From: Fodinibius saliphilus
Lineage (GTDB): Bacteria; Bacteroidota; Rhodothermia; Balneolales; Balneolaceae
Direction: 5' to 3'
DNA length: 64,000 nucleotides
Assembly: GCF_005869845.1 (NCBI RefSeq)
Contig: NZ_VAWF01000003.1
Location: 248,001 to 312,000 of the forward strand
Of this stretch, positions 1 through 64,000 are shown piece by piece. The notes under the pieces are model-generated. The model did not search any database, was not told the origin of the DNA, and saw nothing but the letters and a program-made list of their open reading frames with translations. Position 1 is the stretch's first letter; each line of letters begins with the position of its first letter. Made by a program: the position numbers and the translations under genes.

Positions 1-1
1 A

Positions 2-1426
2 AATCCTGAATGGAATCCGGAAGATGTGCGGTATTCGGTGATCCGTTATTTCGCTTCAGATATTAGAAATGCTTACGGTCCTCATGTTCATGATCCGAGA
101 ACGGGACAGATTTTAGAGAGTGATATCGGTTGGTACCATAATGTGATGAGCCTGCTTAGAAACTGGTATTTTGTGCAAACAGCCGCAGTAAATCCTGATG
201 CCCGTACGGTCCATTTCAAAGATGAAGTGATGGGTAAACTCGTTCGTTTCGTTTCGGCACACGAAGTAGGTCACACGCTGGGTCTACCACACAACTGGGG
301 ATCAAGTTATGCATTCCCTGTCGATTCTTTACGCTCTCCATCTTTTACCTCTACCCATGGTACCGCGCCTTCCATCATGGACTATGCTCGTTTTAATTAC
401 ATAGCACAGCCCGGCGATGGAGTAGAAAGCTTTGGCCCGGATATTGGACAGTATGATGAGTGGTCTATCAAATGGGGCTATTCTTGGTTCCCAGAAGGGA
501 TGAGCAAAGAGGAGAAAGAAGCCAAGCTTAATGAATGGACTCGCGAGCGAGCTGACGATCCGGTCTATTTTTATGGACGACAATCGGGCAGTAAAATTGA
601 TCCCCGTTCGCAAAATGAAGACCTCGGTAATGATGCGATGAAAGCAAGTGAGCTGGGTATTGCTAATCTAAAGCGTATTACTGCGAACTTGGTAGAATGG
701 ACTAAACAAGAGGGTGAGAATTTTGCCGAACTCGAAGAGCTTTATGGAAGTATTCTCAACCAATGGGGACGATATATGGGCCACGTGACCAAAAATATTG
801 GTGGGGTCTATGAAAATAATAAGACCTATAGCCAAGAGGGTGCGGTCTATGAGTTTGTTCCTGAAGAGAAGCAGCAACGTGCTATGGATTTCCTTATTGA
901 TTACGGATTCCATACTCCTGGTTGGGTCCTGGATAGTGATATACTGGATCGCATTAACCAATCAACCGTTGTTGATAATATGCGAGATGCACAGGTGGGT
1001 GTCCTTAATGAGGTCACTGATCCACAGCGTATTGCCCGTCTTATAGAGTTTGATGCACGTTCTGCTGATGATACCTATAATGCTTTTGAGATGATGGATG
1101 ATCTGAGGAATGGTATCTGGAGTGAGCTAAATGATCATGATGTGATCGATGTTTATCGTCGTAATCTGCAACGAGCTTATATCGAACGTATGGAGCACTT
1201 AATGACAGAAGAGTTGCCAAGTATTCCTGAGGCTTTTAAGGAGTTCATAGGCTGGACTGATGTTAATGTAAGTCAGTCGGATATTCGCCCTGTTGTTCGT
1301 AACCAGCTTGAGCTGCTTCTTGATGATGTTCAAGGTACAAAGAGGAGAGTTCGTGATCGTGCTACAAGGGTGCATCTGAATGATGTGGAAGTACGTATTG
1401 AAAATATTCTTAACCCTGATGATTAA
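2..1426 (+). CDS. Zinc-dependent metalloprotease (DUF5117-type), 3' part
   Basis: C-terminal 474 residues of a secreted-type zinc metalloprotease; the frame is open to the left edge, so the real start lies before the window. The metal-binding helix HEVGHTLGLPH is visible near residue 85 of the visible part, with the two His and the Glu of the HExxHxxGxxH metzincin motif. Upstream context around DIRNAYGPHVHDPRTGQI and the downstream APSIMDYARFNY methionine-turn-like segment fit the DUF5117/DUF4953 family common in Bacteroidota. The last 250 residues are helical and presumably form the family's C-terminal domain. It is followed by its own terminator. Substrate unknown. Confidence in the family is high, in the role moderate. 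Confidence 0.88.
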   Translation, partial: NPEWNPEDVRYSVIRYFASDIRNAYGPHVHDPRTGQILESDIGWYHNVMSLLRNWYFVQTAAVNPDARTVHFKDEVMGKLVRFVSAHEVGHTLGLPHNWGSSYAFPVDSLRSPSFTSTHGTAPSIMDYARFNYIAQPGDGVESFGPDIGQYDEWSIKWGYSWFPEGMSKEEKEAKLNEWTRERADDPVYFYGRQSGSKIDPRSQNEDLGNDAMKASELGIANLKRITANLVEWTKQEGENFAELEELYGSILNQWGRYMGHVTKNIGGVYENNKTYSQEGAVYEFVPEEKQQRAMDFLIDYGFHTPGWVLDSDILDRINQSTVVDNMRDAQVGVLNEVTDPQRIARLIEFDARSADDTYNAFEMMDDLRNGIWSELNDHDVIDVYRRNLQRAYIERMEHLMTEELPSIPEAFKEFIGWTDVNVSQSDIRPVVRNQLELLLDDVQGTKRRVRDRATRVHLNDVEVRIENILNPDD

Positions 1427-1470
1427 AATAAATTTGCTTAAAACAGCGAAATACATTTTCTAATAGTATA

Positions 1471-1499
1471 AAGCCCCGGCAATAGTCGGGGCTTTTTTG
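1471..1499 (+). terminator. Rho-independent terminator after metalloprotease
   Basis: An 8-bp stem, AAGCCCCG / CGGGGCTT, encloses an 8-base loop and runs into T6. It lies 45 bases after the stop codon of the metalloprotease. Confidence 0.9.
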
Positions 1500-1603
1500 T
1501 AAGAACAACATTTTTTTACATCCTGCTCTTGCAAATCGGTTTTGCATTCAATAGCATAAGGAATTGGGAAACAGTAATTATTTAAAAATGAAATTGAGGT
1601 TAT

Positions 1604-4600
1604 ATGAAAGCTTCTTTTGTACAAAAGGGAATAGGTAGGATCACGTTGATAGCGTTTGTGACGTTTTTTCTTACTGCCGTAGCCGGTGCTCAAAATCTTG
1701 ATATGGAAAAATTTAAAGATATGGAGCCACGGAATATCGGTCCGGCAGGTATGAGTGGGCGAATTACAGCAATCGATGTGGTAACTGAAAATCCTGATAT
1801 TATATACAGTGGTGCTGCTTCAGGTGGATTGTGGAAATCTGAAAGTGGGGGAGTCGATTGGGAACCTGTTTTTGATGACCAAGAGGTACACTCTATTGGC
1901 GCTATTGATATCTACCAAAAGAATCCCAGTATTGTTTGGGTGGGTACTGGAGAAGGGAACCCCCGAAACAGTGCAACGATGGGAGGTGGCGTCTATAGAA
2001 GCATTGACGGTGGCCGAAGTTGGGAGTTTATGGGTTTAAAAGAAACGCGTACCATCCACCGTATTATTGTACATCCCGAAAACCCGGATATTGTTTATGT
2101 AGGAGCACAGGGTAATCCTTGGGGCGATACTGAAGCCCGCGGCGTCTATAAAACCACAGATGGTGGAGAGACTTGGGACAAGATACTTTACAATAACGAT
2201 AGAACAGGTGTTGCTGATCTGGTTATGGATCCGTCGAATCCCAATAAGTTATTTGCTGCAATGTGGGAATACCGTCGTTGGCCTTGGTTTTTTGAGTCGG
2301 GTGGAGAAGGATCCGGCCTATATCGATCTGTAGATGGAGGTGAGAATTGGACTGAGGTTACTGATGAGGATGGATTACCAAAAGGTCCGCTGGGACGTAT
2401 TGGTCTGGCCATAGCACAGAGTAATCCCGATCGCGTTTATGCATGGGTGGAATCAAATAATAATGCATTGTATCGCAGTAATGATGGAGGCTACAACTGG
2501 GAGAAAACGGTAGAGATGTCGGAAGATCCTGATATGGGGAACCGACCTTTTTATTATGCTGATATCTATGTAGATCCCCATAATGAAAACCGAGTGTACA
2601 GCTTATACAGCTTTTTGTCGGTTAGTCAAGATGGCGGAAAATCTTTCGATAGTATATATCCCTATTACAACTATATTCATCCCGATCATCACGCATTCTA
2701 TATTCATCCCGAAGATCCGTCATTTATTATTGATGGTAATGATGGAGGAATGAATATTTCTCATGACCGTGGTAAAAGTTGGCGTTTTGTACAGAATATC
2801 CCCGTTGCTCAGTATTATCATATTAATGTGGATATGCAGTATCCTTATAACGTGTATGGTGGTATGCAGGATAATGGTTCTTGGCAGGGACCGGCATATA
2901 TTTGGCGACAGGGTGGAATCCGAAATTCTTATTTCCAAGAAATTTATTTTGGAGACGGATTTGATGTAGTTATTGACTCAAGTAATGCTCGTTATGCATA
3001 CGCAATGTCGCAGCAAGGTAATGTGGGGCGTGTTGATCTTGAGACCGGTCATTCGCGTTTTTCTAAGCCGGTAAATCCTGAAGGAGAAGAGCTTCGGTTC
3101 AACTGGGATGCAGCTATTTCGCTGGATCCTTTTGACGATGAAACCGTTTATTTTGGTAGCCAATTTGTACATAAGAGTACAAATAAAGCTGACAGTTGGT
3201 CGATCATTTCACCGGATTTAACTACGAATGATACGACGAAACAGAAACAGCACAAGAGCGGTGGATTAACGTATGATGCTACGGGAGCTGAGAATTATAC
3301 GACCATTACTGCTATTGCACCTAGCCGGTTACAGGATGAAGTTATTTGGGCCGGTACTGATGACGGGAATGTACATGTGAGCAAAAACGATGGGGAAAGC
3401 TGGACAAAGGTGTCAGATAATTTTGATGAGGTTGCTGAAGGCAGTTGGGTTACACAGATCAAGACCTCACACTATAATGAAGGAGAAGCGGTAGTGGTAC
3501 TAAATGACTATCGACGTAATAATTGGGCACCTTATATTATGCGGACCACGGATTATGGCGAAAGTTGGGAGAATATTGTAGAAGGGAAGGGGCTTGATGG
3601 TTATGCTCTTTCTTTTGTTCAAGATCCTGAGGAAGCTGATTTAATGTTTGCCGGTACTGAGTTCGGTCTTTATGTAAGTATCGATGGCGGTGACCGTTGG
3701 ACCGAATGGACTAATGGATATCCTGCGGCTTCAACCTATGATATGGTTATTCATCCGCGGGAGCATGATCTGGTAATCGGAACTTTTGGTCGGGCCGCAT
3801 GGGTATTGGATGATATACGCCCGTTACGTGAGTTGGCTCGTAAAGGGACAGAAGAGTTGGAGAAAAAAGTAAATGTGTATCCTGCCCCGGATGCTTATTT
3901 AGCATCAACTTTCCAGGCTTCCGGTACACGTTTTGCCGGTGATGCTATTTACAAAGGTGAAAATCGCCAAATGGGAGCCAGACTGACGTACTCTGTTTCC
4001 AAAGATAAAGGCACTGAGGATGCTGAAGCTGGCAAGAAAGAAAAAGAGCAGAAAGTAACCATTGAAATTTATGACAATGAGGGTAAAAAAATACGAACAT
4101 TAGAAGATACTCCCGAACACAATGGCATAAATAGAATGACGTGGCAGTTAAGAGAAAAAGGGGTTCGCGGTCCCAGTCGTGACTTACCTAGAGAAGATGC
4201 ACCGGAGCCTGCCGGTCCGGAAGTACTGCCGGGTTCATATAAAGTGAAGATGACATATGGGGATCAATCTGATTCTACTATGGTGCAGGTCCATTTCGAT
4301 CCTCGTATTGAATATAATATGAGTGATCTCAGGGCTGTTCAGGATATGCAGCACGAATTGATGTCATTGCAGGGCACTGCTGCTGAAGCTACAAACCAGC
4401 TTCACAAAGCAAATGATATGATTGAGACTGCAGAAAAACTTATTGCTGAAGCCAAAAAAGCAGAAAGTATGAGTGAGGATAGGCTGGATTCACTTACGAC
4501 TCAAACAAATGCGGTTAAAGACTCTGTAAAAGCATTATTGACCTTTGTTTTGGGTGAAGAAAATGATGATAAGCAGGGTATTATTCGAAATCCTGAACCA

Positions 4601-4822
4601 ACGGTACAGCGTGACCTATGGGCGCCGAGTGGTTATCTGAGGGGGGCTATTAGTGGGCCTACTCAGAAAGAGAAGCGTCTGATGAAAAAGGCACGTAGTT
4701 CTGTAAAAGAAGCCGTTAAGAAGATTAATACCTTTTTTGAAAAGGAATGGCCTGCGTATATAGAAACAATGGACAACGCAGAGTTGAGTCCATTTAAGGA
4801 GTTTGAATCGATAGATTATTAA
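1604..4822 (+). CDS. Secreted Asp-box (BNR/VPS10-like) beta-propeller protein
   Basis: 1072-residue exported protein often annotated as glycosyl hydrolase or WD40/YVTN/BNR repeat protein. A Sec signal peptide ends near AVAGAQ (about residue 30). At least ten Asp-box motifs (S/T-x-D-G-G-x-x-W) follow between residues 75 and 710, for example SIDGGRSW, TTDGGETW, SVDGGENW, SNDGGYNW and SIDGGDRW, indicating two sortilin/VPS10-like propellers. Residues about 780-900 look like a beta-sandwich with a PGSYKVKMTYGD ending, and about 905-1000 are predicted helical coiled coil. Glycosidase activity is not supported by any visible catalytic motif; a peptidase-associated or ligand-binding role is equally possible. 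A GAGG-like stretch precedes the ATG at 1604. Confidence 0.85.
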   Translation: MKASFVQKGIGRITLIAFVTFFLTAVAGAQNLDMEKFKDMEPRNIGPAGMSGRITAIDVVTENPDIIYSGAASGGLWKSESGGVDWEPVFDDQEVHSIGAIDIYQKNPSIVWVGTGEGNPRNSATMGGGVYRSIDGGRSWEFMGLKETRTIHRIIVHPENPDIVYVGAQGNPWGDTEARGVYKTTDGGETWDKILYNNDRTGVADLVMDPSNPNKLFAAMWEYRRWPWFFESGGEGSGLYRSVDGGENWTEVTDEDGLPKGPLGRIGLAIAQSNPDRVYAWVESNNNALYRSNDGGYNWEKTVEMSEDPDMGNRPFYYADIYVDPHNENRVYSLYSFLSVSQDGGKSFDSIYPYYNYIHPDHHAFYIHPEDPSFIIDGNDGGMNISHDRGKSWRFVQNIPVAQYYHINVDMQYPYNVYGGMQDNGSWQGPAYIWRQGGIRNSYFQEIYFGDGFDVVIDSSNARYAYAMSQQGNVGRVDLETGHSRFSKPVNPEGEELRFNWDAAISLDPFDDETVYFGSQFVHKSTNKADSWSIISPDLTTNDTTKQKQHKSGGLTYDATGAENYTTITAIAPSRLQDEVIWAGTDDGNVHVSKNDGESWTKVSDNFDEVAEGSWVTQIKTSHYNEGEAVVVLNDYRRNNWAPYIMRTTDYGESWENIVEGKGLDGYALSFVQDPEEADLMFAGTEFGLYVSIDGGDRWTEWTNGYPAASTYDMVIHPREHDLVIGTFGRAAWVLDDIRPLRELARKGTEELEKKVNVYPAPDAYLASTFQASGTRFAGDAIYKGENRQMGARLTYSVSKDKGTEDAEAGKKEKEQKVTIEIYDNEGKKIRTLEDTPEHNGINRMTWQLREKGVRGPSRDLPREDAPEPAGPEVLPGSYKVKMTYGDQSDSTMVQVHFDPRIEYNMSDLRAVQDMQHELMSLQGTAAEATNQLHKANDMIETAEKLIAEAKKAESMSEDRLDSLTTQTNAVKDSVKALLTFVLGEENDDKQGIIRNPEPTVQRDLWAPSGYLRGAISGPTQKEKRLMKKARSSVKEAVKKINTFFEKEWPAYIETMDNAELSPFKEFESIDY

Positions 4823-4846
4823 CTGTTTCGTATATACCTATAAAGG

Positions 4847-4883
4847 AAAAAGGGCAACAGATGTTATGACTGTTGCCCTTTTT
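4847..4883. terminator. Bidirectional terminator between convergent genes
   Basis: AAAAAGGGCAACAG and CTGTTGCCCTTTTT form a 14-bp perfect stem with a 9-base loop, flanked by A-tract and T-tract, so it can end transcription from both the propeller gene (+) and the DUF5020 gene (-). Confidence 0.9.
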
Positions 4884-4910
4884 ATATGCTTAGAAAGAGT
4901 AGGTATAACA

Positions 4911-5612
4911 CTAGAATGTCCAACGCATAGCGAGAGTAGGATTCACCATTACTCCTTTATGTCCGCCGAAATTGGAGCTGACTTCAACTTCAGTACCGGC
5001 AGATAAGTGATCATTGAAATTGTACCATAGTTGTGGTTCTGTTAAGAATACATATTCGGCATTAGTGGGAGCACCTGATTCATCAAATACAACATTTTCT
5101 TCTTTCCAAAAATCTGAGAAACCGGTGAAAGAGACTTTGCCGTTTAAAAAGTGCAGTCCCCAAACAGCAGTTAACTGAAAAGAGTTATTCTGTTCCTTAT
5201 TTTCGATATATTTATACATAGCATGCAACGTTAATGTTTTAGAGAAGTCACTGTTGCTAAAGGTATAGCCGCCCCCGAATAAATAAGCGCTGTTTATGGG
5301 TGCGGAAAAATTACTGGTTCGGAACATACCACTGTTATATTCGGCATGAATAGTAAAGGGATTATCCCAGAATTTTAAGTCTCTGGCTATTTCTAGGTAC
5401 GAAAGAGATACTCCGTCTACATTTGCTACTTTCCCTCCGTAGTTAAAGTCTACAAAGAAGAAGGTGCTGCCATAATCATCTGTCTTAAACATCTCTATAG
5501 TGGTAGTTAGCATCTGGCGATCATTTCCAAAGTCGTAATGCGTTTGGATATTTTGAGCACTGACTGAAGTATAGGCTACAGTTATCAGAACAATGAATAA
5601 GAACTTTTTCAT
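4911..5612 (-). CDS. DUF5020 family outer-membrane protein
   Basis: 233-residue protein with a signal peptide (cleavage after SVSAQ, about residue 20) and a pattern of alternating aromatic strands ending in ...AMRWTF, the terminal Phe expected of an outer-membrane barrel. The start of the mature part, NIQTHYDFGNDRQMLTTT, is characteristic of DUF5020, a Bacteroidota family related in shape to Tsx nucleoside channels. Function not established; a small solute channel is plausible. It sits just downstream of a chemoreceptor gene on the same strand (40 bases apart) and may be co-transcribed with it. Confidence 0.82.
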   Translation of the reverse strand: MKKFLFIVLITVAYTSVSAQNIQTHYDFGNDRQMLTTTIEMFKTDDYGSTFFFVDFNYGGKVANVDGVSLSYLEIARDLKFWDNPFTIHAEYNSGMFRTSNFSAPINSAYLFGGGYTFSNSDFSKTLTLHAMYKYIENKEQNNSFQLTAVWGLHFLNGKVSFTGFSDFWKEENVVFDESGAPTNAEYVFLTEPQLWYNFNDHLSAGTEVEVSSNFGGHKGVMVNPTLAMRWTF

Positions 5613-5652
5613 AAAATTATATTTGTGTATTAAATTAGTTAGTCAACTATTG

Positions 5653-7611
5653 TTAGAAGTCACTGAAATCTCCATCATCAAAGGGAATAAGCTCTTCAAC
5701 GGAAGAACCATTATCAGATGATTGTTGCTTGGTATGGCCGTTAGAAGATCCATTTTGGTGGCCATTACTGTTATTCCCACTGTTGTTACCCAATCCATTA
5801 TAGTTTTTAAGGGGAGGTGATGGTTCGTTGTCATCACCGGCCAAACTCTTAAGTTCACGGACAATATCGTTTAGTTCATTAGCTTGAGAAGAGAGCTCTT
5901 CGGCTGAGCTGGCTGATTCTTCAGAAGCTGAAGCATTCTTTTGTACTACATTGTCCATTTCGGCCATGGTAGAATTCATCTGTTGGATGCCAACGGCTTG
6001 TTCTTTTGAAGCTGCAGAAATTTCAACAACCAGTGTGCTAACATTGGAAACACTGTCTTCAATTTTTTCAAGGTTTTCAGAAACTTCTTCAGCTACGTCC
6101 GTACCTCGTTCCGTACTTTCTTGGGATTTTTGAATAAGTTCTGATGTGTTCTTTGCTGCTTCAGCACTTCGTTGAGCCAGATTACGTACCTCTTCTGCCA
6201 CTACAGCAAAACCTTTACCGGCCTCACCCGCTCGTGCTGCTTCAACGGCTGCATTAAGGGCCAACAGATTAGTTTGAAAGGCGATATCATCAATTGTTTT
6301 AATAATCTTGGAAGTCTCCAGGGCCGATTCTTTAATCTCTTCCATTGCTCCAGACATGCGGTCCATGGCGTCAACCCCTTCTTTCACTAAGGGTTTTGCT
6401 CGTTTCATGGCTGTTTCTGCCTCACTGGAATTTTCATCAGTTTGATTAATTTGAGCAGACATTTCTTCTAGGGAAGATGTAGTTTCTTGGAGGCTCGCAG
6501 CCTGTTCATTGGCACTTTCGGCCAGTTCCTGACTGGAGCTTGAAAGCTGGTCAGAAGAAGTATTAACCTGTTCAGCCCCACTTTTGAGGCGGTCAATAAT
6601 ATGTTGCAAGGCGGTAGTAGTAGAATAGCTGGTCCAATAACCCAATAATAGCGTGACGAGAGCAGCAATTGCCACACCAATACCCAAAACCCAAGTATAC
6701 TTTGTTACCGTGGCTGTAGTAAGTTTGCCTTGTTTGTTGGTATTATCTCGTGCAGCTTTATTCAGATCTGCAGAGTTCCAATAAATACCATTATTAGTTT
6801 CGAAAGCTTCATTTCGTTTGGCTACTACATTTTCTTTACTATTAATAAAATCATTCGTTGCAGCAATATTCTCATCAAGAGTGTTGAGGGCGTTATCTAC
6901 TGATCCAGTAGTATTAGACGATAGTGTTGCTAATGATTCGCGTGCTTCATTTAGCATTGAAGTAACTTGTGAAAGGGTTTCAATATTTCGAGAATTTAAG
7001 GCATTCCAAAGGTTGCGGCGGCTCTCGATAAGTTGTGCTTTCACTTCACTTGCTACAAGGGCTTGTTCTGCCGGCAGGGTATCAACGGCTTCTTGTAGTG
7101 CTTCAACTGCTTCTCGGTAGGTTTCAACCGATTGCTCTTTTTGTTTTTCGGCCTCGATAGTTGCTTCATGATAGTTCCCGATAGCTTTCCGGTAAGCAGT
7201 CGCTGATGTTCGAAGTTCTCCAATTTTTTTGCCTAAAACAGGAAGGTCCTGTTCTTCACTAAGGTCATCTGCAGCGGTAATAACGCTATCAATTTTTCCG
7301 AAATATTTGGTCATGTGGTCATACAGTTGTTTATCGTACTGTATTTGGTATCGGAGCTGTGTAAACCCAATCTCACTTACACTTTCTTTTAATTCTGTTG
7401 AAAGTTTCCATTCCGGTTGATAGGCTTGCTCAAGCCGTTCTGAATATCCGTTAATGGTGCTAAGTGCATAGATCCCAATAAGACCTAATAATATTGTTAC
7501 AACTGTACCGACGACTCCTAATCTAAAAATACGTTTACCTATAGTTCGGTTGTCGTTGCTGTCACTTATATTTGAACTAATATTTCCAAAAAACTCTTCT
7601 ATAAAACTCAT
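5653..7611 (-). CDS. Methyl-accepting chemotaxis protein 1
   Basis: 652-residue chemoreceptor. Short cytoplasmic N-terminus, TM1 about 31-52, a helical periplasmic sensor about 55-300 (four-helix-bundle type), TM2 about 306-326, then the signalling coiled coil with the hairpin tip containing [20 protein letters not shown] (about 447-466), which docks CheA/CheW. I see no convincing HAMP domain: the methylation helix begins within about 20 residues of TM2. The C-terminus is a low-complexity Asn/Gly/His/Ser linker ending in [14 protein letters not shown]. The same ending occurs in the neighbouring receptor. The two are clearly tandem duplicates. No che genes occur in the window. Confidence 0.95.
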
Positions 7612-8121
7612 ATTTATATACCCTTCGGCAATTATATTATTAAGTATTGATTACTGGATTTCGATTTATTCTCCTCATTAGTATTAGTGAAGCATAGAGT
7701 TTTGGAATTGTTCAAGATCTAACCTTCAAAATATCCTTCCCAATCCTACTTCTTTGTAGTGATAACGAAGAGAGCCTGGTAAACCGAAACTTTCTACCTT
7801 TTATTTGTTCGGTTGATATATTGTCACGTTTTAACTTCTACTGAAATAGGTCAATATATGTACCCTAAAATGACCGTATTCACAGCTACACTATTATTGG
7901 CCCCAGTATTTTAAAATGGGCCTTTTTCGCTGATATAGTTATCGGGTAAAATTAGAATTACTTAAATCTTAACAAGAGATTGGAAGCAGTGCAGTTTATT
8001 AAGGGCAGAGATCAAAGAAATTGGGTATTGCGGTTTTTTTAATGCCCCGGGTTGGTAGTAAATAACTACTTTTAACATACCCGGGCATTGTCTATGGATA
8101 TTAACTCACGAAATAGAGTTG
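7612..8121. other. 510-bp intergenic region between the two chemoreceptors
   Basis: No credible coding frame on either strand. It holds the upstream region of receptor 1, and, near receptor 2's stop codon, the GC-rich hairpin listed separately. A structured-looking patch at about 7740-7800 (minus strand) has small stems but matches no riboswitch I can name. Confidence 0.6.
8041..8089 (-). other. Stable GC-rich hairpin downstream of chemoreceptor 2
   Basis: AATGCCCGGGT at the 5' side (minus strand) pairs with ACCCGGGGCATT, with one bulged base, and a smaller hairpin (GTAGT/ACTAC) sits in the loop. It lies 33 bases beyond the receptor's stop. There is no T-tract after it on the minus strand (A7 follows instead), so it is not a standard intrinsic terminator; it may protect the mRNA 3' end. 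Confidence 0.5.
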
Positions 8122-10113
8122 CTAGAAACTGCTGAAATCCTCATCATTGTCAAATGGAATTAGTTCATTACCTAAAGAACGATCGTTATTAGGACTGGAC
8201 TGGTTAGAGTGGTCGTTATTGTTGTGTCCATTTGTAAATTCTTTTGGAGAATGCTGATCAAGATAACGATTCTTCGCTTGTTTACTACTGCTATAATCAT
8301 TGTCAGATTGTTGGGTATCGCCTCCAGCTAATTGTTTGAGCTCGTTAACAATATCATTTAACTCATTAGCTTGAGAAGAGAGTTCTTCTGCCGAGCTGGC
8401 TGACTCTTCAGAAGCCGAAGCATTCTTTTGTACAACTCCATCCATTTCAGCCATTGTAGAGTTCATTTGTTGAATACCAACAGCTTGTTCTTTTGAGGCT
8501 GCCGATATTTCTTCAACCAGTATACTTACATTACCAGCACTGTCTTTAATTTTTGCCAAGTTCTCTGAGACTTCATCAGCCATTTCGGTCCCCCGCTCGG
8601 TACACTCCTGTGACTGCTGAATGAGTTGGGCGGTATCTTTAGCTGCTTCAGCACTTCGCTGTGCCAGATTTCGGACTTCTTCTGCTACTACAGCAAAACC
8701 TTTACCGGCTTCTCCTGCTCGTGCTGCTTCAACGGCTGCATTAAGGGCCAACAGATTAGTCTGAAAGGCGATATCATCAATTGTTTTAATGATTTTGGAA
8801 GTCTCCAGCGCCGATTCCTTAATTTCTTCCATGGCTCCCGACATCCGGTCCATGGCCTCAACACCTTGGGCAACCAGGGGTTGAGCATGTTGCATCGCTT
8901 GTTCAGCTTCGGTAGAGTTTTCATCGGTCTGATTAATTTGTGCTGCCATCTCTTCAAGTGATGAAGTAGTTTCCTGGAGACTAGCCGCTTGCTGATTTGA
9001 GCTTTCCGCTAAATCTTGGCTGGCACTTGAGAGTTGATGAGATGAAGATTTGACCTGTTCAGCACCACCCCTGAGACGATCAATGATATTTTTAAGTGCT
9101 GCTGTTGTAGAACGACTGGTCCAAGAGCTTAATGCCAAGGTCCCCAACACTGCTAATGCTACACCTATTCCTAAAATCCAGATGAAGTTTGATACAGAAG
9201 TATTTGTAATATTCCCTTGTTCATTCGCATTTTCACGGGCAATTTTATTCATATCTACGGCCTCCCAGTAAATTCCCTGGTTGCCGTCAAAAGCATCCTT
9301 ACCTCTTTTTACAAGCTCTTCCCGTGATGCGATATAACTTTTTGTCGCAGCAATATTATTTTTCACACTTGTGATGACACTTCCTAAAGAGTTTTGGGCT
9401 GCATTAGATAAGGAGGGGGCTTCATTTATGTTTTCCAGTGATTGGTGGGTTTCTGCCAGGCGAGGGATTACATTTTTAAGTTCTTCTATATTGTCACTGT
9501 TAACAGCCGACCAGAACATTTTTCGGTTATTCGTGAATTCACTTAGAAGTTTAGCTGCTACAATAGTTTTTTCGCCTTCAAGCGTATTTATTGCTTCTTG
9601 CCAATTTTGGTAAGCTTTTTGGAAGCTACTCTTAGTTCGTTTGCGATCAGCAATGGCTTGTTCGGTGGTTTCGTGGAACGCTACAATTGCTTCTTTATAA
9701 GTATTAGCAGCAGATTTCAGAGTGCTAATTCTGTTACTCAAATTAGGTAGGTCTTGCCGTTGGGCCAGGTCATCAGATTCGTTAATAACACTATCAATCT
9801 TACCAAAATATTTCATCATATAATCATAGAGTCCGTTGTCATATTTTATTTGATAACGGAGATGAGTAAACCCAATTTCAGCAACATTTTCTTTTAATTG
9901 TGTTGATAGTCGCCATTCGGGATGATGCGCCTGCTCCAACTTCTCGGAATAGCCGTTAATGGTAGTCAATGAATAAATAGCGAATAAACCTAGAACAAGT
10001 GTTATGATCGTTCCAACTACACCTAGAAAAAAGATGCGTTTCCCGATGGTTTTTTTATCATCGTTAGATGTCCCTATTCGGAGATCCCCTAATAATTTCT
10101 TTATGAAATCCAT
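8122..10113 (-). CDS. Methyl-accepting chemotaxis protein 2
   Basis: 663-residue paralogue of the receptor at 5653-7611, with the same architecture: TM1 about 28-50, helical periplasmic sensor, TM2 about 308-328, no clear HAMP, signalling tip [20 protein letters not shown], and a Ser/Asn/His-rich linker ending in [15 protein letters not shown]. The periplasmic part is noticeably more diverged from its sister than the signalling part, as expected if the two sense different ligands. The conserved acidic-aromatic tail ending in Phe may be a tether for adaptation enzymes, analogous to the C-terminal pentapeptide of enteric receptors (inference). Confidence 0.95.
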
Positions 10114-10454
10114 ATACCTTACCTAATATCTTTATTATAGTTTTTAAGAAGCATATAAATAATATGTGTTGAATTACGTTTTCAGGTAGGATAGTGACAG
10201 TTTTAGCTGTCTATTTTATATCTCTTTACAGTGATATCGTTATCATATCATGTAAAAGAAATGATTGACTCAAATTGTCCCGCGAAGTCAATATGTAATA
10301 ATTACCTAACCTAAATACTTATATGGAGCATCCCAATCCCTGTAATTCATGCAGGGCTGCAAACCTTAGGTATGGTTATCGGTAACAATTATTTTTTCTT
10401 AAATACCCTTTTTAAAAGGAGAGAGGGCTTGATTATTTGTCGTTTGAAGGGACG
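10114..10454. other. 341-bp intergenic region, no gene seen
   Basis: AT-rich, no plausible coding frame. It contains a short hairpin at 10338-10356 (CCCTG / CAGGG, 9-base loop) without a T-tract. It holds the promoter region of chemoreceptor 2 and the 3' region of the symporter operon. Confidence 0.5.
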
Positions 10455-12188
10455 CTATTTCTTAAACCTTTTCCAGAATACACTTATGCTTATTCCTACC
10501 AAAACAACAACGGTGGTACCCAATGGGTTAAGCCATAGATATTCGATAGCTTTGCTATGCCCTTCGGGTACTTCAGTCCATGGCATAACAAGTGACCAAG
10601 CGTCGGTATTAGGTTGTTGATATATTCGGTCAAAAAGAAATACAGTAGCCATTCCTGAAATAAGACCGGATAGTGCACCCACACCATTTGCTCGTTTTAC
10701 CCACAGGAGCAATACAAAAACGCCCAGTATAGAGCCATAGAAGTAGCTCCCAATTTTATTTACAAGTTCTATAATTGATCTTGTTTCCCCCAATGCAAGA
10801 GCTGCCAGAGTGGCTAAGATGCCCCAAAATACGGTAGTGAATCGCGAGAATTTAAGATACCATGTTTCCCCTCGGTCGTGTGGGTCAAGACGTTTAAGCC
10901 AATCTACAATAGAAATAGTTGCCAGAGCATTGAGCTCACTGTCGATACTGGAAAGGGCAGCTGCAAAAATTCCGGCAACAATAAGACCAATGATCCCAAT
11001 GGGAATTTCATTTAGAATAAAGTAAGGGAGTATATAATTGGTATCGTTAAGTGAGGACTGGGTGATTTTTTCTTGCCTTTCGAGCTCAGCCTCACGGACC
11101 TGCTGTAGTTTCTTGTCGGCCTGTCGAAACTGGTCAGCATTTTTTGGTGTCTTACGTTGTAATAGGTCTTGAGCCGTTTGTTGTCGTTTCTTATGGAGTG
11201 CTTCGTAGTTGCGCTGCAGTTGTTTACCCTGCTGTTCAACCTGGGGACGATCGGCTACGGGTTCAACACTGCGAAAAGTGATGGGGGCTGCACCAAATAT
11301 ATAAAAGACATATAACATGACGCCCAGCAGCAAGATGAAAAACTGCATTGGGATTTTAGCATAGGCGGTGAGGAGTAACGATTTTCGAGCATCTTTTAGG
11401 GATTTGGCTGTGAGGTACCGCTGTACCTGACTTTGATCGGTGCCAAAGTAGGAGAGCATTAAGAAGAGTGCGGCAATTACGCCTGTCCAGATGTTATACT
11501 TTTCGGTGATGTCAAAGCTAAGGTCGAGGGCATCAAGTTTACCAAGCGTTCCGGCCAAATAGAGCGAGTCGGAAAAGCTTATATTGTCGGGCAGCTCAGT
11601 TTGTATCCAAAAAAAACAGAAGCCAAGCCCAAATAACATCACTGCCATTTGCTTTACGTCGGTGCGAATAACACCACTAATGCCGCCTACCATAGTGTAT
11701 AGGGTGGCTGTAATGCCGATAATGAGGATGGTTGTAGAGAGAGGAATGCCAAGCAGCAGCGCCAGCACATAAGAGGGGGCTGCAATGATAATTCCCAGTC
11801 CTAGTCCGCGCGATAGTAGAAATAGTAAACTGGTGAACAACCGTGTAGCAAGACCAAATCGTTCTTCCAGTACTTCGTAGGCACTAAAGTTTTGTAGTTT
11901 GTTAAAGAAGGGTACAAGGGTGGTGCAAAGAATGATCATGGCAAACGGAACGGCCAGGTATATCTGTACAAATCGCATATCTTCGACATATGCCTGACCG
12001 GTAGTGCCGATAAAAGTGATGGCAGAAGCCTGGGTAGCCATTACGGAGAGCCCCATAGCCCACCAGGGCATAGATCGGTTGGCTAAAAAGAATCCTTCTA
12101 TATTTTCACTCTTTTTGCCGTGCCGGGTACCGTCCCAGATGGTGTATCCCAGGAAAATAATGAGGACAAGCCAGTCTATCCAGTGCAT
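10455..12188 (-). CDS. Sodium:solute symporter (SSS family)
   Basis: 577-residue integral membrane symporter that uses the Na+ gradient to import a solute. Typical SSS features are visible: N-terminal TM with GFFLANRSMPWWAMGLSVMA (about 32-51), the SAITFIG stretch at about 55-61, and the family signature around FGTDQSQVQRYLTAKS (248-263). An unusual very charged, Gln/Lys/Glu-rich segment, residues about 308-380, interrupts the membrane core between two TM helices and is predicted helical. The gene starts 4 bases after a 34-codon membrane peptide and shares an operon with an aminotransferase, so the substrate may be an amino acid or related compound (inference). No strong ribosome site precedes the ATG, consistent with translational coupling. 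Confidence 0.92.
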   Translation of the reverse strand: MHWIDWLVLIIFLGYTIWDGTRHGKKSENIEGFFLANRSMPWWAMGLSVMATQASAITFIGTTGQAYVEDMRFVQIYLAVPFAMIILCTTLVPFFNKLQNFSAYEVLEERFGLATRLFTSLLFLLSRGLGLGIIIAAPSYVLALLLGIPLSTTILIIGITATLYTMVGGISGVIRTDVKQMAVMLFGLGFCFFWIQTELPDNISFSDSLYLAGTLGKLDALDLSFDITEKYNIWTGVIAALFLMLSYFGTDQSQVQRYLTAKSLKDARKSLLLTAYAKIPMQFFILLLGVMLYVFYIFGAAPITFRSVEPVADRPQVEQQGKQLQRNYEALHKKRQQTAQDLLQRKTPKNADQFRQADKKLQQVREAELERQEKITQSSLNDTNYILPYFILNEIPIGIIGLIVAGIFAAALSSIDSELNALATISIVDWLKRLDPHDRGETWYLKFSRFTTVFWGILATLAALALGETRSIIELVNKIGSYFYGSILGVFVLLLWVKRANGVGALSGLISGMATVFLFDRIYQQPNTDAWSLVMPWTEVPEGHSKAIEYLWLNPLGTTVVVLVGISISVFWKRFKK

Positions 12189-12192
12189 ACTG

Positions 12193-12297
12193 TTAAATGG
12201 GATAGTTGAAAAAGTAAGTGAATAAGCCTAGCAGTACTATGTATCCCAGGCCAAAGGCTAATACGAGCCAATAATTTTGATTTGATTCATTCTTCAT
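12193..12297 (-). CDS. 34-residue symporter small accessory protein
   Basis: A tiny ORF of 34 codons that begins MKNESNQNYW and continues with one hydrophobic helix (LVLAFGLGYIVLLGLFTYFF) ending YPI. It lies between the aminotransferase stop (19 bases away) and the symporter start (4 bases away), all on the minus strand. Short single-helix proteins encoded immediately upstream of SSS transporters are known as symporter small accessory proteins, and MetS is the analogue for NSS transporters. The position, size and polar-N-terminus/TM layout fit that class, so it probably binds the symporter. It is too short for most gene finders. The sequence supports a reading frame; expression is unproven. 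Confidence 0.72.
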   Translation of the reverse strand: MKNESNQNYWLVLAFGLGYIVLLGLFTYFFNYPI

Positions 12298-12316
12298 GTT
12301 TGTACTTCGTTTTTTT

Positions 12317-13480
12317 TTAGTTGGTGGCTACCGATTTTAAGGTGTCTTCTAAGGCAACAATATCTTTTTCATCATTATAAACATTGGGTGCAATGCGAAC
12401 GGCAGAGCCACGAACCGAGACATGGATATTTCTTTCATTCAGTTTGGCCTGTAATTCATTTATTGCAATATTTTTTGGGAGACGAATGCCAAACATATGG
12501 TGTCCGCGCCAGTCTGCATTTTCTATCTGGTAACCGTATTCAGGAAGTTGCTGAACGAGATCCGAAGTTAACGCCTTGCAGTATTGTTGGATCGTTTCAG
12601 GTGTCCACTCAATAACCTGTTTTAACGCTTCTATCATCATAGGAACAAGAATAAAGTTGCTTCGTTCTCCCATATCAAAGCGTTGGGCACCAGGTTGGTA
12701 TTCTTCTTCATAGTCAACAAGACCACTGAAATCTTCACTGTTTTTTCGGGTGATCCATCCTTCCTCGAGAGGCACTCCACTTTGTAGTTTAGGACCAAAA
12801 TATCCCAGAGTGATGGCATAAGGCCCCATAAGCCACTTGTAGCCTGCACAAATTAAGGCATCGGGCTGAACTTCTTGTACATTGAAAGGAAGAGCACCAA
12901 CAGATTGCGTACCGTCAATGATAAAATAGGCATCATTTTGTCGGACAAGCTCCCCTACTTGTTGCAGGTCAAAGAGGGTGCCGTCAGCCCAGTGTATATT
13001 TCCTAAAGCAACAACGAGCGTGTTTTCATCGATAGTATCAGCGATGCGTTGATTCCATACTTTTCCACGTTGGTTAAAATCACCGGGAGGGTTGATGACT
13101 TTTAAATTACAGTTGTGCTGCTTACAGAAGCGCTTCCACACATACACATTGCTGGGAAACTGTTCACCGGCTATTATAATATCTTTCCCTTTTGCAGGAT
13201 CGATGTTTTTTGCTGCCGTGGCCAATCCGTATGAGACGGCAGGCATTATAGCGATATCATCAGTATGGGCATTAATAAGGTCGGCAAATAAAGAGCGCAG
13301 AGTATTGCTGTTATTAAAGAAGTGTTGCGGGGTAACCTCCCAGGGATATCGTTTCGACAGAATGCCGTTAATACCGGCTTGTTCTACACTCTTCAAAAGG
13401 GGAGAGAGGTAGGAACAGTTGATATAGTGATGATTTTCGGGCAGTTCAAAAAGGTGTGATTGACATTCCATTTTCTGCAC
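12317..13480 (-). CDS. Class V aminotransferase-fold PLP enzyme
   Basis: 387-residue PLP-dependent enzyme of the aminotransferase class V fold (the cysteine desulfurase / isopenicillin-N epimerase / kynureninase superfamily). The Schiff-base lysine is in CAGYKWLMGP (K215), the pyridine-N-binding Asp in FIIDGTQSVGALP (D189), and the N-terminus shows NCSYLSPLLKSV and substrate-loop YPWEV. There is no cysteine-bearing loop near residue 330 of the kind expected in a NifS/SufS desulfurase, so desulfurase activity is doubtful. It is first in an operon with a symporter, suggesting catabolism or modification of an imported amino acid. Exact reaction unknown. Confidence 0.85.
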   Translation of the reverse strand: MQKMECQSHLFELPENHHYINCSYLSPLLKSVEQAGINGILSKRYPWEVTPQHFFNNSNTLRSLFADLINAHTDDIAIMPAVSYGLATAAKNIDPAKGKDIIIAGEQFPSNVYVWKRFCKQHNCNLKVINPPGDFNQRGKVWNQRIADTIDENTLVVALGNIHWADGTLFDLQQVGELVRQNDAYFIIDGTQSVGALPFNVQEVQPDALICAGYKWLMGPYAITLGYFGPKLQSGVPLEEGWITRKNSEDFSGLVDYEEEYQPGAQRFDMGERSNFILVPMMIEALKQVIEWTPETIQQYCKALTSDLVQQLPEYGYQIENADWRGHHMFGIRLPKNIAINELQAKLNERNIHVSVRGSAVRIAPNVYNDEKDIVALEDTLKSVATN

Positions 13481-13543
13481 TATTTTGAAATAGTTATCAT
13501 TATAAAACCACTTTTTCTAAAGGTAACATTTACTGTTAAATCC

Positions 13544-14212
13544 TCAACCTTTTAATTGGTCAGTGATACGAAAGCTTTCGGGGCCGAACTGGAACAAAAT
13601 ATCCAGTATGGAGCACCATGGTTCAAAACCGTCGAAATGTTGATGATATTTCGGATGTTCAAAATCTATAGTGCTGTTATAATCTTCAGCCCGCCGTTGA
13701 TAGTGACGACTGTCATATTCCTGTAGTAGAGTATCGACTCCAAGTTGCCGACCAAGTTCATCAGGGTTTGAAGTATAGTCAGCAAGGTCACTAGAGAGTA
13801 CATACTCAATTTCCACTTCCATAAAACTTAACAGCCGTTCTTGGATAAAGAGAATAAAATCCAGTAATGAAGTGTAGTCGTATGCGGATTGGAAGTCAGC
13901 CTTAATTTCCGGTTCGTAAAAATCATAGTAGATACTGTTGCGGTAGTTATACTCAATGGTTCGCAACAGAGGGGTAACCCAATCTTCGGAATGGTCCATG
14001 CGTACATCCTTGATCGCTTTCTTTCGGTCTTCGGTTCGGATCGGGATGTTAATCCACTGGGTACCGTTAGGGACACGAATTTTAGCACGATGGGTTCGGC
14101 TTTTTCGTGACCAGCGTTCCAGATCTTGCAGGATCAGTCGGTCGGCCTGTATCATAACCGATAGATCATAGAGATTGGGAGCAAACTGTGGGAATAAAAG
14201 AGCTAGGATCAT
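13544..14212 (-). CDS. WbqC family protein
   Basis: 222-residue protein of the WbqC family. The start LLFPQFAPNLYDLSVMIQAD matches the family's PxYxPxxxYxxxLxxAD pattern, followed by the basic WSRKSRTHRAKIRVPNG stretch and the C-terminal FEPWCSILDILFQFGPES signature. WbqC proteins occur in O-antigen and cell-surface polysaccharide loci, but the biochemical role is not settled; they are thought to act in modified-sugar transfer. No polysaccharide genes are adjacent here apart from a decayed GxxExxY gene. Confidence 0.88.
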   Translation of the reverse strand: MILALLFPQFAPNLYDLSVMIQADRLILQDLERWSRKSRTHRAKIRVPNGTQWINIPIRTEDRKKAIKDVRMDHSEDWVTPLLRTIEYNYRNSIYYDFYEPEIKADFQSAYDYTSLLDFILFIQERLLSFMEVEIEYVLSSDLADYTSNPDELGRQLGVDTLLQEYDSRHYQRRAEDYNSTIDFEHPKYHQHFDGFEPWCSILDILFQFGPESFRITDQLKG

Positions 14213-14247
14213 GAATATACCACTAAGGTACTAAGTTCATTAAGTAT

Positions 14248-14651
14248 CTATTTATGTTTTGGCAATTCTGCAAATCGTTGCGAAACCAATGGTATTAATT
14301 GCTCAACAATATTTTCACAATGGAAATATATGAGCAATCCTTTTGGGTTATTTGCTAGCTTAAGGTAAGTCAATAATTGCGCTTTAAAAACAGTGGACAT
14401 CGCTTCAACTGCTATAATCAATATCATTGATGAGTAGGTCTATTTTTAACCCCTATCTAATGTTTGCCGTTATAAGTAACATAGAGAGGAACTTGCCGTT
14501 TGGCTTCAAATCCTTGTGTCTTTAATTCCTCGACCAAATATTGTTCATAGATGGATTCCAGTAATCCGGGTCCTTACTCTTTATGAACTTCAATAGCACA
14601 GCAAACAATGTCATATGCTAATTGATTAACGTTTTTCTGTGTAAACTTCAT
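14248..14651 (-). pseudogene. Decayed GxxExxY protein gene (PDDEXK_3)
   Basis: On the minus strand the start MKFTQKNVNQLAYDIVCCAI is followed by EVHKE, then an in-frame TAA, then GPGLLESIYEQYLVEEL, which is the family's G-P-G-L-L-E-S-x-Y signature. The stop sits where the family normally has Leu (HKELGPG). After YVTYNGKH the frame is lost at about 14460; the sequence resumes in another frame as AVEAMSTVFKAQLLTYLKLA and continues through LLIYFHCENIVEQLIPLV to the end. The damaged stretch is where the family's nuclease-like IDxLV...IIExKA motif should be, and the ExK part is missing. So this is a full-length copy disabled by one nonsense change and at least one deletion. Flanking bases (14219-14245 and 14656-14680) carry CTTAGTG-type words in inverted orientation. 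Confidence 0.85.
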
Positions 14652-14842
14652 GGCACTTCTTAGTGCTTTAGGTGTCTTTGGGGTAATAAAAGTAAGGCCT
14701 ACACCCACATCAATCTTTACAGCTAATCCACTTTTACATATTAAGTATCACACCTCACGTATTGTGCATTACCCATCACCCATTAGCACTACTGCTACAG
14801 AAGCCTTATTTTTACCCACGCCAAAAAAGAATTTAAAAAATA

Positions 14843-16342
14843 ATGGATACTAACTTTATGGAAGGTAGCGTAAGAGTACGATTTGCGCCGTCACCCACCG
14901 GATTTTTACACATCGGTGGATTACGAACGGCACTGTATAATTATTTATTTGCCAAAGGTAATGATGGGACATTTGTATTACGTATTGAAGATACCGATCA
15001 GAGTCGCTATGTAGAAGGTGCTGAAGAAGATATTAAAGAATCCCTGAAATGGGTGGGCATGGATATCGATGAAGGTCCCGAAAATCCCGGCGACGTTGGT
15101 CCTTACCGCCAGAGTGAACGGAAAGACATTTATGAGGAGTATGCTGAACAGCTGGTAGAACAAGGGAATGCGTATTATGCCTTTGATACTACCGATGAGC
15201 TGGATCAGATGCGTGAGCGCCTGAAGAAATCAGGTAATCCATCTCCCAAATACGATGCTATTACTCGCATGTCCATGAAGAACAGTCTGACGCTTCCCGA
15301 AGAAGAAGTGGAGCGCAAGCTGGAGGAGGGAGAAGATTATGTGATTCGCCTGAAGGTACCGCGGCGCGAGAATATCCGTTTTGAAGATGAAGTGCGCGGG
15401 TTCGTTTCTTTTGAGAGTAAGGGACTCGACGATCAGGTGCTCATTAAATCAGACGGAATGCCCACTTACCATCTGGCGAACGTCGTTGATGACCATTTAA
15501 TGAAAATTTCGCACGTAATTCGTGGGGAAGAATGGCTGAGTAGTACGCCCAAGCATATCTTGATGTATGAATACTTTGGTTGGGAGCCTCCCAAGATGGC
15601 TCACCTTCCGCTAATTATGTCGCCCAGTGGAGGAAAGCTTTCCAAGCGTAAGGCTGAAAGTGAAGGAATTCCTATTAATACGAAGGATTACATTGAACAG
15701 AAGTTTGAGCCCGAAGCACTGGTGAATTTTCTGGCTTATTTGGGATGGAGCCCCGGAGATGATACCGAAATCCATTCTATGGATGAACTTATTGATATGT
15801 TTTCATTAGATCGGGTAAGCAAAGGCGGAGCGGTGTTTGACTATAAAAAACTAATTTGGTACAACGAACATTATCTGCGTGAAAAACCAGCCGATGAGCT
15901 TTTCCCGCGGGTTAAAGAAATTGCCAATGAGCACAATATCGAACCCGATGAGGAATACATGAAAGAGATTATCCCTCTGATGAAGGAACGGGTAAGCAAG
16001 GTTGAAGATTTTGTTACCATGGGTAAGTTTTTCTTCAAAGATCCTGATGAATACGAAGAACGTGCTAAAGAGAAGTGGAGCGATAATAGCGCAGAACTCT
16101 TGCAAGCTTATGTGGATGAGATCAAGGAATTCGATGAGGATGACTTTGAAGCCTCTAACCTTAAGGATAAGATCAAAGAAGTTATTGAAGCACATGATGT
16201 GGGGTGGGGACCGCTGATGATGCCCCTCCGTGTCGCAGTATCAGGTATGGGATATGGCCCAGACTTGACACCAACACTCGAGCTTCTTGGAAAAGAGGCA
16301 ACAATTCGACGTATTGAAACGGCTATTGAGAAGTTGGGATAG
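14843..16342 (+). CDS. gltX: Glutamyl-tRNA synthetase
   Basis: 499-residue class Ib aminoacyl-tRNA synthetase that charges tRNA-Glu. The ATP-binding signatures are both present: FAPSPTGFLHIGGLRTALYN (HIGG at 23-26) and KLSKRK (265-270, the KMSKS equivalent). The length and the C-terminal helical anticodon-binding half fit a discriminating or non-discriminating bacterial GluRS; the sequence alone does not decide between them, and no GlnRS or GatCAB gene is in the window. An internal ATG at codon 6 is an alternative start; neither has a clear ribosome site. A strong terminator follows. Confidence 0.97.
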   Translation: MDTNFMEGSVRVRFAPSPTGFLHIGGLRTALYNYLFAKGNDGTFVLRIEDTDQSRYVEGAEEDIKESLKWVGMDIDEGPENPGDVGPYRQSERKDIYEEYAEQLVEQGNAYYAFDTTDELDQMRERLKKSGNPSPKYDAITRMSMKNSLTLPEEEVERKLEEGEDYVIRLKVPRRENIRFEDEVRGFVSFESKGLDDQVLIKSDGMPTYHLANVVDDHLMKISHVIRGEEWLSSTPKHILMYEYFGWEPPKMAHLPLIMSPSGGKLSKRKAESEGIPINTKDYIEQKFEPEALVNFLAYLGWSPGDDTEIHSMDELIDMFSLDRVSKGGAVFDYKKLIWYNEHYLREKPADELFPRVKEIANEHNIEPDEEYMKEIIPLMKERVSKVEDFVTMGKFFFKDPDEYEERAKEKWSDNSAELLQAYVDEIKEFDEDDFEASNLKDKIKEVIEAHDVGWGPLMMPLRVAVSGMGYGPDLTPTLELLGKEATIRRIETAIEKLG

Positions 16343-16362
16343 CTTTTACTACCAAAAAGTAT

Positions 16363-16397
16363 AACCTGACAGGAGTTATTACCTGTCAGGTTTTTTT
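16363..16397. terminator. Rho-independent terminator after gltX
   Basis: AACCTGACAGG pairs with CCTGTCAGGTT around an 8-base loop and is followed by T7. It overlaps by two bases the stop codon of the small convergent gene on the minus strand. Confidence 0.92.
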
Positions 16398-16578
16398 ATT
16401 GATGTTGCTCTAGATAAAAGTTCATTTTATGAATGTTTGCTATTGCATCTATTAAGTCCTGTTCTAATCCGAATTGCGTTTCCTCAATAGTGAATGTATA
16501 GATATCATCTTCTTCAGTAACACTTTTTATCGCGTAGCACCATTGTCCGTCTTCTTCACTTACAAAGATCACGTGCAT
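16396..16578 (-). CDS. Small hypothetical acidic protein, 60 aa
   Basis: A 60-codon frame with a balanced, protein-like composition: a beta-rich first half (MHVIFVSEEDGQWCYAIKSV) with the look of a small cytoplasmic domain, and an amphipathic helix at the end. It is convergent with gltX and shares its terminator region. No family recognised. It could be a chance frame, but composition, an ATG start and its fit between terminator and promoter region argue for a gene. Confidence 0.45.
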   Translation of the reverse strand: MHVIFVSEEDGQWCYAIKSVTEEDDIYTFTIEETQFGLEQDLIDAIANIHKMNFYLEQHQ

Positions 16579-16850
16579 TTCTAAATCTCTAAGAATTTTT
16601 GCTAAGGAGGGCTGATAACAGGGGCACTGATTGTAGGGCCTTTGTCAGAGTATTCATAGAAACTAAGTATTGTCTGTGATTAAGGATTATCGTGTTACCG
16701 TTTCGAGAAATGATTCATTTGTTATTTTTACCATTCCAATGAAAACATTTGCAAAAAAATCTGGCAAATTTGTACAGAGATTGTATTTTCACTCATCAAT
16801 TAAGGATCATCCAGCGATCAGCTGAAAATAGTTAATCAAATAAGTATCGA

Positions 16851-18569
16851 ATGAAGCGGAAAACACTATTTTTCGTAGCGGGCCTGTTAACGTTATTTCT
16901 ATTCTATAATTTCGGTTTTGCTTCTCCTGATGCAGCTCAAGCTGCTAGTATAGGTATCACCAAAGGGAGTTGGCTTAGTATTGTGCCTCCGCTTGTTGCT
17001 ATTGGTATAGCCCTTATCTTTCGCCAGGTTTTATTTGCACTTTTTTTGGGAATATGGTGTGGAGCCTTTTTGGCAGGAGACCTGAGTTTCGGAGGCGTTT
17101 TCACTAGTTTCTTTACCGCCCTTGACGGCTATATTGTTCCAGCCACTGCTGATACGAGTCATATGAGTATCATCATCTTTACCATACTTATTGGAGGAAT
17201 GGTAGGGATTATCACTGATAATGGGGGAACGCGAGGCGTTATTGAACGTATTACGAGCTTTGTACGCACGAAAGTACATGGGCAATTAATGACCTCACTG
17301 ATGGGGTTTGTGGTCTTTTTTGATGATTATGCCAATACCATGGTCGTAGGTAATACCATGCGCCCGCTTACCGATAAGCTTCGAATATCGCGAGCTAAGC
17401 TAGCCTATCTTGTTGATGCAACAGCGGCCCCGGTAGCAACAATCGCCCTGGTGAGCACATGGATTGGTGCAATGGTAGGCTTCATTGCGGACGCAGAGTC
17501 CAAGATGCCTAATTTTAATGAGTCTGCTTATGCGGTGTTCCTAAACTCATTGCCTTATAATTTCTATGCCTTCTTTACCATTCTTTTTGTGATTCTTATT
17601 GCATGGTCAGGAAGGGATTTTGCAACCATGTTGACGGCGCGTATCAATCTTTACAAGGCCAAGCATAATCCAAAGCTGGATACTTACAATCTTTGGAAAG
17701 ACAAGATTGAAGATGATGAGGAAACAAAGAAAGTCTCCCACTGGTCAAATGCAGCTATACCTATTTTGATGTTAATTGGGGGTACAGTGGCAGGGTTATT
17801 TATAACCGGGACGGGTGATTCTATTCAAAGTATTATTGAAACGGCAGATTCGTATAAAGCACTGCTTTGGGGGTCGCTTATCTCCATTGCAGCTGCCATC
17901 GTTATGACATTGGCTCGAAACTTGTTAGAAGTTGAAGAGATGTTGGAAGGTATGATGGAGGGTATGCATACCATGTTTGATGGATTATTAATCTTGGTAT
18001 TGGCTTGGGCCCTTAGTGCTATAACAGTTGAGTTAGGTACTGCTGATTACCTAATGAATGTATTCGGTGAAACGCTAAATGCATATTGGCTGCCGGCTAT
18101 TGTACTTCTCCTTTCTGCGCTCACTGCTTTTGCTACGGGCTCAAGTTGGGGGACTATGGGTATTTTGATGCCGCTGGTAGTGCCGTTAGCTTGGGAGATT
18201 GGTAATAATACAGGTCTGCCTTACGACATTACTGCTGAAATTATTTATGCAAGTGTGAGTTCAGTATTAGCCGGATCGGTGTGGGGAGATCATTGCTCAC
18301 CCATTTCAGATACAACTATTTTGAGCTCAATTGCTACGCAATGCGACCATGTGGAGCACGTTAATACTCAGTTGCCTTATGCGATGATAGTAGGAGTAAT
18401 AAGTATTCTGAGTATGATAGGAATGTTGGTAGTGGGTATTCCTTGGTGGATTATCTATCCATTAGGTGTTGCAATTATAGTAGGTATTATTTTTAAGTTT
18501 GGTAAAATACCAAATCCCGAAGAATACACGCCTGAGGGTAAAGAAGCTGCATCTACTACCTTAGACTGA
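16851..18569 (+). CDS. Na+/H+ antiporter NhaC family protein
   Basis: 572-residue membrane antiporter expected to expel Na+ in exchange for protons. Family hallmarks: FDDYANTMVVGNTMRPLTDK (about 155-174), ATGSSWGTMGILMPL (about 427-441) and SVWGDHCSPISDTTILSS (about 475-492). About 11-13 TM segments. An unusual extra N-terminal segment, residues 1-32, looks like a cleavable signal peptide (LFFVAGLLTLFLFYNFGFAS...AQAAS) ahead of the first family helix; this layout is seen in some marine members. The 272-bp region before it holds an ATTTGC/GCAAAT inverted repeat (about 16747-16769) but no gene. Confidence 0.92.
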   Translation: MKRKTLFFVAGLLTLFLFYNFGFASPDAAQAASIGITKGSWLSIVPPLVAIGIALIFRQVLFALFLGIWCGAFLAGDLSFGGVFTSFFTALDGYIVPATADTSHMSIIIFTILIGGMVGIITDNGGTRGVIERITSFVRTKVHGQLMTSLMGFVVFFDDYANTMVVGNTMRPLTDKLRISRAKLAYLVDATAAPVATIALVSTWIGAMVGFIADAESKMPNFNESAYAVFLNSLPYNFYAFFTILFVILIAWSGRDFATMLTARINLYKAKHNPKLDTYNLWKDKIEDDEETKKVSHWSNAAIPILMLIGGTVAGLFITGTGDSIQSIIETADSYKALLWGSLISIAAAIVMTLARNLLEVEEMLEGMMEGMHTMFDGLLILVLAWALSAITVELGTADYLMNVFGETLNAYWLPAIVLLLSALTAFATGSSWGTMGILMPLVVPLAWEIGNNTGLPYDITAEIIYASVSSVLAGSVWGDHCSPISDTTILSSIATQCDHVEHVNTQLPYAMIVGVISILSMIGMLVVGIPWWIIYPLGVAIIVGIIFKFGKIPNPEEYTPEGKEAASTTLD

Positions 18570-18665
18570 TAAAATATTGTTTAGTTTCATGTTGTGAGTG
18601 TCTGGCTCGTATCATAAATCTTTTTCTATAATGGCGCTTGTCGTTTTAGCTAGTGCTATGATGGC

Positions 18666-19436
18666 TTAACGGCTAATGCGAAATTTATATCGGTTTTCAT
18701 CTTCTATTTCTTGGGTTCCGGGAACAAAACGACGTTCATGAAAAGTTACATTACCGTTTTTATCAACAAGTAGAACGGTAGAACAACGGGTGCCATAATT
18801 ATCACTTTTGATAAAAATAGGAGAAACTTTTTTTTCTACCTCCAGAGGGATACCGGTATCTGGTAGTTGGGCTGATGGAGCTTCTTGATCGTTAGCAAGT
18901 ATGTTAAAAAGGGAATCCTCTGAAATACTGCCGTTTTTAATCAAATGGGTTACTCCTTCTTTAGCGCGGTCTACTTTAGGCCAAGAAGTTTCTAATAGAT
19001 GATTACTTAGGCCATAGATCCCTGCATCCAGCAGTTGAATTTCATTTTGTTGGTTAGAATAATATCCCAAACAGTCAGGGGTGCCGGTTAAAAGGTTAAA
19101 GCCCATAAACTGATTCGCTTTAGAATCAATTTTTCGTAAGTATTCAATGGGCGCTTGGTCATTTTTCAGAAAATTGAGAACCAACTGTCCCCGGCTGGGT
19201 GGATCCTGTTTTTGTATTGTTGGATCTCGAAAATTTGTAAGAGCAGAAAATTCGCCTTTAGTATTAATACCCATCCAGGTACCTCCGGCTTTTAAATCTT
19301 TTCCGGCTAGGATTTGTGGGTGTTCATCCCAAAAACATGCAGCACGGGTAGCACGTGTGTATTCTTCATCCCTGTTTGCTGCAAAGACCAGATCGTATTT
19401 GGGATGCTGTTTATATGAGAAAACGATAAGACACAT
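18666..19436 (-). CDS. NRDE family protein (TANGO2-like)
   Basis: 256-residue member of the NRDE family: starts MCLIVFSYKQHPKYDLVFAA with the catalytic-position Cys2 of an Ntn-hydrolase-like fold and the NRDE signature (AANRDEEYTRAT). Also GGTWMGINTKGEFSALTNFR and the C-terminal GTRCSTVLLVDKNG. Eukaryotic TANGO2 homologues have been linked to heme and lipid handling, but the bacterial function is unresolved. Divergent from the PP2C gene with 100 bases between the two starts. Confidence 0.9.
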   Translation of the reverse strand: MCLIVFSYKQHPKYDLVFAANRDEEYTRATRAACFWDEHPQILAGKDLKAGGTWMGINTKGEFSALTNFRDPTIQKQDPPSRGQLVLNFLKNDQAPIEYLRKIDSKANQFMGFNLLTGTPDCLGYYSNQQNEIQLLDAGIYGLSNHLLETSWPKVDRAKEGVTHLIKNGSISEDSLFNILANDQEAPSAQLPDTGIPLEVEKKVSPIFIKSDNYGTRCSTVLLVDKNGNVTFHERRFVPGTQEIEDENRYKFRISR

Positions 19437-19535
19437 ATGAAAATCAGTGAATTTGATATAAGAATTTTTCGTAACAATTTGGCATATTCGTGCGTGAACT
19501 ATTCATGAACAAACTTGCCGTCCAAATTACAATGT

Positions 19536-22157
19536 ATGTCGTTATTAAATAAAAAAAATGCTTTTACCGTTCGGGACTACCTTTTTGTGGCGGTTGGTTT
19601 GCTATGTGGGTTTGCTTTCTTTTTAAGCTATCCCTCGCAAGAGCCCCGGACTGCTATTAAAATGGAGCTCGACAGAACATCAGCCAAAGTAAAGGCCGTC
19701 GAAAGTCTTAATAGTCTTGGTTATAATACTAAGAGTCTGGAATCTATTGTGACCTTTGAAGGGAATGATGATCTTTTGATAGCTCTCCAAGAGCATGTTG
19801 GACGGACCGAAGCTATTAAAAAGCTATCTGATTCCGTTCATCACGGCGTTCATCCTTTTTATTGGCAGATGAATATTATAAAACTTGGTGACAAAGAGAT
19901 CACGGATAGTGGGACGCCCAGATTTGATGAGCGTGCTTTGATTCGATTAAATGAAGAAGGCCAGTTTATTGAGTTTATCAATGCTAGCAAAGTATTACCA
20001 GATCGAACAGTAAATCGGGATGCTATTATTGCCTCTTTTGGAGCAGATCCTAATCTTAAATTGTGGAAAACTATTCCAGATTCAGCATGGAAAAGAATAT
20101 TACGTTTTGATGTTGACAGGGAGTATGCTACGAATACTACGAATAAGTCTGATGCATTGAATGCTCCGCGTTCAAAGGATCAGGGGCATACCTATACAAA
20201 AGAAAATATTGAGAAGTTAGCTGCTTATCATGTTGAGCAGAGTGGGTGGCGGCTGGATGAGTTAAAGCTAACTGATATCCAGATAGAAACCATCCATTCA
20301 CAAACAGTAGCAGTCGTTGAGTTCAAAAATAGGGCGCCTGCTTTGGGACAAAATGTGATTCTCGATCTTACCGTTTTACCAACAGGGGGTTTGGTTGAGC
20401 TCAAAGCTCATTATAATCCTAATAAGGAAGAGGATGAGAGCGTTGCCCTGCTATATCCGATATTCTTGATACGGGCGGGTATTATATTTGTCTTTATATT
20501 AGCAACAATAATTTTATTCTATTTCAGGATACGATTACGGGCTGTTGATACTAAGCCGGCATTAGTTGTGGGAGTTATTGGAGGGCTTATTGTAGCAGGA
20601 ATAATCTTTCTGCAAGAATGGGCTACGATTCCTTCATTACAGAGTATAGAGACTTCTGATATGGTTGGCAAAGCTTTCCAAATGGGCTTTTTCGGAGCTT
20701 TAAGTTCAATCGGATTCTTTGCTTGTTTTGCTGTAGGTGATTCATTGGTACGCCAGCATTGGCCCGAAAAACTATATAGCTATGATTATCTTAGGCAAGG
20801 CATGTTCTTCAACAAGCCTATAGGGGAGATGATTTTGCGGTCCGTGGTATTAGCATGTATACTGAGTGGGATTTGGAGCATGTTGCTGTCATTTATTCCC
20901 GGTTTGCATTTCAATATTGGTCGAACATTTTGGCATTTTGAAGCTGCCTGGCCTCCTATTTATCTATTTGTTAGTAGTGGCTGGTTCAGCCTGCTTCTTG
21001 TAATAGGCGTATTTTCAATTGTGGGTACACAAACCTATGCGATCTACAAGAATAAATGGCTGGCTGCAGTAGTGATGGTCTTGGGAGTAACTCTTATTCC
21101 TCCTTTTATTCAAGAGATGGCACCTACCCCATATGAATTTATTATATGCGGTATTTATGGAATTATTTTTACTGCGATCTTTCTGAAGTGGGATATATTG
21201 ACGACCCTATTCAGCCACTTCCTTTTTGTGTTGATGCTGGAATCATCCAGTGGGTGGATAACAACTCAGTCGCCGGACCTGTATGTTTTTGTCGTATTCT
21301 GTGGATTTTTAATATTCAATATTGTTGCCGGTATTCTATTTGTGACCAGGGGAACAGAGCGTCAGTCTTTGCCCCGTTTTGTTCCGGAATATGTAGAAGA
21401 GCTGGCCCAAGAGGAACGAATAAAACAGGAATTGGAAATTGCACGTGAGGTACAACAGTCTTTTTTACCGGTCCAAACACCCGACTTTAAAAACCTCGAT
21501 TTAGCAGCTATTTGTAAACCGGCATATGAAACGGGGGGAGATTACTACGATTTTGTCCAGTTGGATAACCACCGTGTGGCAGTAACGATTGGTGATGTGA
21601 GTGGAAAAGGGATACAAGCTGCGTTTTATATGACCTTTATTAAGGGGATATTGCATAGCTTGTGTCGAGAAATTGATTCCCCGGCAGAGGTGCTTAAAAA
21701 AACGAATCGCCTGTTTTGTGATAATGCGCCTCGAGGCACTTTTATTTCATTAGTCTATGGTATCGTAGATATTGAAAAAAACACTTTCCATTTTGCTCGG
21801 GCAGGTCATAATCCGATAATAAAAATTAATGGTGCTAGTGATGAGATCAAGGAGTTGCGCCCCAAAGGCATTGGTATCGGTTTAACGGATGGGCCCTCAT
21901 TTTATCAAAATATAGAAGAAGTTGAGCTAGAACTTTCAGAAGGAGATGTGCTGGCTTTATATACAGATGGTATTGTAGAAGCCTTGAATGAAGATCACAA
22001 ATTCTATGGTACTCGACGCTTAAATAGTACACTTAAGGACTATAAAAAGAATTCTGCCGGAGAGCTCCTGAAGGTGTTATCTCAAGATCTTTACACTTAT
22101 ATTGGAGAAGCCAAACAACATGATGATATGACCATGATTATTATAAAGCTTGATTAA
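19536..22157 (+). CDS. Membrane-anchored PP2C (SpoIIE/RsbU-type) phosphatase
   Basis: 873 residues when started at the ATG at 19536 (an in-frame TTG at 19515 is less likely). One N-terminal TM (about 12-30), an extracytoplasmic domain of about 270 residues with no recognised family, then about eight TM segments (about 310-610), a short linker helix (EERIKQELEIAREVQQSFLP), and a PP2C/SpoIIE phosphatase domain (about 640-873). Metal-binding acidic residues are in ETGGDYYDF, IGDVSGKG, LYTDGIVEA and QHDDMTM. Such enzymes dephosphorylate anti-sigma-factor antagonists in partner-switching pathways. No partner kinase or STAS protein lies nearby. Probably co-transcribed with the following thioredoxin. 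Confidence 0.88.
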   Translation: MSLLNKKNAFTVRDYLFVAVGLLCGFAFFLSYPSQEPRTAIKMELDRTSAKVKAVESLNSLGYNTKSLESIVTFEGNDDLLIALQEHVGRTEAIKKLSDSVHHGVHPFYWQMNIIKLGDKEITDSGTPRFDERALIRLNEEGQFIEFINASKVLPDRTVNRDAIIASFGADPNLKLWKTIPDSAWKRILRFDVDREYATNTTNKSDALNAPRSKDQGHTYTKENIEKLAAYHVEQSGWRLDELKLTDIQIETIHSQTVAVVEFKNRAPALGQNVILDLTVLPTGGLVELKAHYNPNKEEDESVALLYPIFLIRAGIIFVFILATIILFYFRIRLRAVDTKPALVVGVIGGLIVAGIIFLQEWATIPSLQSIETSDMVGKAFQMGFFGALSSIGFFACFAVGDSLVRQHWPEKLYSYDYLRQGMFFNKPIGEMILRSVVLACILSGIWSMLLSFIPGLHFNIGRTFWHFEAAWPPIYLFVSSGWFSLLLVIGVFSIVGTQTYAIYKNKWLAAVVMVLGVTLIPPFIQEMAPTPYEFIICGIYGIIFTAIFLKWDILTTLFSHFLFVLMLESSSGWITTQSPDLYVFVVFCGFLIFNIVAGILFVTRGTERQSLPRFVPEYVEELAQEERIKQELEIAREVQQSFLPVQTPDFKNLDLAAICKPAYETGGDYYDFVQLDNHRVAVTIGDVSGKGIQAAFYMTFIKGILHSLCREIDSPAEVLKKTNRLFCDNAPRGTFISLVYGIVDIEKNTFHFARAGHNPIIKINGASDEIKELRPKGIGIGLTDGPSFYQNIEEVELELSEGDVLALYTDGIVEALNEDHKFYGTRRLNSTLKDYKKNSAGELLKVLSQDLYTYIGEAKQHDDMTMIIIKLD

Positions 22158-22204
22158 TACGATAATGGTTGGCTGACCGCTATGTTTTCATAAAAAAACT
22201 GACA

Positions 22205-22705
22205 ATGAAGATACGTATTGTACTAATAATTGCTTTAATATTCTTTGGGATTAACTCGTTAGTTATAGGACAAACCCTGGAATGGGTCTCACTTGGTGAA
22301 GCCCAGGAAAAGGCTGCCCAAACGGGAAAAAAAGTATTTGTTTTTGCTGAGGCTGAGTGGTGTGGGTATTGTAAAAAGATGAAGAAAAAAGTCTTTCCCG
22401 AACCAGCGGTGGAAGAAACCATGAAAAAATATTTTCATTCTGTAAAAGTTGATATTGAGTCTAAAGAAAAGATCAAATTTGACGGAGAGATGGTATCGCA
22501 GCGTAACTTCGCACGAAGGTTTCGTATTCAGTCTACTCCAACAATGATTTTTATTGATTCGGATGGTAAAATTTTAGGTACCCAACCCGGTTATATGAGA
22601 GCCGAAATATTTGATAGTCTGTTATCATACATCGGTGCAGAGTACTACAAAAAGATGGGAATTAAAGCATATCTAAAAAAACAGGGAGTAAACATAGAAA
22701 AGTGA
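22205..22705 (+). CDS. Exported thioredoxin-fold protein (CGYC)
   Basis: 166 residues from the ATG at 22205, chosen because MKIRIVLIIALIFF...VIGQ is a proper signal peptide; the frame itself extends 12 codons further upstream. The active-site motif is AEWCGYCKKMKKKVF, followed by the cis-Pro loop STPTMIFID. Related in layout to the protein at 23390-23884: both begin the mature part with a short tryptophan-containing strand and have a long insert before the cis-Pro. Predicted periplasmic disulfide reductase or chaperone for a cysteine-containing partner. Confidence 0.82.
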   Translation: MKIRIVLIIALIFFGINSLVIGQTLEWVSLGEAQEKAAQTGKKVFVFAEAEWCGYCKKMKKKVFPEPAVEETMKKYFHSVKVDIESKEKIKFDGEMVSQRNFARRFRIQSTPTMIFIDSDGKILGTQPGYMRAEIFDSLLSYIGAEYYKKMGIKAYLKKQGVNIEK

Positions 22706-22779
22706 GTTTTTCTGATGTAATCGTCTCTCGTAATTAATATATTTGCAGTGATTTAGAAATTACCATCAATAATAGCGTT

Positions 22780-23436
22780 ATGGTACTGAGCCAAGCAGTT
22801 GAAGATTATTTGAAGACCATATATACCCTGGAAGCCGATGGAAGCAAGGCTACAACTACGAAGATTGCTGATTCCTTGGAAGTATCATCTGCATCGGCTA
22901 CGAATATGGTTAAAAGACTGTCGAAAATGGGGTTGGTCGATTATGAATCTTATAAAGGTGCCTCTCTTACAAAATCCGGTAAAAAAATTGCTCTTGAGAT
23001 TATACGCCACCATCGCTTGTTGGAGCTATACCTATTAGAAGTAATGGGTTACTCTTGGGATGAGGTGCACGAAGAAGCAGAAAAGTTGGAGCACCATATA
23101 TCGGAACGTTTTGAAGATAAAATTGCGAAACTGCTTGATGATCCTACCCACGACCCACATGGCGACCCTATTCCGACTAAAGAAGGGTTAATGCCAGAGA
23201 TGAATGCTCAGCCTTTAAACAAGGTCGATATGGAGGAGGAGTATATGGTGAGTAGAGTGAAAGACCAAGACCCGGAACTGCTTCGCTATCTCGGTAAAAT
23301 CGGTTTGTTGCCGGGCATTAAGATCAAGGTTAAAGAGAAAGCACCGTTTGAAGGTCCGATTACACTCTTGGTTGAAAAAGAGGAGCAAGTTATTGGCCAT
23401 GAAGTAGCACGCAACATTTTTGTTGCTGAGCTGTAG
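22780..23436 (+). CDS. DtxR/MntR-family metal-dependent repressor
   Basis: 218-residue iron- or manganese-responsive regulator. Winged helix (residues 1-65, VEDYLKTIYTLE...TTTKIADSLEVS), a metal-binding dimerisation domain (66-140, with HHRLLELYLLEVMGYSWDEVH, EKLEHHIS and DDPTHDPHGDPIP), and a C-terminal SH3-like FeoA domain (150-218). Metal ligands at the usual positions (Glu/His of helices 5-6) are present. It is convergent with a TonB-receptor/thioredoxin operon on the other strand and overlaps its last gene by 47 bases. Whether it answers to Fe or Mn cannot be told from the sequence; the neighbours favour iron. Confidence 0.9.
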   Translation: MVLSQAVEDYLKTIYTLEADGSKATTTKIADSLEVSSASATNMVKRLSKMGLVDYESYKGASLTKSGKKIALEIIRHHRLLELYLLEVMGYSWDEVHEEAEKLEHHISERFEDKIAKLLDDPTHDPHGDPIPTKEGLMPEMNAQPLNKVDMEEEYMVSRVKDQDPELLRYLGKIGLLPGIKIKVKEKAPFEGPITLLVEKEEQVIGHEVARNIFVAEL

Positions 23437-23884
23437 CTTTCCGTACTTTTTGTAAGATCTGCTCAAGTTTTTTGGTTTTAAGAAAGCCTAAGGTGTGAAG
23501 TAAGTATTCTCCTTTAGCTGAGAGAATTACAATGCCGGGTACCGAGTTTATCTTAAACTTTTGTGCCAGCTTTACAGCCGAATACTTGTTCCCCTCATAG
23601 TTATATCTATTCTCGTTGCTATCTCGATTAATACGTGTGAAGATAAACGCACCCTTTGTGGTATTTGATAAGTTGGGGTAGGTTTCATTTTTCATTTTAT
23701 AACACCAGCCGCACCAAGGGGCCCATACATCAACAAAAATAAGTTTGTCCTTTTTCTGTGCGTCAGTAAGGGCATCTTCAAAAGAAAGCCATTGTATCTG
23801 TTGTGCACTGGCGGGGATAGTTGCCACTAAAACCAAGAGCAGCAGGATAAATCCCCAAAAATATGTGTGGTGAACTGGGTTCAT
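23390..23884 (-). CDS. Exported thioredoxin-fold protein (CGWC)
   Basis: 164 residues: signal peptide to about IPASAQ (28), active site WAPWCGWCYKM, cis-Pro loop INSVPGIVILSA. It starts 8 bases after the TonB receptor gene and is almost certainly in its operon. The 3' end (last 15 codons) overlaps the convergent regulator gene; the tail KATAQQQKCCVLLHGQ adds a Cys pair that is probably a by-product of that overlap. Likely a periplasmic thiol reductase serving the receptor or its ligand; the receptor itself has a CGVCG motif that could be its client (inference). Confidence 0.82.
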   Translation of the reverse strand: MNPVHHTYFWGFILLLLVLVATIPASAQQIQWLSFEDALTDAQKKDKLIFVDVWAPWCGWCYKMKNETYPNLSNTTKGAFIFTRINRDSNENRYNYEGNKYSAVKLAQKFKINSVPGIVILSAKGEYLLHTLGFLKTKKLEQILQKVRKATAQQQKCCVLLHGQ

Positions 23885-23892
23885 AACAGTAA

Positions 23893-26121
23893 TTATCTAA
23901 TGTTAAGACGTGCACCTATTGAAAAAGTACGCCCTATAACAGGTCCCCAGGTGTAGATAGTATCAAATTCAGCTCCAAAAGGGTTATTAGCATCAACAAG
24001 TGGGCTGCCCTGTGTATAATTGAAAATGTTTTCAACAGATATATAGGTTTCAATACCGAGGCCGTTTTTACTGTTTACGTTAGTGAACTCTTTTGTCACT
24101 TTGAAATCATGCGTAGCGTAAGTTGGAGACCACCGGTCGCGGCCAAAGTTTTGCACATAGTTATCGGGCATACGTTTCGGCCCCACCAAATTGCCGGTGT
24201 AGCTGGCCTTCAGGTCCCAGGATCGCTGCCAATAGGTCAGACCCCAAGAGCCGGTAAAGTCGGGGGCATAGGTGAGCGACTGCTTTTGGCCATTCTCTTT
24301 TGTGAACACATCCATTAGCGTGAAGCTCATGTTATAACTGATGGGCATAGCTGTAAAGTTTTGATCTGCTTCGATAGAAAAGCCCTGTGTTACGGAATGA
24401 CCATTCAGGTTTTCGTAAACAATAAGATTTGGATCTTGGTCGTAATCAGGGATGATCTTATTTGAAAAACGAGTAAAGAAACCATCAAGGCCTAATGTTA
24501 GCGGATTACCGGAAAAGGGCAGGATATGTTTTATGCTTCCTGTTATACTGCGTGATTGTTCGGGATCTAGATTCTCGGCAAAAACGACTTCTCTTGAGCC
24601 GGTTAAGGCTGCGTGATCTTCGGTAAATACATTAACGACCCGAAAACCGGTACCACCACTAATTCGAAAGGTTGTATTATTGCTTGTACTGTATTTTACG
24701 GAAAGACGGGGGGCTGTAACGAATCCATGTTCATCGTGATGATCGAGGCGGAGACCACCGAGTAGCATCAGACCATCATAGGTGAACTGACCTTGGGTAA
24801 AGACACCGGGTATAAAGCGTTTATCAGTGCCATTGGAGGTAGCAGGGGTATTATCATCATACGTTTGGTAGCGTGCGGTTAGGCCGGTCAATAGCGTGAA
24901 ATGATCTTTAAGTGACTGGTCCCAGGTGACCTGCCCATATATAATACCTTGTTCTGCATCGTAGTGTTCTGGACCATAAAAACTATCTTGGCTGTGATAG
25001 GTGAGGGCTCCGCTAATTCGCAGCTGTTGATTTAACCCCGCCGGGCGATAATCAGTAAGTAGTTCAGCGCGCTCAGTATAAATCGATTCGCCATAGACTT
25101 GATTCGACCCACGAAGATCATCAGAGAAGGCCTTTACCCCGCCCGTTCGGTTTTCATTATAGTATTTAGTTGCAAAATTTAATCGTTGCTCACCATTTTT
25201 GCCTTTCAGAATACCTTTACCAAAAAGCGAAATTCGCGATCGTTTGGCAACATCATTAAAACTGTCGCCATTGTTATCAAAATAATTTTCCATGCGAACC
25301 GCATTACCACTAATAAAACCGCTAAGTTGACCAGCTTGGGGAGAAGCAGCAAGATTGATATTACTCTCCTTCGTACTTTTAGTATATGCGTCAACCGAAA
25401 ATGTAGGGGTATTCTTCGGATTCTTGGTAATAATATTTACAACCCCGCCTAGCGCCTGGGTACCGTACAGGGTAGATTGTGGCCCCTTTATTACTTCTAC
25501 CTGATCAATAATTGAAGGACTGATGCCATTTAGACCGTATACACTGGCTAATGCTCCCATAATAGGCATGCCATCGATAAGTACAGCAGTGTTTGGACCT
25601 TCAACACCATTAATGCGAATGGCATTGGTGCCACAAACGCCACAATTTAATTGAGTAGAGAGCCCGCTCACATTATCTATAAGATCCATAATGTTTGAGC
25701 TGGTTTTACCCTGCTGAAGGCGCTGCGGTTTAATAACAGCTACCTTTACCGGGGAATCCTTGACAAAGGTTTCACGCATGGTTCCAGTGACGACGACTTC
25801 ATCAAGTTGTTCCGTTTTGGCTTTAAGCTGGATATCAAGGTTAATCGTTTTCTCCTCTTGAATGGTAATCTCTTGACTATACTTTTTATACCCTACAGCT
25901 GAGACGACTATCGTATAAGTACCGGGAATAATATTGTTGATTTTGAAAGTACCATCGTTGTTGGAAGGAGTTCCTTTTTGGAGTTGGGTAATAATTACAT
26001 TGGCTCCTGCTACAGTTTTTTCATTATTGTAAATAGTTCCTTTTATGATACCACCAGATTGTCCTATAGCAACAATCGGGATTGTAATGAAAAGTATTAA
26101 TAGTATTGAGTAGCGAAACAT
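23893..26121 (-). CDS. TonB-dependent outer-membrane receptor 1
   Basis: 742-residue receptor: signal peptide (to IAIGQ, about 21), carboxypeptidase-regulatory-like beta-sandwich (about 24-105), plug domain (about 120-225; DEVVVTGTM then the cysteine motif NCGVCGTNAIRINGVEGP, then IEVIKGPQSTLYG-type end), and a 22-strand barrel ending FSIGARLNIR. The CxxC pair in the plug is typical of a subgroup next to iron/heme and copper genes. It is followed 8 bases later by a thioredoxin and preceded by its own operator region and the terminator of the PepSY gene. Ligand probably an iron compound (inference from the DtxR-like box and PepSY neighbour). Confidence 0.92.
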   Translation of the reverse strand: MFRYSILLILFITIPIVAIGQSGGIIKGTIYNNEKTVAGANVIITQLQKGTPSNNDGTFKINNIIPGTYTIVVSAVGYKKYSQEITIQEEKTINLDIQLKAKTEQLDEVVVTGTMRETFVKDSPVKVAVIKPQRLQQGKTSSNIMDLIDNVSGLSTQLNCGVCGTNAIRINGVEGPNTAVLIDGMPIMGALASVYGLNGISPSIIDQVEVIKGPQSTLYGTQALGGVVNIITKNPKNTPTFSVDAYTKSTKESNINLAASPQAGQLSGFISGNAVRMENYFDNNGDSFNDVAKRSRISLFGKGILKGKNGEQRLNFATKYYNENRTGGVKAFSDDLRGSNQVYGESIYTERAELLTDYRPAGLNQQLRISGALTYHSQDSFYGPEHYDAEQGIIYGQVTWDQSLKDHFTLLTGLTARYQTYDDNTPATSNGTDKRFIPGVFTQGQFTYDGLMLLGGLRLDHHDEHGFVTAPRLSVKYSTSNNTTFRISGGTGFRVVNVFTEDHAALTGSREVVFAENLDPEQSRSITGSIKHILPFSGNPLTLGLDGFFTRFSNKIIPDYDQDPNLIVYENLNGHSVTQGFSIEADQNFTAMPISYNMSFTLMDVFTKENGQKQSLTYAPDFTGSWGLTYWQRSWDLKASYTGNLVGPKRMPDNYVQNFGRDRWSPTYATHDFKVTKEFTNVNSKNGLGIETYISVENIFNYTQGSPLVDANNPFGAEFDTIYTWGPVIGRTFSIGARLNIR

Positions 26122-26159
26122 GTTGAGCTTATTAATAGTTATATAAATTATAACACAAG

Positions 26160-26192
26160 TTAAGGCTAGTCTAATTTTTAGTCAAGACTAAA
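26160..26192 (-). promoter_or_regulatory. DtxR-like box and adjoining perfect palindrome before TonB receptor 1
   Basis: Bases 26161-26179 match the DtxR/IdeR operator consensus (TTAGGTTAGSCTAACCTAA) at 12 of 19 positions, core AAGGCTAGTCTAA. Immediately next, 26177-26192 is the perfect palindrome TTTAGTCAAGACTAAA. Both lie 39-71 bases upstream of the receptor start, where a repressor would block transcription. The 14 bases 26175-26188 are also identical to the right end of the IS1595-like element at 33952-34607. Confidence 0.5.
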
Positions 26193-26233
26193 TATATATT
26201 TTATTAAAGCTATATGGTGTGGTATTCGTAAAT

Positions 26234-26268
26234 AAAAAAAGCTCCAAACCTGTATAGGTTCAAAGCTT
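26234..26268 (-). terminator. Terminator after the PepSY gene
   Basis: Read on the minus strand, AAGCTTTGAACCT pairs with AGGTTTGGAGCTT (three G-T wobbles) around a 4-base loop and is followed by T7. It separates the PepSY gene from TonB receptor 1, so the receptor needs its own promoter. Confidence 0.82.
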
Positions 26269-26291
26269 AAAAATGGAAGAACAAAGCTGAA

Positions 26292-27389
26292 TTATGCAGC
26301 TAGTCGTTCATTTCGTCTTTTTCGTTTAATCCTTTTCTTTTTTCGATTTCTTTTCTGCCAAATAATAAAACCGGTAATAGAAAGAACAGCGGGTGCTAAG
26401 CCAAAGAGGGAATAAAGTATCTTGATAATAAGACCTCCCCAGTTTCCAAAATGAAGAGGATAGGCAAAGCTAAGCAGGTGCATATAAATCGGTTGGTTCG
26501 CGATAAAAAAGGATTGCTCCTCTTTTCCATTTTGAGGATTGAACTGTACATAGTTTGAAAAGCGGTAATGAATAGGCCAGTCGGTATTCATATGACCATA
26601 GAAGGTGATATTGCCATTCGGTTGTTTGGGCATACTGATATAGGAAGGGGCGAAACCGGGATATAAGGTTTGAGCTTTATCCAATAGGTTATCGATAGAT
26701 GTGCTTACAGCCGGTGGATTAGGCATAGGTTCAGGGCCACCAGATTTAATATGAGTACCAACAATTATGAATAAAATGAGAGCCCCTGTTGCAGCAGTGA
26801 TAAAATTGAAAAGCAGTGCCCATACCCCGATGGTACGATGCAGTTCAGAGGAAGTAGATTGTACATCACGAAAGCGGGGACGAATTTTGAACGTTAGTAC
26901 TCGCCAAATAGCCTTCCGATAAAACCAGAAGCCGGTAATTAGAGAACCTATGAACATGATGGCTGCGATTAATAGAATCAGCTCACCCCAAAATCCGGAG
27001 TGTAAACTGTAATGAAGTTTAAGCATCCAGTGGGTGAAGCTGTTTTGGCTGTTACTGTCAAAAAGGATCTCGCCGGAGACGGGGTGGATGTATAGAAAAC
27101 GGCGGGTTTCGGGTCGGCGTATTTCTGCTTCAATTACGCGGTTGGCTCTTTTGGGAATAGATGTGAAGCGAAGATCCCAGTTTGGGTGTTTATTTATAAT
27201 TGAGGAATAAGCCTTATCAAGAGCGACCGGTTTAGAAGAGCTGGGTTGTTCAATGATCTCAGAATGGATAAAGTGATCAATCTCTTCATCAAAGACGATT
27301 ACCGAGCCTGTTAGTCCCATGATGAGTATAAAAATACCCGCTATAAGCCCTAGCCATTTATGGAAAGAAAGTAGTGTTTGTTTATTCAT
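26292..27389 (-). CDS. PepSY-associated TM protein (ferric/siderophore reductase-like)
   Basis: 365 residues from the ATG at 27389 (MNKQTLLSFHKWLGLIAGIF); the frame extends 29 codons upstream but that part has no membrane-protein character. PepSY_TM family: first TM with FHKWLGLIAG, then VIVFDEEIDHF, a periplasmic PepSY domain, WMLKLHYSLHSGFWGE followed by TM2, SELHRTIGVWALLFNF with TM3, and a last TM before a Lys/Arg-rich tail. The conserved His residues are likely heme ligands. Proteins of this group sit beside siderophore and heme receptors and have been linked to reduction of ferric-siderophores (e.g. FoxB, FpvG-type). Consistent with an iron locus. Confidence 0.88.
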   Translation of the reverse strand: MNKQTLLSFHKWLGLIAGIFILIMGLTGSVIVFDEEIDHFIHSEIIEQPSSSKPVALDKAYSSIINKHPNWDLRFTSIPKRANRVIEAEIRRPETRRFLYIHPVSGEILFDSNSQNSFTHWMLKLHYSLHSGFWGELILLIAAIMFIGSLITGFWFYRKAIWRVLTFKIRPRFRDVQSTSSELHRTIGVWALLFNFITAATGALILFIIVGTHIKSGGPEPMPNPPAVSTSIDNLLDKAQTLYPGFAPSYISMPKQPNGNITFYGHMNTDWPIHYRFSNYVQFNPQNGKEEQSFFIANQPIYMHLLSFAYPLHFGNWGGLIIKILYSLFGLAPAVLSITGFIIWQKRNRKKKRIKRKRRNERLAA

Positions 27390-27929
27390 AGAAATAAAAA
27401 AGCTTCCAAACCCTTCACGGAGTGGTAGACAGTGTTTTTTTAGGCGTTCTTGGTACTTTGGAATATCCTTTCCCAAGTAAGATAGGGCCTACTGTGATAT
27501 AGAAGAGTGATAATTTTTATTAAACTAGATCTCAATACATACACTATAAAAAAGTTGGTAGCTAGAGTTTAGGTCCAAAACAGTGATTTAAATTGTTCAT
27601 TTTAAAGCTGTTGCTGTGTTGTGTTTTTGCTAAAGCATGATTGTTAGAGTATAGCACACAACCATTTTCTATAGCTGTTCTAATTAGAGGGTGGTAAATA
27701 TAATTTATAATTGTTCTAAACAACAAGGTTTGCATGAGTTTTAATTTATCTTGGGTTTGGAGGTGAGATAGGGTTATTCTTTTTAGCCTATATAAATTCA
27801 AAGCTTTTGTGGATTGGCGTACTACTTACTTTGGAAAGGATGTCCGGGTATAAAGCTAAGAGTAATCTAATTTGCCGCTGAGTCGTTTTTTCAAGAACTT
27901 ATTTTAAAAGAAAAATGTTGACTTGATTT
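27390..27929. other. 540-bp divergent control region between PepSY and lipoprotein genes
   Basis: No convincing gene; the 79-codon minus-strand frame at 27562-27801 has no protein-like composition and its middle is the operator-like repeat described separately. If transcription to the PepSY gene starts near 27690, the message would have a leader of about 300 bases, for which I see no named structure. Confidence 0.55.
27704..27720 (-). promoter_or_regulatory. Operator-like inverted repeat upstream of the PepSY gene
   Basis: On the minus strand TTTAGAACAATTATAAA followed by TTATATTTA. The corresponding site before the HmuR-like receptor (33881-33897) reads TTTAGAACTATTCTAAA and is followed by the same TTATATTTA, so 24 of 26 aligned bases agree. 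The shared block looks like a promoter with an iron-type (Fur/PerR/DtxR-like) operator. Confidence 0.5.
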
Positions 27930-29219
27930 ATGGAGAGATTACAAATAGTTATTGCTATAGGGATGTTGCTATGTTTAACAGCAGCGTGTAATGTAATGAG
28001 TAATGAACAAAATAGGGATGATCAGGAAGAGCCCAATTTTGAGGTCACAAATGATATTGAAGATCGGATTACTTATATCAACAGTAAAGATAAAGGAACG
28101 GTAACTGTTAGTAAGAACAGTAATAGTTTTTCACTTTCGGCAATCGCAAAAATAGCTCCTCCCAGTCTTGGTGGAACTTTTTCGAGAGCAACTCATCTAA
28201 GTTTCGATGATCAAAATAATCAGCTTCATGTAGGATACAAGATGTTTGGAGTAGAATATGGAGGAGGTATTGATATTATAGAGCTAGCTCAACCAGCGAG
28301 CTCAAATGGTGGAAATCTTATATCAAGTTTGAGAAGTATTGCTAGCTCCAATTTTGATGTACAGGAAGTGCGATTCGATGAAAACGAAGAGGCCTTATAT
28401 GTGGGAGGAGCTGTAGCTGTTAAAAAAGAGGACGATAGTCCTGCACGGTTAGTGAAGGTTGAGCTTAACAACAGCGGCAATATTATTGGGCAAAAGACAA
28501 AAAAAATAAGTGGAAATGTGGTTAAAAGCATTGTGTCTCGGTATAGCCCGGGTAAAAGTAGCACCTATGTATATGCTGTAAATGATCTTAATGATCTCCA
28601 TCAGTTCGATGCAAATTTTGGGTCAGAAAAAGAGTTGTCAGCACCAGATGATGTTGAGTTTCGTTCTGTAGCTGTACGTAGTGCCTCGGGACAAGTTTTT
28701 ACTTTGGATCGCAGCGGGATCGTTCGTCGTACTAATGAAAGTGCATTTAATAAATTTAAGGAAACAATAAGTTTGTTGCCTGGTGAACAGCTTGGCAATG
28801 AACTCTCTATTGCACGCCTTCAGATTTTAAACAGTCAAACAGGCAGCGACCTGCTAATAGCTGCACTAAATGAGAATGGTTTTTCAATTCTTAATTCTAC
28901 CGGTTCTACGGTCTGGAATAGCCAAGAGAGTTTAAATGATGAGAATTACTTGAGTGTAACTGCCCATGAGAGTTCTACTCCGGGTAACTCCGGGTCAGAT
29001 CGCATATATACTGCTCGAGCCGGGGGAGTTATCGATGTGTTTGATGTGCCCAATAATTTTCGTTCTAAAGGGTTGAAAAAGGTGGGCAGTTTTAACTTGG
29101 CCGATGTGAATGGGATAAACTTATCAGGGGCTCAAGTCAACCAGATCTTAGTCCACGGAGATTATCTTTATGTGGCCAATAGCTCTGATGGGGTTGTTAT
29201 TTTAAAAGTTAAAAATTAA
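27930..29219 (+). CDS. Hypothetical lipoprotein, beta-propeller-like
   Basis: 429 residues with a lipoprotein signal (IGMLLCLTAAC, Cys20). The mature part has repeated blocks of short strands ending in phrases such as ATHLSFDDQNNQLHVGYKMF, VRFDENEEALYVGGAVAV and QILVHGDYLYVANSSDGVVI, which resemble LVIVD/YVTN propeller blades. No catalytic motif seen. It diverges from the PepSY gene across a 540-bp control region, so it may be part of the iron-responsive set, but this is weak inference. Confidence 0.65.
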   Translation: MERLQIVIAIGMLLCLTAACNVMSNEQNRDDQEEPNFEVTNDIEDRITYINSKDKGTVTVSKNSNSFSLSAIAKIAPPSLGGTFSRATHLSFDDQNNQLHVGYKMFGVEYGGGIDIIELAQPASSNGGNLISSLRSIASSNFDVQEVRFDENEEALYVGGAVAVKKEDDSPARLVKVELNNSGNIIGQKTKKISGNVVKSIVSRYSPGKSSTYVYAVNDLNDLHQFDANFGSEKELSAPDDVEFRSVAVRSASGQVFTLDRSGIVRRTNESAFNKFKETISLLPGEQLGNELSIARLQILNSQTGSDLLIAALNENGFSILNSTGSTVWNSQESLNDENYLSVTAHESSTPGNSGSDRIYTARAGGVIDVFDVPNNFRSKGLKKVGSFNLADVNGINLSGAQVNQILVHGDYLYVANSSDGVVILKVKN

Positions 29220-29325
29220 GAATCCGGATCTTGCAGATACCTCTATTCTCAAATCACTTTTTCTTTTTTGTTAACTTTTAGCTGAAATTGGAAGAAAACT
29301 TAAAAAGCAGGTATTACTGCCAACC

Positions 29326-29658
29326 CTAGGAAGTTCCCAGTAAGATCTGATCTACCTCAAGCATAAGTGTGGCTTCTTGCAGGGTCTGGCATACTTGTTC
29401 AAACTCACATTTAGTAAAACAGAGTTGGATTTCTTTTTGAGGTGTGTTTATCAGCATTTTTTCTGTACATTCTTCAAATGTATACGATTGTTTTTCAAAG
29501 TTGAGTTTTCTAAATGAAGTGGTGAATTCTTGAAATACTTAGGGAGTAAACTTTAGTAAAATATTTCGATAGATGAATACGATATTATCTTAACAACTGC
29601 ATTGTTCAATAATGATATCACCATCTTGTGTCAAGATTGTTCGGTCTTGGCTATTCAT
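29326..29658 (-). pseudogene. DUF6686-like small protein gene with two in-frame stops
   Basis: A single minus-strand frame of exactly 111 codons, from ATG at 29658 to TAG at 29326, is interrupted by only two TAA codons. The readable pieces are MNSQDRTILTQDGDIIIEQC-SC, then DNIVFIYRNILLKFTP, then VFQEFTTSFRKLNFEKQ and on to a helical end CEFEQVCQTLQEATLMLEVD. The layout (Cys pair, short strand, FTPxxFxxF, then INTPQKEIQLCF and a C-terminal helix) resembles DUF6686-type small proteins of Bacteroidota; family assignment is tentative. No frameshift is needed, so decay is recent or the stops are read through. It lies downstream of the heme operon terminator. Confidence 0.6.
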
Positions 29659-29693
29659 ATTATGTGTTGGTAGCAATCAAATTGTAGATAAGA

Positions 29694-29740
29694 TTAAAAA
29701 AGTACTCCCGGAGCCATTTTACGTTTATTATGCTCCGGGA
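29694..29740 (-). terminator. Terminator of the heme-uptake operon
   Basis: On the minus strand TCCCGGAGC and GCTCCGGGA form a perfect 9-bp stem with a 17-base loop, followed by GTAC and T6. It lies about 40 bases after the stop of the CbiX-like gene. Confidence 0.8.
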
Positions 29741-29781
29741 AGTAGGGCTCGGATTAAAGTGTATGCTTGAAGTGCAGTGTT

Positions 29782-30768
29782 TTACTTAGCGGTTTCTCCC
29801 GTATCGTTGTTTTTTATGGCTTGGGTTACGGAGGTAACTAAAAAGTCACTGACAAGTGGATGAGGAAGTAGTGCTTCGCCACTCCATTTAAATTCCAGTC
29901 CTTCTAAGCGTTTTGCCACGGCATGTTCACGTCCGCCGGATGACAAAAATAGTGGAACCACAATAACATCACCGAAATGGCCGGTTTGACGTACCACATT
30001 ACGGAACTGTTGTTTGGCTTGTTCATGAATCTGTTCATTCGCGTCATCGCGCACTGTTAAAGCAAATATCTGTTTAAAACCCTCACCCTTATTCTTTTGG
30101 AAATCCTGCACTTTACGTGTAAGCGATTCCATATTCTCAACCCATTTAATATTGTCTTTTCCTCGATTTGGGCCGTGGCCGGCAATGACTACTGTTTCAT
30201 TAGAGGGCTCTTCGCTCAACTTTATGATGCGATCATGCAAAATTTGGGCAACCAGATCATGGTCATCCAGGGCAGGGGTCATTGTCACTTTGGCATCTAT
30301 TTCCAGTGGTTGCAGGTTTTCGGGAATGAGCATGCCGTGCACCAACTGTGACGAATCGGTGTTTTCTTTGCCCACCATAGCAAGGTATTCATCTTTATGG
30401 TGCATCAGTGGCATTGGATCATCTGCAAGCGTATCACGAAGCCCCAGAAGGTATTCCGTTTGGCGGATTATAGGGCTGTGGCTTGAAATAAACAGTGGTA
30501 TTGTTATAATTTTATTAATCCCTTTCTTTTCCAGCTCTTCAATACTGTTATGCATGGTTACGGCATTGGCCATACCGAAAGCAACTTCAACAGAGTAGTC
30601 TTTTTTGAGTGGTTGTGCGGCTTCCACAACAGCGTCATTCCACTGATCACTACCGCCATGTGCCAGGATAAGAACTCCTGTATCTTGAGCTGTAACGCTG
30701 GAAACTATAGTACTCAAGACTAGAAGAAATATAAATAGTAGTTTAGAAGTCAGGTATTTGGTAAACAT
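29782..30768 (-). CDS. Exported CbiX-like sirohydrochlorin chelatase homologue
   Basis: 328 residues with a Sec signal peptide (LLFIFLLVLSTIVSSVTAQ, cleavage about 28) followed by two class II chelatase (CbiX) half-domains. First half: GVLILAHGGSDQWNDAV, with the catalytic-position His. Second half begins ETVVIAGHGPNRGKDN, and the C-terminal half-domain contains VVPLFLSSGGREHAVAKRL. Cytoplasmic CbiX inserts Co or Fe in sirohydrochlorin; an exported form next to an outer-membrane heme receptor and an HmuY protein suggests action on imported tetrapyrroles, as proposed for the periplasmic CbiK of Desulfovibrio vulgaris. Third gene of the HmuR-HmuY-CbiX operon, 106 bases after HmuY. Confidence 0.85.
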   Translation of the reverse strand: MFTKYLTSKLLFIFLLVLSTIVSSVTAQDTGVLILAHGGSDQWNDAVVEAAQPLKKDYSVEVAFGMANAVTMHNSIEELEKKGINKIITIPLFISSHSPIIRQTEYLLGLRDTLADDPMPLMHHKDEYLAMVGKENTDSSQLVHGMLIPENLQPLEIDAKVTMTPALDDHDLVAQILHDRIIKLSEEPSNETVVIAGHGPNRGKDNIKWVENMESLTRKVQDFQKNKGEGFKQIFALTVRDDANEQIHEQAKQQFRNVVRQTGHFGDVIVVPLFLSSGGREHAVAKRLEGLEFKWSGEALLPHPLVSDFLVTSVTQAIKNNDTGETAK

Positions 30769-30819
30769 TTTGATTGGTTTTGATTTTAGAGTGATTAGAA
30801 GCCTGGGAAAAGAGTTGGT

Positions 30820-30874
30820 GTCTTTCTTCGAAAGACGAGCAGCTCCTCCCCGGGAATGAGCAAAGTACGAGGAG
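30820..30874 (-). other. Paired hairpins between HmuY and CbiX genes
   Basis: Directly after the HmuY stop (minus strand) come CTCCTC...GAGGAG (30874-30843) and the perfect hairpin GTCTTTC-GAA-GAAAGAC (30836-30820). Neither is followed by a T-tract, so they are more likely mRNA-stabilising or processing structures that set unequal expression within the operon. Confidence 0.4.
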
Positions 30875-31510
30875 TTATTTGAATTCGCGTGTACCGTTTA
30901 GTTGAATTACATATTCAAAAGTGTAGTATCCTGAAGGATACTTTTCAGGATTATTTTTAAATTCGTCACTGGATAAATCGGGATTATCCTTGTTATAACT
31001 TATGATTTTTAATTTGGCATAGTGTTCTCCATCAGCTGTTTTAAGAACAATAGTTTTGTCTTCAATGGGAGTTATGAGATGGTTCGATGGATTATAATTG
31101 TACCAACCATTGCCACTACCCGTAGGAATAGCCATGGATTCTTTCGTATCTGAATTGTAGCCTTTAGAAGGAGCGATTTCAGTAGCGTCAAATGATTGGT
31201 CTAATACAATGGCACCTCCTTCACCGGGGCCGCTTATACCATTATTGATATAGATGGTTGTTCGGGATAAAGCGATGTCCCATTTATCAGTAGTAGAATC
31301 GGCTTTCTCTACTAATTTATTTTTACGAAGGTTATAATAGGCTGTATCGGCAGCTCTGTAGCTTCCGGTTCCGATATTTTCAACAGTATGGGATTCGATT
31401 TGTGAGGGGGCATCGGTGACTCCAGTGGTAGAATCATTACAGGCTGTGAATATGAAAGCAATTACTGCAGCAAAGAGTGGTAGGGTTAGAGTCTTTTGAG
31501 ATGGTAACAT
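30875..31510 (-). CDS. HmuY family heme-binding lipoprotein
   Basis: 211 residues, lipoprotein signal peptide with Cys24 (FIFTAC). The mature part matches the HmuY family: YYNLRKNKLVEK, TTDKWDIALSRTTIYINNGI with the GPGEGGA stretch, and the C-terminal PSGYYTFEYVIQLNGTREFK. Surface-exposed HmuY proteins seize heme and pass it to the TonB receptor. The axial His pair of Porphyromonas HmuY is not obviously conserved; His41, His144 and His162 are the only candidates I noticed. It starts 26 bases after the receptor gene. Confidence 0.88.
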   Translation of the reverse strand: MLPSQKTLTLPLFAAVIAFIFTACNDSTTGVTDAPSQIESHTVENIGTGSYRAADTAYYNLRKNKLVEKADSTTDKWDIALSRTTIYINNGISGPGEGGAIVLDQSFDATEIAPSKGYNSDTKESMAIPTGSGNGWYNYNPSNHLITPIEDKTIVLKTADGEHYAKLKIISYNKDNPDLSSDEFKNNPEKYPSGYYTFEYVIQLNGTREFK

Positions 31511-31536
31511 AGTAGTTCTTATTAGGTTATTTTTGA

Positions 31537-33825
31537 TTAATAGAGTTGTAGTGATAACTTTCCGTAAAATTTTCGTCCGGGCAGGTACGACAAGTTGCCG
31601 GGACGGGTAAAACCAAACAGATTATCAATACCAAGCTGAAGGGTGAAGCGGTTATTAAAAGTTTTGGAAATAGCTGTTTTCCAGATTATAAAACTATCGC
31701 TGTATTCATCGCCGTCTACAAAATTATTGCCATTGATGTCTATAAGGCCATATTTCCCATGCCAGTTTCCTCGAATGTTGGCATTTATATCCAGAGTTTC
31801 CCAACGGTAAAAGATTTTTAGATTAGCCGAATGCTTGGATCGGTTAAACATCGGTTTATAGGACACAACATTCTTTTCTATGACCTCTCCATTGTCATCT
31901 TGCACTGTACGACTTTGTTCAATCTTTCGACGGGCATCAAGCAATTGATATCCGCCCGTTATTTTCAGCTGTCGGATGGGCGTCCAACGAAGTTGAGCTT
32001 CAATACCCTGGGTGTAAACTTCTTCAAGGTTAAGATAGCTAAATACCGATTGTCCATTCGTTTTATGAGCGATTGGAGCAGTCTCAATAAGATCGTCAAC
32101 ATTGTTTCGAAAGAAGTTAAGTTGTAAGCTCAGCTGTTTTCTGGGGTGTAGGTTGATACCAAAATTATAAGCCCAAGAATGTTCAGCTTTAATTTCTTTG
32201 AGTTGGTCCAGAGGTAGTAGTTGTTGTTTTATTTTGCCATCAGCCTGTAGTAAACGCACCTTTTCTTTAACATTACTAGAACCAAATACACTGTATCCTA
32301 CGGTAGGATTGGTGAAGTTGAGAAACAATTGACGAAAGTCAGGGGCCTTGAAGCCACTACCTGCGGATGCCCGTAGATCTAACCAATCAATTATTTCAAA
32401 TCGGACTGATAGTTTAGGACTAAATTGTGAGCTATATTCACTGTGGGCATCATAACGAAGGCCCCCAATAATACTCAGGAGATCGGTAGACAGCCATTCA
32501 TGTTGTATAAACCCAAAATAACTATTGAAGACGGGAGTGCCAGCATAGCGTTTTGCCTTCAACTGTTCATCTTTAAAACCAATTCCTGTTGTGGTAGCGT
32601 GCTTAGCATTCCAGTTTTGATTAAGCTGTAGTTCCAACTTGTTAAAATATTGGTCAAATATTGATCGGGTATAGAGGCTGTCCCCCTGTTGGAAATGTAA
32701 TTGCGTATCTGTGCGGTAACGGCTAAAATAGTGCGATAACTCTACTGTTGTTTTTGAACCAAGATCGAAATGCAGGGTAGGAGAAATGCTGTAATCTTCT
32801 TGCAAAGCCTCATCATCCAGTAGTGTAGGATTATCCTGCTTCCCCAGGTAATCAGTATTATGTTGCTTTTCACGATAATATCGACCCTGAAACTCCGCAT
32901 CTATATGATCAGAAATCATTACCTCAGTATGGTATGAGACTGTGTAGTTCGCATATTCAGGAACAGTTTGAGAAAGGGCATTGGAGGACAGGCTGTACCC
33001 TTCAGAGCTATTGCGGTTAAAAAAGAAATCGTTTTTCCAGCCTTTTTTTTCTGTAGAAATATTCAAACCCAGGTCCATGGTTTGGTTGGTTGCATAGCGG
33101 CTATCGATCCCGAGTTCAAAGGGACGAGTTCCCTTTTGGGTAATGATATTGACAACCCCAGCCAAGGCATCACTTCCCCACAAAGCTGAAGAAGGTCCTT
33201 TAATAATTTCAACTTGTTTAATATTACCAATTGCAATCCGGTCAAGGTTAAAGGTACCAGCAGTTCGCCCAATCAGTGGCTGTCCGTCTATCATGATTTT
33301 GGTGTATTCCGAGGAAAATCCTTGTACCTGTAAGCCAGTGCCATGATTAGTAGTGAGGGTAAGGCCAGTTTGTTCAGTAAGAACAGTACTGAGGCGGTTA
33401 GTACCTAATGATTCGATCTGTTTTTTAGAAATGACGGTAACTGGTTCCGGTACTTCTTCAAGTTCACGAACGGTACGGGTAGCAGTTACTACTACGGAAG
33501 GAGACCAATAACGTTTGTGCTTAAGGTGAAATGTCAGGGGCTTTTGTTCACTGCTCAAATCGATGCTGCTGTGAATAGCTTGATAGCCTACATGGCTGAT
33601 TGTGAGATCGTAAATCCCATTAGGCAGTGATGAAAAGCGGAATTTCCCGTTTTCATCAGATATAGCATGGTAATGATTACTTCCAATAATTATATGAGCA
33701 TTTGCTATAGCTTGGCCTCCCTCACTGAGCACTTTTCCTGATAGGGATTGAGAATGTTGGGCATCTGCGGGAATACCGTATGCAGAGCAGATAAGAATGA
33801 GAAGTAGGCACCAGATATTTTTCAT
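31537..33825 (-). CDS. TonB-dependent heme receptor (HmuR-like)
   Basis: 762 residues from the ATG at 33825 (MKNIWCLLLILICSAYGIPA... signal peptide); the frame extends 34 codons upstream through the promoter and that part is not protein-like. Carboxypeptidase-regulatory-like domain (about 25-105), plug (about 110-225, WSPSVVVTATRTVRELEEV, IEIIKGPSSALWGSDALAG), and barrel to the C-terminal Tyr (KLSLQLY). First gene of an operon with HmuY and an exported CbiX-like protein, which defines heme or a related tetrapyrrole as the likely ligand. The FRAP/NPNL-type heme motif was not located with certainty. Confidence 0.9.
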   Translation of the reverse strand: MKNIWCLLLILICSAYGIPADAQHSQSLSGKVLSEGGQAIANAHIIIGSNHYHAISDENGKFRFSSLPNGIYDLTISHVGYQAIHSSIDLSSEQKPLTFHLKHKRYWSPSVVVTATRTVRELEEVPEPVTVISKKQIESLGTNRLSTVLTEQTGLTLTTNHGTGLQVQGFSSEYTKIMIDGQPLIGRTAGTFNLDRIAIGNIKQVEIIKGPSSALWGSDALAGVVNIITQKGTRPFELGIDSRYATNQTMDLGLNISTEKKGWKNDFFFNRNSSEGYSLSSNALSQTVPEYANYTVSYHTEVMISDHIDAEFQGRYYREKQHNTDYLGKQDNPTLLDDEALQEDYSISPTLHFDLGSKTTVELSHYFSRYRTDTQLHFQQGDSLYTRSIFDQYFNKLELQLNQNWNAKHATTTGIGFKDEQLKAKRYAGTPVFNSYFGFIQHEWLSTDLLSIIGGLRYDAHSEYSSQFSPKLSVRFEIIDWLDLRASAGSGFKAPDFRQLFLNFTNPTVGYSVFGSSNVKEKVRLLQADGKIKQQLLPLDQLKEIKAEHSWAYNFGINLHPRKQLSLQLNFFRNNVDDLIETAPIAHKTNGQSVFSYLNLEEVYTQGIEAQLRWTPIRQLKITGGYQLLDARRKIEQSRTVQDDNGEVIEKNVVSYKPMFNRSKHSANLKIFYRWETLDINANIRGNWHGKYGLIDINGNNFVDGDEYSDSFIIWKTAISKTFNNRFTLQLGIDNLFGFTRPGNLSYLPGRKFYGKLSLQLY

Positions 33826-33880
33826 TCCAAAAACTTGAATTTTATTTAGACTGTGTTTAAATAGTGAGGCATAAATATAA

Positions 33881-33897
33881 TTTAGAATAGTTCTAAA
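33881..33897 (-). promoter_or_regulatory. Perfect inverted repeat in the heme-operon promoter
   Basis: TTTAGAATAGTTCTAAA, two perfect 7-base arms around TAG, lies 56 bases upstream of the heme-receptor start and is followed (minus strand) by TTATATTTATG, a plausible -10 region. The same block, slightly changed, occurs upstream of the PepSY gene. Consistent with a dimeric iron-dependent repressor site; which regulator binds is not known. Confidence 0.6.
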
Positions 33898-33951
33898 TAA
33901 AAGAAGGCTCTCAATTTTCCATTGCAAAGAAATTAGTGGATAGAAATGAGG

Positions 33952-34607
33952 GGGCTTGACTAAAACAAGAAAAGGTTAATAGCTGTAAGTTATTGCTTAG
34001 CAATGGATAATAAGTATGTTAATCGTGCAAAAATATCTGAGTATAAATTTCGTGAACTGGCTCGTCTTTTTGCACTTGATTTGACGGCTACTCAAATAGC
34101 TGAACTGTCGGGATTAAATAGGAATACAGTTAATCGTTATTTAAAAGGAATTAGGTTGGGGATAGCAGATTATTGTGACTGTCAGGGACCGTTGAATAAG
34201 GCAGGTAAAGAGGGCTTTGAAGAGGGAATAAATCAGAGCGATTTTTGTGTAGGTATCTGTGAGAAGGAGGGAAATATTTATACTTGTATTATAGATAGTT
34301 ATGCCTGTTTAAATGCTAAAACAGAAGTTTATTGCATGTTGGATGTTTTTGTTAACTTTTCCCGGGGTAAGCAAAAATGGTTGTTAGATCGAGATGAATT
34401 ATTAAAAAAAGAACCAGCAAAAGTTAGCTGTATTTCAGGTTTTAAAGGATTTCTGAAATCCCGACTAGAAAAGTTTAAAGGGATTCATCATGAGACCTAT
34501 CGACTGCATCTTAAAGAGTCAGAATTTAGGTTCAATAATCCCAAAGAAGATTTATACCTATTGATGCTTAAAATATTCAGGAATGACCCGCTTTTTTAGT
34601 CAAGACC
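33952..34607 (+). mobile_element. 656-bp IS1595-like element, degenerate
   Basis: Ends are inverted repeats: left GGGCTTGACTAAAA (33952-33965) and right, reverse-complemented, GGTCTTGACTAAAA (34607-34594), 13 of 14 matching. Size and the position of the single gene, whose stop lies inside the right repeat, fit compact IS1595 (ISXO2/IS1016-type) elements. No matching target duplication flanks it (aaatgagg versus tgaacagc), so the insertion is old. Confidence 0.65.
34003..34599 (+). CDS. IS1595-type transposase derivative lacking catalytic residues
   Basis: 198 residues, uninterrupted. The N-terminal helix-turn-helix matches IS1595/ISXO2 transposases well (KFRELARLFALDLTATQIAE, LSGLNRNTVNRYLKGIR), and so does the C-terminus (GFKGFLKSRLEKFKGIHHET, YRLHLKESEFRFNN). 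The middle, where the family has DESYFG, the HSDGW-type second Asp and the HxNGIEGFWG block, is shortened and replaced: none of the acidic catalytic residues is recognisable. Eight cysteines are present (58, 60, 82, 86, 95, 102, 111, 143), including CxC and CxxxC. An intact frame with a dead active site suggests it is retained as a DNA-binding protein. It is divergent from the heme operon. Confidence 0.8.
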   Translation: MDNKYVNRAKISEYKFRELARLFALDLTATQIAELSGLNRNTVNRYLKGIRLGIADYCDCQGPLNKAGKEGFEEGINQSDFCVGICEKEGNIYTCIIDSYACLNAKTEVYCMLDVFVNFSRGKQKWLLDRDELLKKEPAKVSCISGFKGFLKSRLEKFKGIHHETYRLHLKESEFRFNNPKEDLYLLMLKIFRNDPLF

Positions 34608-34728
34608 TGAACAGCAATACAGGGCTAATAAAGAATAAGTACTGAGAGTTCAAAATTTTTAGTACTTGGGATATGGAAATCTGTGCGGCTGAATACCTGT
34701 TATAAAATACGCTCTCAGTTGTTGAATA

Positions 34729-34765
34729 GATATCCAAAAAAAATACACATTTGATATCCAAAAAA
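34729..34765 (+). repeat. Two direct GATATCCAAAAAA repeats before the permease
   Basis: GATATCCAAAAAA occurs at 34729 and again at 34753, a 24-base period (a little over two helical turns), about 75-110 bases upstream of the permease start. Candidate operator for a regulator that binds direct repeats. Confidence 0.45.
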
Positions 34766-34840
34766 TGTTATGCAGTTGTATTGTGAAAGCAGTATCTAAT
34801 AGAAGGATAATTCTTTATAACACATCTACAGTAGAGTGCA

Positions 34841-36046
34841 ATGGAATTGGATCTGTTTTTAAATCAGTATGGGGCGTCGGCTAAAACAGCACTGGGCTTT
34901 TTCTGGAAAGCAGGTTGGGCGTTTGTACTAGGATATTTTGTAAGCGGAATGATACAGGCTTTTGTGCCTAAAGCTGAGCTCACAAAATATATGGGAACGC
35001 CTGATTTGCAAAGTATTTCATTATCTACCTTTTTTGGGGCAGCATCTTCGTCCTGTTCGTTCGCAGCCCTGGCCGCAGCGCGGTCATTAGTTAAAAAGGG
35101 AGCTCATTTTATTGCTGCTGTAGCATTTATGTTTGCTTCAACCAATTTAGTAATAGAACTGGGAATATTGATTTTGATTTTTCTAGGCTGGCAATACTTG
35201 GTGGCAGAAATTATAGGCGGGCTGGTATTGATTGCTATCAGTAGCTTTCTCATTAAGATTACCTATCCCGGAAAATGGTTAGAGGAGGCACGTGAAAAGG
35301 TAGAAGCTGAAGATGATGGGTTAGAAGAGGATTTTGACTGGAAAAAAAGAATTAAAAGTAAAGAAGGGTGGAAGCTGGTGGGCCATAAGTTTGTAATGGA
35401 TTGGAAAATGGCTTGGGAGGATATCCTAATTGGTTTCACTATTGCCGGCTTTGTAGCCGTATTGGTTCCTCAGTCATTTTGGGCATCCCTCTTTTTAGCT
35501 GATGCACCACACCTCCCCGCTTGGGTAATAAGTCTTGAGAATGCGTTGGTTGCTCCTTTTGTAGCAGCAGCTACTTTTATTGGGTCGATGGGGAATATCC
35601 CGTTGGCTACCGTCTTGGATGCCAATGGTGTGCTTTTTGCCGGTATCATGGGCTTTATCTACTCCGACTTGATGGTGCCCCCGTTGGTACATGTAAATGC
35701 AAAATACTACGGGTGGAGAGTAGCGCTGTATATTGCCGGTGTTATGTTTGTGAGTATTGTATTAACAGCTCTAATACTTAATGGGATATTTACGGCTTTT
35801 GATATTATTCCCGAAAGCCAGAAAAAGGTTTCAGATATTACGCAATTCAAGATTGATTATACCTTCTGGATGAATGTTGTCTTTGCCCTTGTTGCCGGGT
35901 GGGCTGTTTATCAGCATAAAAAATATCTCAAGAAACATTCTATGGATATGATGAATATGGAAGGTGGGAGCTGGTTAAAACGATTAACGGTTTACTTATT
36001 CATTATTATAAATATTGTAGGAGTTTTGGTGTATCTATTCTCGTGA
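34841..36046 (+). CDS. Permease of the ArsP/YraQ (DUF318) family
   Basis: 401 residues, about 8-10 TM helices in two related halves. The first half carries FFGAASSSCSFAALAAARSL (about 68-87) with the SSSCS/Cys signature, the second PFVAAATFIGSMGNIPLATV (about 245-264), as in the UPF0718/ArsP_1 family. Some members export methylated or aromatic arsenicals, others are linked to metal or thiol stress; substrate here is unknown. A cytoplasmic acidic loop (EEAREKVEAEDDGLEEDFDW) separates the halves. No ars genes are adjacent. Confidence 0.88.
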   Translation: MELDLFLNQYGASAKTALGFFWKAGWAFVLGYFVSGMIQAFVPKAELTKYMGTPDLQSISLSTFFGAASSSCSFAALAAARSLVKKGAHFIAAVAFMFASTNLVIELGILILIFLGWQYLVAEIIGGLVLIAISSFLIKITYPGKWLEEAREKVEAEDDGLEEDFDWKKRIKSKEGWKLVGHKFVMDWKMAWEDILIGFTIAGFVAVLVPQSFWASLFLADAPHLPAWVISLENALVAPFVAAATFIGSMGNIPLATVLDANGVLFAGIMGFIYSDLMVPPLVHVNAKYYGWRVALYIAGVMFVSIVLTALILNGIFTAFDIIPESQKKVSDITQFKIDYTFWMNVVFALVAGWAVYQHKKYLKKHSMDMMNMEGGSWLKRLTVYLFIIINIVGVLVYLFS

Positions 36047-36366
36047 GATAGTGTTTGTGATAAAGTCGTAAACATCTTGTTATACTTTTGTGAAAACTTT
36101 AAAGCAGAGGGTACTTAGCTATTGGTAGTGTTTCATTATAACCAAGCAGATAAGTACTATGAAACGATTTAAATACCACTCCCAATAGGTATTGTAATGA
36201 TTATTTTGACAATAGGTTTACACTCTTGTCAGGGTGGGGCATTAAGAGTAATGCATCCCGTACCCATTTCAAAGTTACGATAGAAAAAATGTGTAAGAAT
36301 TATTCATTTTTAAAGGCACTGCCTGTTTTTGCAAGCAGTGCCTTTATCTTAGATAGGATCTAACAG
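36047..36366. other. 320-bp intergenic region with a broken small-lipoprotein-like frame
   Basis: From 36159 an ATG opens MKRF, and after a one-base shift the reading continues as IPLPIGIVMIILTIGLHSCQ ending PISKLR at 36283, which reads like a short lipoprotein (LHSC lipobox). A start inside the second frame (36197) would give 28 codons. Either a frameshifted remnant or chance. The terminator at 36312-36345 closes the region. Confidence 0.3.
36312..36345. terminator. Hairpin terminator between convergent genes
   Basis: AAAGGCACTGC and GCAGTGCCTTT form an 11-bp perfect stem with a 12-base loop, followed on either strand only by short T/A runs. It lies 21 bases beyond the stop of the S41 protease gene on the minus strand. 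Confidence 0.65.
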
Positions 36367-39300
36367 TTACTTTGCATCTTCAATTTGTTGCAACAGTTCA
36401 TCTACGGCACGTTTTAATTGGGCATCTTCTTTGGTTCGGTAGTCTGGAGCATTATCCAGTTCAATATCAGGTACGGCTGGACCCAGTTCCATATTTTTAT
36501 TATTGGCTTTTACATACCAACCGCGGAAGGGTATTCGTACATAGGAACCGCCCATCAGGCCGGCGCCGCCGGTAGAAATTACTGCTCCAAATGTAGCTTC
36601 TCCTACCAAGGTTCCCAAGTCTAGGTTTTTAAAGGCATGGGAGAAAATCTCTGCATTAGAGTAGCTGTTCTGGTTCGACAGGGTGATAGCATGCTCGGTC
36701 CAGCTGGAAAGTGGCAGACGTTCTCCGAACGGATAGTGATCACGAAACTTAGTTTTATTTTTCTCAAGATTTGAAGTTGCACCACGTGGGATTGTATAAG
36801 CATGTTGTTCGTACTGCAGAACGGTAAGCAGATAGTCTGTTGTCCAGCCGCCGCCGTTATACCGAACATCAATGACGATGCCTTTTTTATCTTCACCGGC
36901 AGCTACGAGTTCGCGTTCAAAGCGTTCGAAGCTGGGCCAGTTCATGCCTTCAACATGAATATATCCCAGTTGGCCGTCCGAATACTTTTCGGTAAGTGCT
37001 TTTCGCTTCTCAACCCACTGTTCATAGAGCTCATTACTAAGACTACCGGTAGGTTCAATAACGATTTCTCGTTGTTCTCCTTCACTATTTATAACCTGCA
37101 ACAGGGTGGGGGTATCCACTTTATCGGCCAGCAGGCTATAGAAGTTATTTGCTTCAGCAACGGATTCTCCATCCACACTGGTGATTATATCTCCAGTATG
37201 CAACTTACTCATTTCACGGTCGGCAGGAGAGTTGGGCACTATACGGTCAACGCGTGTGCCATTGGCTACATCAGAAACTTCTACGCCCAAAAGGCCGGTT
37301 CTAATATCTTGGGTTTCAGCTCGTTCGCTACCGTAAAAGCCCATATGGCTAGCGTTGAGTTCGCCAAGCATCATGTTCATAACATCCTCAAAATCGCGGT
37401 CAGAGGATACCTGTTGGGTCCATGGCTTATAATGATCATGGATTTTCCCCCAGTTTTGACCATGGAAGTCAGGATCATAAAAGTTTACATTTAGGTTTCT
37501 CCATGCCTCTTCAAAAATCTGATCGCGTTGTTTTTTGTGATTAACTTTCATCTTAGCCGTGTGAGGCAGGTTTTCGAGCTTATCTTTTTTAAGGTCATAG
37601 CGCCCCATGAATCCGCCGGATTTCATAAAGTAAAGCGCATTCTTTTCGTCATGTAACCTTAATCTATAAGGACTTTGTCCACCTTCCGTTAGTGCCTTTG
37701 TTTCGCTGGCATCCCATTTCGTTTTATATAGGTCACGATCTGTGTCATTACCAACGAAATAAAACGTTTGACCGTCTTTGGAAATAGCGACACCGGATTC
37801 ATCGCCTGGCATAGAGGTAACTTGCTTTAGTCGTTTATACAGGCCATCAAAATCAATATTAACCGTTACATTTTTAGCTTCTTCTTCGGTAACCTCTATA
37901 GGTTTTTGGCTTTTTTCCCAATCAAGTTCCGTGCGTTGCCAGTCTCGTTTATTAAGCCATGCAAACCAGACATCGTCATCTCCATTATTTCTATTAGAAA
38001 GGAATGCGAGCTTACTACCGTCGGGACTCCAAACCGGGTAGCCGTCGGGTCGAGGGTGCTTACTGACATTTACCGGTTCTCTGGAATTGTCTACAGGATG
38101 AATATATACTTCGTGGTTGAAATCAAGATTAGGTCGGGAATAAGCGAGCCATTTATTATCCGGGCTCCAGGCTATGCTACTGGCTTCAGCCCAGCCGGTA
38201 TCAAGAAGCGTTGTTTCTTCGCCCAGATCGGATCGTCCTGATACTTCTGAGACAATTAGCTGTCCGCGCCCACGGTTAAATGCTACTTTTTTCCCATCCG
38301 GCGATACTACAGGGTTTCTTTCTGAAGTCTCGGTAGCAGTCAATCTGTTAACAGAAAACTGAAGGCTTTCAAAAAGGTCATTCTTGTCTTTTTGTGCAGG
38401 CATGAGAGAGTAAAGATCATACTGTCCGTTGCGGTCACTGGAAAAGATTAGGGTAGAATCATTAAGGAAGGCAACATCGCGATCCCGAAATGGGTGATTC
38501 GTAACTTTAATAGACCGTTTTTTAGTAGGATCGTTATGCTTTACAAAGATCTCTCCTTCAATAACAAAGGCTAGCCAATCACCACTGGGAGATACTGCAA
38601 ACTCTTCGGCATCAGCAGAGTAAGATTTTCGCTCTATATTATAAAACCGCTGATCTTGGGATACATCTAGAGGTAAAGGAGCCGCTGTGCCGTTGATAAG
38701 CGTATAGAGCCCCGTTTTTCGTTCAAAAACGACCTTGCCATCATTGCTGACATCAAAATAGCGTACCCCATCACCTTCAAAATCGGTAAGCTGTTGGGGG
38801 CTACTCCCAAAGGTGCCATTAGAGGTAAACTTTGTGCGGTAGATATTATGGGTACCGCTGCGTTCACTAATAAAATAGAGCGTGTTGTTATCGGCAAAGG
38901 TGGGGTACATGTCGTTGCCTTTAAAGTCTGTTAACTGCTGATAGGAATCGGTTTTAGTGTCATATACCCATAAATCTTTATTGGCAGGCCCACGGTAGCG
39001 TTTGCGGTATTCCTTATTATACCCTCGAATAAAAACAAGATAGCGCCCGTCGGGGGACATCGTCGCCATCATTCCGAAGGCATCAAAGAAACGTTCGGGT
39101 GTTCCGCCTTCAGCAGAAACGGTATGGATTTCAGCTTCCCACTCTACTTGATTAAATACTCGGTTCGAAGTGAAGATAAGACTGTTGCCAGGTGTCCAGC
39201 CGGTAAGTTCATCGGCAGTTGAATGATAAGTGAGTCTTTTAAGGGCATTGCCATTGTCATCCATCACAAAAATATCATCGTTGCCATGGCGGTCACTTGT

Positions 39301-39546
39301 AAATGCAATTTGGGTACCGTCATAATTCCACTGCGGACGTGCTTCATATGCTTCGTGGAGCGTAAGTCGCCATGCCCGGCCCCCTTCGACAGGAACAGTC
39401 CAAATATCACCTTGGTACGAGAAAGCAATAGTAGAGCCATCAGGGCTTATGGTCGGGAATCGAGCAAAGGGCTCATCGTTTTGTGCATGTAGATGTATAG
39501 AACAAAAAAATGTTAAAAGCAGGAACAGTATAGACAGTTTTTTCAT
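36367..39546 (-). CDS. Tricorn-like S41 family serine protease
   Basis: 1059 residues from the ATG at 39546 (MKKLSILFLLLTFFCSIHLHAQ signal peptide); the frame runs 24 codons further upstream without signal character. N-terminal TolB/PD40-type propeller blades (FARFPTISPDGSTIAFSYQG, YEARPQWNYDGTQIAFTSDR, NPVVSPDGKKVAFNRG and others, about 25-660), a C1-like helical part, a PDZ domain (about 760-840, GLLGVEVSDVANG...ADREMSKLHTGDII) and an S41 peptidase core (about 850-1050). The catalytic Ser is in NQNSYSNAEIF (Ser963). Tricorn-like proteases trim oligopeptides; this one is exported, so probably periplasmic. Confidence 0.93.
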   Translation of the reverse strand: MKKLSILFLLLTFFCSIHLHAQNDEPFARFPTISPDGSTIAFSYQGDIWTVPVEGGRAWRLTLHEAYEARPQWNYDGTQIAFTSDRHGNDDIFVMDDNGNALKRLTYHSTADELTGWTPGNSLIFTSNRVFNQVEWEAEIHTVSAEGGTPERFFDAFGMMATMSPDGRYLVFIRGYNKEYRKRYRGPANKDLWVYDTKTDSYQQLTDFKGNDMYPTFADNNTLYFISERSGTHNIYRTKFTSNGTFGSSPQQLTDFEGDGVRYFDVSNDGKVVFERKTGLYTLINGTAAPLPLDVSQDQRFYNIERKSYSADAEEFAVSPSGDWLAFVIEGEIFVKHNDPTKKRSIKVTNHPFRDRDVAFLNDSTLIFSSDRNGQYDLYSLMPAQKDKNDLFESLQFSVNRLTATETSERNPVVSPDGKKVAFNRGRGQLIVSEVSGRSDLGEETTLLDTGWAEASSIAWSPDNKWLAYSRPNLDFNHEVYIHPVDNSREPVNVSKHPRPDGYPVWSPDGSKLAFLSNRNNGDDDVWFAWLNKRDWQRTELDWEKSQKPIEVTEEEAKNVTVNIDFDGLYKRLKQVTSMPGDESGVAISKDGQTFYFVGNDTDRDLYKTKWDASETKALTEGGQSPYRLRLHDEKNALYFMKSGGFMGRYDLKKDKLENLPHTAKMKVNHKKQRDQIFEEAWRNLNVNFYDPDFHGQNWGKIHDHYKPWTQQVSSDRDFEDVMNMMLGELNASHMGFYGSERAETQDIRTGLLGVEVSDVANGTRVDRIVPNSPADREMSKLHTGDIITSVDGESVAEANNFYSLLADKVDTPTLLQVINSEGEQREIVIEPTGSLSNELYEQWVEKRKALTEKYSDGQLGYIHVEGMNWPSFERFERELVAAGEDKKGIVIDVRYNGGGWTTDYLLTVLQYEQHAYTIPRGATSNLEKNKTKFRDHYPFGERLPLSSWTEHAITLSNQNSYSNAEIFSHAFKNLDLGTLVGEATFGAVISTGGAGLMGGSYVRIPFRGWYVKANNKNMELGPAVPDIELDNAPDYRTKEDAQLKRAVDELLQQIEDAK

Positions 39547-39787
39547 AAGAGATTTGATTGGTTTATATGCTAAGACCGAACAGCTCAGTTTGATTGATGA
39601 ACATTTCTTTTGGTCCATTTTCTAGTATGTAAGAGATTTATCAAATAAGCAAGCTTATCCTTTATGAAAGGATTGTGGAAATAATTTCAAAAAATAGCAG
39701 AAAAATTAAATCTGCTTTCGAAGTTATTACGTGTATTAGGATAGAGAGTCGAAAACTTTCACTAATCACAAGTAAAACATACACATT

Positions 39788-41308
39788 ATGTTATCTATAA
39801 AGAAGTTACTCATTTATACCATACTGTTGACGTTGCCGATAATATCATGCAGCGACAATGGGACGGGCAATGATTCTAATATGGAAGATCCTGCTACCTT
39901 ATCGGTAGAGAATCAAGGGACTTCTAATGGGAATATGGTTAATATTCCTGAAGTAAAAGTACCAGAAAGTGGTTGGGTTGTTATTCACCGATCCAATTCA
40001 AATGGTGATGGCCCAACGGTACCTGATATTATTGGAAAAGCGATGTTGGAATCCGGAACCAATAGCAATATCGCAATTCAGCTTGAAGAAAGTGTTTCTG
40101 ATAGCGAAAAATTATGGGCGATGTTGCACAAAGACACCGGTACAAAAGGAGAGTATGAGTTTACCGGCGGCGATTCTCCTGACCAGCCTATTACCGTTAA
40201 TGAGAATGTGCTTACAAAGCCTTTTGAAATAGTGCAGACCGATCCTGCTATAGCAGCAGAAGATCAGGTTAATAAATCTAATAGCGGCGGTACTTTTAAT
40301 GTAGAGGTGGATGCTGCTGAAGAAGGTTGGGTTGTTATTCACCGATCCAATTCAAATGGTGATGGCCCAATGGTACCCGACATTATTGGGAAAGCGGCTG
40401 TTGACGCTGGATCGAATGGTACCGTGCAAGTTTCACTTAATGATGAGGAATCGGTAGAGACCGGTGAAAAACTCTGGCCAATGCTTCACTATGATACCGG
40501 CACGGATGGAGAATATGAGTTTGACGGTGAAAGCGGACTCGACCAGCCGGTAATTTTTGACGGTAATATTGTATTGAACAGCTTTACCGTACAAGCGAAC
40601 CAGTCTACATTAACAGCTAACGACCAAACGGTTATGGATAACAGTATCTCTGTAGATGTAGATGCCGATGCCGCCGGTTGGGTTGTGGTACACCGCGACG
40701 CCGGTTCCGGGCCCAATGTACCTCCGATTATTGCCAAGGCAGCTATCGACAAGGGAATGAATACCGATGTTAAAATTTCATTTGGAGATTCTGTTGTAAG
40801 TGATGGCGAACAGTTGTGGCCTATGGTACACTATGATACTGGTACTATGGGGGAGTATGAATTTGACGGTCAAAGTGGATTGGATGAGCCTATGATTGTA
40901 GATGGTAATGTATTAACAACTGAAATTACGGTTTCAGGTTCTACACCTAAGGTGGCTACTAATGACCAGGATGCCGATAATGATATTCTTGTAGCTGAGG
41001 CGGATATGATGGAACGCGGCTTTGTTGTCATTCACCGGAATACTCAGGATAGTAATGGCAATGACGCTCCTGATGTATCAGGTATTATTGGAAAAGCCGA
41101 TATCTATACCGGTACAAATGGTGATGTCATGATAGATCTAAATGACGCCGAAAGTGTTGCATCCGGCGAAAAACTCTGGGCAATGTTACATATCGACAGT
41201 AACAGTAACGGCACTTACGATTTCGATGCGAATGATAGTAATCCGGATGATCCGCCGGTATCTGATTCAAATGGTGACATCGTCATGGTTCAGTTTACGG
41301 TACAGTAA
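39788..41308 (+). CDS. Lipoprotein with four tandem DUF7282-type repeats
   Basis: 506 residues with a lipoprotein signal (LLTLPIISC, Cys21). The rest is four copies of a domain of about 110 residues (about 37-149, 155-269, 273-383, 388-506), each with GWVVIHR, VP.IIGKA, G-T-N-x-x-V, SGEKLW.MLH, DTGT.GEYEFD and a D-P or D-Q-P turn. The pattern matches DUF7282, a domain best known from secreted proteins of halophilic archaea. Very acidic, cell-surface. Likely an adhesion or structural protein; no enzyme motif. Confidence 0.8.
   Translation: MLSIKKLLIYTILLTLPIISCSDNGTGNDSNMEDPATLSVENQGTSNGNMVNIPEVKVPESGWVVIHRSNSNGDGPTVPDIIGKAMLESGTNSNIAIQLEESVSDSEKLWAMLHKDTGTKGEYEFTGGDSPDQPITVNENVLTKPFEIVQTDPAIAAEDQVNKSNSGGTFNVEVDAAEEGWVVIHRSNSNGDGPMVPDIIGKAAVDAGSNGTVQVSLNDEESVETGEKLWPMLHYDTGTDGEYEFDGESGLDQPVIFDGNIVLNSFTVQANQSTLTANDQTVMDNSISVDVDADAAGWVVVHRDAGSGPNVPPIIAKAAIDKGMNTDVKISFGDSVVSDGEQLWPMVHYDTGTMGEYEFDGQSGLDEPMIVDGNVLTTEITVSGSTPKVATNDQDADNDILVAEADMMERGFVVIHRNTQDSNGNDAPDVSGIIGKADIYTGTNGDVMIDLNDAESVASGEKLWAMLHIDSNSNGTYDFDANDSNPDDPPVSDSNGDIVMVQFTVQ
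39971..40370 (+). repeat. 46-bp perfect direct repeat inside the DUF7282 gene
   Basis: Bases 39971-40016 and 40325-40370 are identical, coding for the GWVVIHRSNSNGDGP segment of repeats 1 and 2 (354 bases apart). Other parts of the two domains differ, which points to recent gene conversion or recombination between repeats. Confidence 0.85.
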
Positions 41309-41340
41309 ACATAGCAGGTAAACCCCATCACTGCTGGTTT

Positions 41341-41371
41341 AAGACCCTTCGTTCACGGAGGGTCTTTTTTT
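41341..41371. terminator. Terminator after the DUF7282 gene
   Basis: AAGACCCT pairs with AGGGTCTT around a short loop and is followed by T7. It overlaps the last codon of the convergent kinase gene. Confidence 0.85.
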
Positions 41372-43553
41372 ATTCTTTTGCTTCGGGAAGCCAGTTTCTA
41401 GCTGGTCCATTCCCATTTTGTTTAGCGAAAATAAGTTCAAATTTTTGATACGAAGAACTCTCATTAGGCCAAAGCATTTGTCCGTCTAACTGTTTAACCA
41501 GCGGACTGATAAGGAGGTTGTGCAAGGAGTCATTGTTTTGTATTTGTTCGGCATCTGAGACAATGTTGTATCCGTCTAAGATGAGGTGTACTTTTTTGCC
41601 ATATTCCCTTAGGCGAATATTAATATCTGTGGATTCATCTTTATCACTGTCGAACTCACAAATTAAAGACAATAGTTCATTCAATAATAATCCACAAGGG
41701 ATCGATTGATCAATATTCATACGGACTGCTCCGATGTCCGCTTTAAGGTTGATGGCTTCGGCGTCATGTTTCTTCTGAATATTATGTTCAGAAATAAATT
41801 CATCCACAAAGCTTTTGAAAGGTATACTATTAAGCTTCCCATTTTTATAAAGTACTTCGTGGATGGAAGAGATGGTTAGGATACGATTTTTAATATCTTG
41901 CAGTTGCTTATCGAACTCAGGATTACTAGAATCGTAGGTTTGTAGTTCCAGCAGGCTATTAATAAGCGCCAAATTGTTTTTAACACGGTGATGAAGCTCG
42001 GCTAACAGAACCTCTTTTTCTCTTAATGCTATTTTAATTTTGTTTTGATAGTCTTGTTGATGTGAGATATCAACATAAATGCCGTAAATGCCTATTATTT
42101 CTCCTTTGTGACTTACGGGAACACTACCAATTATTACCGGTACTTCCCGACCATCTTTGGTCATACGTGTGCTTTTAATCTGTAAGGCTTTTCCATTGAA
42201 AGTGGCTTCCGAGATAGCTTTCGCCTCTTTATCTTTTTGGTCAGGAACAATTGAGTTATTGACAGATTGTCCTTTAATTTCGTCTTCCCGATAATGGAAA
42301 AGTTGTTCAAAGCTTTTGTTTACGCTTTCTACTTCACCGTCGGCATTTACAATGACAATGCCGTTGGGAGAGTTGTCAAAAAGCTGCTGAAGCATTAATT
42401 GGGTGCGCTTGTTTTCACGCCTGATACGTTTTTCTTCCGTCATATCTAGAGCGGCACCGACAATATATTTTTTCCCATCTTCTATGAACCGTTTAGCGCT
42501 AATATAATAATTGCGAAGTTCTCCGCTTTTACTGTGAGCGCGTGTTTCCAGAACCAACTCTTCTCCTTCCAGGCAACGGTTAATTTCCTTTTCTACTTGC
42601 AGGTGTTCTTCTTCCAGCACCAAATCCATGACGTTTTTGCCTTTCAATTCATCGGCGCTATAACCAAACTTCGTAATCATGTTTTGATTCCACCGCACAA
42701 AATTTCCTTCGTCATCAAATACAAAAAAGGCTCCGGGAATACTATCAAGAATAGATTCTGTAAAGTTCTTATTTTTAATGAGGTCTTTCTCAGCCTTTTG
42801 GCGTTGACTAATATCTCTAAAACTGACGATAGCCCTTACTTTTCCAAGTGGCGTGCGATAGGCTTGTGAGGAAGCTTCGACCGGAATATTATGACCCTCT
42901 TTATGGATAAAAGTAGTCTCAACCTGATATTTACCTGACTCTTTTCGTTCTTTCAACGCTTGCTGATATTTTGGATCTGTAACATCAACAATATCTTTCT
43001 TTCTACAGCTAATTAGATCGTCTTGATTACGCCCTAAAATGTCACAAGCTGCCGGATTTGCATCAATAACCTGGCCTTTAGAGTTGGTAATTAAGATACC
43101 GTCTAAACTTTGTTCAAATTGTATATGATATCTACTTTGGTGATTTTCTTGTTGTTGCTTTTTTTGTACCGATGCACTTACATCTTCATTAATGATGATG
43201 TATTGTTGTTCTCCCTGGTAAGGTTGGATAGTTTGTTTAAACCAGAACGAATTATCTTGTGTTTGATCCGGGAAAGAAAAAGAGAATGAATCTTTTTTAC
43301 CATTAATCACTTTCTTTATTCCCAGTAAGAGTTTAAGAGCATAGTCATTTCCAAACTCTATTGCCTGTTGGAGACTGCCAAAGTAATTGTCCCCTTCTGA
43401 AGTGCGTTTTATGTAGCTGGTATCATCACCAAATGTGGTCCATGCTTTATTCGTCTTTAGCACTGTACCGTTTGAATCTATGATAGCGATTTGTGTTACA
43501 AGGCTATCCAATAATGATGCATCTAGTTGAATATTTAAAAAGTCACTGCTCAT
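41370..43553 (-). CDS. Multi-PAS sensor kinase (HisKA_2 type) with degenerate ATPase
   Basis: 727 residues, no TM, so cytoplasmic. Four PAS-like units (about 15-120, 145-260, 265-380, 385-505), then the HisKA_2 phosphoacceptor LLAELHHRVKNNLALINSLL at about residue 515. The ATP-binding part is recognisable as PCGLLLNELLSLICEF (about 635) but lacks the second Asn of the N-box, and no clear DxGxG box follows (LDGYNIVSDAEQ instead). It may therefore be an inefficient kinase or a pseudokinase. It sits 110 bases after the pseudo-receiver gene in what looks like one signalling cluster. Confidence 0.85.
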   Translation of the reverse strand: MSSDFLNIQLDASLLDSLVTQIAIIDSNGTVLKTNKAWTTFGDDTSYIKRTSEGDNYFGSLQQAIEFGNDYALKLLLGIKKVINGKKDSFSFSFPDQTQDNSFWFKQTIQPYQGEQQYIIINEDVSASVQKKQQQENHQSRYHIQFEQSLDGILITNSKGQVIDANPAACDILGRNQDDLISCRKKDIVDVTDPKYQQALKERKESGKYQVETTFIHKEGHNIPVEASSQAYRTPLGKVRAIVSFRDISQRQKAEKDLIKNKNFTESILDSIPGAFFVFDDEGNFVRWNQNMITKFGYSADELKGKNVMDLVLEEEHLQVEKEINRCLEGEELVLETRAHSKSGELRNYYISAKRFIEDGKKYIVGAALDMTEEKRIRRENKRTQLMLQQLFDNSPNGIVIVNADGEVESVNKSFEQLFHYREDEIKGQSVNNSIVPDQKDKEAKAISEATFNGKALQIKSTRMTKDGREVPVIIGSVPVSHKGEIIGIYGIYVDISHQQDYQNKIKIALREKEVLLAELHHRVKNNLALINSLLELQTYDSSNPEFDKQLQDIKNRILTISSIHEVLYKNGKLNSIPFKSFVDEFISEHNIQKKHDAEAINLKADIGAVRMNIDQSIPCGLLLNELLSLICEFDSDKDESTDINIRLREYGKKVHLILDGYNIVSDAEQIQNNDSLHNLLISPLVKQLDGQMLWPNESSSYQKFELIFAKQNGNGPARNWLPEAKE

Positions 43554-43664
43554 CTTGTTGGGGACTGAATTGGTGAACGTGGAAAGATATATTCACGAAT
43601 TTGGAATTAAGATGTAACAGCTGAAAAGCCTAAATTTTTTATACTTCAAATCACCTATAGATGA

Positions 43665-44063
43665 TTAGGTAGAATTTGTATAAATGTATTGTTTTCCTTC
43701 GACTACTTTTGATACAGCTTCAATAATTACTTCTTCACTGGCACCTACTTGGATATAACCGTTAGCCCCGAGTTCAAGCAACGGTTTTATTAATAGTTTC
43801 TTGCTATAGGAGTTGAGTGCTAAAAGAGGAGTATCAGGGAATTTGGATAATATATTGCGGACCGTTTCCCGGGGAGAATCAGAAAAGCCATTCAAATTAA
43901 CCAGTATAATGTCGTAGGAGGTGTTTCCCGGTTGGGGAATAGTAAGTGCAGAGACATCATTCTCGGATATATGGCTCTCAGTATGCCAGTCCTCAATAGG
44001 TTCTAGCATCTCTAAAATGGTATGAGTAATAGAGCCCTCGGGGCCCAATAGCAAGATGTTCAT
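43665..44063 (-). CDS. Stand-alone pseudo-receiver domain protein
   Basis: 132 residues with the receiver fold pattern (MNILLLGPEGS..., YDIILVNLNG, TPLLALNSYS, LGANGYIQVGASEEVIIEAV). All four phosphorylation positions are changed: the acidic pair is G7-P8 (Glu9 only), the phospho-Asp is Asn56, the Thr/Ser switch is Asn84 and the Lys is Gln105. It therefore cannot be a conventional phosphorylated regulator. No output domain. Placed between the NarL-type regulator and the degenerate kinase, it may act by protein contact. Confidence 0.8.
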   Translation of the reverse strand: MNILLLGPEGSITHTILEMLEPIEDWHTESHISENDVSALTIPQPGNTSYDIILVNLNGFSDSPRETVRNILSKFPDTPLLALNSYSKKLLIKPLLELGANGYIQVGASEEVIIEAVSKVVEGKQYIYTNST

Positions 44064-44182
44064 AAATAATTATCCGTTGTAGCTTGTACCCAATCTACTA
44101 TTTTTAGGGGGGCAGGGGTATAACGAAAAAAGCCTAAATTAAGAGTAGGTGTTTTCACCTACGACCATTGTAAGAGGGGACG

Positions 44183-44836
44183 TTATTCCAGCTCTACAAG
44201 ATTATGTTTGATTGCATAGGTTACTAAGCCAGCTGTATTTTTAGCACCTGTTTTTTGAAGAAGATTACGGCGATGGGCATCGACTGTGCGAATACTGATA
44301 TGGAATTTGTCTGCAATTTGCTGATTGGTATACTCTTTGACAATCAGATCGAGTACTTCTTGTTCTCGTTCAGTAATATTAGCAGGGTCCTGGTTTTCTT
44401 TTTTGCTACTGCTCTTTACCAGGTCCATCATAACCCGTTGGGTGGCGTCTTCACTAAAATAATGGCGACCGTCCAGAATAGTAGTAATAGCTTCAACCAA
44501 TTCGTTTTTGTCAGAACTTTTTAAAATATACCCTGAGGCTCCGGCCTCAATCATGTTACGGATATGTTCATCCTCATCCATCATGGTAAGAGCCAGAATT
44601 TTAATATCGGGATACTGTTCTTTTATTTCATTAGTAGCTTCTATCCCATTTAACTTCGGCATGTTGATGTCCATGATAATAAACTGAATATCATAGTCTT
44701 TACATGCTTCAATGGCTTCTTTACCATTTTCAGCTTCGGCAATAATTTGAAATCCTATTTCATCTTCCAGAAGTAATCGGATTCCATCACGGACAATATC
44801 GTGATCATCAACAAGAAGAATGTTAATACTAGCCAT
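44183..44836 (-). CDS. NarL/FixJ-type response regulator
   Basis: 217 residues. Receiver domain 1-125 with the acidic pair (LLVDDHDIVRDG, D10-D11), phospho-Asp in IIMDINMPKLNG and Lys in GYILKSSDK; LuxR-type helix-turn-helix 148-212 (NITEREQEVLDLIVKEYTNQ, QIADKFHISIRTVDAHRRNL). Immediately follows the kinase gene (stop and start are adjacent), so the pair is a bona fide two-component system. Confidence 0.95.
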   Translation of the reverse strand: MASINILLVDDHDIVRDGIRLLLEDEIGFQIIAEAENGKEAIEACKDYDIQFIIMDINMPKLNGIEATNEIKEQYPDIKILALTMMDEDEHIRNMIEAGASGYILKSSDKNELVEAITTILDGRHYFSEDATQRVMMDLVKSSSKKENQDPANITEREQEVLDLIVKEYTNQQIADKFHISIRTVDAHRRNLLQKTGAKNTAGLVTYAIKHNLVELE

Positions 44837-47650
44837 TTAAGATTTTTTACCTGAGGTTAGTCTATCAATTTTAGGAAATGTTATTGTGATTTTCATTCCT
44901 TTATTGGGTTCAGATGAAATGTCAATATTTCCATTCAAGCTATTTACGCGTGTTTTAATACTTCGTAAGCCCAAACCTTGTTCTTCATGCTTGTCGGTCA
45001 ATTCAGCTCCCACCCCATCATCTTCTATGGTTAAACACAAGAATTGTTCAGATCGATTCAACGTTATTACGATGTTTGAACATTGTGCATGCTGTACAGC
45101 ATTCGAAATAATTTCTTGGCTTATACGGTAAATGTTTGTTTCAGCCTGTCGAGAAAGAGCAAGAGAACTTTTGTTGCTATCAAACCTGAAACTGATGTCC
45201 GTACTGCTTTCAAGGTCTTGTATTAAATTTTCGAGAGCGGCAACTAGCCCATAATCAGCAATAGCTTTGGGCATTAAATTATGGGCAATAGAGCGAGTTT
45301 CTGATAGGGCCTTCTTTAAATGAGAGAGCCCGGTTTTGAATTGCCGTTCCCGCTTGTTGGGGAGTTGATTAATTTGCGGTACAATAGATTGAAAGTTCAT
45401 GTTGGCAGCAACCAGGTATTGGCCCAATCCATCGTGCAATTCACGGGCAATACGTTTTCTTTCTCGGTCCTCTCCTTCAATAATTGATTGTATCACCTTG
45501 TTTTGTAATTGTTTTTGATCAGTAATATCCACGGTGATAGCATCCCAGGTAATATTGCCTTCATCATCTTTATGCGGGATAGCAGTACCTTTGTGCCACC
45601 GTATGCTTCCGTCAGGTTTTATAAAGCGTCCTTCAATATTCCACTCGGTCATACTCTCTGCTGATCTCTCTATCTCTTGTTTGATATCTGAAACATCTTC
45701 AGGGTGAATATTTTCCCATATTAAACTATTATTAGCTTCGATTTTTTTATTAGAATACCCCCAAATTTTTTGGGCTCCTTTACTAACGTAACTTATTTCC
45801 TCAGTACCATCAGAATAACGATTATAGCGGTATACAACTCCCGGTACATTGTTTGTTATTGTTTGTATTCGTTCTTTACTTTTGCGCAATTGCTGTTGTA
45901 GGCGTTCCTGCCTGGTAACGTCATTAATAAGTACCAGCCGGTAGGTATGGTTACTGTATTTAACATCAGCAGCTGATATTTCTACCGATATTTTTGTACC
46001 ATCTTTTTTGAGGTGGGTCCAGCTTTCTGAATATGAATTGACGCCCTGGTGTTTTTTGACATCCTTTTTCATAGCTTCAACTTCATCTGGTGGGCGGATA
46101 TCAGTCAGGGTCATATTCAGGAACTCTTTCTCAGAATATCCATAATGTTCAATTGCTGCTTTATTAACCTCAACAAAAGCCAGGTTCTCAGGATTATAGA
46201 TCCACATAGGTTCGGGGTTCTGCTCAAAGATATGTCGATATTTTTGCTCAGACCAGCGTAGCTCTTGTTCCAGCTTTTGCTGTTCAGTGACATCGACTAC
46301 GGTCGAAATCATGAGGTTCTGGTCATATACTGGAATTGCTTTGTTATTTACGTATTTAGTGGCACCATCTTCTGTAGTTACCTTAACTCCATTCCAACTC
46401 ATACGCTCAGGGTCACCGCTATTTAGATCTCTCATTACCCGTTTGCGCATCTTTTCCCTGTACTGTTCATCTTGGTAAACATGGTTAAAAAAGCTATTGA
46501 CATCTTCCAGTATCTCTTTGGGCCAGCCGTAAATTTCAGTAAACTTCTCATTAACAAAAGTTGTTTTGCCGTCATCAATGGTATTTACAGCAACTCCGAT
46601 AGGAATGTTTTGTAAGGTGGTTGAGATAAAATCATTTTGTACCTCTAACTTTCGCTGATACTCTTTTTGAGCATCAATATCACGTATGGTGCTGACAATT
46701 TTGTCAATGTCACCATCTTCATTATACACTAACGATACTGTATGGTCGGTATGGAAAACTTCCCCATTTTTTTTCATCATTTGGAATTCAGTTTTGAAAA
46801 GTCCTGTTTCATTGAGACTTTCTTGGCCCAACTCATTAAACTTTTCAAAAGCTTTATGATCGATATGTATTTTTTCAGTAGACTCACCTAAAAGTTCACT
46901 GGCTTTATAACCAAACATATCTTCAGTGCTCTTGTTGCAGTCGGCTATAGTCCAATTATCCGGCTCTAAAAGAAATACACTTTCTTCGAGGCTTTCGAAT
47001 ACTTTTCGCAACAATTTTCGCGATTCCCTGACCTTAGCTTGGGATGCTTTTATTTCAGTCATATCAATACCAATGCCAACCGAAGTATCATCGGTTAGTT
47101 TTATATTAGTCCATGAGGTAGGGATCCGTTCTCCAGATTTAGTAGCCATGTCGAACTCTTTCCATCCTACGCCGGGACTCTTCATAAACTCAGCTACTTC
47201 CTTTCTTTGTTCGATATCCGGAAAGCAGGCCTTCATGAAATTGATATCCTGTAAATCCTCGTTACTCCACCCACTCACTTTTTCGAATTCTTTATTTATT
47301 CGAAATACTTCATGGTCAGGGTCATAGATATTGATCAATACAGGAATCCGATCGAATAAAATATCTGATAACTCTTTCTCAAGGAATATTTTTTCTGATA
47401 GCTCTTCTATTTTTAATTCTCTTTCAGATAACTGTTGACCATGTTTTTGGATCAGATAAAACAGTCCAATAGATGTCAAGAAAATGTATACACCGCCTTT
47501 ATATGTTTGCAGGGTAGAAAGATAGCTGGGATCAGAAACAATTGATTCAAGGAGGTGGTCTGTGAGTGTAATCCACAGGGTGGCAACAACCACATAGATC
47601 AAGGTGATCTTGAGAGGAGAAAGGGGGATATCATCCTGTTGGATAGTCAC
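44837..47650 (-). CDS. Multi-PAS membrane sensor histidine kinase (HisKA_3)
   Basis: 937 residues. Two N-terminal TM helices (about 13-35 and 50-66) with a very short extracytoplasmic loop, then five PAS domains (about 80-195, 205-325, 330-455, 460-585, 590-715), the HisKA_3 dimer with RKRIARELHDGLGQYLVAAN (about 725) and a complete HATPase (IEDDGVGAE, GLGLRSIKTRVNSLNG). Partner of the adjacent NarL-type regulator. Five PAS modules suggest redox, light or small-ligand sensing inside the cell; the signal is unknown. Confidence 0.94.
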   Translation of the reverse strand: MTIQQDDIPLSPLKITLIYVVVATLWITLTDHLLESIVSDPSYLSTLQTYKGGVYIFLTSIGLFYLIQKHGQQLSERELKIEELSEKIFLEKELSDILFDRIPVLINIYDPDHEVFRINKEFEKVSGWSNEDLQDINFMKACFPDIEQRKEVAEFMKSPGVGWKEFDMATKSGERIPTSWTNIKLTDDTSVGIGIDMTEIKASQAKVRESRKLLRKVFESLEESVFLLEPDNWTIADCNKSTEDMFGYKASELLGESTEKIHIDHKAFEKFNELGQESLNETGLFKTEFQMMKKNGEVFHTDHTVSLVYNEDGDIDKIVSTIRDIDAQKEYQRKLEVQNDFISTTLQNIPIGVAVNTIDDGKTTFVNEKFTEIYGWPKEILEDVNSFFNHVYQDEQYREKMRKRVMRDLNSGDPERMSWNGVKVTTEDGATKYVNNKAIPVYDQNLMISTVVDVTEQQKLEQELRWSEQKYRHIFEQNPEPMWIYNPENLAFVEVNKAAIEHYGYSEKEFLNMTLTDIRPPDEVEAMKKDVKKHQGVNSYSESWTHLKKDGTKISVEISAADVKYSNHTYRLVLINDVTRQERLQQQLRKSKERIQTITNNVPGVVYRYNRYSDGTEEISYVSKGAQKIWGYSNKKIEANNSLIWENIHPEDVSDIKQEIERSAESMTEWNIEGRFIKPDGSIRWHKGTAIPHKDDEGNITWDAITVDITDQKQLQNKVIQSIIEGEDRERKRIARELHDGLGQYLVAANMNFQSIVPQINQLPNKRERQFKTGLSHLKKALSETRSIAHNLMPKAIADYGLVAALENLIQDLESSTDISFRFDSNKSSLALSRQAETNIYRISQEIISNAVQHAQCSNIVITLNRSEQFLCLTIEDDGVGAELTDKHEEQGLGLRSIKTRVNSLNGNIDISSEPNKGMKITITFPKIDRLTSGKKS

Positions 47651-47793
47651 AAGCCAATACTTAATTAATAGATTCTCTACTGATTCATTATTTCATAGTG
47701 TATTGATAAAAAATGAATAGATAAAATTTTTTTAATGCTTAGTTGCCTCTCTTGGTAAATATATTTAGTAATAAATATTTAAATGGTTAATAA

Positions 47794-47820
47794 AAGCAGG
47801 CAATTAGTTATTGCCTGCTT
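47794..47820. terminator. Terminator near the DUF2892 gene
   Basis: AAGCAGGCAAT and ATTGCCTGCTT form an 11-bp perfect stem with a 5-base loop. On the minus strand TTTTA follows, so it ends transcription of the small DUF2892 gene. Confidence 0.75.
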
Positions 47821-47840
47821 AATAAACAAAGCTTTTGGGC

Positions 47841-48041
47841 TCATTCTTTTTTTGTGGATAGGCCAAATGGCATATATAACGGGCAAGTACTAATCAGGCT
47901 TGTTAATAAAAAGACCAATGCGAGGACACCAAGAATAACAGCAGTAATCCCCGAAATGATATTAGTGAAGTATAACACACCTACTAGTATCGCCAGTATC
48001 GTTCGAATAATGCGATCCATATTTCCCATATTCTTCTTCAT
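47841..48041 (-). CDS. DUF2892 (YgaP-like TM) small membrane protein
   Basis: 66 residues: KNMGNMDRIIRTILAILVGV then two TM helices and STCPLYMPFGLSTKK. This is the two-helix DUF2892 unit found at the C-terminus of the rhodanese YgaP. A second DUF2892 protein sits at 55675, so the regulator-flanking position links it to the sulfur island. It lies 39 bases after the GntR gene on the same strand and is probably co-transcribed with it. Confidence 0.85.
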   Translation of the reverse strand: MKKNMGNMDRIIRTILAILVGVLYFTNIISGITAVILGVLALVFLLTSLISTCPLYMPFGLSTKKE

Positions 48042-48080
48042 AATGATACCCTTTTGTATTTATTTGAGATTAGATAAAGA

Positions 48081-48890
48081 TTATTTATCGGTGTTACGAA
48101 AAACGGGCGTAAATTCTTTTGATGCTAACTCTTCACTATTACCCTTTTTAGCAGTCGTATTATATCGTTCAGCCATTAGCTCAAAAACAATTTTGTCATT
48201 TCGATAAAAGCGCTTTTGAAAATACACCGGTTTATCACCAATAGTATATGAAATCCGGTTAATCTGCAATAGAGGGGTTTGGGTTTCTACCTGAAGATGT
48301 TTGGCTAGAGACTTGTTAGCAATGGTGGCCTCAATGCGATAACAGCCACGCTCAATGGGGATGTCAAATTCATTCTCCAAGATGGAAAATATGGTTGTTT
48401 GTTCCAGGTCATATGATTCAATGAGCTGCCCATAAAAGATGGGCATCCAAGTAATATCAAATGCTACGGGCGAACCATCCCCAAGACGGACACGCTCAAT
48501 TTTTACTGCTATTTCTTTATTCTGAATGCCTAGGTATGAGAGCAGATCTTTTTGATCAGAAACATCTTCTTGTTCAAAAGAGATAAGTTTTGAGCTCGGG
48601 GTTAATCCCGAACCGGCCAGTTCTTCCGTAAAATCATTTAAAATAGAAAATGATTGATGGGTTCGTTGATCAGTAACAAAAGAGCCCAGCCCCTGACAAC
48701 GATAAATAAGTTGGTCGTTTTCAAGTGTTTGCAGGGCACGGCGCACCGTTACACGACTGACATCAAATTTTTCACTGAGTTCATTTTCGGACGGTAGCTT
48801 TTCATTCTCTTCAAGCGTTCCGTACTCAATTTGGTTTTTGATCCAGTCGCTAATCTGTTTGTGTAAAGGAATTCCTTCTTTTAAGTCCAT
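48081..48890 (-). CDS. GntR/HutC-family transcriptional regulator
   Basis: 269 residues from the ATG at 48890 (MDLKEGIPLHKQISDWIKNQ); the frame upstream of it runs through the promoter. GntR winged helix 1-72 (LPSENELSEKFDVSRVTVRR, ALQTLENDQLIYRCQGLGSF) and UTRA ligand-binding domain about 95-245 (VFDITWMP-like AFDITWMPIFYGQL, TPLLQINRISYTIGDKPVYF). Two cysteines only: C65 in the wing, where most members have Lys/Gly (GKGTFV), and C183 in the UTRA pocket region (ERGCYRIEA). Divergent from the DUF302 operon, with its own promoter carrying the same box as two downstream operons. Confidence 0.92.
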   Translation of the reverse strand: MDLKEGIPLHKQISDWIKNQIEYGTLEENEKLPSENELSEKFDVSRVTVRRALQTLENDQLIYRCQGLGSFVTDQRTHQSFSILNDFTEELAGSGLTPSSKLISFEQEDVSDQKDLLSYLGIQNKEIAVKIERVRLGDGSPVAFDITWMPIFYGQLIESYDLEQTTIFSILENEFDIPIERGCYRIEATIANKSLAKHLQVETQTPLLQINRISYTIGDKPVYFQKRFYRNDKIVFELMAERYNTTAKKGNSEELASKEFTPVFRNTDK

Positions 48891-48933
48891 AGGTGGTTCT
48901 TTTTCAATGTTATTTACATTCAAATCTAATGAA

Positions 48934-48969
48934 TAAATTGAATTCGTACAAATACCTGTAAATACAAGT
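48934..48969 (-). promoter_or_regulatory. Promoter of the GntR gene with box 1
   Basis: On the minus strand ACTTGTATTTACAGG (48969-48955) contains a -35-like TTTACA; a 17-base spacer leads to a weak AATTTA -10. The box differs from the YeeE-operon box by one base, suggesting autoregulation by the GntR protein. Confidence 0.6.
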
Positions 48970-49072
48970 TGTATGGTGTTGTATTGTCTAGGTAATGGGT
49001 TTATATAACCGTACGGCCATTTCAAATGGGGTGATAGATTATGTATATAGGACCCATCGCCAATATGTATTA

Positions 49073-49108
49073 ACTTGTATTGACAAGTAGTTTGTCTCGC
49101 ACTATATT
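49073..49108 (+). promoter_or_regulatory. Promoter of the DUF302-RND operon with box 2
   Basis: ACTTGTATTGACAAG (49073-49087), extended to the imperfect palindrome ACTTGT-ATTG-ACAAGT, overlaps a consensus -35 TTGACA (49080-49085). A 17-base spacer leads to TATATT (49103-49108), 35 bases before the DUF302 start codon. A near-perfect sigma-70 promoter that would need a repressor to be kept off. Confidence 0.75.
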
Positions 49109-49142
49109 AACGACAGATAAATTCAACTAACCATTTAAACTC

Positions 49143-49529
49143 ATGACATACTATTACACAACCACCACTAATAAGACGTTTGAAGAAGCTATAGAGGAAG
49201 TAACGGCTTTATTAAAGGAAGAAGGTTTTGGAGTACTTACCGAAATTGATGTAAAGGAAACACTTAAGAAAAAGTTAGATGTTGATTTTAAAAAATATCA
49301 CATACTAGGGGCTTGTAACCCTGAGTTTGCTCATAAAGCACTAACCGCAGAAGACAAAATTGGTGTAATGTTACCTTGCAATGTTATTGTCGAAGAACAT
49401 GAGAATGGGCAAGTGGAAGTATCTGCAGTAAACCCGGTGGCTTCTATGCAGGCGGTAGAAAACGATGAGCTACATTCCATAGCGGATGAGGTCAAGAAAC
49501 GGCTACAAAAAGTTATTGAGCAATTATAA
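49143..49529 (+). CDS. DUF302 family protein
   Basis: 128 residues, all one DUF302 domain: FEEAIEEVTALLKEEGFGVL, TEIDVKETLKKKLDV, YHILGACNPEFAHKAL, MLPCNVIVEEHENG. The conserved GACNP and LPCN cysteines (C57 and C79) are present. Function unknown; DUF302 proteins often sit with sulfur, heavy-metal or redox genes. First gene of the pump operon behind a strong promoter, 20 bases ahead of tolC. Confidence 0.9.
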   Translation: MTYYYTTTTNKTFEEAIEEVTALLKEEGFGVLTEIDVKETLKKKLDVDFKKYHILGACNPEFAHKALTAEDKIGVMLPCNVIVEEHENGQVEVSAVNPVASMQAVENDELHSIADEVKKRLQKVIEQL

Positions 49530-49549
49530 GAAGAGATTACTTAAATATT

Positions 49550-50905
49550 ATGAATACTGAATATCAGAAGTCTTTATTGTCCCTGGTGCTTACTGTCGGT
49601 GTGTTGTTTTTAGCAGCACAACCGGCGGTAGGTCAGGAGGCAGGGGAGATTAGGAAAATGAGTTTGCAAGAGGTTTTGACCATTACACAGAATGATAATT
49701 TCCGGATCCGAATGGCAGAGTCGGATGTCAATAAAGTACGTTCACAGTACCGACAGACTAATGCCACCTTCCTGCCTCAAATTTTGCTGGAAGAGACAGG
49801 GACCTATACCAATGATCCTTTAAATGTATTTGGCCTTAAGCTGAAGCAGGAGGTTGTAACGCAGGCTGATTTTAATCCAGCCCTGTTGAATGCACCTGAT
49901 CCGTACGAAAATTTCACGACTAAATTATCAGTTCAGCAGCCCCTGATTAATTCGGATATGTTGTTTAAACGGAGTGCAGTCAGAGATCAACTGGAAGCTG
50001 CCCGTAAACAACTGCAAGGTACTATTGAGCACGCACGTTTTCAGGTTAAAGATACCTACTATCGGCTTATGTTAATGCAAAATCGGTTGTCAGTAATTGA
50101 GAAGTCATTAACGATGGCCAAAGAAAATAGGCGTCAGGCAGCTAATTATTATGAACAGAATATGATTAGCAAGGCTGATTACCTGGCTGCAAAAGTACGA
50201 GTGCTGGAGTTGGAGAGTAAGCAGTCTCGAACGAGTAATCAGCTGCAAAATGTGCAAGACAACTTGCGATATTTGTTGGGGATCAAGGAGGAAGTCACCA
50301 TCCTTCCTACGGATAGTTTGGAGGTAAAGCCAGTATCAACAGAAAATATAGATCCGCAACAGGTGACTAATTCAAAGTTGCAGGCATTACAATACCGCCT
50401 CTCTTCAGCCAGACAGATGCTGCGTTCTTCTAAGTTTAACTTTGTCCCAAGTCTCAATCTCTTTGGCAGCTACGAGTTTAATGATGACAACCTGTTTGGT
50501 ACCCAGGGCGAAAGCTTTATGGTAGGTGCTACTCTCAAGTGGAATCTGTTTAGTGGATTCAGCAAGGTTGGAAAGGTGATGGAGTCGCGTGCCGACCTAA
50601 AGAAAGCAGAGCTTGCTTATGAAAGTCAGCGTTTTAAGAATGAAATGGAGGTTAAGCAGGCTCGTCGTTCGTTGCAACAGGCGCAGAAGCAGCTGAACTT
50701 TGCTAAATCTTCGGTAGAGCAAGCCCGCGAAGATTTTCGAATTAGAAAGAATCGATACAACCAGGGATTGGAGAAAACAACAGACCTGTTGGCGGCAGAA
50801 ACTAAGCTTGCCCAGACACGAGCTCAACGACTCAATGCGATGTACCAGTATAACCTGAGCATTGCAACCCTGGAATTATTGTTAGAACAAGAAATTGCCT
50901 ACTAA
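49550..50905 (+). CDS. TolC family outer-membrane efflux protein
   Basis: 451 residues with signal peptide (LTVGVLFLAAQPAVGQ, about 27) and two OEP repeats forming the trimeric channel: MSLQEVLTITQNDNFRIRMA at the start, AARKQLQGTIEHARFQVKDT and the second-half TLKWNLFSGFSKVGKV, ending NLSIATLELLLEQE. Outer-membrane exit of the RND pump encoded by the next two genes. Confidence 0.93.
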   Translation: MNTEYQKSLLSLVLTVGVLFLAAQPAVGQEAGEIRKMSLQEVLTITQNDNFRIRMAESDVNKVRSQYRQTNATFLPQILLEETGTYTNDPLNVFGLKLKQEVVTQADFNPALLNAPDPYENFTTKLSVQQPLINSDMLFKRSAVRDQLEAARKQLQGTIEHARFQVKDTYYRLMLMQNRLSVIEKSLTMAKENRRQAANYYEQNMISKADYLAAKVRVLELESKQSRTSNQLQNVQDNLRYLLGIKEEVTILPTDSLEVKPVSTENIDPQQVTNSKLQALQYRLSSARQMLRSSKFNFVPSLNLFGSYEFNDDNLFGTQGESFMVGATLKWNLFSGFSKVGKVMESRADLKKAELAYESQRFKNEMEVKQARRSLQQAQKQLNFAKSSVEQAREDFRIRKNRYNQGLEKTTDLLAAETKLAQTRAQRLNAMYQYNLSIATLELLLEQEIAY

Positions 50906-50927
50906 GAACTATTTAAATCATCATATC

Positions 50928-52040
50928 ATGAATATGCCGAACAAGAAAATTATGTCATTTATAAACAGTTACAGCAGAATGCTGCCGGTACTAGTAATTC
51001 TACTAATGCTTGGTATTAGCTGTAGTTCATCTGAAGAAACAGAAATAGACCCTCAGGAGTCAGTCAGAGTTTCTGTTGAGAAAGCTAAGGCCAGGCAGGC
51101 TTCAAATTCCTATCAGTATGCGGGGGAGGTTACTAGTGAACGAACGGTAACACTGAGTACCAAAGTGATGGGACGGGTAAGTCAGTTAGATGTTGAGCAA
51201 GGCGATTACTTGCAAAAGGGTGAGGTGCTTGTTCGTATCAAGGATGATAATCTGCAGGCACAAAAGAACCAGGTTGAAGCTCGTATGCAGGAAGCAAAAG
51301 CGGGTTTAAAAAATACAGAGACAAACTATAATCGCCTCAAAGCACTTCATGAAAAAGAAAGTGCTACTCAAAAAGAGCTCGATGATATCAGTACACAATA
51401 TGAGATGGCCAAGGCTAAGGTAAATGCTTTGGAAGGAAAGCTGAACGAAATCAATGATATGCTGAATTATACTGTGTTAGAAGCACCGTTTAATGGGTAT
51501 GTGGTGGATAAAAGAATCAGTGAAGGGGATATGGCTGCTCCCGGCCAACCGTTGGTTTCATTTGAACAGGAAGGACAAATGGAAGTCGAGATTACGGTAC
51601 CCGAAACACAGATCTCTCATTTCAACAGGGGGGATACGGTTTCGGTAGATATCAAGGCTGCGGGCATTCAGAACCTAATGGGAATGGTAGCAGCTATTAA
51701 CCCATCCGGTAATAGAGGTAGTCGACAGTTTCGCTTAAAAGTGCGGTTGCCGGAATTGGATGAAGAGGCCGGAATAAAGTCGGGAATGTTTGCCCGGGTG
51801 ACTCGCAATTCCAAAGGTGAACCTGTTGTAACTATTCCCCAATCGGCCATTGTAGAACGTGGTCAGTTGACCGGAATATATACATTGAGCAGTAATAATG
51901 AACTGGTACTCCGGTGGATTCGTCTGGGGGATAGTAATGGCCAGAATATTGAAGTCTTATCGGGGTTGGCGGCCGGAGAGCAGTATGTATCGAATGTTGA
52001 TGGTACGCTTCGTGAAGGACAGAAAGTAAGCACACAGTAA
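50928..52040 (+). CDS. RND efflux periplasmic adaptor (lipoprotein)
   Basis: 370 residues from the ATG at 50928, 22 bases after tolC; a longer frame starting at TTG 50895 would overlap tolC. Lipoprotein signal (LLMLGISC), then barrel-sandwich hybrid halves (QLDVEQGDYLQKGEVLVRIK and LEAPFNGYVVDKRISEGDMA), an alpha-hairpin about 105-165 and a membrane-proximal end (IPQSAIVERGQLTGIYTL). Links the inner-membrane pump to TolC. Confidence 0.93.
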   Translation: MNMPNKKIMSFINSYSRMLPVLVILLMLGISCSSSEETEIDPQESVRVSVEKAKARQASNSYQYAGEVTSERTVTLSTKVMGRVSQLDVEQGDYLQKGEVLVRIKDDNLQAQKNQVEARMQEAKAGLKNTETNYNRLKALHEKESATQKELDDISTQYEMAKAKVNALEGKLNEINDMLNYTVLEAPFNGYVVDKRISEGDMAAPGQPLVSFEQEGQMEVEITVPETQISHFNRGDTVSVDIKAAGIQNLMGMVAAINPSGNRGSRQFRLKVRLPELDEEAGIKSGMFARVTRNSKGEPVVTIPQSAIVERGQLTGIYTLSSNNELVLRWIRLGDSNGQNIEVLSGLAAGEQYVSNVDGTLREGQKVSTQ

Positions 52041-52062
52041 TAGAAATTTTTGAGCTAATATT

Positions 52063-55000
52063 ATGAAGACTGGAATTGCAGGAAAAATTGCAAAGGCGTT
52101 TATCGATTCGAAACTAACGCCGTTGTTGATGTTGGTGTTTCTAGGGCTGGGTTTTTATGGCACCTATCTAACACCGCGAGAAGAAGAGCCACAAATTGAT
52201 GTGCCAATGGCCGATATTTTTGTCGGCTACCCGGGTGCTTCTCCAGAAGAGGTAGAAAAGCGTATTTCAGTGCCACTGGAGAAAGTACTTTCCAATATTG
52301 AGGGTGTGGAATATGTCTATTCTACTTCTATGCCAGACAAAGCAATGGTGTCGGCGCGCTTTTTTGTGGGTGAAGATGTGGAACGTAGTCTTGTTCGACT
52401 TTATAATGAGATTATGAAGAATATGGATCGTCTTCCGGAAGGGGCGACAATGCCGATGGTGAAGACGCGATCTATAGATGATGTGCCAATAATGACGCTG
52501 ACACTTTGGAGCAAGTCGTATAGTGATTATGAATTACGGCGTGTAGCTGACGAGCTGGCCCTGGAGGTTAAGCAGATAACCGATGTAGCACAGACCGATA
52601 TTCACGGGGGACGTACGCGGCAGGTAGCTGTGAAGTTGGACAAGAACAAGATGGCCTCTTATGGCATAGATCCTATGCAGGTAGCCGGACAAATACAGTC
52701 GGCCAACCAGGAAATGACTTCAGGATCTTTTGATAAGAACGACAAGCAGTATCTCGTAGATACCGGTGATTTTTTCAAAAACGCTGAAGAGGTGCGTAAC
52801 CTGGTAGTGGATGTTCAGGGTGGCGATCCTATCTACCTCAAGAGTGTAGCTGAGATAACGGACGGTCCGGAGGAGCCTGTTGAATATGTCTCCTATGGAA
52901 TGGGCTATGCAAAAGCGAAAAAAAGTAATTTGGAAGCTGGTGAGTCGTATCCGGCCGTTACCCTATCGGTAGCCAAACGTTCGGGCGCCGATGCAATGAA
53001 TATTGCTGAGCAGGTCAACAAGAAAGTGGAGAAGCTGGATGGCAACCTTATTCCGAATGATGTACAGGTGACAACCACAAGAAACTATGGTAAGACGGCC
53101 TCTGCCAAGGTGCTTTCCCTATTAGAGCACCTCCTTGTCGCGATATTGGCCGTTACTGTAGTCGTAGCATTAGCGATGGGATGGCGGGGCGGACTGGTAG
53201 TATTCCTATCTGTACCCGTCACCTTCGCTCTTACTCTTTTCCTCTACTACATGTTTGGGTACACGCTCAACAGGATTACGCTTTTTGCCCTTGTTTTCGT
53301 TACGGGTATTGTGGTAGATGACTCGATTATCGTGGCTGAGAATATGCACAGGCATTTTAAAATGCGAAAGCTTCCCTTTAAACAGGCAGCTATTGCCTCA
53401 ATCAGTGAGGTGGGTAACCCAACCATATTAGCTACCTTTACGGTGATTTCGGCTGTACTGCCGATGGCTTTTGTATCGGGATTGATGGGACCCTATATGA
53501 GTCCGATGCCGATTGGGGCATCACTGGCAATGATCTTTTCACTGATTGTAGCCTTGGTTATTACCCCGTGGTTGGCCTACAAACTTCTGCCACATGTGAA
53601 GCCTGAGAAGGATGAAGAAGGCAAAGAGAAAGAGTATAAGCTTGAAGATACCTTCATCTATAAGTGGTATGAACGTACGATGAAACCGCTGCTGGAAAAT
53701 GTTACCTATCGTTGGGCTTTTATCAGCGGTGTAACGGTGCTGCTGCTGGCTTCAACCCTGCTGTTTGTGTTCCGCATGGTGGAGGTGAAGATGCTTCCTT
53801 TTGATAATAAAAATGAGGTGCAGCTGATTATAGATATGCCGGAAGGTACTACACTCGAGCGTACAAATGCCGTAGCCCGTGAAGTAGGATTGAGTTTAAA
53901 AGATGTACCGGAGATAAAAGATTATCAGATTTATGCGGGTACAAATGCTCCTATTAACTTTAATGGTTTGGTCCGTCATTATGATCTGCGGCAAGGGTCG
54001 AACATTGCAGATGTGCAGTTGAATCTGATCGACAAGGGAAAACGCAGTGACCAAAGTCATGCCATCGCCAAACGTATTCGGCCTATAGTACAAAAGGTGG
54101 GCGAAAAGTATGATGCCAATGTAAAAGTCGTAGAGGTGCCGCCCGGACCTCCGGTACTCTCAACTTTAGTGGCAGAAATTTATGGGCCCGATGCCGATCA
54201 GCGAAAGAGAATAGGTCGCAAGGTTAAAGAGATCTTTGAAAATGAGAAAGGAGTAGTGGATGTAGACTGGATGAAAGAGGCTCCGCAGACCAAATACCAA
54301 TTGGATGTAGATACCGAAAAAGCGATGCTTTCAGGGATCCCTTCCAAGCAGGTAGTGCAGACAGTTACCATGGCTTTACGTGGAAAGTCGGTTTCACGAC
54401 TGTATAGCGAAAAAGAGGTTAATGATGTACCGATTGTATTGAAACTGCCGAAAGCCGATCGTTCTGATATTGAAGAGCTGAAGCAACTGCATATGAAGTC
54501 TGCGGCCGGGCAGATGATTCCTGTTTCTGACTTAGTTACGGTAACGGAAGAGACGCTGGAGCCTAGTATTTATCGTAAGAACCAGCGTCGGGTAATGTAT
54601 GTAACGGCCGAGGTGGCGGGGGCGATTGAGAGTCCCGTATATGCTATCCTTGATACGGGCGAAAAGATCGATGGTATTGAGATGCCTGCCGGTTATGGCT
54701 TAGACCAAATCTTTGCGGGCCAGCCCTTTATGCAGGAAGATTACACCCTTAAATGGGATGGGGAGTGGCAAATTACCTATGAGGTGTTCCGTGACTTAGG
54801 CATTGCCTTTGCTGTAGTACTGGTAATCATATACCTGCTCATTATCGGCTGGTTCCAGGATTTCAAGGTGCCTATAATTATGATGATTGCTATTCCTCTT
54901 TCGTTAGTGGGAATTATCCTGGGACACTGGATGCTGGGAGCGTTCTTTACAGCAACCTCAATGATTGGGATGATTGCCCTGGCCGGTATTATGGTACGTA

Positions 55001-55296
55001 ACTCGGTGCTGCTAATCGATTTTATCAACATCCGGCTGGATGAAGGCGAATCGTTAAAACAGGCAGTAATTGAGGCAGGTGCAGTACGAAGTATGCCCAT
55101 CATCCTTACCGCCGGTACAGTTGTCATTGGTGCTGTAGTGATCCTCTTTGATCCTATATTTCAGGGGTTGGCGATTTCGCTGATGGGAGGGGCTGTGGCT
55201 TCAACGGCTTTGACGCTGGTGATGGTACCGCTGATCTATTTTATGGCACAAAAGAAAGTCAAAGAATTGAAGGGCAGTGAAAATGCTAAGGCGTAA
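52063..55296 (+). CDS. RND efflux transporter, inner-membrane pump
   Basis: 1077 residues with the AcrB/CusA-type topology: TM1 about 17-35, two large periplasmic loops, twelve TM helices. Proton-relay Asp pair in VTGIVVDDSIIVAENMHRHF (about 413-432) and the second-half counterpart MIALAGIMVRNSVLLIDFIN. No methionine-rich metal relay typical of CusA was noticed. Its position in an operon under the sulfur-regulon promoter and next to YeeE, MBL-rhodanese and TauE genes suggests export of a sulfur compound or of something toxic produced with it (inference). Confidence 0.94.
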   Translation: MKTGIAGKIAKAFIDSKLTPLLMLVFLGLGFYGTYLTPREEEPQIDVPMADIFVGYPGASPEEVEKRISVPLEKVLSNIEGVEYVYSTSMPDKAMVSARFFVGEDVERSLVRLYNEIMKNMDRLPEGATMPMVKTRSIDDVPIMTLTLWSKSYSDYELRRVADELALEVKQITDVAQTDIHGGRTRQVAVKLDKNKMASYGIDPMQVAGQIQSANQEMTSGSFDKNDKQYLVDTGDFFKNAEEVRNLVVDVQGGDPIYLKSVAEITDGPEEPVEYVSYGMGYAKAKKSNLEAGESYPAVTLSVAKRSGADAMNIAEQVNKKVEKLDGNLIPNDVQVTTTRNYGKTASAKVLSLLEHLLVAILAVTVVVALAMGWRGGLVVFLSVPVTFALTLFLYYMFGYTLNRITLFALVFVTGIVVDDSIIVAENMHRHFKMRKLPFKQAAIASISEVGNPTILATFTVISAVLPMAFVSGLMGPYMSPMPIGASLAMIFSLIVALVITPWLAYKLLPHVKPEKDEEGKEKEYKLEDTFIYKWYERTMKPLLENVTYRWAFISGVTVLLLASTLLFVFRMVEVKMLPFDNKNEVQLIIDMPEGTTLERTNAVAREVGLSLKDVPEIKDYQIYAGTNAPINFNGLVRHYDLRQGSNIADVQLNLIDKGKRSDQSHAIAKRIRPIVQKVGEKYDANVKVVEVPPGPPVLSTLVAEIYGPDADQRKRIGRKVKEIFENEKGVVDVDWMKEAPQTKYQLDVDTEKAMLSGIPSKQVVQTVTMALRGKSVSRLYSEKEVNDVPIVLKLPKADRSDIEELKQLHMKSAAGQMIPVSDLVTVTEETLEPSIYRKNQRRVMYVTAEVAGAIESPVYAILDTGEKIDGIEMPAGYGLDQIFAGQPFMQEDYTLKWDGEWQITYEVFRDLGIAFAVVLVIIYLLIIGWFQDFKVPIIMMIAIPLSLVGIILGHWMLGAFFTATSMIGMIALAGIMVRNSVLLIDFINIRLDEGESLKQAVIEAGAVRSMPIILTAGTVVIGAVVILFDPIFQGLAISLMGGAVASTALTLVMVPLIYFMAQKKVKELKGSENAKA

Positions 55297-55326
55297 TACA
55301 AATTTCAGATAATAAAAAACAGACCT

Positions 55327-55638
55327 ATGAAATTATTAATCATCCTAAGTGTAGAAGAGTACACCAATGACGTGCGAAAGATTCTCGCACGTCAAAAGGT
55401 GCCTATTTATAGCGAAACAGAAGTTCACGGTTTTAGAACTGAGGCATATCAACCGGACATTACTAACTGGTTTGCTCACGATGAGCATGGGGTGTATTCA
55501 ACGCTCTTCTTTTCTTTTCAAGATGAGGAATCTGTAAAACGAGTACTAGATGAAGTGAAAAGTTATAATGTAGAGAAGGGTGAAGAACAATCTAATCCGC
55601 TTCATGCGTACTCATTAGAAGTGGATAAAGCAGTATAA
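55327..55638 (+). CDS. Small PII-like (DUF3240-type) protein
   Basis: 103 residues: KLLIILSVEEYTNDVRKILA followed by a VHGFR strand, DEHGVYSTLFFSFQDEESVK and a C-terminal strand HAYSLEVDKA. The beta-alpha-beta pattern is that of small PII-like proteins; DUF3240 members with this layout commonly follow RND pump genes in other bacteria. Starts 30 bases after the pump gene. Perhaps a pump modulator. Confidence 0.6.
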   Translation: MKLLIILSVEEYTNDVRKILARQKVPIYSETEVHGFRTEAYQPDITNWFAHDEHGVYSTLFFSFQDEESVKRVLDEVKSYNVEKGEEQSNPLHAYSLEVDKAV

Positions 55639-55674
55639 GTTGAACGAATTTGCTAATTAAAAGATCTTAATAAA

Positions 55675-55932
55675 ATGAGTCAAACGAATAAAAGTTGTAG
55701 CACTATGAGACCGATGGAAAAAGTTATCCGTCGATTGGCAGGTGCATTTGTAACTATCAGTGTACTACTGGGCTATTATGTAAGTCCCTATTGGTTCTTG
55801 TTTACCCTCTTTGTGGGAGTAAATTTATTCCAATCTTCATTTACGAACTGGTGTCTGGCAGAACAGATATTAGCAAAAGTAGGTATTGGCGTAGAAAAAG
55901 AGGCAAATACACAATCAAATACTGTTTCATAA
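55675..55932 (+). CDS. DUF2892 (YgaP-like TM) protein 2
   Basis: 85 residues: MRPMEKVIRRLAGAFVTISV then two TM helices and NWCLAEQILAKVGI. The DUF2892 unit, with a cysteine after the second helix as in YgaP. Its N-terminus has KSCSTM, adding another Cys. Last gene of the pump operon. Confidence 0.82.
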   Translation: MSQTNKSCSTMRPMEKVIRRLAGAFVTISVLLGYYVSPYWFLFTLFVGVNLFQSSFTNWCLAEQILAKVGIGVEKEANTQSNTVS

Positions 55933-56259
55933 ATTTCTAAAAAGGAGCTGGGTTTGAAGGGAAGTTTAAAAAGCACGAGCGTGACGATCACGCTAATCGT
56001 TATAATGCTTCCTACTACCCAGTTGTAGGCCTATAATTATGTAAGCGTTAAGCGTCGAACTTGTGCGATGGCCCTAAAATGAAACAAAAGTAATTAGGAT
56101 AAGTACTGATTCTTCTAAAGTAGGCGGAATACAAATAAAGCTTATTAGTTCGAACACTTGTTTGTGAATACTTGTATTGACAGGATGGCTTCAATGCGCT
56201 ACTTTTGCATACCTTCAAAAAGGTAGAGAAAGTAGAATGTAATTCACAAATAGGTACGC
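55933..56259. other. 327-bp region separating pump operon and sulfur operon
   Basis: No gene. It has a perfect hairpin, AGCGTGA-CGA-TCACGCT (55978-55994), framed by GGAAG...CTTCC, without a T-tract, which may end or attenuate the pump operon, and further on the promoter with box 3. Confidence 0.6.
56170..56205 (+). promoter_or_regulatory. Promoter of the YeeE-MBL operon with box 3
   Basis: ACTTGTATTGACAGG (56170-56184) overlaps -35 TTGACA (56177-56182); a 17-base spacer leads to TACTTT (56200-56205), 55 bases ahead of the first start codon. A further ACTTGT half-site lies 14 bases upstream (56156-56161). Confidence 0.72.
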
Positions 56260-56820
56260 ATGCTGGAATTATTACAACAACCTTGGCCGTGGTATGTGGC
56301 CGGTCCCATGATAGGGTTAATTGTACCAATATTGCTTTTGTTGGGCAGTAAAACCTTTGGAGTATCATCGAATTTACGTCATGTTTGCGCTGCCTGTATG
56401 CCTGGGAAGATCGATTTTTTTCAGTACGATTGGAAAGAAAAAGGACTTTGGAACTTGGTCTTTATTGCCGGAACTGTAATTGGAGGTTTCCTTGCCGGTT
56501 GGGTTTTCAATAACCCTGAGCCTATTGACCTGTCACAGCAAACGGTTAAAGAATTGCAGGTTTTGGGTATTTTAGATTTCAGAGGAATGATGCCAGATGG
56601 CTTATTCAATTGGCAAGCTCTGGCAACTCCTGTTGGGATACTAGTAATGGTCGCAGGTGGTTTTTTGGTAGGGTTTGGTGCCCGCTATGCCGGGGGCTGT
56701 ACCTCAGGCCATGCGATCACCGGAATCTCCAATTTGCAAGTGGCTTCTCTGCTGGCGGTCATAGGCTTTTTTATAGGGGGGCTATTTGTCACACATGTCA
56801 TATTCCCACTAATTCTATAA
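56260..56820 (+). CDS. YeeE/YedE family sulfur transporter subunit
   Basis: 186 residues, about five TM helices, with the sulfur-transport signature GARYAGGCTSGHAITGISNL (about 144-163) and an extra Cys pair in LRHVCAACMPGK. YeeE proteins bring in thiosulfate through Cys residues; this half-size form is of the PmpA-like type and is paired with the DUF6691 half encoded next. Confidence 0.9.
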   Translation: MLELLQQPWPWYVAGPMIGLIVPILLLLGSKTFGVSSNLRHVCAACMPGKIDFFQYDWKEKGLWNLVFIAGTVIGGFLAGWVFNNPEPIDLSQQTVKELQVLGILDFRGMMPDGLFNWQALATPVGILVMVAGGFLVGFGARYAGGCTSGHAITGISNLQVASLLAVIGFFIGGLFVTHVIFPLIL

Positions 56821-56952
56821 GATGATTAGAACAAGAAATTATTAAAAAATCTATTTGGGGGAATACGGGCAGAAAGATTGATCTTTTTCTGTTGATCTAT
56901 AACGATTTTATTTACAAGAATATAGAACAACTTTTAGATACCAATACCCGTT

Positions 56953-57372
56953 ATGAAGAGTTATCTTAAATATTTATTTGCAGGACTTTTCTTTGGTTTT
57001 GCATTAGTAAAGTCTGAAGTGATTTCATGGTTTCGGATACAAGAAATGTTTCGATTCGATGCTTTCCATATGTACGGTATTATTGGTTCAGCTATTATAG
57101 TAGCAATGATTTCAATCCAGATTATCAAAAAAATGGGTTTGAAAGACAGTACAGGAACGCCTATTACCATACCGCCGAAGGATTCGTCACAAATAACGCG
57201 CTATTTGGCAGGCGGCATTTTATTTGGTATCGGCTGGGCGCTGACAGGAGCATGCCCGGGGCCCTTGTTCACTTTGGCAGGTGCAGGTTATGAAATCATG
57301 ATTGTACCCATTGCCAGTGCCCTTTTGGGGACTTGGGCCTATGGTTTACTACGGCCAATGTTGCCCCACTAA
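56953..57372 (+). CDS. DUF6691 (YeeE/YedE-like, PmpB type) membrane protein
   Basis: 139 residues, four TM helices, with FALVKSEVISWFRIQEMFRF near the start and GIGWALTGACPGPLFTLAGA near the end, the second carrying the family's ACPGP Cys. Forms the second half of a split YeeE-type transporter. Begins 132 bases after the first half. Confidence 0.9.
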   Translation: MKSYLKYLFAGLFFGFALVKSEVISWFRIQEMFRFDAFHMYGIIGSAIIVAMISIQIIKKMGLKDSTGTPITIPPKDSSQITRYLAGGILFGIGWALTGACPGPLFTLAGAGYEIMIVPIASALLGTWAYGLLRPMLPH

Positions 57373-57430
57373 TTTGATAAGTAAAAGAAACAGCAATTTT
57401 TAAAGCAGCTATTGTAAACGGAGTCACATT

Positions 57431-58849
57431 ATGTTTTTTAAACAGCTATTTGATAAAAAATTAGCGCAATATTCTTACCTGATCGGATGTCAGGCATCGG
57501 GAGATGCTATTATCGTCGATCCTATGCGCGATATTGATCAATATTATGAATTAGCAGAGAGTGAAGGTCTCAGTATTACTGCTGCTACCGATACACATAT
57601 CCACGCTGATTATGTATCGGGATTGCGGGAGTTCGCTGAAAGAGGAATTAAAGTTTATGCTTCAGATGAAGGAGGCCGAGACTGGAAATATGAATGGTTA
57701 CTAGAAAGTGATTATAACTATGAGCTAATTACCGATGGTGATTCTTTCAGTATTGGTAATATCAGCTTTGATGTGGTTCATACGCCCGGACATACCCCCG
57801 AATCGGTCAGTTTTTTACTGACAGATGGCGCGGCGGCTGATGAGCCGATGGGTATATTGACCGGAGATTTTGTGTTTGTTGGTGATGTCGGGCGACCCGA
57901 TCTGCTGGAAACCGCTGCGGGACAAGAAGGAGCAATGCAGCCTGCAGCTAAGGAATTATATCAATCAGTGGTGCAGTTCAAAAGTTTGCCTGAATACCTT
58001 CAGGTTTGGCCGGCACATGGTTCTGGCAGTGCTTGCGGAAAGGCATTAGGGTCGGTTCCGGAATCAACGGTTGGGTATGAGTTACGGTTTAGTCCCGCCT
58101 TTAATGCAGCAACAACGGAAAGAGAGTTTGTTGATTTTGTATTGGATGGGCAGCCTGAACCACCGCTCTATTTTGGGCGCATGAAGAAGGTGAATAAAGA
58201 AGGTCCTGCCGTGTTGGGCACCCTTCCTAATCCTAAAAGAATGAGTGTTGATGAGATTGTGAATACCGAAGCCCTAATTGTGGATACGCGAGAAGCTGCT
58301 GATTATATGGATGGTCATTTGGCGGGATCATTATTAGCCGTTTTTAATGGAAGTTTTAATACTATTGCAGGGTCTTATGCCGATGCAGAAGAGGATCTCT
58401 ATTTAGTTATTGATGAAGATAACTTGGAAGAGGCTATTCGTGATTTAGTTCGAGTAGGTTTGGATAACATTAAGGGGTATGTAACACCTCAGATGTTGAA
58501 TGACTGGGAGGGCCCACTGACATCCATTGATGTTATTGATTTCGATACTACAGAAGAATATCGAAAAGATGGAAATAGTGTAGTGCTGGATGTTCGGAAA
58601 GCAACAGAATTTGCGGAAGGGCATCTGCCGGATGCGATAAATATTGCGCATACTCGACTTGCTGATAAGCTTGATCAGTTACCCAGAGATAAACAGTTGT
58701 TGGTTCATTGTGCCGCCGGAGGGCGTGCTTCGTATGCGAGTGGCTTGTTAGACAAGGAAGGCTTCGATGTGCAATGGGTTGACGATGATTATGAAAACTG
58801 GGAGCAGAAGTATGCAAAGAATAAAAGCAAAGCTGCTGTACAGAAATAG
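57431..58849 (+). CDS. MBL-fold persulfide dioxygenase-like/rhodanese fusion (CstB-like)
   Basis: 472 residues. Metallo-beta-lactamase domain 1-240 with DTHIHADYVSG (H56, H58, D60; Tyr61 where ETHE1 has His), VHTPGHTPES, LTGDFVFVGDVGRPDL and VWPAHGSGSACGKA: the layout of iron persulfide dioxygenases. Then two rhodanese domains: about 265-355 without an active Cys (VDTREAADYMDGHL), and about 370-460 with the active-site loop HCAAGGRAS (Cys427). Similar domain order to CstB. Predicted to oxidise glutathione- or low-molecular-weight-thiol persulfides and pass sulfane sulfur. Confidence 0.9.
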   Translation: MFFKQLFDKKLAQYSYLIGCQASGDAIIVDPMRDIDQYYELAESEGLSITAATDTHIHADYVSGLREFAERGIKVYASDEGGRDWKYEWLLESDYNYELITDGDSFSIGNISFDVVHTPGHTPESVSFLLTDGAAADEPMGILTGDFVFVGDVGRPDLLETAAGQEGAMQPAAKELYQSVVQFKSLPEYLQVWPAHGSGSACGKALGSVPESTVGYELRFSPAFNAATTEREFVDFVLDGQPEPPLYFGRMKKVNKEGPAVLGTLPNPKRMSVDEIVNTEALIVDTREAADYMDGHLAGSLLAVFNGSFNTIAGSYADAEEDLYLVIDEDNLEEAIRDLVRVGLDNIKGYVTPQMLNDWEGPLTSIDVIDFDTTEEYRKDGNSVVLDVRKATEFAEGHLPDAINIAHTRLADKLDQLPRDKQLLVHCAAGGRASYASGLLDKEGFDVQWVDDDYENWEQKYAKNKSKAAVQK

Positions 58850-58899
58850 TAATCACCAGGGCCGGGCTTATTCCGGTCTATAGAGAAGTAGTAGGCGAT

Positions 58900-59661
58900 A
58901 TGATTTTATCTTGGATTGGAGCATTACTGGTTGGGCTATCTCTGGGGCTGCTGGGTTCTGGTGGTTCAATCTTAACTGTTCCTGTACTTATTTATTTTGC
59001 CGATGAACCTGAAAAAGCAGCTATCGCAGAATCTCTCGGTATTGTCGGGGCAATTAGTTTTGCCGGTTTTATACCCTATGCGTTTAAAAAGCAGGTCCAC
59101 TGGCGAAGTGTTATACTCTTTGGACTGCCGGGAATGGTCGGAACCTATGGCGGTGCTATCATTGCCGGCTATGTAACGGGCACCTTTCAACTGCTGCTTT
59201 TTGCAGCTGTTATGATTATTGCAGCTGTAATGATGTTCAAAGATAACAAGGAGCGGGTGGAGGTTGGTGGAGAGCCAAAGATCACCCATGCTTGGTGGAA
59301 AATAATCTTAGAAGGATTAGCTGTAGGTATTTTAACAGGGTTGGTGGGTGTGGGCGGTGGTTTTCTTATTGTGCCGGCCTTGGTCTTGCTAGGTGGGTTA
59401 CCCATGAGCCTTGCTGTGGGTACCAGCTTGTTGATTATCGCCTTAAAGAGTTTTAGCGGCTTTTATAAATATGTGGAAGTGTTGGCCGAGCTGGATATGT
59501 CAATGAACTGGGAGCTTATTTTTGTGTTTAGCCTAATTGGTGCTGTGGGTAGTCTGATTGGCAAAAAAGTCTCTAACAAGATTTCCAATAAAAACCTTAA
59601 AAAAGGGTTTGCTATATTTCTCATTTTGATGGGCGGTTATATTAGTTATATGAATATTTAG
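58900..59661 (+). CDS. TauE/SafE family sulfite/sulfur anion exporter
   Basis: 253 residues, eight TM helices in two halves: GLSLGLLGSGGSILTVPVLI (first half) and GILTGLVGVGGGFLIVPALV (second half), the duplicated TauE motif. Would export sulfite produced by the dioxygenase. 50 bases after it, same operon. Confidence 0.9.
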   Translation: MILSWIGALLVGLSLGLLGSGGSILTVPVLIYFADEPEKAAIAESLGIVGAISFAGFIPYAFKKQVHWRSVILFGLPGMVGTYGGAIIAGYVTGTFQLLLFAAVMIIAAVMMFKDNKERVEVGGEPKITHAWWKIILEGLAVGILTGLVGVGGGFLIVPALVLLGGLPMSLAVGTSLLIIALKSFSGFYKYVEVLAELDMSMNWELIFVFSLIGAVGSLIGKKVSNKISNKNLKKGFAIFLILMGGYISYMNI

Positions 59662-59716
59662 AGAGTCTTACTTCTAGTACATCACTTTTAATTTATTTCT
59701 AACGATTACAATAAAA

Positions 59717-60103
59717 ATGGATACAGGTTTAGTAGTAATTATTCTTATAGTAACAGCATTTGTTCTTTTTTATCTATCTAAAAGAAATAGGGGCGAGGTG
59801 CTTTCTCCTGATGCTTTTAAAGAGAAATTTAAAAATGGATCCGGTACTGTCATTGATGTGCGAACGGCAGATGAATATAAGCAGGGGCATTTAAAAAAAG
59901 CTGATTATAACTTTGATGTGATGTCTGGTGAGTTTCAACAGCAGCTAAATAAGCTGGATAAAAATGGAACTTACTTTTTATACTGTCGTTCGGGGAGCAG
60001 AAGTGGTAAGGCGGCAAGTTTGATGAACAAAAAAGGTTTTGAAAATGTATATAATATTGGAGGATTCAAGCAATTAGTTTCTGCAGGATTTGATCAGGCG
60101 TAA
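59717..60103 (+). CDS. Membrane-tethered single-domain rhodanese
   Basis: 128 residues: one N-terminal TM (about 4-22), then a rhodanese domain with VIDVRTADEYKQGHLKKADY and active loop YCRSGSRSG (Cys about 95). TM orientation would leave the catalytic domain either cytoplasmic or periplasmic; the N-terminus with few charges before the TM and Lys-Arg after it favours the cytoplasmic side. Paralogous to the next gene. Confidence 0.85.
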   Translation: MDTGLVVIILIVTAFVLFYLSKRNRGEVLSPDAFKEKFKNGSGTVIDVRTADEYKQGHLKKADYNFDVMSGEFQQQLNKLDKNGTYFLYCRSGSRSGKAASLMNKKGFENVYNIGGFKQLVSAGFDQA

Positions 60104-60147
60104 ATATATGGAATAGAAATTTAGCGTTAACCTAATATCGGTAAGTT

Positions 60148-60540
60148 ATGATGAAACGAATACTCTCAATCAGTTTATTGGTAATCATTAGTTCAGTTAT
60201 TTTATTGGCATGCGGTGAACAAAAGGAGAAGAAGCGTCTTGATCCCATTGAATTTCAAAAAGAACTTAATGAGCAGGGGGGAATAGTTATAGACGTCCGA
60301 ACCCAAGAGGAGTATGACGCCGGTCACATTGCAAGAGTCGATTATCAATATGATTATTTGAGCGGAGAGTTAGAGGCTCACCTCGACTCACTTAACAAAG
60401 ATAAAACCTACTATTTATATTGTCGATCAGGCAATAGGAGTGGTAAATCACTTGAGTTGATGAAAAAATATGGTTTCAAGAACGTATATAATGTAGGTGG
60501 GTATCAAGAGCTGGTTGATGCCGGATTTGAAAGTGAGTAG
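60148..60540 (+). CDS. Rhodanese lipoprotein
   Basis: 130 residues with lipoprotein signal (VILLACGEQ), so exported and anchored in a membrane, then a rhodanese domain with VIDVRTQEEYDAGHIARVDY and active loop YCRSGNRSG. It differs from its paralogue mainly in location. An anchored pair on the two sides of the membrane could hand sulfane sulfur across compartments (inference). Confidence 0.85.
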   Translation: MMKRILSISLLVIISSVILLACGEQKEKKRLDPIEFQKELNEQGGIVIDVRTQEEYDAGHIARVDYQYDYLSGELEAHLDSLNKDKTYYLYCRSGNRSGKSLELMKKYGFKNVYNVGGYQELVDAGFESE

Positions 60541-60548
60541 CATCGCCT

Positions 60549-61170
60549 TTAGTTACCGGGCTTTTGTGCTACAATACGGATAATATTTGCCTGTCCCTTG
60601 TGGTGCTCTCCCTCTGAGAGAGATACTTCAAGGGATTGGGCTTTGTTGATATCCAAGGATTCAAAATCTGTTAGCAGTTCTTCTTTAGAGTAAAGCATCT
60701 CAAGGCTATTAGGGCCGCCAGAGTTGTTGCCCAGTTGTTCTTTTGAAAATGCTTCAAGAACTATTTTGCCACCGGGTTTTAGAGCATTGACGTATTTACG
60801 ATGCAGGTTTCGGCGTAATGATTTATGAATATGAGCATAAATGAATGCGATGGCATCAAAGGTATTGGGTTCAAAGGTAAAATCTTGAAAGGTATTTATG
60901 TTGTATCTTATAGTTACATGATGACGTTTGGCAAGTTCTAATGCTTTTTTTCTGGGCTTTGGCACTTACATCAAATGCCGTTACCGACCAGCCTTGTTCA
61001 GCGGCATATACCGCGTTGCGACCTTCTCCTTCAGCAGGCATGAGTAGTTCGCCGGGAGATAGTTTATCCAGCTGTTGCTTGAAAAATGTATTAGGATGCG
61101 TGCCGTACACAAAATGATTCCCTGAATAGCGTTCATTCCAAAATTTTTTAGCTTCTGCTTCCGTTTTCAT
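60549..61170 (-). pseudogene. Frameshifted SAM-dependent methyltransferase (TehB/TPMT-like)
   Basis: Read on the minus strand from ATG 61170: FWNERYSGNHFVYGTHPNTF, then MPAEGEGRNAVYAAEQGWSV (SAM-binding motif I region), TAFDVSAKAQKK; the frame then breaks at a run of seven A (60951-60945) and the natural continuation ALELAKRHHVTIRYN lies in the +1 frame, on to FDAIAFIYAHIHKSLRRNLH and KPGGKIVLEAFSKEQ. One base in the A7 run restores about 206 residues of a thiopurine/tellurite-type class I methyltransferase. Could be a real mutation, a sequencing error, or transcript slippage. Confidence 0.85.
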
Positions 61171-61272
61171 CTTATTGAGTCTCTTAATATAGTGTTGATG
61201 ATGTTTGATGAAATAAAAATTAGTCGTTTCTTATGATGATTAACAGTTTATTTTTGAGTTAAAATTACAGTT

Positions 61273-62109
61273 ATGCAGGCACTTATCGACCTAATGGAAC
61301 AAACCCAGGTTTTGGCTGCTGTCATCGGGCTTGTTATCTTGATGATGCTGGAGCAGGCTCATCCATTTTTTGATTTTTTCAAAGGATCCATCAAAGAAAA
61401 GGGTAAGCATCTGCTAGTCAATATGGCGTTGGGATTAACCAATGCATTGATCATCTCAGTGTTTTTTGTAGGAGCCTGGCTTTGGGCCTCGAACTGGGCT
61501 TACGAACACCAGTTTGGGTTATTGAATTGGTTACAGTTATCGGGCTTTCCTGCTTGGTCTCATACCGTTGGAGCAATTCTTTTGATGGACATATGGATGT
61601 ATTTGTGGCATGTCATTAATCATAAGATCCCTTTCTTTTGGCGTTTTCATCGTGTGCATCATGCCGATGATAAAATGGACGTTACAACAGCCAGCAGATT
61701 TCATACCGGGGAAATTATCTTTTCCTCAGTTCTTCGTATTGGAATAATTTTGGTGATTGGGTTACACCTCTGGGAGCTGCTATTGTATGAGACTCTGATG
61801 TTTGCTGTAGTACAGTTTCACCACGCTGACCTTGCATTGTCCGAAAAAGCAGATAAAGCATTGCGCGCAATAATTGTAACACCTGCCATGCATAAAGTGC
61901 ACCATTCCCGCTGGCAGCCGGAAACCGATTCAAACTATAGTTCATTGTTTTCTTTTTGGGATCGTATAGGAGATACATTTCGACTTCACAATCCGCTTAA
62001 AACATTGCATATTGGGCTTGATGAGTTTGATCGGGATGAGGACAAAAAAATAATGGGATTATTTACAATGCCATTTAGAAAAGGAAATCCTAAACAGGAC
62101 AAAGAGTAA
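61273..62109 (+). CDS. Sterol desaturase / fatty acid hydroxylase family protein
   Basis: 278 residues, about four TM helices and the eight-His di-iron cluster: HVINHKIPFFWRFHRVHHAD (about 117-136), FHHADLA and MHKVHHSR (about 205-212). Membrane di-iron oxygenase acting on a lipid; substrate unknown. A 8-base gap separates it from the following methyltransferase gene, so they may act in sequence. Confidence 0.9.
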   Translation: MQALIDLMEQTQVLAAVIGLVILMMLEQAHPFFDFFKGSIKEKGKHLLVNMALGLTNALIISVFFVGAWLWASNWAYEHQFGLLNWLQLSGFPAWSHTVGAILLMDIWMYLWHVINHKIPFFWRFHRVHHADDKMDVTTASRFHTGEIIFSSVLRIGIILVIGLHLWELLLYETLMFAVVQFHHADLALSEKADKALRAIIVTPAMHKVHHSRWQPETDSNYSSLFSFWDRIGDTFRLHNPLKTLHIGLDEFDRDEDKKIMGLFTMPFRKGNPKQDKE

Positions 62110-62117
62110 ATAAATTA

Positions 62118-62573
62118 ATGAAGCTTAAGATACCACCGGCTATAGTAACAGGTATTTTTGTAGGTTTAATGTGGGGTATCGATTACTTCTTTAATGAGGT
62201 TGGATTCTTGGGGTTGCCATGGCCCAATATTATTGCGGAAGTACTATTGGCTATTGGGGTGCTGTTTGGTGTATTGAGTATCTATCAATTTCACCGTAAC
62301 ACAACTACTATAGATCCCCTAAACTTAGACCAAACGGCCAGTCTTGTGACTGATGGTATCTATCAGCTTTCACGAAATCCGATGTATGTTGCCTTTTTGT
62401 TGCTACTTATCGCCTATAGCTTGGTATTACAGAATATATTGAGCCTTTTTTGCGTACCACTGTTTGTAGTGTATTTGAATCGATATCAGATTGAACCCGA
62501 AGAAGAAGCTTTATTGGAAAAGTTCGGGGATGAATATCGAGAGTACCGACAAGAAGTTCGTCGCTGGATATAG
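62118..62573 (+). CDS. Isoprenylcysteine carboxylmethyltransferase-family protein (ICMT/PEMT-like)
   Basis: 151 residues, four TM helices, with the family ending LVTDGIYQLSRNPMYVAFLL and YQIEPEEEALLEKFGDEYRE YRQ-type tail that binds SAM in membrane methyltransferases. Substrate unknown. Confidence 0.88.
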   Translation: MKLKIPPAIVTGIFVGLMWGIDYFFNEVGFLGLPWPNIIAEVLLAIGVLFGVLSIYQFHRNTTTIDPLNLDQTASLVTDGIYQLSRNPMYVAFLLLLIAYSLVLQNILSLFCVPLFVVYLNRYQIEPEEEALLEKFGDEYREYRQEVRRWI

Positions 62574-62611
62574 GTGTTTTCAGATAGCGTAAAATTCATT
62601 GTTTTCTGGAG

Positions 62612-63232
62612 CTATTTATCGGCCATCTCTTCTATCCATTGCATAAAAACAGAGGCGCTGTAGTCGGCAATTCCCTCTTTTTTATAGATGATTTTCCCTT
62701 CCTTTGAAATTACATAGGTAGTGGGTAAATATTCGCTTTGGAATGCTATCGGAAGTCTTGAAGCTGGGAAGTAATAGGGCATATCAAACTTTCTACTTTG
62801 CATAAATTGAACAGCCTTATGGGGTTCCTTATCCATAGAAAGGAGAATAAAACGAATATTTTCATGGTCCCCCACTTCATTATACAGGGTTTCAATGGTA
62901 GGCATTTCTGCAACACAGGGCGGGCACCATGAAGCCCATACGTTGAGAAAAATGAGATCTCCTTTAAAGTTACTCAAGGTAGTTCTGTTTCCATTGGTTT
63001 GCAGCAACTCTAATTGATAGTCTTGTGAACTTAATATCGGACCATCTGTGGTCGTAACCTGGGAGGTATCGGCATCAAAGAGGCCGGTCCAGAGCATACC
63101 GCGTTGTAAGGTGCCTAAAACTTCGGTATGCCATCCGGTAAAGTAGAGTAGGGCAATAACAGCTCCAATGACAGACCATTCAATAAGGCTTCGTTTCCAA
63201 CTAGATTTTTTATCTTTTTCTGTAGAAGTCAT
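62612..63232 (-). CDS. TlpA-family membrane thioredoxin
   Basis: 206 residues: N-terminal TM (about 15-35), then a thioredoxin domain with WASWCPPCVAEMPTIETL (active site WCPPC) and cis-Pro loop LPTTYVISKEGKII. Periplasmic thiol-disulfide reductase, e.g. for cytochrome or metalloprotein maturation; no partner gene adjacent. Confidence 0.92.
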   Translation of the reverse strand: MTSTEKDKKSSWKRSLIEWSVIGAVIALLYFTGWHTEVLGTLQRGMLWTGLFDADTSQVTTTDGPILSSQDYQLELLQTNGNRTTLSNFKGDLIFLNVWASWCPPCVAEMPTIETLYNEVGDHENIRFILLSMDKEPHKAVQFMQSRKFDMPYYFPASRLPIAFQSEYLPTTYVISKEGKIIYKKEGIADYSASVFMQWIEEMADK

Positions 63233-63528
63233 AGCTTAAATGTAAGAAAAATATAGGTTGTCAATTGACTAATTTAGTAAGTATGAACTTTGTTTTTTGT
63301 GAGTATAGTGGAACTACATCTTGTTTTTATCCTTTTATATTGTTGGTTAATCTTGGTGGGGATGGCGTGAATAGGTCCACAGAGCCGGGAATTTTTTACG
63401 CGAAAAGAAATACCTTATTTATGAGGCAGCTGAGCTTAAATCATTTTACAGAAACATAATTCGATAATTAACGAAAAGAAGTTACTTTTAGTTATCAAAT
63501 TTTGACAAATAAAATAAACACGAAACTC

Positions 63529-64000
63529 GTGAAAAATATTAGCCTTACGCTTCTCATTATACTCATTGGAGTTCAAACAGGATGGTCACAAGATCAAGAT
63601 GCAAAGAATATAACAACGGATCGTCCCAAACTAGTAGTAGGAATTGTTGTAGACCAGATGCGATACGACTATTTACCCTTGTACTGGGATAAGTTTAAAA
63701 ATAACGGTTTTAAGCGATTGGTAAATAAGGGATTTAGTTTTACGAATAATCACTTCAATTATGTACCAACGTATACCGGCCCGGGACATGCCGCAGTCTA
63801 TACAGGGACAACACCTTCTGTGAATGGTATCGTCGGCAACTCCTGGTACGATCGTTCTATTGATGATGGTATGTATGTGGTAGCAGACTCTACGGTACAG
63901 CCGGTAGGCACCGACGGAGATACCGGGCAGATGTCCCCCCATAATTTATTGAGTACCACAATAACGGATGAGCTTAAATCAGCAAGTTCTGAGAGTAAAG
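63529..64000 (+). CDS. PafA-like alkaline phosphatase family protein, 5' part
   Basis: First 157 codons of a gene running off the right edge, starting at GTG 63529 (ahead of it only stops). Signal peptide ISLTLLIILIGVQTGWSQ, then LVVGIVVDQMRYDYLPLYWD, which provides the first metal-binding Asp, and the TYTGPGHAAVYTG loop with the nucleophile Thr of PafA/NPP-type phosphatases. Periplasmic phosphomonoesterase common in Bacteroidota. Confidence 0.88.
   Translation, partial: MKNISLTLLIILIGVQTGWSQDQDAKNITTDRPKLVVGIVVDQMRYDYLPLYWDKFKNNGFKRLVNKGFSFTNNHFNYVPTYTGPGHAAVYTGTTPSVNGIVGNSWYDRSIDDGMYVVADSTVQPVGTDGDTGQMSPHNLLSTTITDELKSASSESK

Follow-up and report, generated by a model that had tools for sequence, protein, structure and literature searches.

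A domesticated IS1595-type transposase beside the heme receptor gene hmuR in Balneolales is a probable end-binding regulator

In the 64,000-nt stretch of the Fodinibius saliphilus genome analysed here (the window), an intact ORF of 198 codons (34003..34599, plus strand) encodes a 198-aa protein that appears to be a domesticated, catalysis-dead transposase of the IS1595 type. Our favored reading, which we regard as probable, is that an IS1595 element was fixed beside hmuR, lost its catalytic core and now serves as an end-binding regulator of itself and hmuRY. A preliminary description of this DNA had already reported the ORF as intact and its product as apparently domesticated, and had named the position of orthologues, dN/dS and structure prediction as checks. 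Comparative sequence data now lend good support to domestication, as orthologues lie beside heme receptor genes, the ORF is under purifying selection and the DDE core is lost. The findings which that description had set against its own proposal, namely homologues at many loci, an intact active site or a dN/dS near 1, were not encountered for the ORF family.

The ORF sits between hmuR on the minus strand and a permease gene on the plus strand. The protein scored 22.2 bits against the NCBIfam model NF033547 (cut-off 75), with the C-terminus alone matching, and Pfam profiles detected the HTH alone, under the Pfam cut-offs; these profiles relate it to IS1595 and not to TnpB. The identity to active IS1595 transposases outside its own group, which come from several phyla, is 36-43%. 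Kinship to IS1595-type transposases is thus clear from the alignments, while homology to the family model falls under the cut-off and the profile-level match is that of a remnant. A search among the sequences of solved structures with the 198-aa protein gave no match. The N-terminal HTH (codons 1-52, 34003..34158, plus strand) and the C-terminal segment had been assigned to the IS1595 type before, and both align with active relatives without gaps. The recognition helix, LNRNTVNRY, is common to the protein and to active IS1595 elements with CWTGACTA ends.

Between these parts, codons 53-138 (34159..34416, plus strand) correspond to a collapsed remnant of the DDE core, as judged from the gaps against 24 active transposases. 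The deletions in the alignment remove both Asp-bearing parts, namely the strand of the first catalytic residue (VDESYFG in active relatives) and the segment of the second (SDGWRGY). The conserved C-terminal helices (codons 139-198, 34417..34596, plus strand) have lost the third catalytic position, where GIEGFW of active relatives is replaced by CISGFK. The earlier remarks that the catalytic acidic residues are unrecognizable and the middle shortened agree with these changes. An AlphaFold2 model of the protein was confident (pLDDT 83.6, pTM 0.82) and lacks the first RNase H strand of the active-relative model. In fold comparison, its best structural matches (Z 5-6) were HTH domains such as the ones in the transposases Tc3A and IstA, and no integrase-core match was obtained. 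As a control, an active relative encoded in a Nitrospirae genome was modelled likewise, and its residues 65-207 matched retroviral integrase and transposase cores with Z of ~10. Since the control matched such cores and the 198-aa model did not, a core would have been detectable if present, and the models indicate that the DDE core is lost. Re-examination of the Foldseek matches for a relative of the collapsed middle found none, which does not show absence.

The ORF is single-copy in the window's genome, which carries no other IS1595. We searched 147 relatives and found full-length intact orthologues with 36-69% identity in ten, within the Balneolales, and a broken copy in an eleventh (G047). 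In the tree, nine orthologues group with the window's copy in a single clade (support 99/95) that excludes active elements; the remaining orthologue (G087) has a long branch and its position is unsure. The HmuR tree contains the same two subclades and the same pairs as the ORF tree. Three genomes inside the HmuR subclades, G003, G002 and G013, are devoid of the gene; G013 is an incomplete MAG, the contig of which extends well past hmuR. Because the two trees agree and the absences are nested, one gain followed by a few losses is the best reading. The mobility of an IS1595 element is not evident, as the gene is found as a single copy at the same site across species.

The strength of selection was estimated by NG86 on the closest pair of orthologues (G006-G011), because saturation made YN00 fail on most pairs; the dN/dS values rest on this pair since the others are saturated at synonymous sites. 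The dN/dS over the whole ORF is 0.12 (bootstrap 0.07-0.20), indicating strong purifying selection in this pair, and that of HmuR in the same genomes is 0.13. Within the ORF, the value is 0.015 for the HTH (bootstrap 0-0.05) and 0.03 for the C-terminus, in contrast to 0.35 for the middle linker. The HTH is the most constrained part, consistent with a retained end-binding domain in view of its recognition helix and the model, and the core remnant evolves fast. That the ORF belongs to a dying IS and is still open by chance is scarcely credible: the broken copy in G047 would fit such decay, but the dN/dS and the conservation of ten intact orthologues refute it.

The protein contains eight cysteines, as had been counted before. 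The accompanying proposal of a metal or redox site did not hold as a general feature, and we rejected such a site as common to the orthologues, because C58 is the only cysteine present in most of them and most of the others form a cluster confined to a subclade of three Fodinibius species.

The element retains both of its ends. The left end, GGGCTTGACTAAAA (33952..33965, plus strand), lies in the intergenic region between hmuR and the transposase-derived gene, and the right end, GGTCTTGACTAAAA (34594..34607, minus strand), overlaps the TAG stop codon of the latter. In accordance with the preliminary description, the two are identical in 13 of 14 bases, and no target duplication was seen at the window's element. 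The exact pattern GGNCTTGACTAAAA has one further occurrence in the 3.6-Mb genome, within an unrelated gene. Active relatives with the helix LNRNTVNRY end in GGGTCWTGACTAG; their right end overlaps the TAG stop, their left end is located 48-55 bp upstream of the start codon, and exact 8-bp target duplications flank nine of the 16. By this comparison, the window's repeats correspond to the ends of the ancestral IS (CWTGACTA), and we regard both as probable operators.

The ends are conserved among the orthologous loci. In eight of ten loci, CWTGACT occupies position -47/-48 relative to the start codon, while the left site is shifted to -88 in G066 and degenerate in G090, and no CWTGACTA site is left in G087. 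From the stop codon through position +6, the ten loci have a pairwise identity of 0.85, versus 0.26 beyond +10. CWTGACTA occurs 24 times in 2.6 kb of gene flanks versus eight times in the remaining 190 kb of the loci, i.e. ~220-fold more densely. The end motif is absent near the promoters of all 17 hmuR orthologues inspected that lack the transposase gene. Judged by these alignments and by dN/dS, both ends of the protein are under purifying selection and both DNA ends are under selection as well.

We also observed a third, inverted CWTGACTA site 39-42 bp past the stop codon in seven of ten loci, a distance of about four helical turns (e.g. L033:10228-10279 and the right flanks of L034, L035, L036, L037 and L038); it has been lost in the window's subclade. 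Separately, in five active IS1595 elements (L054, L068, L071, L073 and L117) the end site is repeated in inverted orientation 37 bp inward of the left end and close to the start codon, where it possibly serves autoregulation of the transposase. Because active relatives have this inner copy, binding close to the start may be older than the domestication.

Conserved ends that match those of active elements would also be expected of a non-autonomous element which is still mobilized in trans and keeps its ends for movement. We consider this highly improbable, because the element occupies the same position in all genomes, at protein identities of about 45-69%, as a single copy without target duplication, and the window's genome holds no matching transposase. 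Inactive transposase derivatives of other IS act as trans-dominant repressors, and the protein might likewise have been kept against transposition of resident IS1595 elements, active copies of which are found in some relatives such as G001 and G041. This explanation is very unlikely, if somewhat less so than mobilization: the window's genome has no other IS1595, the active copies in Balneolaceae differ from it in their ends (GGGTCTTATGAAG, GGGTCTAGTGAAG and GGGTCAAGACAACTT) and recognition helices, and the link to heme genes would be left unexplained. We rejected a repressor of resident copies on account of their different ends.

The genes facing the ORF are those of a probable heme uptake operon on the minus strand. 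hmuR (31537..33825; proposed start ATG at 33825) encodes a TonB-dependent heme receptor with Pfam Plug and TonB barrel domains, and is followed by hmuY for a HmuY-type heme-binding lipoprotein (30875..31510; Pfam HmuY, 4.7e-12) and by a CbiX-like chelatase-fold gene (29782..30768; Pfam CbiX, 4.5e-11), the last of which occurs in several orthologous loci but not all. The ORF does face hmuR, as first noted, with 177 bp between the start codons, and this spacing is kept at 167-187 bp across the loci. The orthologue is divergent to hmuR in nine of ten loci from four genera, which answers the question of position raised by the preliminary description; hmuY stands behind hmuR in seven of these nine, and one genus has hemS and genes for a periplasmic binding protein and an ABC transporter further along the operon. 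As the opposite flank differs between groups, the association is with hmuR and not that of a frozen region. Two palindromes precede hmuR (no strand assigned), TATTTAGACTGTGTTTAAATA (33843..33863), which is conserved in orthologous promoters, and ATTTAGAATAGTTCTAAAT (33880..33898), which is found also where the transposase gene is absent; both resemble iron-regulator boxes. Several of the 17 hmuR loci without the transposase gene keep a TTTAGA-TCTAAA palindrome.

The arrangement suggests the following scheme. An IS1595-type element would have been fixed beside hmuR in an ancestor within the Balneolales, and its transposase would have lost the DDE core to become a DNA-binding protein of the host. 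The protein is predicted to recognize CWTGACTA both in the left end, upstream of its own start codon on the side of hmuR, and in the right end, which overlaps its stop codon; it would probably do so as a dimer able to bridge both ends, as the behavior of transposases leads us to expect. The hmuR promoter appears to begin ~50 bp past the left end, at the palindromes of the probable iron regulator, and binding to the ends would regulate the gene itself as well as hmuRY on the opposite strand. The most likely function of the ORF product is thus that of an autoregulator that binds the ends and controls hmuRY, a repressor being more likely than an activator. In favor of this reading, the ends are absent where the gene is absent and both match active IS1595 ends.

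Several observations count against control of hmuRY. The gene is dispensable, since it is missing beside most hmuR genes of the Balneolales, where hmuR without it is common, and the left site has changed or disappeared in the three loci mentioned above. In F. sediminis (G001; L032:9335-9742), hmuR is reduced to an N-terminal relic with the promoter palindromes present, hmuY is gone and the ORF orthologue is intact, reflecting either a recent loss of hmuR or a role of the protein beyond its control. Candidate operators elsewhere in the genome could not be demonstrated: the end motif with one mismatch allowed yielded eight sites genome-wide versus 14 for the reversed control, giving no regulon signal. 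A CTTGACTA site at 26176-26189 lies ahead of a second TonB receptor gene (23893-26121). The palindrome around this site, TTTAGYCTTGRCTAAA, is kept in G007, and in a related form in G005 and G002, all without the transposase-derived gene. Across the orthologous promoters (L191-L199), the palindrome is kept in Fodinibius with and without the gene, and is probably an iron-regulator box. We rejected a wider regulon through the second TonB receptor for this reason; as the site belongs to another palindrome, no wider regulon is shown.

These observations leave some room for a domesticated end-binder whose main role is autoregulation together with an architectural function or the control of distant genes, hmuR being a hitch-hiker. 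The intact copy without hmuR in F. sediminis, the right end, which is ~640 bp from the left and equally conserved, and the lack of a visible iron-gene regulon point in this direction. We nevertheless judge it rather unlikely, because the hmuR side is retained in all loci across the four genera, as a relic in F. sediminis, while the opposite flank varies, and because the ORF tree follows the HmuR tree. Regulation of hmuRY from the element's own ends remains our preferred reading.

The search for relatives also yielded further intact IS1595-like proteins in other phyla that are short of a full catalytic set and have constant neighbors. Six loci in Neisseriales/Burkholderiales (L074, L100, L104, L106, L114 and L115) each carry, divergent to a nitronate monooxygenase-like gene, a gene for an IS1595-like protein devoid of DDE motifs, and probably represent a second domestication. 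In Campylobacterota (Sulfurovum and relatives), IS1595-like genes with damaged DDE motifs are located directly after aroE (L067:8001-8663, L070:7452-8132, L081:8001-8675 and L082:8001-8675), probably a third. The proteins of four Chlorobiales loci (L059, L060, L063 and L066) have no second Asp motif but retain the Glu as well as the first Asp or the residues around it; all are intact and single-copy, and the loci form two pairs that differ in their right-hand neighbors. Desulfobacterota possess single IS1595-like proteins without the full catalytic set. Most of the other dead proteins are single-copy in their own genomes, and they fall in several separate places of the tree, some on long branches. 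Their distribution makes it likely that the domestication of IS1595-type proteins is recurrent across phyla. Whether DDE transposases of this type became end-binding regulators many times, with the old inverted repeats as the first operators, is a broader generalization on which we are evenly divided; if true, TldR would have a protein-guided counterpart in these proteins, which, annotated as transposases today, would be an unrecognized source of regulators.

The protein resembles IS1595 family elements in its HTH and C-terminal helices and in terminal repeats matching in both sequence and position: the right repeat overlaps the stop codon, and ~48 bp separate the left end from the start. It differs from them in that the DDE core and target duplication are missing and that it is single-copy, fixed at one operon and vertically inherited. 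Our literature search, which covered few subscription papers, found no domesticated IS1595 and no transposase-derived regulator of hmuR. The change from transposase to transcription factor is well known in animals, where transposon-derived factors reuse DNA transposase domains as sequence-specific regulators (PMC10027918); the present case is bacterial, concerns a single operon and has the original element ends still in place. Bacterial HTH regulators derived from phages or antitoxins are recruits from mobile elements that were regulators already, and the passages of a review that our search retrieved name no DDE transposase turned bacterial transcription factor (PMC8987985). The nearest bacterial precedent, and the clear case that we found, is TldR, the RNA-guided, nuclease-dead repressors derived from TnpB (PMC13418256). 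In both cases an IS protein has lost catalysis and kept a stable link to a host gene together with DNA binding, which is predicted here; TldR has lost catalysis repeatedly and represses host promoters, whereas the 198-aa protein is a putative repressor. Because both element ends stay under selection, the sequence itself reveals how a terminal repeat would turn into an operator, and candidate operators and a target operon are offered in culturable species. By extension, host regulators may be hidden among the genes now annotated as IS1595 transposases. Unlike TldR, which arose from TnpB, an accessory protein, the catalytic transposase itself has here lost its core and kept a protein HTH for end binding, and the putative operators are the ends of the IS themselves.
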